Shown here one piece after another: positions 1-23,178 of a stretch of DNA of 23,178 nucleotides. Each line of letters starts with the position of its first letter. Position 1 is the stretch's first letter. The notes under the pieces were generated by a model, which saw only the letters and a list, made by a program, of their open reading frames with translations, did not search any database and was not told the origin of the DNA. Made by a program: the position numbers and the translations under genes. The stretch lies in IMG/VR virus record IMGVR_UViG_3300030004_000084, positions 1 to 23,178 of that record, one strand, 5' to 3'. The DNA is from a virus.

Positions 1-1368
1 CCTTATATTAAGTCCCAAAGTACTAAAGTAACCCAAGAATCTAAGGACTTGCTTTTAAGCGTTGCTACCATCAGCGCCAACGGAGAAAAGGCTCTTGCTG
101 AAGCAGTTCTTAAATGTTTCGAAGAAGTAGGTTTTGGCGAAAGCAGCCATGTTACTATTCGTGAGCTTCCTGGTCCAAGCGGATACAAAGTTGAACGAAT
201 TGAAGGATACCCAATCCCAATTGGCCTAGAGGAAAGTTCTGGTAAATACTTCACAAGTTTTATCAACGATCAAGGAAATCAACGAGCTTATTTAGAGAAT
301 CCTAAATTCATCATTTTTGATGGAGCAATTCAAGACCTATTGCCATTAAGCCCTCTTCTTAATGCTATTGAGGCACGTATCCAAGAAGACCCTGCTAAAA
401 ATAAAGATCTTAAAAATCTTGTATTGGTTGCAAATGGATTTTCAGAGACAGTTATTTCTACGCTCGCATTTAACTTTGAGCAAACTGGCACTCTCCGAGT
501 TCTTCCAATGAAAGCTCCAATGGCTCAATTCATGAACGCACAAAGTCATTGGTTAGTCGATTTGGCTGCCTTTACAGGAGCAAGAGTATTTGGCATGAAA
601 AACCAAATTAATGACGCTACTGTTGAAGATTTAGGAAGCGGAATGGAAAGCTTTGAGGCCACACGTTTCAGAAGTACATTGAGTGGTACTCCAGATGAAA
701 TAAATATCGAATGCCGCGCAGAAGAATTGACAACCCAACTTAAGAGAGCCGAATCAAAAGCTGAATCTGGTTGGTTAGAAGAACGTATTGCAAAAATCAC
801 TTCAGGTATCGCAAAACTTACGGTGGTTGGATCTTCTCCTGGAGATATCAAAGAAAGATGCGACCGAGCAGAGGATGCAGTGTGCTCTATTCGTAGTAGT
901 TTAACTAACGGAATTCTTCCGGGTGGTGGACGAGTAATTCTTAATATGGCTCTTAAATTATCTAACGAATTACCAAAAAACGATCCAGCTCTAGAAATTC
1001 TAATGCCATCTTTTATCAGTGTTGTAAACCGACTCCTTGAAAATGCCGGTTACAACGAAGAGCAGGCAGGAGAAGTACTTGGTCATTTAGTCAGTAATCC
1101 AGAAGATGTTTACGATATCGAAAATCAAGTATTCGGAAAACCCGAAGAGTTGGGATTATTTGATGCTTGTAAGGCTGTAAGCGAAGCTCTACGTAACTCA
1201 GTTGAAATTGCAGGTGTTCTTGGAACTCTTGGTGGTATCGTAGTTCACCCTCGTGACTCTGATTTCGAGCGTAAAGAAGCTTCTCTTGATGAAGAATGGC
1301 GCAAAGTAAGTGCTAATCCAGATGCTTACCAGAACCCTGCTTTAAATAGAGCTAGACAGGGCGCTTAA
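1..1368 (+). CDS. groEL: GroEL-like chaperonin (5' end outside window)
   Basis: Group I chaperonins form ATP-driven rings that refold proteins; phage versions are thought to fold virion or replication proteins. The reading frame is open to base 1, so the gene starts upstream. About 455 residues are visible, and roughly the first 100 of a normal ~540-residue GroEL are missing. Family landmarks in order: an ISAN segment like the VGTISAN of bacterial GroEL, an apical-domain region with YFTSFIND in place of YLSPYFIN, the ERIAKITSGIAKLTVVG segment matching ERVAKLAGGVAVIKVG, and RAEDAV followed by NGILPGGG, matching VEDALHAT and GVVAGGG. The Asp of RAEDA aligns with catalytic Asp398 of E. coli GroEL, so ATPase activity is plausible. 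The Gly/Met-rich C-terminal tail is absent and the apical domain is very divergent. No groES-like gene is visible. The stop lies 4 nt before terL, suggesting co-transcription with packaging genes. Confidence 0.88.
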   Translation, partial: PYIKSQSTKVTQESKDLLLSVATISANGEKALAEAVLKCFEEVGFGESSHVTIRELPGPSGYKVERIEGYPIPIGLEESSGKYFTSFINDQGNQRAYLENPKFIIFDGAIQDLLPLSPLLNAIEARIQEDPAKNKDLKNLVLVANGFSETVISTLAFNFEQTGTLRVLPMKAPMAQFMNAQSHWLVDLAAFTGARVFGMKNQINDATVEDLGSGMESFEATRFRSTLSGTPDEINIECRAEELTTQLKRAESKAESGWLEERIAKITSGIAKLTVVGSSPGDIKERCDRAEDAVCSIRSSLTNGILPGGGRVILNMALKLSNELPKNDPALEILMPSFISVVNRLLENAGYNEEQAGEVLGHLVSNPEDVYDIENQVFGKPEELGLFDACKAVSEALRNSVEIAGVLGTLGGIVVHPRDSDFERKEASLDEEWRKVSANPDAYQNPALNRARQGA

Positions 1369-1372
1369 TAAT

Positions 1373-3241
1373 ATGGATTTCAAAGCTTTAACAGATGAGC
1401 AGAAGAAGGAGATGGCGGACTTAATGTTCGAGCCTCTTTCTTCTGCTAGTGACGTTAAGGACTGGGCTCGGGCCTTTTTAGATCTAGAGCTTCCACTTGA
1501 AATTACAGATCCAGATAGCACAAGCTCTCCTCTCGATGCCGTGTGGCAAATCTACAATGGCGCTAAAAATAACTCAGGAGATATAACTCCAGGTTACATT
1601 TTGATGAGTTGTCGAGAAGGTATGAAAACCGTTTCTGTTGCGATATTGGAGCTTCTCATTATGCTCCATTTCCAAAGAACTGTAGCTCATGCTGCCGCAA
1701 CCGAAGAGCAGTCAGCCGTTGCTATCGGTTACATTAACGATTTTATCACCAAAATTCAGCCCTTATTAGAATCTCGTGGCTGGGTAAACATGACCCAAAA
1801 TAAACGGACTATTAAATATAAGACCCCGGAAGGAAAAGGTCCCTTCATTAAAATTTTAATTTGTACCCCTAAAGGTATGAATTCTTTGCACGCTAACTTT
1901 TTGTTCCTGGATGAGTTGGATTTGGCCGATCCTGCAGCCATCAAACAAGGTAAAAACATTACCGGTTTCAGTCGTGGGTTTTATGGGGTTAAGGTTTATT
2001 TAAGTACTCGTAAGTACGCTTTCGGTAACATGCAAGACGCCCTAAATAAAGCCGCTGATATGAACTATAAGGTTCTTTCATGGAATATTCTGGACGTTAC
2101 TGAAGCATGTCCACCTTCAAGGCACAAACCAGAACTTCCAAGACAGGACATGTTCGTTGGTAAGAACCTTCCGCTAGTAAGACTTACTGGCGATGAATTT
2201 AATGCTCTTTCTGATGTAGAAAAAGCTAAATACGACATGATCCCAAATGCATATGCTGGATGTGTTGGGTGCAAGCTTCTCCCTGTATGCAGAACACGAT
2301 TAACTGAAAAACCTGCTTCAGCAACAGATGGTTTTTATAAACCTATTATTTCCATCATCAATAAGTTCGCCGAGAATGACGTTGACGTTGCAGAGGCTGA
2401 GTTAATGTGCTGGAAGCCCGGTACTGCTGGATTGGTGTACCCAAGATATATCGATCGAAGTAATGGCGGAAATCTCATTACCGTAAATCAAGCTTTTGAA
2501 ACTCTCATAGGTAGTGCTCCTCCACCAAAAATTACTGAACAGAACATTTACTCCATTATTAAACAATTGGATCTACCAATTTACTGTGCAGTGGATTGGG
2601 GTTTTGAGCACGATGCCGTTATCTTGGTTGCTGTTAAAGTGCCGAATGGTGAAGTATGGATTATTGACTGTTTCTCAAGTCCAGGATTAGAGATTCAAGA
2701 CTTACTCAAAGTAGCCATTAATTTTAAAGACAGATTTGGTCCAAGGAAGTGGTATTGCGATACCAACGCACCAGGAAACATTAAATCTTTTGTAAGAAAC
2801 GGTATGCCTTGTCCAAAATTCGTTAAGGACGTTCAAGGCGGTATCGGTGCAGTTCGCGGTAAAATCATTACTGCTGACGGTCACAGAATGCTTAAAGTCC
2901 TAGAGATAGAAAACACCAAGAAAGTAAGAACTGCTATTATGAAGCACAGATTCTTACTTGATGGTCAAGGCCATGTAACGACTACCCCGGATAATGATGC
3001 CGGTGTTGCCGATATATGTGACTCCCTTCGATATTTAGGCCAAAACATATTTCCATTAGCCGGTACTCAACGTCCAAACATTACTTCAATGGATCCAAAT
3101 GCACCCAGTCAGATTCCAGATGATCAAAAATATACTCCTGAACAACATGAAATTATGCAAACTGCTCTAGATAAGGCTCTAGGGAAATCCACTAAAAAGG
3201 GTGGTACCGGAAAAAGAGGTAGTTTTCACTTTAATTTCTGA
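1373..3241 (+). CDS. terL: Terminase large subunit (packaging ATPase/nuclease)
   Basis: TerL docks on the portal, pumps DNA into the prohead and cuts the concatemer. At 622 residues it has the usual length with both domains. ATPase domain: a deviant Walker A, SCREGMKT, at about residues 79-86 (Met where Gly is usual before Lys), and Walker B FLFLDE ending at Asp180-Glu181. RNase H-like nuclease domain: three acidic motifs, AVDWG (Asp408), WYCDTN (Asp463) and VADICDSLRY (Asp547/Asp550). Between the domains lies a Cys cluster, CVGC then LLPVC (Cys297, Cys300, Cys306), which could bind metal. No small terminase subunit is seen next to it. It follows the chaperonin by 4 nt and precedes a homing endonuclease, a common insertion site. 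The gene is uninterrupted. Identification is firm; the Walker A deviation is within what TerL families tolerate. Confidence 0.95.
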   Translation: MDFKALTDEQKKEMADLMFEPLSSASDVKDWARAFLDLELPLEITDPDSTSSPLDAVWQIYNGAKNNSGDITPGYILMSCREGMKTVSVAILELLIMLHFQRTVAHAAATEEQSAVAIGYINDFITKIQPLLESRGWVNMTQNKRTIKYKTPEGKGPFIKILICTPKGMNSLHANFLFLDELDLADPAAIKQGKNITGFSRGFYGVKVYLSTRKYAFGNMQDALNKAADMNYKVLSWNILDVTEACPPSRHKPELPRQDMFVGKNLPLVRLTGDEFNALSDVEKAKYDMIPNAYAGCVGCKLLPVCRTRLTEKPASATDGFYKPIISIINKFAENDVDVAEAELMCWKPGTAGLVYPRYIDRSNGGNLITVNQAFETLIGSAPPPKITEQNIYSIIKQLDLPIYCAVDWGFEHDAVILVAVKVPNGEVWIIDCFSSPGLEIQDLLKVAINFKDRFGPRKWYCDTNAPGNIKSFVRNGMPCPKFVKDVQGGIGAVRGKIITADGHRMLKVLEIENTKKVRTAIMKHRFLLDGQGHVTTTPDNDAGVADICDSLRYLGQNIFPLAGTQRPNITSMDPNAPSQIPDDQKYTPEQHEIMQTALDKALGKSTKKGGTGKRGSFHFNF

Positions 3242-3243
3242 TA

Positions 3244-3252
3244 CAATCTTAA
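3244..3252 (+). promoter_or_regulatory. Candidate phage promoter motif CAATCTTAA
   Basis: One of seven copies of AATCTTA in the short gaps of this window. Its core ends 5 nt before the ATG of the GIY-YIG gene, with no properly spaced Shine-Dalgarno sequence. If it is a -10 element, the transcript would begin at the ATG. The promoter role is inferred from recurrence and position only. Confidence 0.5.
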
Positions 3253-3256
3253 GAGT

Positions 3257-3868
3257 ATGATTGGCGGATGTATTTATAAAATTACCAATAAAATCAACGG
3301 CAAAATGTATGTGGGTCAAACGACACAGCCTCTCCACGTTAGATTTAATTCTCATTGCGCAAAACATAGTCATTGCAAGTATCTATTGAGCGCTATAAAC
3401 ACATATGGGAGAAGTAATTTTACGATAGAAACACTTTTCTCTGCGAGATCTGAGAATAAGAGCGAATTAAAAGACATTTTAAATAAAGAAGAGAGTAAGT
3501 TGATAATTTTACTCAATACGGTAGCTCCAAACGGATACAACCTAACTTCTGGCGGGGATTGTGCAAAATTTAATAAAGAAAGCATTGAGTCTCGTGCCCA
3601 AAAACACAAAAAGCCAATTAGATGTAACGAAACGGGACAAATATGGGAATCGACAAAAGAATGCGCAGCTTATTTTGGAGTAAAATCTCAATCTATTTAT
3701 AGAATTTTAAGGGGTATTCGCGATACGTTTAGGGGATTAAGTTTTTCATACATCAATCCAAGTCGTTCGAAAAATAAAATTGTTAGAACGAGAAAAATAA
3801 GATCTTTGGACAGTTATGATCTTACGGGATTATATGAAAAAATAAATGAACAAAAAAAAGACCTATAA
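3257..3868 (+). CDS. GIY-YIG homing endonuclease with NUMOD1-like domain
   Basis: A free-standing homing endonuclease that would nick or cut DNA lacking the element and so spread itself. The N-terminus has the GIY-YIG hallmark: IYKITN at residues 6-11 and MYVGQTT near residue 18, followed by a loop rich in basic and His residues and a conserved Glu (KEESKLI). The C-terminal part carries a NUMOD1-type DNA-binding repeat, from KPIRCNETGQ to FRGLSFSYI (about residues 119-164). It sits between terL and a virion gene, in the same direction. The frame closes shortly after a run of eight A (3852-3859). A second NUMOD1 repeat follows in the -1 frame, so the protein may be truncated or made longer by frameshifting. 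There is no Shine-Dalgarno sequence; the AATCTTA motif lies 5 nt before the ATG. Confidence 0.85.
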   Translation: MIGGCIYKITNKINGKMYVGQTTQPLHVRFNSHCAKHSHCKYLLSAINTYGRSNFTIETLFSARSENKSELKDILNKEESKLIILLNTVAPNGYNLTSGGDCAKFNKESIESRAQKHKKPIRCNETGQIWESTKECAAYFGVKSQSIYRILRGIRDTFRGLSFSYINPSRSKNKIVRTRKIRSLDSYDLTGLYEKINEQKKDL

Positions 3869-4008
3869 AGTGCAACGAGACTGGCCAAGAATGGGAATCC
3901 ATACGGGAAGCGGCCAAACATTTCGGAACAAAAGATGAGGCCATACATCGGGTTCTTAGAGGTGAGCGGAAAAAATTTAGAAAATTTACCTTTTCCTATA
4001 TTTTATAG
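3859..4008 (+). pseudogene. Second NUMOD1-like repeat, in the -1 frame of the GIY-YIG gene
   Basis: Read one frame back from the GIY-YIG gene, this stretch encodes RPIKCNETGQEWES, then AAKHFGTKDEAIHRVLRG and FRKFTFSYIL before a TAG. It clearly parallels the in-frame repeat (KPIRCNETGQ, YRILRG, FRGLSFSYI). The junction is an A8 run, which in the upstream frame contains the heptamer A AAA AAA at 3853-3859. Possibilities are a programmed -1 shift, a decayed 3' end, or a homopolymer error in the sequence. It accounts for most of the gap between the GIY-YIG stop and the next gene. Confidence 0.7.
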
Positions 4009-4017
4009 CAATCTTAA
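4009..4017 (+). promoter_or_regulatory. Candidate phage promoter motif CAATCTTAA
   Basis: Same core AATCTTA as at 3245. It lies 20 nt before the ATG of the next virion gene, and an AAGAGG ribosome binding site (4023-4028) falls between them. It also leaves the endonuclease gene flanked by two copies of the motif. Confidence 0.5.
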
Positions 4018-4036
4018 CTACTAAGAGGTCTATCTA

Positions 4037-4837
4037 ATGAAAACCAATCTACAATTTTATCTCAATAGTTACGCTGACTTACTTCCAACTACTGCCCCAT
4101 CCAGAAATAACTTTAAATGGCTGAGGGAGATCAATGGAATTCCATTTAATGTGGAGAATAGTCAACAAATTCAAGTACTTCCTGGCGTAACGGTAGGAAA
4201 TGCCATTCAGTACCCATTTTCCACTCCTACTAATTCCGGCACCAATACTCTAAATAGCACAATTAATATGACCGTAGTAGGGTCTACTGTCGGGATCGCT
4301 TTGGGCAACCTTATCGTGGGCAGCGGAATCCCAGTTGGGACTACTGTTGTTTCTATTGGCACTAGTCAATTTACCTTTACCGTAAGCTCTGCAAATGCCA
4401 CTGCAGGAGCCGTATACAGCAATGGTGGACAAAATTTCACCGTAAGCTCTACAATTGCTTCTGGCACGACTCTTGTAACCACTGGAACTGCGGCTCCTAA
4501 TGCCTCTGGAACGCTCACTCTAGTTAGCGGTACTGGAGATGCAACCATTTCCTTCTCTGCTTTTACTGAAGCTACTCCTCTCGTTATGTCTCAGGCAGCT
4601 ACAGTCAGTGGAAACGTTGGAATTAATTTCTATGCACCCGCTGCATTTATCTACCTCGAAACAGACCAACAAATCTCTGTGATATATAACAATGGAGAAG
4701 CTATGGTTCTGAATCCATTCCAAGTCAATGGAATAACTCAGCCAGCAGTATTCTTTATGGCCGGACCTTGCTATGCGCTTTCTGTAACAAATATGAGCGC
4801 CTCTACAGCCAACGTCTTTTTAGCGTCGATGGGTTAA
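4037..4837 (+). CDS. Putative beta-rich virion protein
   Basis: I do not recognise a named family. The N-terminus (about 60 residues, with NFKWLREINGIPFNV) and the C-terminus (about 80 residues, with INFYAPAAFIYLETDQQISVIYN) look like compact beta-rich domains. The middle 110 or so residues are poor in charge and rich in Thr, Ser, Gly and Val. That middle has the pattern NLIVGSGIPVGTTVVSIG, which resembles a beta module (VSGxGIPxGTTV) common in phage tail and head decoration proteins. An imperfect 60-bp repeat underlies part of it. No signal peptide or membrane helix is seen. The position directly before portal, with a stop 3 nt ahead of it, suggests a head or decoration protein. It has a good AAGAGG ribosome binding site. 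Structural assignment is inference. Confidence 0.6.
   Translation: MKTNLQFYLNSYADLLPTTAPSRNNFKWLREINGIPFNVENSQQIQVLPGVTVGNAIQYPFSTPTNSGTNTLNSTINMTVVGSTVGIALGNLIVGSGIPVGTTVVSIGTSQFTFTVSSANATAGAVYSNGGQNFTVSSTIASGTTLVTTGTAAPNASGTLTLVSGTGDATISFSAFTEATPLVMSQAATVSGNVGINFYAPAAFIYLETDQQISVIYNNGEAMVLNPFQVNGITQPAVFFMAGPCYALSVTNMSASTANVFLASMG
4376..4465 (+). repeat. Imperfect 60-bp-period repeat inside the virion gene
   Basis: ACCGTAAGCTCT occurs at 4379-4390 and again at 4439-4450, exactly 60 bp apart, with similar flanks. It encodes FTVSS twice (FTVSSANATAG and FTVSSTIASG). The period is a multiple of three, so copies could be gained or lost without breaking the frame. Confidence 0.6.
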
Positions 4838-4840
4838 TTT

Positions 4841-6655
4841 ATGAGCGAAGAAAATAAAGAACAGTCGGCAATTAAAAAACCAATGACACTTGAGCTTTCT
4901 GACGAAGTGAACATGGATCCCCTTGCTCAATTCAAAAAAGACTCCACTACAATTGTACCATTACAAAAAGCCTTAGACGATTCGCTTGGTAAAGCTACTG
5001 AACGGGCTCCAGCCCTTGCTTTCATGGAGAGCCCTAACTATAACGATGCATATGCCGGTGTAGTTAAATCAAAGAGAAACGAAATTCCAGACGACATCCT
5101 TAAGATGGTCCGAGTGCAGGATCACTTGGTTGCCGCTATCTTAAGAACCCGCGCTGGTCAAATTAGCCAATTTGGAAAGAAACGTGCCGATCGTTTCGAT
5201 AAAGGTATTGAGATCAAAATCAAACCTGAATTCTACAAACTTTTAAATACAGAACAATTCGAAAAAGTTACAGAACGTATTAAACGTCTCGAAACTATTC
5301 TCTTGAATTGCGGTCATACGGAAGGTCTTGAAAACCAACAAAAAATGACTTTGGGGCAATATTTGGCCCTCTCAGTAGAAAACGCCCTTACATTTGGTTG
5401 GATGGGTACAGAAGTTATTTATGACCGTGAATCTGATCCAGATGATAACGGTAGATTTCCATTTAACCGTTTCCGCCCGATCGATTCTGGTACTATTTAC
5501 AAAACCGTTCGTAATGGTGAGCAAGCTGGTATTAATACCCGTATTCTAGCTGTTAAAGAACTTGAGCGTATTACCGGTGACAAGATCAAAATTGACTGGG
5601 ATAAACTCAGAGAAGATAAATATGCTTGGTGTCAACAAGTAGAAGGTATCGCAAAACAATACTTCACCCATGAAGAATTGCTTATGCACGATTTCTATCC
5701 ATGCACTGACGTTGAAAAGAATGGTTATCCGGTACCACCAATCGAAACTGCGATTTCTTCAATTACTACCCATATTAGTATTGATACCTGGAAACGTCTT
5801 TATTTTCAAAACGGTCGTGCTACTCGTGGAGCATTGGTAATTACTTCTGATGACGTTGATTCTCCAACACTCGAAAAATTTAGACAAGAATTCCAAGCAA
5901 GTATCAATGGTGTACAAAACTCATTCCGCACTCCTTTGATGGGTATTTCTCCAACAGAGAAAATTGATTGGTTGTCATTCGCAGGTGATAAGGCAGATGA
6001 CTCATTTGAGTTCATTTACGATCAGATTGCCCGTAACATTCTTGCGACCTTCCAAATGTCTCCAGACGAACTTCCTGGTTATGGCCATTTGAGCAAAGGC
6101 TCTAATAGTCAAACATTAAGTGAGTCAAATAACGAGTTTAAACTTGAGGCTGCCCGTGATTCTGGTTTCGTACCAATCATTCAGCACCTTGAAACATTCT
6201 TCAATCAACGTTTGATCCCAATTATTGATCCGATCCTTGCTAAGATCGTAGTATTCAAAATTGCTGGTCTAGACGCTGAATCTAAAGAGCAAGAATCTAC
6301 TCGTTTACAACAAGATCAGCCTACCCATATGACTTATGACGAAGTTTTAAACTACGTCGATAAACCTACCATCGGTGTAGGAATGGCAGGCGAAGTACCA
6401 TTTAACGAACGTATTCAGCTTCTTTGGGACAAATATTTAGATGTTGGTCAAGTCAAAGGACGCTTTATGGGCAGTCCTGCGGCTTTCGTGGATCCTATGC
6501 AGCGTTTCAAGCGTGACCCATTTGCATTGCAGTCAATGCAGCTTATGGCTCAAATTGCACCAAATGCAGTAGCTGCCATGTTCGCTCCGAGACCACATTC
6601 ATTTGATTTGTTGAAAATGTTAATTTTTGATATGTTAGAAGAGGACGAGGACTAA
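4841..6655 (+). CDS. Portal protein
   Basis: The portal dodecamer forms the head vertex through which DNA enters and leaves and to which TerL and the neck bind. At 604 residues the length is typical. Features seen: an acidic, disordered N-terminus; an alpha/beta body with ILRTRAGQISQF and LSVENALTFGWMGTEVIYD, matching the helix-then-strand pattern of portal wings; FEFIYDQIARNILATFQMSPDELPG, a typical portal clip/stem block with a Pro after the helix; then a long helical part with SESNNEFKLEAARDSGFVPI. The very acidic C-terminus (EEDED) is also common. It sits two genes downstream of terL and is followed by a Mu F-like head protein, the usual portal-head morphogenesis order. There is only a weak ribosome binding site, consistent with coupling to the preceding gene. 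Confidence 0.9.
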   Translation: MSEENKEQSAIKKPMTLELSDEVNMDPLAQFKKDSTTIVPLQKALDDSLGKATERAPALAFMESPNYNDAYAGVVKSKRNEIPDDILKMVRVQDHLVAAILRTRAGQISQFGKKRADRFDKGIEIKIKPEFYKLLNTEQFEKVTERIKRLETILLNCGHTEGLENQQKMTLGQYLALSVENALTFGWMGTEVIYDRESDPDDNGRFPFNRFRPIDSGTIYKTVRNGEQAGINTRILAVKELERITGDKIKIDWDKLREDKYAWCQQVEGIAKQYFTHEELLMHDFYPCTDVEKNGYPVPPIETAISSITTHISIDTWKRLYFQNGRATRGALVITSDDVDSPTLEKFRQEFQASINGVQNSFRTPLMGISPTEKIDWLSFAGDKADDSFEFIYDQIARNILATFQMSPDELPGYGHLSKGSNSQTLSESNNEFKLEAARDSGFVPIIQHLETFFNQRLIPIIDPILAKIVVFKIAGLDAESKEQESTRLQQDQPTHMTYDEVLNYVDKPTIGVGMAGEVPFNERIQLLWDKYLDVGQVKGRFMGSPAAFVDPMQRFKRDPFALQSMQLMAQIAPNAVAAMFAPRPHSFDLLKMLIFDMLEEDED

Positions 6656-6656
6656 T

Positions 6657-6770
6657 ATGACATTCTTTAAGTTTTGTGAATATTTTTTAGGATGTACTTT
6701 AGGTGTCGCAGCTTTGGTTGGCATAGCTTTTTGGATTTTATATCAAATAGCTGCTAGTTTTAAGAATTAA
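6657..6770 (+). CDS. 37-residue single-pass membrane microprotein
   Basis: The ATG directly follows the portal stop (1 nt between). The product is a short polar start (MTFFKFCEYF), one strongly hydrophobic helix of about 20 residues (LGVAALVGIAFWILY) and a short basic tail ending KN. No family is recognisable. It is in the same direction and in line with the head genes, with the next gene 11 nt downstream behind an AAGAGG site. It could be a virion membrane component, a small holin-like peptide or a superinfection factor; none of these can be supported further. Confidence rests on its exact fit into the gap and its clean hydrophobic profile. Confidence 0.55.
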   Translation: MTFFKFCEYFLGCTLGVAALVGIAFWILYQIAASFKN

Positions 6771-6781
6771 GAGGATTAAAC

Positions 6782-7366
6782 ATGAAAAATCAAGATTATA
6801 AATTAAAGTACGAGGATCTGAAATTAAAGTTCATGGACGCAGTAGATGTTTCCTTTCGTCTTGGATTTGAACAAGGTGCCCAACAAGCTCAAGTTCAACA
6901 AGCCCAACAACAAGCTCAAGAAGCTCAGATGCAGCAGCAACAAATGGCTCAAATGCAAGGTCAAGGACAGCCAGGTCAAGAGCAACAAGATCCCAACAAT
7001 CCGGCAGGACCGGATAGTTCAGGTTCTGAGATGGACCAACACATCAGTACCTTGGAATCCATGGTAAATAAACAAGATCCTGCTTCTGCTGGATACGCTG
7101 ACATGAAGAAAACCCTAGATTCAATGAAGAGTCTGGTTGAAATGAAAAAAGCCGAAAACGCTATTAGTGGTATTGCAAAAGCAATGAAGCCAAAATTCAC
7201 CATCGGTAAGGGCGCAAACAAAAACCTTAGTGAGCATGGCAAAAAAGCTCTGAACGATCAAGAGAAGATCGTTGAAGCACTCATGAAAAGCTTTCAAGAC
7301 GAAGAAACAAAAGCTTCAGAAACTATCATAAAAACTTTAAATTTTGAGAATTTGTTAAAAGGTTAA
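6782..7366 (+). CDS. Gln-rich, coiled-coil head-assembly-like protein
   Basis: This 194-residue protein lies between portal and the Mu F-like gene. It begins with a charged helix (YKLKYEDLKLKF) and the FRLGFEQG segment. A Gln/Ala/Met-rich stretch of about 45 residues follows (QQAQVQQAQQQAQEAQMQQ), then a Gly/Pro/Asp linker. The C-terminal half is helical and Lys-rich, with heptad-like MKKTLDSMKSLVEMKKAEN. The FxxGFxxG(A/Q)QQA pattern recurs in phage proteins encoded near portals, but I cannot name a family. Length, low complexity and location suggest a scaffold-like or portal-associated virion component. A good ribosome binding site, AAGAGG, lies before the ATG. The stop is 4 nt from the next start, consistent with one operon. 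Confidence 0.65.
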   Translation: MKNQDYKLKYEDLKLKFMDAVDVSFRLGFEQGAQQAQVQQAQQQAQEAQMQQQQMAQMQGQGQPGQEQQDPNNPAGPDSSGSEMDQHISTLESMVNKQDPASAGYADMKKTLDSMKSLVEMKKAENAISGIAKAMKPKFTIGKGANKNLSEHGKKALNDQEKIVEALMKSFQDEETKASETIIKTLNFENLLKG

Positions 7367-7370
7367 TTTT

Positions 7371-8132
7371 ATGTGGGGCATAAGCAGTTCTGGCAAGGAA
7401 GCGATTTCCTTTGCGATCGAGAAGATGTTTGATGCTTTAGCGTATCAATTTCTTGGCAATATCCCAAAACTAAGGAATAAATCTCCATATTTTAGTGCCA
7501 CTCCAAAATTCAGCCTAGCAAATCTATTCTTGCAAGCCATGAACAATAAGGAGCTTAATCATTATGATAAAGATGTCCTTAAATCTGTTCTTGCTAATTC
7601 TCATGGGTATATCGAGGGCCTAAAAAGCAAGACAAGCTCAAATGTTGTTACGGCTGTGGACTCCTTAATCAGGGAGGCAAAAGCCAACAATTCACATGTG
7701 GGCGCTAATCAGGTATCTGAAATTATCGCGGCTGCAATGAAAAAAGCACGAAGCGACATGAAGCTTATTGCGGAAGCAGAATCTACAAAAACACGAAATC
7801 TTGGTCATACTATGGAAATAGTAGATAGATCAAAACAAGAAGGCATTGAAGACCCAACTGTATTTTTTGTAATCGTTAGGGACGGGGCAACTTGTAAGGA
7901 ATGCTTACGACTTCATATGCTCGATGATCAAGTTACTCCTAGAGTATGGAAAATGTCTGAACTTTCTATGGGATATCACAAAAGAGGTGAGCCTAGACCA
8001 TCAGCTTGTGGTGAACATCCCTTCTGTCGCTGCTCTTTACAGCAACTTCCTCCAGGATGGGGATTCAAAGATGGATTCGTTCACTTCATTTCATTAGAAT
8101 ACAGTGAATATGACGCACAGAGAGCTGCTTAA
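7371..8132 (+). CDS. Mu F-like/SPP1 gp7-like head morphogenesis protein
   Basis: Members of this family are minor head proteins bound near the portal, and some are ejected with the DNA. The 253-residue protein has a helical N-terminal part. The C-terminal signature follows: RDGATCKECLRLH (Cys175, Cys178, His182), then a spacer and CGEHPFCRCSLQQL (Cys213, His216, Cys219, Cys221). This Cys/His set is the conserved zinc-binding-like core of the Mu F family, and the upstream ARSDMKLIAEAESTKTRN helix matches its ARTE-type motif. It comes after portal, where the family usually sits. It ends the first head block: its stop overlaps by 4 nt the stop of the convergent metabolic operon. Confidence 0.85.
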   Translation: MWGISSSGKEAISFAIEKMFDALAYQFLGNIPKLRNKSPYFSATPKFSLANLFLQAMNNKELNHYDKDVLKSVLANSHGYIEGLKSKTSSNVVTAVDSLIREAKANNSHVGANQVSEIIAAAMKKARSDMKLIAEAESTKTRNLGHTMEIVDRSKQEGIEDPTVFFVIVRDGATCKECLRLHMLDDQVTPRVWKMSELSMGYHKRGEPRPSACGEHPFCRCSLQQLPPGWGFKDGFVHFISLEYSEYDAQRAA

Positions 8133-8803
8133 TTCTCTTCGATAGTGAGTTCACCATTTTCTATGGTGAGACTTTTTGGTTTAAATGCCTTTTTGTATTC
8201 TTCGTCTAATACCGATGCATTTACAGCAATATAACTACCCATATTACTTACTCCAGACTCTCCATGAAGATGTCCGAATACATGAAGCCTAAGATCTTTT
8301 AGTTGTTCCAGGCGTACCCTAAGATCCATGCACCCTACATTGGCTCCATTGGGGCTAAAATGATTTTGTACGTGATCCCTGATTTGATAAGCTGGGCCAT
8401 GAGTGATGAGAATTTGCGTATCATCTGGAATAGCTTCCCAGTGGCGCATAATGCTTTCGCCGCGTTCACGCATAAAGTACCAATTTAAGAAAGTTGGTGT
8501 GTATGGAGACCCATAGATTTTTAATCCCTCAATTTCAATGCCTTCGTCAATAAGAAGAGTGATACCTCTTTTTTCACATTCTTCGCGGTATCTAGCAGTT
8601 TCTTTTTCAAATCCCGAATCATGATTTCCTGGAACAAATATTTTATACTTATATGGCTGTTTTTGAAACCATTGCAAGAAAGCATGGATTTCACCGCTTT
8701 GACCTCTACCAGTAGCGTCCCCAGAATGAATAAGGAGATCTCCACCCTTAAGAGCGATTTCTTTGTGCTTGTTATGCGTATCTGAAATTAAATCGATTTT
8801 CAT
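8129..8803 (-). CDS. Calcineurin-like metallophosphoesterase
   Basis: A two-metal phosphoesterase of 224 residues. All family motifs are present in order: DxH in LISDTH (Asp8, His10), GD in HSGDATG, GNHD in VPGNHDSG, a His in LITHGPAY, and GHLHG near the C-terminus. The fold resembles the small cytosolic phosphodiesterases (MPPED/YfcE type); the substrate could be a nucleotide, a cyclic nucleotide or another phosphoester and cannot be read from sequence. No signal peptide. It is the last gene of the minus-strand operon, and its ATG overlaps the ThyX stop (ATGA), so translation is probably coupled. The link to thymidylate synthesis and DNA methylation suggests a role in nucleotide or DNA metabolism. 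Confidence 0.88.
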   Translation of the reverse strand: MKIDLISDTHNKHKEIALKGGDLLIHSGDATGRGQSGEIHAFLQWFQKQPYKYKIFVPGNHDSGFEKETARYREECEKRGITLLIDEGIEIEGLKIYGSPYTPTFLNWYFMRERGESIMRHWEAIPDDTQILITHGPAYQIRDHVQNHFSPNGANVGCMDLRVRLEQLKDLRLHVFGHLHGESGVSNMGSYIAVNASVLDEEYKKAFKPKSLTIENGELTIEEN

Positions 8804-9654
8804 TTTTTGAAACTCGTTACGTTTTCGCCTTCTAGCGTCTTCCTAAATTGTAACCAACCACGAAGATTGCCTAAATGGTAACTTCCTTTATCCGCACTTA
8901 GGGCCTGAGCTTGGTGTTCTGCTGGAGAGGCGTGAATAGGCTCTGATCCTAAAAGACGCTCATATAACTCTAAATCCTGTTGTAATGTAGGCATGTGCCC
9001 TTCATGATTCAGATAGGACACACGAGCACAACGAGCTACAGATTTTTTGATTGGGACACCATAAAATCCGTTTCTAGGTTCTATCTTTTCGCATTCCAAC
9101 TCTAAATCGCCAACAAAAGGAAGATGCCATTCACCTTCTTTGATTTCCTTTGGTGTATTCGTATGATATTCTCCGTACATTAAATCTGCAAGAGCGTGAA
9201 TTTCTGGTTGAGCCATTTCATGACAACGTAGAGCAAAAAAGTTATCCCAGTCAGTTGCGGTGCAAACTACCGTGATATGAGCCCATGGTTCTAAGACTCG
9301 ATTTGCGTATTGTTTGTGAACCTCAAGATCGGCCAAAAGATCGGCCACTTTTACCGCCTCATCACGTCCAAGTAGCCATGCTTGCACCGCTTTTTCGTGT
9401 GCATCATCGACCAAAGCTTCGCCCCCTTGCATACCTGCTTTGTTTTTAGTGAACGCTAAAGGAATGGCGGGATTATCATTAATCATCTGAATCTGTTTTT
9501 TAACTGGGATGGCACGAGAAGATGAGGCATTTCTTGAGAATACCCTGTGAGTCATGAACTCCGCGTGAATAAAACGAGGGTAGGTCAAAACGAAGGTTGT
9601 AAGACGAACACCATTTGGTCCAACTGAGTCTGCAACAATTTTTGCTTCAATCAT
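8800..9654 (-). CDS. thyX: FAD-dependent thymidylate synthase ThyX (phage type)
   Basis: ThyX makes dTMP from dUMP using methylene-tetrahydrofolate and FAD, supplying dTTP for phage replication. The signature RHRxxSxNxxSxR appears as THRVFSRNASSSR (residues 35-47), with Thr for the first Arg as in other phage enzymes. NFFALRCHEMAQPEIHALA matches the FAD/dUMP-binding block. The segment ARCARVSYLNHEG with SPAEH, found at the N-terminus of cellular ThyX as ARVSF and TPFEH, lies here in the C-terminal third, followed by GNLRGWLQFRKTL. The enzyme therefore looks circularly permuted relative to bacterial ThyX. Its start overlaps the methyltransferase stop by 8 nt. Confidence 0.92.
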   Translation of the reverse strand: MIEAKIVADSVGPNGVRLTTFVLTYPRFIHAEFMTHRVFSRNASSSRAIPVKKQIQMINDNPAIPLAFTKNKAGMQGGEALVDDAHEKAVQAWLLGRDEAVKVADLLADLEVHKQYANRVLEPWAHITVVCTATDWDNFFALRCHEMAQPEIHALADLMYGEYHTNTPKEIKEGEWHLPFVGDLELECEKIEPRNGFYGVPIKKSVARCARVSYLNHEGHMPTLQQDLELYERLLGSEPIHASPAEHQAQALSADKGSYHLGNLRGWLQFRKTLEGENVTSFKK

Positions 9655-10723
9655 ATTTATTACCTAAAATCTGTTTAACTAAAGCCACAATTACTGGAAC
9701 CGCAACGGAGTTTCCAATCTGCTTATATGCTACCGCATCTTTAGAAGGAAAGATGTAGTTTTCTGGGAATCCTTGTAACCTTGCACATTCACGAGGAGTT
9801 AACTGCCTGATTCCTTGAGGAGAATCCACTGCTGGGGTGGAAAAAGTAGCAATAGTTGGAGAAATGCCTTTTATTGAATATATCTTATCTTGTTGTCTAG
9901 GGAGCCCACTTGGAGTATCTCCATACAAAATAGCTACCGATTCAATTTTACCCGTTTTTTTTGTAGGTTTCTTTGAGTTGTTGTCATATAACCATTTAAT
10001 GACCTCGTATCTAGAGTGACCTTTAGGGAACCCATGATTTGTTTTTCCACGACCAGATATTGGCCCTCCGGCCTTAATAATTCTTTTTTTCCAGAGATTG
10101 GCTATAAAGTATTTTTCTGGAACCTTATCCTCCAAGATATCCTCTATTGATAAGTTGGATAAAAATGGCTCTGGAAACCGAAAGGATTGTTCTAAATCAG
10201 ATCTTATTCCCACAAAAAATATGCGTTCTCTTTGTTGAGGAACACCAAAATCAGCAGCATCTAGTATTTTTGTATGAACATCGTATCCAGCGCATTGCAA
10301 ATTATCAACAATAGTGTCAAAACAAGAACTTCCATCCATATTATTCATGGATAGAAGCCCTTTAACATTTTCAAAAAGAAAGTATTTAGGTTTTTTTGAG
10401 ACTAAAATTCGGACAAGTTCCAAGAAAAGATTTCCTCTTTCTTCTTCATTGCCAAGAGTTTTGTCGTTCTTATTGAACCACTTACCGTTTCTTGAAAATG
10501 GCTGACAAGGAAAACCACCAAAAATAATATCGTGATCGGGAATGTCTTCGTTTTTTAAGTCTCTGATGTTTCCATACGATTCAATACCAAAATTTGTCTT
10601 AAACGTTTGGCAGACATTCTTATCAAAATCAATGGCTAAGGCGCAAATAGCGCTTTTGCCAACGACCTCTTTGATTGCAAGACTAAATCCACCTAAACCA
10701 GAGAAGGTGTCAATGTATTTCAT
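9647..10723 (-). CDS. DNA (cytosine-5) methyltransferase
   Basis: Transfers methyl from S-adenosylmethionine to C5 of cytosine. The 358-residue protein has all core motifs: I FSGLGGFS, IV GGFPCQPFS with catalytic Cys73, VI ENVKG with Glu118, VIII QQRERIFFVG, IX RQLTPRECARLQGFP, and X KQIGNSVAVPV. The target recognition region between VIII and IX is about 125 residues, long enough for single-site specificity; the recognised sequence cannot be read. No cognate restriction endonuclease is adjacent, so it is probably an orphan protecting phage DNA from host restriction or marking its own genome. The ATG overlaps the stop of the ParB-like gene by one base (TAATG), indicating coupled translation. 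Confidence 0.95.
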   Translation of the reverse strand: MKYIDTFSGLGGFSLAIKEVVGKSAICALAIDFDKNVCQTFKTNFGIESYGNIRDLKNEDIPDHDIIFGGFPCQPFSRNGKWFNKNDKTLGNEEERGNLFLELVRILVSKKPKYFLFENVKGLLSMNNMDGSSCFDTIVDNLQCAGYDVHTKILDAADFGVPQQRERIFFVGIRSDLEQSFRFPEPFLSNLSIEDILEDKVPEKYFIANLWKKRIIKAGGPISGRGKTNHGFPKGHSRYEVIKWLYDNNSKKPTKKTGKIESVAILYGDTPSGLPRQQDKIYSIKGISPTIATFSTPAVDSPQGIRQLTPRECARLQGFPENYIFPSKDAVAYKQIGNSVAVPVIVALVKQILGNKYD

Positions 10724-11733
10724 TAATCTTTGGCCTCACCAAAGTATCGGATTACAGCTTCATTAAGTTTTTTACCCTTAAGACCTAAATTTTTAAACGT
10801 AGCCTCAACTTCTTTTAAGGTAACGCTATGTCTTTTTGCTATACTGAGAAAGCACTCTTTTACTTCCAATGCGTTCCTAATCATATTGTCAGCCAATTTG
10901 GTGGGGGTAATTTCTTGTAACAATGGTTCATCTTCTAGTCCATCGGCCAAAATTACTGTTAGGAGACCCGCTTGCTTGGTAAGATCCAAGATATTTTTTT
11001 TGAGGCCACCTTTAGGAAATGTTTCTGCAACATTTTCAATAGTGTTTACTACTTTGCCATAATACATGAGGGCATTTTTTGTTTTTGTTCTAATTTTTTC
11101 ACCTAAAATAAGACCGTTAGCCTCTGCTGGCCTATCTTGTAGGCCGCCCGTAACCGTGATCTCGGTTCTGGCACGACTAGCAGCAATTCGTTGCGGTAAA
11201 CCGTCATGATTTTTCTTTCCAATGATAAAGTCCCAAAATACGCTTTGAAAAGAAGGTCTTAATTGTACACCTGCTAGTTCTTGCATTTTAATTCCATGAT
11301 ATCCAAGCAATCTTGTTGGATCTGTCAGTTTTACGGCCCCATTATGTGGGATTTGCGAATTTACTCTAGTATAAATCTCATCTTTGTCATGTGGATGACA
11401 AACCTGAATACTCCATTCATAATTCGCTTCTTCTTTAGTAAGACCAACTTCTTTTTTTCTAGCCAAAATGCCTGCAATTCGTGTGTGTGAATCAACCAAT
11501 TCATAAGAATTGTCAGTCTCCTGAGACACAATTATGGTAAATAGAGAAGGTGGATGAAGATTTTTGCAAATATCACGAATTTTTTCTGGCTTCATTCCAA
11601 TTTTACCACGGTTATCTTTGCGGGGGAGGATTTTTCCTGCCTCAAAATAGTCAATAATATCGCCGAGTTTTAAAGACGAGTTTACTGGTTGCCCTTTGTG
11701 TACCTTAATTTTACCATTTAATTCTTGAAACAT
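10723..11733 (-). CDS. ParB/DGQHR-like protein preceding the methyltransferase
   Basis: A 336-residue protein, first gene of the minus-strand metabolic operon. Residues 60-90 (PPSLFTIIVSQ, then YELVDSHTRIAGIL) match the ParB/sulfiredoxin-like pattern in which a predicted value is followed by D-G-x-x-R; here Asp81-Ser-His-Thr-Arg85. The following IYTRVNSQIPHNGAVKLTD resembles the 'N-x-Q' segment seen after the DGQHR box in that superfamily. The C-terminal half is helical and Lys-rich. Possible roles are DNA binding or nicking, or partnership with the methyltransferase in modification or anti-restriction. It has a strong AAGGAG ribosome binding site and the promoter just upstream. Family placement is moderate; function is not known. 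Confidence 0.6.
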   Translation of the reverse strand: MFQELNGKIKVHKGQPVNSSLKLGDIIDYFEAGKILPRKDNRGKIGMKPEKIRDICKNLHPPSLFTIIVSQETDNSYELVDSHTRIAGILARKKEVGLTKEEANYEWSIQVCHPHDKDEIYTRVNSQIPHNGAVKLTDPTRLLGYHGIKMQELAGVQLRPSFQSVFWDFIIGKKNHDGLPQRIAASRARTEITVTGGLQDRPAEANGLILGEKIRTKTKNALMYYGKVVNTIENVAETFPKGGLKKNILDLTKQAGLLTVILADGLEDEPLLQEITPTKLADNMIRNALEVKECFLSIAKRHSVTLKEVEATFKNLGLKGKKLNEAVIRYFGEAKD

Positions 11734-11773
11734 TTTCTCTCCTTATTTTTGGTGCCATTTAGCCCCTACAATA

Positions 11774-11802
11774 AGAATAACAAAATATTTATTTTATGTC
11801 AA
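11774..11802 (-). promoter_or_regulatory. Sigma70-type promoter for the ParB-like/MTase/ThyX/MPE operon
   Basis: On the minus strand TTGACA (11802-11797) is followed after exactly 17 nt by TATTCT (11779-11774). This is a perfect -35 and a reasonable -10, about 40 nt from the operon's first ATG, which has an AAGGAG site. It differs from the AATCTTA motif used elsewhere, so host RNA polymerase could read this operon early in infection. Confidence 0.7.
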
Positions 11803-11805
11803 GTA

Positions 11806-11982
11806 TTATTTTTTGGAGAAATAAAATCCTAAAATAAACATGCCTACGTGGGGAACTAGGGTCTTAGCAGACTCAAATACGACCTGTGCCCCGTCCTTAA
11901 CCATTGCGATTTCACTTATACAGGCCATTAAATACACTAAACCTAAAAAGATGAGAACGTACTTTGGAAAATTTTCGTTCAT
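11806..11982 (-). CDS. Small two-helix membrane protein (holin candidate)
   Basis: A 58-residue product with two hydrophobic segments, YVLIFLGLVYLMACISEIAM and LVPHVGMFILGFYF, separated by a short charged loop and ending in SKK. I chose the ATG at 11982 rather than an upstream alternative because GGAGGAA precedes it at good spacing and its A overlaps the upstream gene's stop (TAATG). Two short helices with a basic end fit small holins. The M15 endolysin gene lies 370 bp away on the other strand, which makes a lysis role plausible but unproven. It is downstream of the hypothetical gene ending at 11982 and shares its promoter. Confidence 0.6.
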   Translation of the reverse strand: MNENFPKYVLIFLGLVYLMACISEIAMVKDGAQVVFESAKTLVPHVGMFILGFYFSKK

Positions 11983-12299
11983 TACCATTTCCTCCATTCG
12001 GGACAAAATCTCATATGGTCCCACTCAAAGCTCGTATATCTTGCACCACATACACAGCTGGTTTTGTAGTTCTCGAAAATATCAGACCATTTTTCATGAA
12101 TATCGTTGAATCTCGGATCGTATTTATTCAATTCAGAAAACCAAAGAATTTTGTCGTATTTGCCAGATTTGTCGTCGTCGTAAAAAACCCACTCGTAAAC
12201 CACATTTAGGTAGCTCACGGTCTTAGGAAAACTCTCTACGGATCTCCACCAATCGACTTCCTTGTCACCCAATAGGCCAAATTTTACATTAAGTTTCAT
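11982..12299 (-). CDS. Hypothetical protein with Cys pair and aromatic-rich C-terminus
   Basis: Not recognised. The 105-residue product is rich in Trp, Tyr, Phe and Asp. Its C-terminus, SCVCGARYTSFEWDHMRFCPEW, has CxC plus a later His and Cys that could form a small zinc site. No signal peptide or membrane segment. It is the first gene of a two-gene minus-strand unit with the membrane protein at 11806-11982, one-base overlap. There is no clear Shine-Dalgarno sequence. The AATCTTA motif on the same strand (12341-12335) lies 35 nt upstream, mirrored by the motif for the divergent endolysin gene. Confidence 0.6.
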   Translation of the reverse strand: MKLNVKFGLLGDKEVDWWRSVESFPKTVSYLNVVYEWVFYDDDKSGKYDKILWFSELNKYDPRFNDIHEKWSDIFENYKTSCVCGARYTSFEWDHMRFCPEWRKW

Positions 12300-12311
12300 T
12301 ATTTAGACCCA

Positions 12312-12320
12312 CAATCTTAT
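12312..12320 (+). promoter_or_regulatory. Candidate phage promoter motif CAATCTTAT (rightward)
   Basis: The AATCTTA core ends 34 nt before the endolysin ATG. Together with the inverted copy at 12334-12342 it makes a 9-bp inverted repeat with a 13-nt spacer in a divergent intergenic gap. The alternative reading is a dyad operator. Confidence 0.5.
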
Positions 12321-12333
12321 AGGAGTAACTAAT

Positions 12334-12342
12334 ATAAGATTG
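12334..12342 (-). promoter_or_regulatory. Candidate phage promoter motif CAATCTTAT (leftward)
   Basis: Exact reverse complement of the 12312-12320 motif. Its core ends 35 nt before the leftward gene's ATG at 12299, nearly the same spacing as the rightward copy. The two would drive divergent transcription with each motif inside the other's leader. Confidence 0.5.
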
Positions 12343-12353
12343 TAAAACTCAAT

Positions 12354-12923
12354 ATGTCAAATCCATTCCTTGATATGCTTTTAGGATCTCTGTCAAAATT
12401 CCTTACAAGTGGTGGAAAAGATAAAGAAATTGAGATTACGATTCCACTGGGAACCTCTAAAGAAAGTAACCCTAATATGGACTTAAATGGTATTGACTGG
12501 ACAGACGCAACCCATAACATCACTCCACATTTCACTGTGGGGGATGCAATAACTTTACATTCGTGGAATCGCTTGGCCACTGAGGAAGATGGGCTTGATG
12601 ATGAGGCTAAGGTAAAACTTATTACCTTATGTCAAAAGATGGAACAGGTAAGGACCCATTTAGGGTGCCCGATTAAGGTACACTGTATGTTTAGGTCCCA
12701 AGAATACAACAAGGAAGTGGTTAAGGCTATTCCAAACGATGTTCACGCACAAAGCCTAGCGTGTGATTTCGATTGCTTACCCAATTTGTCGTTTGATGAG
12801 ATTAAAGAGAAGATGGAGCCTGTTCTAGAAGATTTTGGTATCCGTATGGAAAGAGGAACTACAAGCTGGATTCATTTGGATCTGAGAGCGCCTGGACCAT
12901 CAGGAAGATACTTTACGGCGTGA
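12354..12923 (+). CDS. M15-family peptidase, probable endolysin
   Basis: Zn-dependent peptidases of this family cut peptidoglycan cross-peptides. The 189-residue protein has the M15_3-like core in its C-terminal 80 residues: MFRSQEYNKEV (substrate-binding Arg and Tyr), then VHAQSLACDFD giving zinc ligands His131 and Asp138, and SWIHLDLR giving His174. The usual Glu three residues before the last His (ExxH) is replaced by Ser171, a pattern typical of the SWxHxD subfamily. The N-terminal 60 residues are not a known cell-wall binding domain. No signal peptide, so release would need a holin. No Shine-Dalgarno sequence is seen before the ATG. Its 3' end overlaps the convergent zinc-finger gene by 24 nt. 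Confidence 0.85.
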   Translation: MSNPFLDMLLGSLSKFLTSGGKDKEIEITIPLGTSKESNPNMDLNGIDWTDATHNITPHFTVGDAITLHSWNRLATEEDGLDDEAKVKLITLCQKMEQVRTHLGCPIKVHCMFRSQEYNKEVVKAIPNDVHAQSLACDFDCLPNLSFDEIKEKMEPVLEDFGIRMERGTTSWIHLDLRAPGPSGRYFTA

Positions 12924-13112
12924 GAATTTGAGCAAAAGTTCTCTGTCTTCTTTTGTAATTTCTATCTCTTTAAAAATACTTTTAATCTCTTCTTTTAGAG
13001 CTTGTCTTGTAGCGCCCTTATGGTCATGTTCTCTGCCACAACAAGGACATCCATTATCTAGAAATCTAGATCCTTTAAGGCCTCTGCCGATCTTCTTACC
13101 GTAGGGTTTCAA
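12900..13112 (-). CDS. Small CPCC zinc-finger-like protein
   Basis: A basic 70-residue protein of unknown function. The N-terminal half contains GCPCCGREHDHKG, a CPCC motif with two following His residues that could bind one zinc ion. The C-terminal half is a charged amphipathic helix (KEEIKSIFKEIEITKEDRELL). Its ATG overlaps the stop of the antitoxin-like gene upstream (ATGA), so the pair is probably translated together. Small zinc proteins next to antitoxin-like genes are common in phage accessory regions, but no specific partner can be claimed. Confidence 0.6.
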   Translation of the reverse strand: MKPYGKKIGRGLKGSRFLDNGCPCCGREHDHKGATRQALKEEIKSIFKEIEITKEDRELLLKFSRRKVSS

Positions 13113-13327
13113 AACGCCGCTCCTGGCTTTTTACCGGTTCTAACCAAAAGCCAATCGATCACTAGTTGTCCGCCACCCGATGCAACAAATTGTACCGGTG
13201 CCTGTCCAAAGAAACATGGCGAGGGAGTTTGCATCCACATAACAGCATCTTCCCAAATACCATCATGAAGCTCGGTCGCTAACTCATGTATTTCGGTGTA
13301 TTGTCTTAACATTTCTTGATCTGTCAT
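13109..13327 (-). CDS. Small protein resembling MbcA/ParS/Xre toxin-binding domain
   Basis: 72 residues. The segment VMWMQTPSPCFFGQAPVQF followed by GGGQLVIDWLL resembles the MbcA/ParS/Xre toxin-binding (DUF2384) pattern, in which a Trp and TPNPxLGGxxPxxL are followed by a Gly and a hydrophobic helix. In bacteria this domain neutralises RES-domain toxins. Here no toxin gene is adjacent: the overlapping downstream gene encodes a CPCC zinc-finger protein. Without the usual Xre DNA-binding domain it could be a stand-alone anti-toxin protein or a structural relic. The ATG lies only 4 nt after the CCA end of the tRNA-like gene, with no Shine-Dalgarno sequence. Family placement is from motif memory only. 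Confidence 0.6.
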   Translation of the reverse strand: MTDQEMLRQYTEIHELATELHDGIWEDAVMWMQTPSPCFFGQAPVQFVASGGGQLVIDWLLVRTGKKPGAAF

Positions 13328-13331
13328 AAAA

Positions 13332-13418
13332 TGGTTGCAGCGGTAGGAATTAAACCTACTGAGGCTTACGCCAGAGGATTATGAGCCCTCCAAGCCAGAT
13401 CGTCGCTTAGTCGCTGCT
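13332..13418 (-). tRNA. Unusual tRNA-like gene, anticodon CAU, long variable arm
   Basis: On the minus strand: 6-bp acceptor stem GCAGCG/CGCTGC with an encoded CCA end; D stem AAGC/GCTT; anticodon stem GAGGG/TCCTC with loop CTCATAA (anticodon CAT at 13383-13381); a 14-nt variable region containing GGC-GTAA-GCC; and a perfect T stem GTAGG/CCTAC. The parts fold well and in order, supporting a real tRNA. Odd features: the bases before the acceptor helix (A opposite A) do not pair; three nt instead of two separate acceptor and D stems; the D loop GACGATCTG lacks the usual GG pair; the T loop TTTAATT lacks C56; and a class II-like variable arm accompanies a Met/Ile2-type anticodon. It could be an initiator-like, Ile2-like or degenerate tRNA. 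Confidence 0.65.
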
Positions 13419-13430
13419 ATATTAGTTATA

Positions 13431-13448
13431 TCACATTACTAAATGTGA
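13431..13448 (-). other. Hairpin between protease and tRNA
   Basis: TCACATT and AATGTGA form a perfect 7-bp stem with a 4-nt loop, just downstream of the protease stop and 13 nt upstream of the tRNA. No U-tract follows, so it is a weak terminator at best. It could mark a processing site or protect the protease mRNA end. Confidence 0.45.
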
Positions 13449-13453
13449 CGTAA

Positions 13454-14746
13454 TTATTTCTTAGATTTCTTGAAATCAACTAATTTACTTAAATCTTGCT
13501 CAAAATCAATACTTTTCTTAAGAGCAATCACTCTACCAAAAGCCTCGATTTCACCTTTAGAAAGGTGAGGCATTTTAGATTTCATGAACTTTTCAAATTT
13601 TTCTTTATGTTCCCAATTTTGGTAATCACTCTTGGCCTGTGCGTTCCAGTCCTTCTTTTTAGAACCTTTAAAATTATGATCTTCAGCGGCTGGTTTTGCC
13701 TTAGACATACTTTCAGTCTGATAAGCCGCACCATTTGTTAAAGTTGACGGGGCTGCATTATAGCTACCAGCCTCTACAGCTTTTCTAATGCTGGTGGCAC
13801 CAATTATATTTGGTGACGGATGATTTTGCATTGATGGTGCAGAAACTGTTCCGTTACTAAGACCGCCCATGAATTTTTGCGCATGCTCACCGGCTTCTTT
13901 AGCTGTACCGAAAATACCTTTTTTGTCGCCTATACCAGCGATTCTACCGTTGTGCTTTACATGAAACTCGCCAGATGGTTGCTTGTGGATACTTACAATA
14001 TTGTGTTCTGGGTGAGAAAAGTGTACAGCATCCCCAGTAACTTTGGGTCCTGACCATTTTGGTCCTTCACCTTTTTCAAGTTGGGCTTTGTGTAACTTAC
14101 AAAGTTTTTGTTCTTTTTTCTTGATAGTAGGCTCGGATTCTTTTTTGGCCAAGAAGGTTTCGTAAATCTTTTCGCCTTCACCAGTTTTAAATAGGGTAAC
14201 GGCTTCTTGATCACTTTTAAAGATCTCATCGAAATCATCTTTGATTTGTGGTGCTTGATTCTCAAGGATCTCAACTGCCGCCGCTGCATTACATGGAGCA
14301 GAGGTCAAGGTAACTTTACGAGCGATCCCTCTGGTAATTACGGACTTGCCAACTCTAGTATTTGGAATTTCGCTTCCTTCAATACTGAACCACATAATAT
14401 TGTAGTCGTTTTGGCCTTTTCTGTCCCTGTCGTATCTCAAAATGCCTGCAACGTGTTTTGCGCTATCACAATAATCATCAAGTAATTCTGCCATGATGTA
14501 AAGATAGGGGGCTTTTGTCTTCTTCCAAAAATGAAGCTCATGCTCATTTGCACAATCTTTTTGAGAGAAAATCTTCTTTGCTTTCAAGATCTTGCCGACT
14601 AATTGGCCAGGAAAATCGGACTTGTGCTCGTAATTTATGACACCCGTCTTTTCAAGAGAATCGATGCTTAATCCTTTAAGATCAAGTAGTTCGCCTGATT
14701 TATCGATGAATTGTACCGTTCCGATGCCGTGAAGGAAAGTTGACAT
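13454..14746 (-). CDS. Prohead protease with C-terminal extension
   Basis: Phage prohead proteases cleave scaffold and capsid propeptides during maturation. The N-terminal 165 residues fit the family: INYEHKSDFPGQLVGKI with the conserved His40, IMWFSIEGSEIP with the likely catalytic Ser121, and ARKVTLTSAPCNAAA, like the family's VTLTNxPAN. The remaining 265 residues are unusual. They include a Lys/Glu-rich linker, a small domain (HFSHPEHNIVSIHKQPSGEF, FGTAKEAGEHAQKFM), and at about 322-345 a peptide nearly identical to the N-terminus of the major capsid protein (EAGSYNAAPSTL, GAAYQ). The gene is on the strand opposite to the other head genes. The AATCTTA motif is 5 nt before the ATG, with no Shine-Dalgarno sequence. 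Confidence 0.8.
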   Translation of the reverse strand: MSTFLHGIGTVQFIDKSGELLDLKGLSIDSLEKTGVINYEHKSDFPGQLVGKILKAKKIFSQKDCANEHELHFWKKTKAPYLYIMAELLDDYCDSAKHVAGILRYDRDRKGQNDYNIMWFSIEGSEIPNTRVGKSVITRGIARKVTLTSAPCNAAAAVEILENQAPQIKDDFDEIFKSDQEAVTLFKTGEGEKIYETFLAKKESEPTIKKKEQKLCKLHKAQLEKGEGPKWSGPKVTGDAVHFSHPEHNIVSIHKQPSGEFHVKHNGRIAGIGDKKGIFGTAKEAGEHAQKFMGGLSNGTVSAPSMQNHPSPNIIGATSIRKAVEAGSYNAAPSTLTNGAAYQTESMSKAKPAAEDHNFKGSKKKDWNAQAKSDYQNWEHKEKFEKFMKSKMPHLSKGEIEAFGRVIALKKSIDFEQDLSKLVDFKKSKK

Positions 14747-14750
14747 GCAT

Positions 14751-14759
14751 ATAAGATTG
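14751..14759 (-). promoter_or_regulatory. Candidate phage promoter motif CAATCTTAT
   Basis: On the minus strand the AATCTTA core ends exactly 5 nt before the protease ATG. It sits between the HNH stop (14761) and the protease start. No other start signal fits in the gap, so a leaderless transcript starting at the ATG is the simplest reading. Confidence 0.55.
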
Positions 14760-14760
14760 G

Positions 14761-15483
14761 TTAGTATCTATCATTCTTTTTTAAGTTTTCGATATGCCAT
14801 AGGGGTTGTAGGTTTGTGTAGTGATTAGCTTTTATAAATTGATCTTTATTGGTTAAATCGAAACTAGCAAGAGGAAAAATATGATCTAGGCTCCATTGAT
14901 TATTTTTATTGCCGTAATTTTCCCATGTCATACCCTTTTCCCATAGCCTTTCTATGTGTTTACAAAAATCTTCTATAGAGCACCCTAAATCTTTCACCGC
15001 TGACCCGTATTTTGGTTCTTTAATTCCTTTTTTGATATACTGATTGATTGTATTGGTTATCCTACTTCTTAAATAGCATTTTAATTTGAAATAAATATCG
15101 GAATCCCTTCTTTTTTTCATATATTTATTTTGTTTTTCGCTGTGACATTTTTTGCAAATTGGGCCCCTATAATTTAAACTAGTGTATTTGGAAATCTTTT
15201 TTATAAAACCATCCATTGGTTTTAAAATTTCACATTTTTTGCATACTCTCATATCATTTTTCTTATGCGTTTTGTTTATTTCTTTAATTTTTTGTAATTT
15301 TTCTTTATTTGTTTGATTGATACGCCAAATATTATCGAATTTTTTATTTTTTAAGTTCTTTTTTTCTACTTTAGTAAGTATTTTGCAGTCCTTACAAATA
15401 TCTTTTCTACCATCAATCGATTTGGCTCTTTTATCGAATTTTTCCATATTCTTGATTTTGTTGCATTTAATACATAATTTCAT
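14761..15483 (-). CDS. HNH-type homing endonuclease with two Cys4 fingers
   Basis: Free-standing endonuclease directly upstream of the protease gene, same strand. The N-terminus has one CxxC/CxxC zinc ribbon (CIKC, later CKDC) and a second near the middle (CKKC, later CKKC), joined by Lys-rich linkers. The C-terminal catalytic region reads WSLDHIFPLASF, then NLQPLWHIENLKKNDR. It matches the HNH-like pattern DHxxPxxxF...N..NLQPL...N..K found in phage endonucleases, with the DH pair and the late Asn. I chose the ATG at 15483 rather than the upstream TTG because the latter would place the AATCTTA motif inside the gene. There is no Shine-Dalgarno sequence; the motif core ends 5 nt upstream. Confidence 0.82.
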   Translation of the reverse strand: MKLCIKCNKIKNMEKFDKRAKSIDGRKDICKDCKILTKVEKKNLKNKKFDNIWRINQTNKEKLQKIKEINKTHKKNDMRVCKKCEILKPMDGFIKKISKYTSLNYRGPICKKCHSEKQNKYMKKRRDSDIYFKLKCYLRSRITNTINQYIKKGIKEPKYGSAVKDLGCSIEDFCKHIERLWEKGMTWENYGNKNNQWSLDHIFPLASFDLTNKDQFIKANHYTNLQPLWHIENLKKNDRY

Positions 15484-15487
15484 ACTA

Positions 15488-15496
15488 TTAAGATTA
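15488..15496 (-). promoter_or_regulatory. Candidate phage promoter motif TAATCTTAA
   Basis: Core AATCTTA on the minus strand (15495-15489), exactly 5 nt before the HNH endonuclease ATG, the same spacing as at the GIY-YIG and protease genes. This copy has T rather than C before the core. Confidence 0.5.
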
Positions 15497-15673
15497 TAGC
15501 ACAACTTATATTAAATTAAAAGTCCTATTGTACTAATTTTTATAAATATTTGATATTACATATAAATTTTTATTTTAAAATGAAGTGTGCCAATACTTAT
15601 CTATGAAAGCAACTAGTTGGCCATATTAATGGCTTTATATGTCTAGAAGACAAAAAATTTTAAGGAGATAAAC

Positions 15674-16141
15674 ATGCTTTATTCAGTTGATCATGCAGTA
15701 GGAATTGCAAGAGACCTCGCAGACCGCCTTTCGCTTCGTTTTACTAACAGTTCAACGATCAATACCATCACCCAATCACAAGATGAAAATGGATATCCTA
15801 TCATCGTAGCTACTCACAACGGTAATGCTGCTGAAGGACAGCCAGTAGTTTGGATTCGTTTGACTAACATCAACGTAGGCGCTACCGATATTTTCGGAAA
15901 TAGCACTCTTCCATTCACTCCAACTCTTGCTCAAATCGCCTATGAATTGACTAGCGGTGGTGCTCCAGAACCATCTGTTGCTGATTTCTCTACTTGTTTG
16001 TTTGAAATCGCTCGTACCGGTTGCGTAGTATCTGAGTATGCTATTGCTAACGGAACAGCTGTTAACGAAGCTGCTGTAAATGCCGCTTCTCCTATTCAAA
16101 CTCTTAAAGACATTGACTGGGGCTTTAAAGGAAATAGCTAA
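15674..16141 (+). CDS. Putative small virion protein upstream of scaffold and capsid genes
   Basis: 155 residues, no recognised family. The N-terminus is helical (HAVGIARDLADRLSLRF). The body looks beta-rich, with VVWIRLTNINVGATDIFG and TLAQIAYELTSGGAP, and the protein ends DIDWGFKGNS. There are no membrane segments and no signal peptide. It is the first gene of the capsid block, 30 nt ahead of the scaffold-like gene, behind a strong AAGGAGA ribosome binding site. A head decoration or capsid accessory role is likely from position and composition. The 170-bp AT-rich gap upstream probably holds its promoter; I see a near-match, CAATACTTAT, at 15591, but no exact AATCTTA. Confidence 0.6.
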   Translation: MLYSVDHAVGIARDLADRLSLRFTNSSTINTITQSQDENGYPIIVATHNGNAAEGQPVVWIRLTNINVGATDIFGNSTLPFTPTLAQIAYELTSGGAPEPSVADFSTCLFEIARTGCVVSEYAIANGTAVNEAAVNAASPIQTLKDIDWGFKGNS

Positions 16142-16171
16142 TAGTAGCCATAGAAAAGGAGACTATAAACT

Positions 16172-17083
16172 ATGTATACAGAAAAAGAACTTAGCAGCCT
16201 AATTGAAGATGTAACGAAAGAATTTACATCTCATTTAGCAAAAGCTGAAGAAAGCTTCAAAGCGTCTAAACCAGAGGAATCTGAGAAAAAAGACGAAAAG
16301 AAGCCAGAAGAACATAAAGAATCTGAAAAGCCAGAAGCTAAAGATCAAGCTCAAGCAGCTCCTTCTAAAGAAGAAGCTCCAAAAGCTGAATCTAAAGAGC
16401 AAATGCCACAAGAAGCTGGAAAAGAACAAGCCCAAGCTCCTCAAGCAGCTGCTCCTGAAGCTCAAGACGCTCATGGTTACGATGACGAAGACATGCAACA
16501 TATGCATTCTATGTATAGTTCAATGTCAAAACCAGAATTAAAGGCTCACCACGACTGTATCCGTAAATGTATGGACGGTATGGCAATGAGTGAACAAGGT
16601 ATGGCTAAAGCTGAAATGGAAGACGCTAAAGAAGGCGAACATCGCCCTAATGGTGGTCCAACTGACGGTGAAGCAGCTAGCAAAAAAGCAGCTCCTGCAA
16701 GTGATGCACAAGCTCTCGAAAAATCTGAAAAGACTTTAGAGATCGAAATGTCATCAATTAAAGAAGTTGAAATTTTGAAATCAGAACTTCAAGCTGCAAA
16801 AGCTGAGTCTGAAGCTACTAAAAAGAACTTAGAAGCAGTAGAAACTTTCCTGAAGAAATTCGTTGAGAAAGCGGCTCCTGCAGGAAAAGCAATTACTTCT
16901 TTGGACGTTATCGCTAAAACCGAAAGCGCAACAAAGACAGAAAAGCCTCTTTCTAAAAGTGAAATTGATTCCAAGCTTTTAGCTAAAGCGAAAGATCAAT
17001 CTCTTTCTAAGTCTGATAGAGAGGCCATTAACAGCTACTATTTTACAAAAAACATTGAAAAGGTTAGCCATCTACTTAAGTAA
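16172..17083 (+). CDS. Putative scaffolding/prohead core protein
   Basis: A 303-residue protein placed directly before the major capsid gene, the usual scaffold position. Residues 20-105 are low-complexity and highly charged (Lys, Glu, Ala, Pro, Gln). A short Met/His/Asp-rich segment follows (DDEDMQHMHSMYSSM, then HHDCIRKCMDGMAM). Residues about 190-240 form a predicted coiled coil (VEILKSELQAAKAESEATKKNLEAVETFL). The C-terminus is helical and basic (SKSDREAINSYYF). Length, high charge, coiled coil and neighbours fit a scaffold or prohead core protein that the protease would degrade, but sequence identity to a named scaffold is not visible. AAGGAG site before the ATG. Confidence 0.65.
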   Translation: MYTEKELSSLIEDVTKEFTSHLAKAEESFKASKPEESEKKDEKKPEEHKESEKPEAKDQAQAAPSKEEAPKAESKEQMPQEAGKEQAQAPQAAAPEAQDAHGYDDEDMQHMHSMYSSMSKPELKAHHDCIRKCMDGMAMSEQGMAKAEMEDAKEGEHRPNGGPTDGEAASKKAAPASDAQALEKSEKTLEIEMSSIKEVEILKSELQAAKAESEATKKNLEAVETFLKKFVEKAAPAGKAITSLDVIAKTESATKTEKPLSKSEIDSKLLAKAKDQSLSKSDREAINSYYFTKNIEKVSHLLK

Positions 17084-17119
17084 GTAGGGGTAAAATTTAG
17101 GAAAACAAGGAGAAAGAAA

Positions 17120-18523
17120 ATGTTAGAACAACTTCAAGGTCTGATGAAAGCATTGGAAGCAGGCAGTTACAACGCTGCTCCTTCTACGTTGGTACAAGGT
17201 GCCGCGTACCAAATCGAAGATTTAGCTCCAGTTATGGTTAACGTAACTGCTGCTGAAGAAACAATCAAGTTGCAAAAAATGTTGGACAGCCGTCCTACTA
17301 AGAGCAATTTGTATCAATATAACCGTAAATTGTCTGTAGGACGTTTCGGTGGATCTGCTGCATACGAAGGTATGCTCGGAGCTAAAAAGACTGGCCAAGC
17401 TGCTCGTTTGGTAGTTCCAATGGCTTACTACGTTGATACCCGTGAGCATTCACTGGTTGCTAACGCAGTTGAAACTTTCGATAAAGTTTCTGCTGAAGAA
17501 CGTCAAGCTCAAGACGCAGCTCTTAACTTGGCTCAAGATATCGAGTTCGACCTTTTCGCAGGTAACTCAGATTTCTCTAACCAAGGTGTGTTTGATGGTA
17601 ACCCAGCGTTGGTTCCAGCTCTTCCAAACATGCGCGGTGTTGATCTTCAAGTTCGTGCTTCTGACTATGAGCGCAACGGACAAGATCTCATGTTCGCTTC
17701 TTACGGATCTTCTGCAACTGTAGTTTTCTCTGCAGGTGGAGCAGCTCTTACTCAATCATTGATTGAAGATATTTCAGTTCGTTCTGCCCTCAACATGGGT
17801 CGCGCTGACAAGCTTATGCTTGATCCTTCTTCTCTCTCTGCTTATAACAAAATTAGCCAAGCTAAAGAACGTATCGTTCTTGCTGGTAGCCCACAAGAAG
17901 CTACTGGTTCTCACTTGCGCACTCAATGGACTTCTAGCGGTGCAATCACCATGGAAATGTCTCAGTACTTGCGTAAGCAAATTAGTCCTATAAACCAGTC
18001 TATCGTAGGCGCTCCAGCTGCTCCAACTGCTGCTGCTACTGACGGTGGTGCTGCTGGATCACTCCTCCAAGCTGCTGCTTATAGCTACGTTGTAGCTGCA
18101 GTTAACGCTTTCGGCGAAGGCCCAACTTCTGCTGTAACAACTGTTACTCCGGCTGCTGCTGGAAATAAAGTATCGGTTGCTATCGGTGCAGTTGCCGGTG
18201 CTCTTTACTACCGCGTTTATCGTACCGCTGCTGGTGTAGCTGCTAACGTTGCTCCAGGCCCTCTTTTCATCGGTAACATCCTTGCTCTTCCAAGCGGTGC
18301 AGCTTTCACCGATCTTGGTAACTTGGCTCCAGGTGCTTTAACAGGTTTCTTGATCCAAAAAGACACAATGCACCTCGGGGAACTCTCTGGATTCAAAAAA
18401 ATCCAATTAGGTATCAGCCAATTGTCAATCAACAACGCTTTCTATCGTTGGACTACTCTTGCAGTAGAAGCTCCAAGAAAAAATGCCATTGTAGAAAATC
18501 TTCAAGGACAGCTTTTCACCTAA
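17120..18523 (+). CDS. Major capsid protein with inserted Ig/FN3-like domain
   Basis: 467 residues. Position after protease and scaffold-like genes, the strong AAGGAG site, the Ala-rich well-expressed codon pattern and the strong terminator behind it all fit the major capsid protein. The N-terminal 35 residues hold EAGSYNAAPSTL and GAAYQ, a motif also found in the protease. The body has RKLSVGRFGGSAAYEGM and an HK97-like spine helix region (EERQAQDAALNLAQDIEFDLFAG). Residues about 297-403 look like an inserted Ig/FN3-type domain: AAYSYVVAAVNAFGEGPTSA, then ALYYRVYRTAAG and GAAFTDLGN. The remainder returns to capsid-like sequence (FKKIQLGISQLSINNAFYRW). Such insertions are usually surface-exposed. 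Assignment is strong by context. Confidence 0.85.
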   Translation: MLEQLQGLMKALEAGSYNAAPSTLVQGAAYQIEDLAPVMVNVTAAEETIKLQKMLDSRPTKSNLYQYNRKLSVGRFGGSAAYEGMLGAKKTGQAARLVVPMAYYVDTREHSLVANAVETFDKVSAEERQAQDAALNLAQDIEFDLFAGNSDFSNQGVFDGNPALVPALPNMRGVDLQVRASDYERNGQDLMFASYGSSATVVFSAGGAALTQSLIEDISVRSALNMGRADKLMLDPSSLSAYNKISQAKERIVLAGSPQEATGSHLRTQWTSSGAITMEMSQYLRKQISPINQSIVGAPAAPTAAATDGGAAGSLLQAAAYSYVVAAVNAFGEGPTSAVTTVTPAAAGNKVSVAIGAVAGALYYRVYRTAAGVAANVAPGPLFIGNILALPSGAAFTDLGNLAPGALTGFLIQKDTMHLGELSGFKKIQLGISQLSINNAFYRWTTLAVEAPRKNAIVENLQGQLFT

Positions 18524-18548
18524 GACTTAACAACTAATGATTTAAAAG

Positions 18549-18586
18549 ACCCCTGGTAAGTACTACTTACTGGGGGTTTATTTTTT
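18549..18586 (+). terminator. Intrinsic terminator after the major capsid gene
   Basis: A long stem, ACCCCTGGTAAGT with its complement ACTTACTGGGGGT, around a 3-nt loop, followed by a T-rich tract. It contains one T-G wobble near the middle and one G-T. It is 26 nt after the capsid stop and also closes the convergent HNH gene, whose stop lies in the T tract. Confidence 0.85.
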
Positions 18587-19168
18587 AACGTAATGAAAGA
18601 ATATGCGCTCAATTAAGTTTTTAAATTCTTCACATGTCATATTGTTTTTAGCCTGATTGCAGCGTCCGCAACAAGTAACGGAATTGGTAGGGGTGTATCC
18701 TAAGCTACTATCGACTCTATCTACACCATTATACAAATAGTTCCCGTTCGAACCCTTTTGTCCTACTGAAAACAAAGGCTCAACATTACAATAGTTACAA
18801 CTCTTATTGGTTAATTCAATGAATTCTTCAAATTTTAAGGAAAATTCAATGTCTCTGTATTTAGCTCTACCTTTATATAGATTAAACAGATATCTTTTAG
18901 ACGCCTCGCCCTTTGGTTTAATATTTCTTCCAGAAATAAGAGATTCACGAGCCCAACAACCGCACGATACGGACGTTCTATTTCTAATTTCGGATCCTGG
19001 CATTATTCTTACGTTGCCGCAATCACATATACATCTGTATGCGTAATTAGAGCCTTTTTTACCGGCTAATTCTAATACAAGGAGTCTTCCAAACCTCTTG
19101 CCTTCCATGGGAATTCTATATTGAGGCATAATTAAGGGAATTCCACTGTATCTATTAAGACATACCAT
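18578..19168 (-). CDS. HNH homing endonuclease (start uncertain)
   Basis: Free-standing endonuclease behind the major capsid gene, convergent with it. The N-terminal module is a small DNA-binding ribbon (GKRFGRLLVLELAG, YRCICDCGN, SVSCGCW). The catalytic part has CNYC, then YNGVDRVDSSLGYTPTN and VTCCGRCNQAKNNMTCEEF. This is the well-known phage HNH subgroup with NG(V/I)DRVD and CCxxCNxAK. The longest frame starts at 19168 and overlaps the upstream gene by 14 nt; ATGs at 19129 and 19108 would start closer to the conserved GKRFGRL. No clear ribosome binding site decides between them. It probably belongs to the transcription unit from the dNMP kinase promoter. Confidence 0.85.
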   Translation of the reverse strand: MVCLNRYSGIPLIMPQYRIPMEGKRFGRLLVLELAGKKGSNYAYRCICDCGNVRIMPGSEIRNRTSVSCGCWARESLISGRNIKPKGEASKRYLFNLYKGRAKYRDIEFSLKFEEFIELTNKSCNYCNVEPLFSVGQKGSNGNYLYNGVDRVDSSLGYTPTNSVTCCGRCNQAKNNMTCEEFKNLIERIFFHYVKK

Positions 19169-19379
19169 CTTCTAATTTTTTTATTCCATACCGAGAGGTT
19201 AAATCATACTCTTTAATCAGCTCGTTGGTGTATTTTGGACCATAGTAATTCGAGAATGCTGGCAGTACAATATTCAATATTTTTCTAGTAAAGGGACCGC
19301 CTTCTTTAATGGATCTTTCAATTTCATACCTAGCCTCATCCATGGCTATCTCGATTTCCGATTTCTTTGCTTTTTTCAT
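19155..19379 (-). CDS. Small hypothetical protein between dNMP kinase and HNH gene
   Basis: 74 residues, not recognised. A charged N-terminal helix (KKAKKSEIEIAMDEARYEIERSIKE) precedes GGPFTRKILNIVLPAF and a Tyr-rich stretch (YYGPKYTNELIKEY). No membrane segment or metal motif. It overlaps the dNMP kinase stop by 4 nt (ATGA) and so is probably translated from the same mRNA. The helix-turn pattern could bind nucleic acid, but this is speculation. Confidence 0.6.
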   Translation of the reverse strand: MKKAKKSEIEIAMDEARYEIERSIKEGGPFTRKILNIVLPAFSNYYGPKYTNELIKEYDLTSRYGIKKLEDGMS

Positions 19380-20065
19380 AAAATTTTAGATAAGACCAAT
19401 TCAAGTTGGCTGAAAGAATTCTCTTTGGTTCCTTTGTTATCAATATAGTAATCGAATTTAGCATCATCTAAATCGCGTTCACTAGGATCCGATGATGGAG
19501 ACGTTTCAAATCTTTGCACTCTTAAAAAAAGCGCTTTTTCTCCAAAAGCTTCTTTGATTTGGCTCATTTCTGATTTAAATCTAAGATCTGAAATTACAAC
19601 CATTCTCTCGCTATTTTGGGCTTTCTCAATGGCTTTTTGAACCCAGTAATTTGACCTAACTGATCTATTGCCGCTTCCTTTGAAAATTGCAAGGGCTCTT
19701 GGAGTCCAATAAACTGGTAGGGGAAAGTTCGCTGTTCCTTCTGGCGCAGGTAAGATGCCCAAAAACATCCCGTCTTGATAAGTAAAGCTTACTGGTTGTA
19801 CTCCGGTGATTGAACGGAACTCCTTTACTAAAAACTCAGCAATCATGCGACTGAATCCGTCTTGCGGATCGACTGGTAGATTTGGCAACGGTGATTCTTT
19901 TCGGCTTTGATCGTCCAAAGAAGAACGGTCAATACCGTATTCTTCTGCTACCATATCCTTAAGAGGGTCCGCAAAACTCACTCTGTTAGCTCCATAGTTG
20001 TCAATTAGATATGATGCCAACATGTCTTTACCATTCTGTTTCCAGCCACTAATACAAACGATCAT
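19376..20065 (-). CDS. Deoxynucleoside monophosphate kinase (T4 gp1-like)
   Basis: Converts dNMPs to dNDPs, feeding dNTP synthesis; with ThyX it would supply dTTP. The P-loop is ISGWKQNGKD at residues 5-14, with Asp rather than Ser/Thr after GK, a typical feature of this family. Then come VSFADPLKDMVAEEYG, the lid-like GFSRMIAEFL, VVISDLRFKSE and the C-terminal SERDLDD with FDYYIDNKGT. I chose the ATG at 20065, which gives 229 residues, rather than an upstream frame start at 20113. GAGGA lies 7 nt ahead of it, the P-loop then falls near the N-terminus as usual, and the upstream extension would overlap the -10/-35 promoter. Confidence 0.9.
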   Translation of the reverse strand: MIVCISGWKQNGKDMLASYLIDNYGANRVSFADPLKDMVAEEYGIDRSSLDDQSRKESPLPNLPVDPQDGFSRMIAEFLVKEFRSITGVQPVSFTYQDGMFLGILPAPEGTANFPLPVYWTPRALAIFKGSGNRSVRSNYWVQKAIEKAQNSERMVVISDLRFKSEMSQIKEAFGEKALFLRVQRFETSPSSDPSERDLDDAKFDYYIDNKGTKENSFSQLELVLSKIL

Positions 20066-20084
20066 ATAGATTTCCTCAATATAG

Positions 20085-20113
20085 ATACTACTACACAAAA
20101 ATGAGTTTTTCAA
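20085..20113 (-). promoter_or_regulatory. Sigma70-type promoter for the dNMP kinase operon
   Basis: On the minus strand TTGAAA (20113-20108) and TAGTAT (20090-20085) are separated by exactly 17 nt. A start about 7 nt downstream would give a short leader carrying GAGGA before the ATG at 20065. This matches the class of the promoter at 11774-11802. Confidence 0.6.
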
Positions 20114-20123
20114 TCTTTTTATG

Positions 20124-20132
20124 CAATCTTAT
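20124..20132 (+). promoter_or_regulatory. Candidate phage promoter motif CAATCTTAT
   Basis: The AATCTTA core ends 34 nt before the ATG at 20166, the same distance as for the endolysin. A GAGG ribosome binding site lies near the ATG. A partial copy, CAATCTTTTT, lies 13 bp upstream (20111-20120). It drives the last rightward virion block. Confidence 0.5.
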
Positions 20133-20165
20133 AGATTAGAGAACTATTTTTTTGAGGTATAAAAA

Positions 20166-20639
20166 ATGAGATTGACCTCCGTACCAATTATAAATTTCAG
20201 TAATATCAATGACTTCCAAGAGACCAGTCAGTGGACAATAAGGTCATCAGACCCTAATACCCTTTATTTTCAACTATTTGACTTGGATAACACCATTAGT
20301 ACACAGGCACCATTTTCAGCCCTTAATGGCGGCTTCTTCAATGCTGCTATTCAAACTTACCCTCAAAGATTTATCGCCGGAGTTGGAATCTCTAACCAAC
20401 CTGTAAGCCTAAAAGTGACCTTTCCAAGCTTAAACATTGGAAATACGCTTGCTTATACGGCTACTCCTGATCCCAACGATGCTTCTGTTTGGTCTTTCAA
20501 TCTACCGGGATACGCCAATGTGGGCTCTGGGCCATCTAGCGGAAACGTTATTTTTTCTTTAACTCAAGGCATTAATACCTACACATGGACTGTTCAGAAC
20601 ATGTTGGCGGTTGAAATGACCAATCAGGGGTGTTGTTAA
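20166..20639 (+). CDS. Putative small virion protein
   Basis: 157 residues with no recognised family. It looks beta-rich, with repeated hydrophobic/polar alternation (NTLYFQLFDLDN, VSLKVTFPSLNIGNT, SVWSFNLPGYANVGSG, GNVIFSLTQGINTYTWTVQN) and ends in two Cys. No membrane segment. The ATG is preceded by a GAGG site. Its stop overlaps the next ATG by one base (TAATG), so it is co-translated with the connector-like protein. A neck, head-tail joining or decoration role is suggested by the neighbours only. Confidence 0.6.
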   Translation: MRLTSVPIINFSNINDFQETSQWTIRSSDPNTLYFQLFDLDNTISTQAPFSALNGGFFNAAIQTYPQRFIAGVGISNQPVSLKVTFPSLNIGNTLAYTATPDPNDASVWSFNLPGYANVGSGPSSGNVIFSLTQGINTYTWTVQNMLAVEMTNQGCC

Positions 20640-21574
20640 TGAGTACTCCTCCTTTTAAGCCAGGTCCGCCGTATGATGAGCAGCAGGCCCCGTATGAGCC
20701 AGTTCCTAGGGTTACTTCTGGTCCCTTAGACGGTACTCCTCAGCCTGCTAATTTTGAAAAAGATAAGCAGTTCTATTCTGCTGCTTATCCAGTCCACATG
20801 ACCCATTCTTCTGGGTTATTGAGTCGATGTGAGCCCATGCTCACTCCTCAACTTTTGGTGTCTCGTTACCTTAAGGGGATTCCTTTGGCATTTCCAAATG
20901 GTGACTCTTATAGCGCTGAAGACATCAAAGACCAAATTGTACTCGCCATGAACGAAATTGAGCTTATGTGCAAGATCACATTAAGCAGAGAGCAGTTTAC
21001 CGATAAAGTTCCATTCGATATCGCTCTTTACAAAAGTTTCATTTTCTTAAAGACAGAACAAAATCCAGTACTCGCCGTACAAAGCGTTCAAATTGTCAGC
21101 AGTGATGGTTATGCAGTTTTCAAGATCCCACCCGAATGGCTTGAGCCAAGTAACTTCTCGAAGGGTATTGTTAACGTAGTACCAATCCTTGGTGCCTACT
21201 CTGTTGCTTCAGGCGGCGGAGTTGGAGCTTACGGTGGTATTCCATATCTTAACGTATTTAGTTCACTTACTTTCGTTCCTGGCTTTTGGCAAATCGTTTA
21301 TCAAACCGGTGTATCTAAAGTTGAAGGTCAATTCCCTGTTGTGATCAATGATCTCATCGGAACCATCGCTTCGATCAACATGCTTTCCGCTATCACTAAT
21401 ATGTTTTTACAAACAAGTCAGTCATTAAGCCGTGACGGTATCAGTCAGTCATCTTCTGGACCTGGGCCTCGTATGTACCTTCCTTACATCGAGATGTTAG
21501 AGAAGAAACGCGATACTCTGATTGCCAAAGTCAAAGCAACATTCGCAACAAAATTCTTAATTTCGAATATTTAA
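20639..21574 (+). CDS. Putative head-tail connector/neck protein
   Basis: 311 residues. The N-terminal 40 are Pro-rich and disordered. The middle carries LLVSRYLKGIPLAF and SAEDIKDQIVLAMNEIELMCKITL, reminiscent of the helix pair of head-tail connector proteins. FKIPPEWLEPSNFSKGIVNVVP and the following GFWQIVYQTG and FPVVINDLIGTIASINMLS suggest a beta barrel-plus-helix fold. The C-terminus has a long helix (YIEMLEKKRDTLIAKVKATF). I chose ATG 20639 over the in-frame GTG/TTG codons before it: it makes a TAATG overlap and follows AGGGG. Order after the capsid and before a lytic virion protein fits the neck, but the family assignment is by pattern, not a firm match. Confidence 0.6.
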   Translation: MSTPPFKPGPPYDEQQAPYEPVPRVTSGPLDGTPQPANFEKDKQFYSAAYPVHMTHSSGLLSRCEPMLTPQLLVSRYLKGIPLAFPNGDSYSAEDIKDQIVLAMNEIELMCKITLSREQFTDKVPFDIALYKSFIFLKTEQNPVLAVQSVQIVSSDGYAVFKIPPEWLEPSNFSKGIVNVVPILGAYSVASGGGVGAYGGIPYLNVFSSLTFVPGFWQIVYQTGVSKVEGQFPVVINDLIGTIASINMLSAITNMFLQTSQSLSRDGISQSSSGPGPRMYLPYIEMLEKKRDTLIAKVKATFATKFLISNI

Positions 21575-21579
21575 TTTTT

Positions 21580-22728
21580 ATGGAATACGAACTTCATTTA
21601 ATTGGCAAAGCCGAAGACCCCGCTAAGTATGCAAAAGATGCTAGCGAAGGTCTTATTTTGGGCTATCCAGTAAAAATTAAGGGTCAAGCACATCGTCCAG
21701 ACAACAATGTACCGTACCATTCTACTATTAAATACTTCGACAAAGAGAAGGATCATCCACATCAGATACATCATATCGCTCGTCACCTTCCTCTTAACCC
21801 TCCTGATGCTAAAAATACTCAAATAAAATTCGATCAATTTAAAGATCGTTTTGGCAATGATGTGAATGTAGTGACCCTACATGGCAATTCCGCCGATAAA
21901 CTAAAAGAACATAACGGTAAATTTGCAGGGCATGGATTCCCATCTAAATTTGAATGGACACCGCATGTATCCTTGGATCGTAAGACTTGGGAAGACATGA
22001 AAAATTCAGGTGCTAAAACTGCCCATGAAGCAGGCATTGAATTTGGTAGCGCTGAATTAAAAAAAGGACACAAGACCCTTAAAACTTACCATCATCACCC
22101 CGATACTACTGAGCCAGTATCTCCAGATGAAAGTGATTACACAGCAAAAATCGCAGTCAATAAGTCGGAATTACCTCTAGAAAAGGGCGCTCTTAAAAAT
22201 GCAGCACTTGGAATGGGTATGGCTGCCGCCCTTGCCGGTGCCACAAATCATGCCGCTACTCCAAAAAATACCCCAGATATGCAAGCTCGCCAAAGCTACG
22301 ACCACGGTAAAATGTTACGCGCTATTGCATCTGTAGAATCCTCTGGCGGCAAAAATACAAATCATGCGGCTGGCGGCGGCGCAATTCATGGTTCAGAGCA
22401 TGCTTATGGTCGTTATGGATTGATGCCACAGACTATCAGGGAAGTAGTTGGAGCACACAAAGATCTTAAGTCTAAGCACGCAAAGCTTTTAGCATTAAAA
22501 GGTCAGAATTTACACAGATACATGCAAGACCATAAGGGACTTGAGGATACAGTGGCGGATAGACACCTATCTCATTTAGAGCATGTTGTTGGACAGGATC
22601 CTTCCCATTTAGGCTACGGTTGGCTAAATGGAGCGCAAGGTACTTTGAATGCCAAAAAACAGGGCAAAGATATAAACAGTCATTGGCATGCACGTAAAGT
22701 GTCGGAGGCATATGGAAAAGAAAAATAA
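21580..22728 (+). CDS. 2H phosphoesterase-lytic transglycosylase fusion
   Basis: 382 residues with two distinct halves. Residues 1-165 carry the 2H phosphoesterase pair: YHSTIKYF (His47, Thr49) and WTPHVSL (His129, Ser131), 82 residues apart, each preceded by hydrophobic residues as in 2'-5' RNA ligases, CPDases and Acb1. A linker with a hydrophobic patch (AALGMGMAAALAG, 208-220) follows. Residues 244-382 resemble a lytic transglycosylase: IASVESSGG with likely catalytic Glu253, then YGRYGLMPQTI (276-286). The second half would cut peptidoglycan glycan strands, typically during DNA entry. The first would cleave 2',3'-cyclic or related phosphodiesters; the substrate is unknown. It is in line with the virion genes, 5 nt after the connector-like gene. 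Confidence 0.75.
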   Translation: MEYELHLIGKAEDPAKYAKDASEGLILGYPVKIKGQAHRPDNNVPYHSTIKYFDKEKDHPHQIHHIARHLPLNPPDAKNTQIKFDQFKDRFGNDVNVVTLHGNSADKLKEHNGKFAGHGFPSKFEWTPHVSLDRKTWEDMKNSGAKTAHEAGIEFGSAELKKGHKTLKTYHHHPDTTEPVSPDESDYTAKIAVNKSELPLEKGALKNAALGMGMAAALAGATNHAATPKNTPDMQARQSYDHGKMLRAIASVESSGGKNTNHAAGGGAIHGSEHAYGRYGLMPQTIREVVGAHKDLKSKHAKLLALKGQNLHRYMQDHKGLEDTVADRHLSHLEHVVGQDPSHLGYGWLNGAQGTLNAKKQGKDINSHWHARKVSEAYGKEK

Positions 22729-23178
22729 TTGTCATCCAGAACTTCCTCATATGGCCAAGGGCATGTGCAGACAGTGTTATCTTAAGGACTATAGAGACAA
22801 TCCTAAAAATAAAGCTAAAGCCAAAGAAGTTCATCGCAAATGGGAAGCAAATAATAGAGACTACAGAAACAAAAAATCTAGAGAATGGGAAATCGCTAAT
22901 AAAGAAACGATTCGTGAAACCAAAAAGAAGTATGTTAGCAAGAATTTACACAAATACCGATTCTATTGTGCTAAGAGACATGCAGCAAAGATCCAAAGAA
23001 CCCCTACGTGGTCTGATATAAAAGCAATAAGAGACTTTTACTTAAATTGCCCAGAGGGAAAAGAAGTTGATCATATCGTGCCGTTACAAGGAAAGAATGT
23101 ATCGGGCTTACATATCATGAGTAATTTACAATACTTGACAAAATCAGAAAATTGTCAAAAACATAATAAGTTCGAGGA
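22712..23178 (+). CDS. HNH endonuclease (3' end outside window)
   Basis: Open to the window's last base; 155 residues are visible. It overlaps the end of the 2H-transglycosylase gene by 17 nt in another frame. GGAGG stands 3 nt before the ATG, a rather short spacing. The N-terminus has a small CH/CxxC ribbon (CHPELPHM, CRQC). A long Lys/Arg-rich helical middle follows. The catalytic part reads GKEVDHIVPLQG, then GLHIMSNLQYLT and ENCQKHNKF, the typical HNH order DHIxPL...NLQxL...N..K. Its position after another conserved virion gene, and its basic composition, match the other homing endonucleases here. Confidence 0.82.
   Translation, partial: MEKKNNCHPELPHMAKGMCRQCYLKDYRDNPKNKAKAKEVHRKWEANNRDYRNKKSREWEIANKETIRETKKKYVSKNLHKYRFYCAKRHAAKIQRTPTWSDIKAIRDFYLNCPEGKEVDHIVPLQGKNVSGLHIMSNLQYLTKSENCQKHNKFE

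Follow-up and report, generated by a model that had tools for sequence, protein, structure and literature searches.

The gene at the 3' end of the late block in a viral record from IMG/VR (IMGVR_UViG_3300030004_000084; the whole stretch of 23,178 bases is called the window here) is best explained, judging from sequence comparison, as one of the smaller representatives of a family of polyvalent polyproteins that is modular and associated with the virion. Its product combines a 2H phosphoesterase domain with an SLT-type lytic transglycosylase domain. Copies of a short motif, [LIVMA]xK[SA]E, lie ahead of the 2H domain (IGKAE, 8–12) and between the 2H and SLT domains (VNKSE, 193–197). In the best reading, the motif is a prohead-protease site that would allow an N-terminal targeting peptide to be trimmed and the 2H part to be split from the SLT part. 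The whole pathway, which comprises prohead targeting, cutting at the motif, injection, action of the SLT part on the wall and action of the 2H part on a phosphodiester, is given a probability of about 0.6.

The late block contains a GroEL-like chaperonin gene, an ORF at 1373, and genes for portal, MuF-like, prohead protease, scaffold-like and major capsid proteins, together with the conserved gene at 20630 (Table 1). For the large ORF at 1373, only position and size suggest a terminase. The chaperonin gene (1–1368; divergent GroEL type, phrog_5725, E 5e-52) adjoins the packaging genes and is truncated by the start of the record. Homing-endonuclease-type ORFs, recognized by eye as GIY-YIG/HNH-like, are dispersed among the virion genes (3257–3868; 14761–15504 and 18578–19168, both on the minus strand; 22688–23176), and the last of them overlaps the 3' end of the 2H-SLT gene. 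An overlapping reverse-strand gene at the 2H-SLT ORF was also considered and was rejected because the frame read is full of stops.

Table 1. Features of the window and module composition of slot proteins in related records
Feature	Position	Strand	Remarks
2H-SLT slot polyprotein, CDS	21580..22728	+	exact span; ATG start, 382 aa
Site 1, I-G-K-A-E, residues 8-12	21601..21615	+	predicted cut/targeting site, end of N-terminal peptide
2H phosphoesterase domain, residues 13-176	21616..22107	+	Pfam, AlphaFold2, Foldseek, VIA-align
First 2H motif HSTI, His47	21718..21729	+	
Second 2H motif HVSL, His129	21964..21975	+	
Site 2, V-N-K-S-E, residues 193-197	22156..22170	+	predicted cut site, 2H/SLT junction
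Hydrophobic signal-peptide-like segment, residues 208-222	22201..22245	+	ahead of SLT
SLT-type lytic transglycosylase domain, residues 236-382	22285..22725	+	catalytic-type Glu253 at 22336-22338
Conserved virion gene	20630..21574	+	slot marker, immediately upstream of the 2H-SLT gene
Scaffold-like protein	16172..17083	+	[LIVMA]xK[SAT]E nine times vs 0.54 expected
Major capsid protein (phrog_752)	17120..18523	+	
Predicted prohead (head maturation) protease	13454..14746	-	candidate cutter; phrog_1028, E 1.9e-4
Slot proteins, 2H+SLT			window, L001, L009, L037
Slot proteins, 2H+extra+SLT			L008, L031, L032, L092, L098
Slot protein, SAM-lyase-like+2H+SLT			L013
Slot proteins, 2H+other modules			L004, L006, L028, L036
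Slot protein, 2H alone			L107
Slot protein, GNAT+...+SLT			L002
Slot protein, SAM-lyase-like+GNAT+...+SLT			L012, 1667 aa
Slot protein of Mx1, annotated 'NUDIX hydrolase'			1479 aa; GNAT + ART-PolyVal (E 2.8e-16) + NUDIX + SLT-like part (by eye)

The 2H and SLT domains

The predicted 2H fold can be considered secure, because the model, its structural matches to 2H enzymes and the invariant residues all point to it. The domain was modelled with AlphaFold2 from 18 aligned domains from IMG/VR, which include two pairs of identical or almost identical sequences (pLDDT 92.7, pTM 0.87). In a Foldseek search of the PDB, ranks 1–22 were all 2H enzymes (best E 7.5e-4), including Usb1, AKAP18, YjcG, a Burkholderia phage PDE, Acb1, rotavirus VP3, LigT and CPDase. 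The top rows of a VIA-align comparison were 2H enzymes too. The comparison with 2H folds that the preliminary description called for thus gave the expected matches, and both of the 2H motifs it named were found where it had placed them. Their histidines are invariant in 18/18 rows and, in the rows displayed, sit in the pattern H-x-[ST]-h; across all rows, Y17, V31, G35, K51, F155 and G163 (full-length numbering) are invariant as well. Membership of the 2H superfamily is indicated by the fold together with the two H-x-[S/T]-h motifs kept in homologues. The Pfam profile 2_5_RNA_ligase2 matches residues 39–140 below its gathering cut-off (E 0.002; 3e-4 with the isolated domain). It is very improbable that the domain is a catalytically dead structural module retained for folding or packaging, as both histidines persist through rows of ~40–73% identity and one divergent row of ~20%. 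Nothing useful was returned when the whole protein was searched by tblastn against 50,697 phage records or in PDB sequence searches, and no sequence related to the 2H domain came up in a scan of genome contigs.

The substrate is less clearly indicated by the fold. The preliminary description allowed for action on RNA or a blunting of cyclic-nucleotide defence and cited Acb1, the anti-CBASS phosphodiesterase, which likewise has a 2H fold and two HxT/S motifs. From the model, an Acb1-like role is possible, but it is not favoured, because the score for Acb1 (VIA-align Z 7.5) is slightly below those for Arabidopsis CPDase (9.5) and for VP3, LigT and Usb1 (~9); poxvirus cGAMP PDE scores 7.1. The window domain is structurally no closer to Acb1 than to these enzymes. 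The Pfam Acb1 profile matches 1/12 relatives (E 0.081) and does not match the window domain. With this weak match and the lower fold score, a specific Acb1 assignment was considered and left aside. Acb1 is not known to form part of a polyprotein of this type. A serious competitor, which concerns the last step of the pathway only and falls somewhat short of an even chance, is an RNA-end enzyme (Usb1-, LigT- or CPDase-like) that acts in RNA repair or damage and not against signalling. The folds of Usb1, LigT and CPDase are at least as near as that of Acb1, and an RNase role is among the options given by Iyer et al. (PMC5512222). On the other side, no RNA ligase was identified in the window genes scanned, and co-delivery with DNA suits immediate anti-defence action; neither point is decisive.

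The transglycosylase-like half recognized in the preliminary description is confirmed by SLT motifs (E253-S, G280-L-M-P, W348-L-N-G) and by Glu253, which is invariant across the ten SLT sequences aligned. The Pfam SLT profile matches 6/10 relatives (best E 3.8e-6) and the window protein itself at E 0.04–0.12; the Pfam scores of the window protein fall under the curated cut-offs. The assignment as an SLT lytic transglycosylase draws on the profile match in relatives, the ES, GLM and WLNG-type motifs and the catalytic-type Glu. The sole full-length AlphaFold model, made from 2 sequences only, is poor (pLDDT 36). Of all 15-residue stretches in the protein, the most hydrophobic lies ~45 residues N-terminal of Glu253. 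The hydrophobic maximum has this position in 13/15 SLT-bearing proteins examined, the exceptions being L012, in which this segment ranks second, and Mx1. It usually has Lys before it and small residues after it, and it resembles a signal peptide or a membrane anchor, though internal to the chain. SLT motifs with a catalytic-type Glu are also found in virion lytic transglycosylases such as those of the T7 gp16 type, a large internal core protein. Unlike these, the SLT domain here is a module of a mosaic slot polyprotein, placed behind the signal-like hydrophobic segment.

Mosaic relatives in the same slot

The clade consists of myovirus contigs of up to 170 kb and one isolate, Myxococcus phage Mx1, which has a contractile long tail (PMC10720576). 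Mx1 is the only close isolate relative found, and its major capsid protein is 47% identical over the full length. A homologue of the 20630 gene is present in 11/13 relative records. In the annotated loci it is followed by one or more slot protein genes and then by a conserved "after" gene, with the exception of L108. The modules in the slot are shuffled and include 2H, SLT, SAM lyase, GNAT, ADP-ribosyltransferase, NUDIX and others of unknown kind. For this reason, and with the ART-PolyVal domain of Mx1 among these mosaic modules, the slot family is placed among the polyvalent proteins. The window protein has the same character: disparate activities, 2H and SLT, are carried on one polypeptide encoded beside capsid and other virion genes.

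The preliminary description knew of no described fusion of this kind. At the level of the class, the idea is already published, because Iyer et al. 2017 report that polyvalent proteins, MuF and portal fusions among them, can contain 2H domains, which are proposed to act as RNases or to degrade counter-invader nucleotides (PMC5512222). The proteins described there resemble the present ones in being multi-domain, encoded in virion blocks and endowed with unrelated activities (2H, GNAT, ART, lysozyme-type). There are also two differences. Processing is credited there to built-in zincin-like metallopeptidases, which the window protein does not have, and the slot relatives carry SAM-lyase-like modules.

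The SAM lyase-like module (PF23780, best E 1.5e-6) is found at the C-terminus of L065:8932-10788, in residues 83–232 of L012 and in the N-terminal part of L013, and also at L001:2-304 and at 38419-38814 of Mx1 (OR576727). In G001 it is joined to the prohead protease; elsewhere it is a module or a separate gene. It is a candidate injected anti-restriction enzyme. Another recurrent module of the slot proteins, phrog_3170, occurs in L006 (5965-7191), L105 (3196-3921), L002 (1-533) and L012; it has a conserved His and the pattern NPEHGKxIADAY...FRIVHDINGHH...ETxGQNxWVNFGPHGE. A stand-alone 2H homologue lies outside the structural block at L108:3866-4480, near ClpX- and deaminase-like ORFs recognized by eye.

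A motif common to scaffold and slot proteins

The motif [LIVMA]xK[SA]E occurs 42 times in 21 slot proteins (3.6 expected) and 38 times in six scaffold proteins of the same phages (2.5 expected). Expected counts were obtained by shuffling residues only inside 30-aa blocks, and 0/100 shuffles reached either observed count; the counts come from related sequences and are not independent events. Re-ordered motifs occurred 0–3 times (in slot proteins, 1–3 times for each of five re-orderings, with 3.4–3.6 expected). On the strength of these local shuffles and permutations, an origin of the motif in K/E/S-rich linkers was rejected. The enrichment also extends to divergent members, with scaffolds 31–35% identical to that of the window, and to Mx1, whose slot protein carries LKKSE, MKKAE, ALKSE and LEKSE and whose scaffold carries LAKSE. 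In two contigs that were read almost completely, the genes for scaffold, slot proteins and protease reach 6.8–6.9 motifs per 1000 aa, against 0.3–0.7 for the other genes of the structural block and 0.2–0.3 elsewhere.

The sites in slot proteins lie outside the 2H and SLT domains or at their extreme edge. At site 1, K10 and E12 are invariant in seven relatives aligned, and the 2H/SLT linkers of L001 and L037 show the variant LAASE in place of the canonical motif. The motif was rejected as a part of the 2H domain: it also flanks unrelated modules and is absent from L108, the only 2H homologue that turned up beyond the virion block. It is absent from the capsid proteins as well, where the N-terminus LMKALEAGSYN is found instead, and the exact motif was not found in the window's own prohead protease. 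The latter protein, a weak profile match, is a homologue of the Mx1 protein annotated as putative prohead protease. Like the proteases of relatives and Mx1, it holds a copy of the N-terminus of the major capsid protein, KA[VL]EAGSYNAAPSTL..GAAYQ, which is possibly a cut or docking sequence of the capsid protein.

Prohead proteases cleave after Glu at short motifs (L/I-x-E in T4, S/A-x-E in phiKZ, A-x-E in SPN3US); they strip targeting propeptides, and scaffolds are also their substrates (PMC9026906, PMC10052503). The internal proteins of T4 have N-terminal targeting peptides of ~10 residues that terminate in a protease site (PMC9026906), and the 12-residue N-terminus of the window protein, ending in KAE, fits this plan. 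What was found here is a short motif that is common to the scaffold and enriched above chance. Because the window protein has no zincin and shares its motif with the scaffold, the prohead protease is indicated as the processor. A built-in zincin was considered in this role and rejected; HExxH-like modules are present in L004 and L012 and none is present in the window protein. The cut may instead fall one residue earlier, ahead of the Glu in LxK[SA]E, which would also fit the start of the major capsid protein.

Two other accounts of the motif and the fusion have to be weighed. The preliminary description pictured a virion-borne protein that could bring a phosphodiesterase into the cell at entry. 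In the first account, this protein stays intact and bifunctional, its transglycosylase opening the wall and the 2H domain, still tethered, passing in with it. About ten distinct relatives do retain 2H and SLT in one ORF, the gene lies in the late virion block, and the relatives are built like injected polyvalent proteins, so this part of the description stands. The intact state is not supported as proposed and appears unlikely: the motif occurs at domain boundaries and in scaffolds far above chance, and the 2H and SLT halves are found apart in relatives. Because cut-site-like motifs flank the 2H domain, the halves are probably parted in the virion, and the "fusion" may be transient, as a predicted prohead-protease site separates them. 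Slightly less likely again is a role of the motif in docking or capsid targeting, in which it would bind to the head core or the protease and stay uncut. Co-assembly would explain its presence in scaffold and cargo, but its Glu and its short pattern of hydrophobic and small residues resemble known prohead-protease sites. Moreover, its copies are placed between modules, where a cut would be meaningful, and docking would hardly call for so many of them.

In a literature search, no paper was found describing a motif common to scaffold and effector modules, which is not proof of novelty. The class of virion polyproteins with 2H enzymes is already known; the cut-site-like motif linking the scaffold to effector modules seems to be the new part.

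Proposed route into the cell and its implications

By analogy with the capsid-targeting peptides of T4, the short N-terminal peptide ending in IGKAE would bring the protein into the prohead. There, as the motif statistics suggest, the prohead protease would cut at [LIVMA]xK[SA]E as in the scaffold, so that the N-peptide is removed and the 2H and SLT parts are separated. Both parts would leave with the DNA on ejection. The SLT part, with its hydrophobic signal-like N-terminus newly exposed, would work on peptidoglycan at entry. The 2H part would reach the cytosol and, given its predicted fold, may hydrolyse a phosphodiester of the 2',3'-cyclic, 2'-5' or cyclic-oligonucleotide type; the probable purpose is to weaken defence signals or to process RNA ends. 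A close precedent is T4, in which IPI–III and Alt likewise begin with a short peptide that terminates in a Glu motif, and gp21 also cleaves the scaffold and the internal proteins are ejected (PMC9026906). Here, cleavage and ejection are predicted from sequence; the site is [LIVMA]xK[SA]E in place of L/I-x-E, and several enzyme modules per chain have predicted sites between them.

A protein with an mCpol/GGDEF-like cyclase domain is encoded in the late block of the clade (L001:4359-5675; L064:13397-15775, minus strand), with homologues in G004, G006, L105, L054, L031 and L107. The mCpol profile (PF18182) matches two relatives at E 4e-9 and 8e-11, and the six sequences aligned retain D-x-D-type and GDE active-site residues. 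Among the relatives that encode this protein is G006, with a capsid protein 99% identical to that of the window; the window stops short of that gene. The L001 protein has repeated DHxHTDDCQYC units. In Panoptes, mCpol makes 2',3'-c-di-AMP, and this guard can be set off by phage proteins directed against CBASS (PMC12657218, PMC12657230). In view of this, the pairing of a cyclase and a 2H enzyme in one phage is of interest, and a Panoptes-related role can be put forward as speculation.

A wider reading is tentative and, with all its parts taken together, rather unlikely to hold. The prohead protease would dice a mosaic chain in the head and free an injected set of anti-defence enzymes (2H, SAM lyase, GNAT, ART and others). 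The same motif would clear the scaffold, and the transglycosylase would acquire a functional export signal only once the chain has been cut. The particle could hold both a maker of cyclic nucleotides and a phosphodiesterase, so that, for example, CBASS signals would be degraded while a Panoptes-type guard is kept quiet. If the main pathway set out above is right, and independently of this wider reading, there is a simple packing rule: many unrelated enzymes are carried as one mosaic chain with the cut sites of the scaffold, and any new module with the motif on both sides gets packaged and freed. The motif could then be used to find injected effectors in uncultivated phages, and candidate anti-defence enzymes such as the 2H enzyme and SAM lyase would be active ahead of phage gene expression. 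The processing of polyvalent proteins would also become directly testable in Mx1, a cultivable Myxococcus phage.
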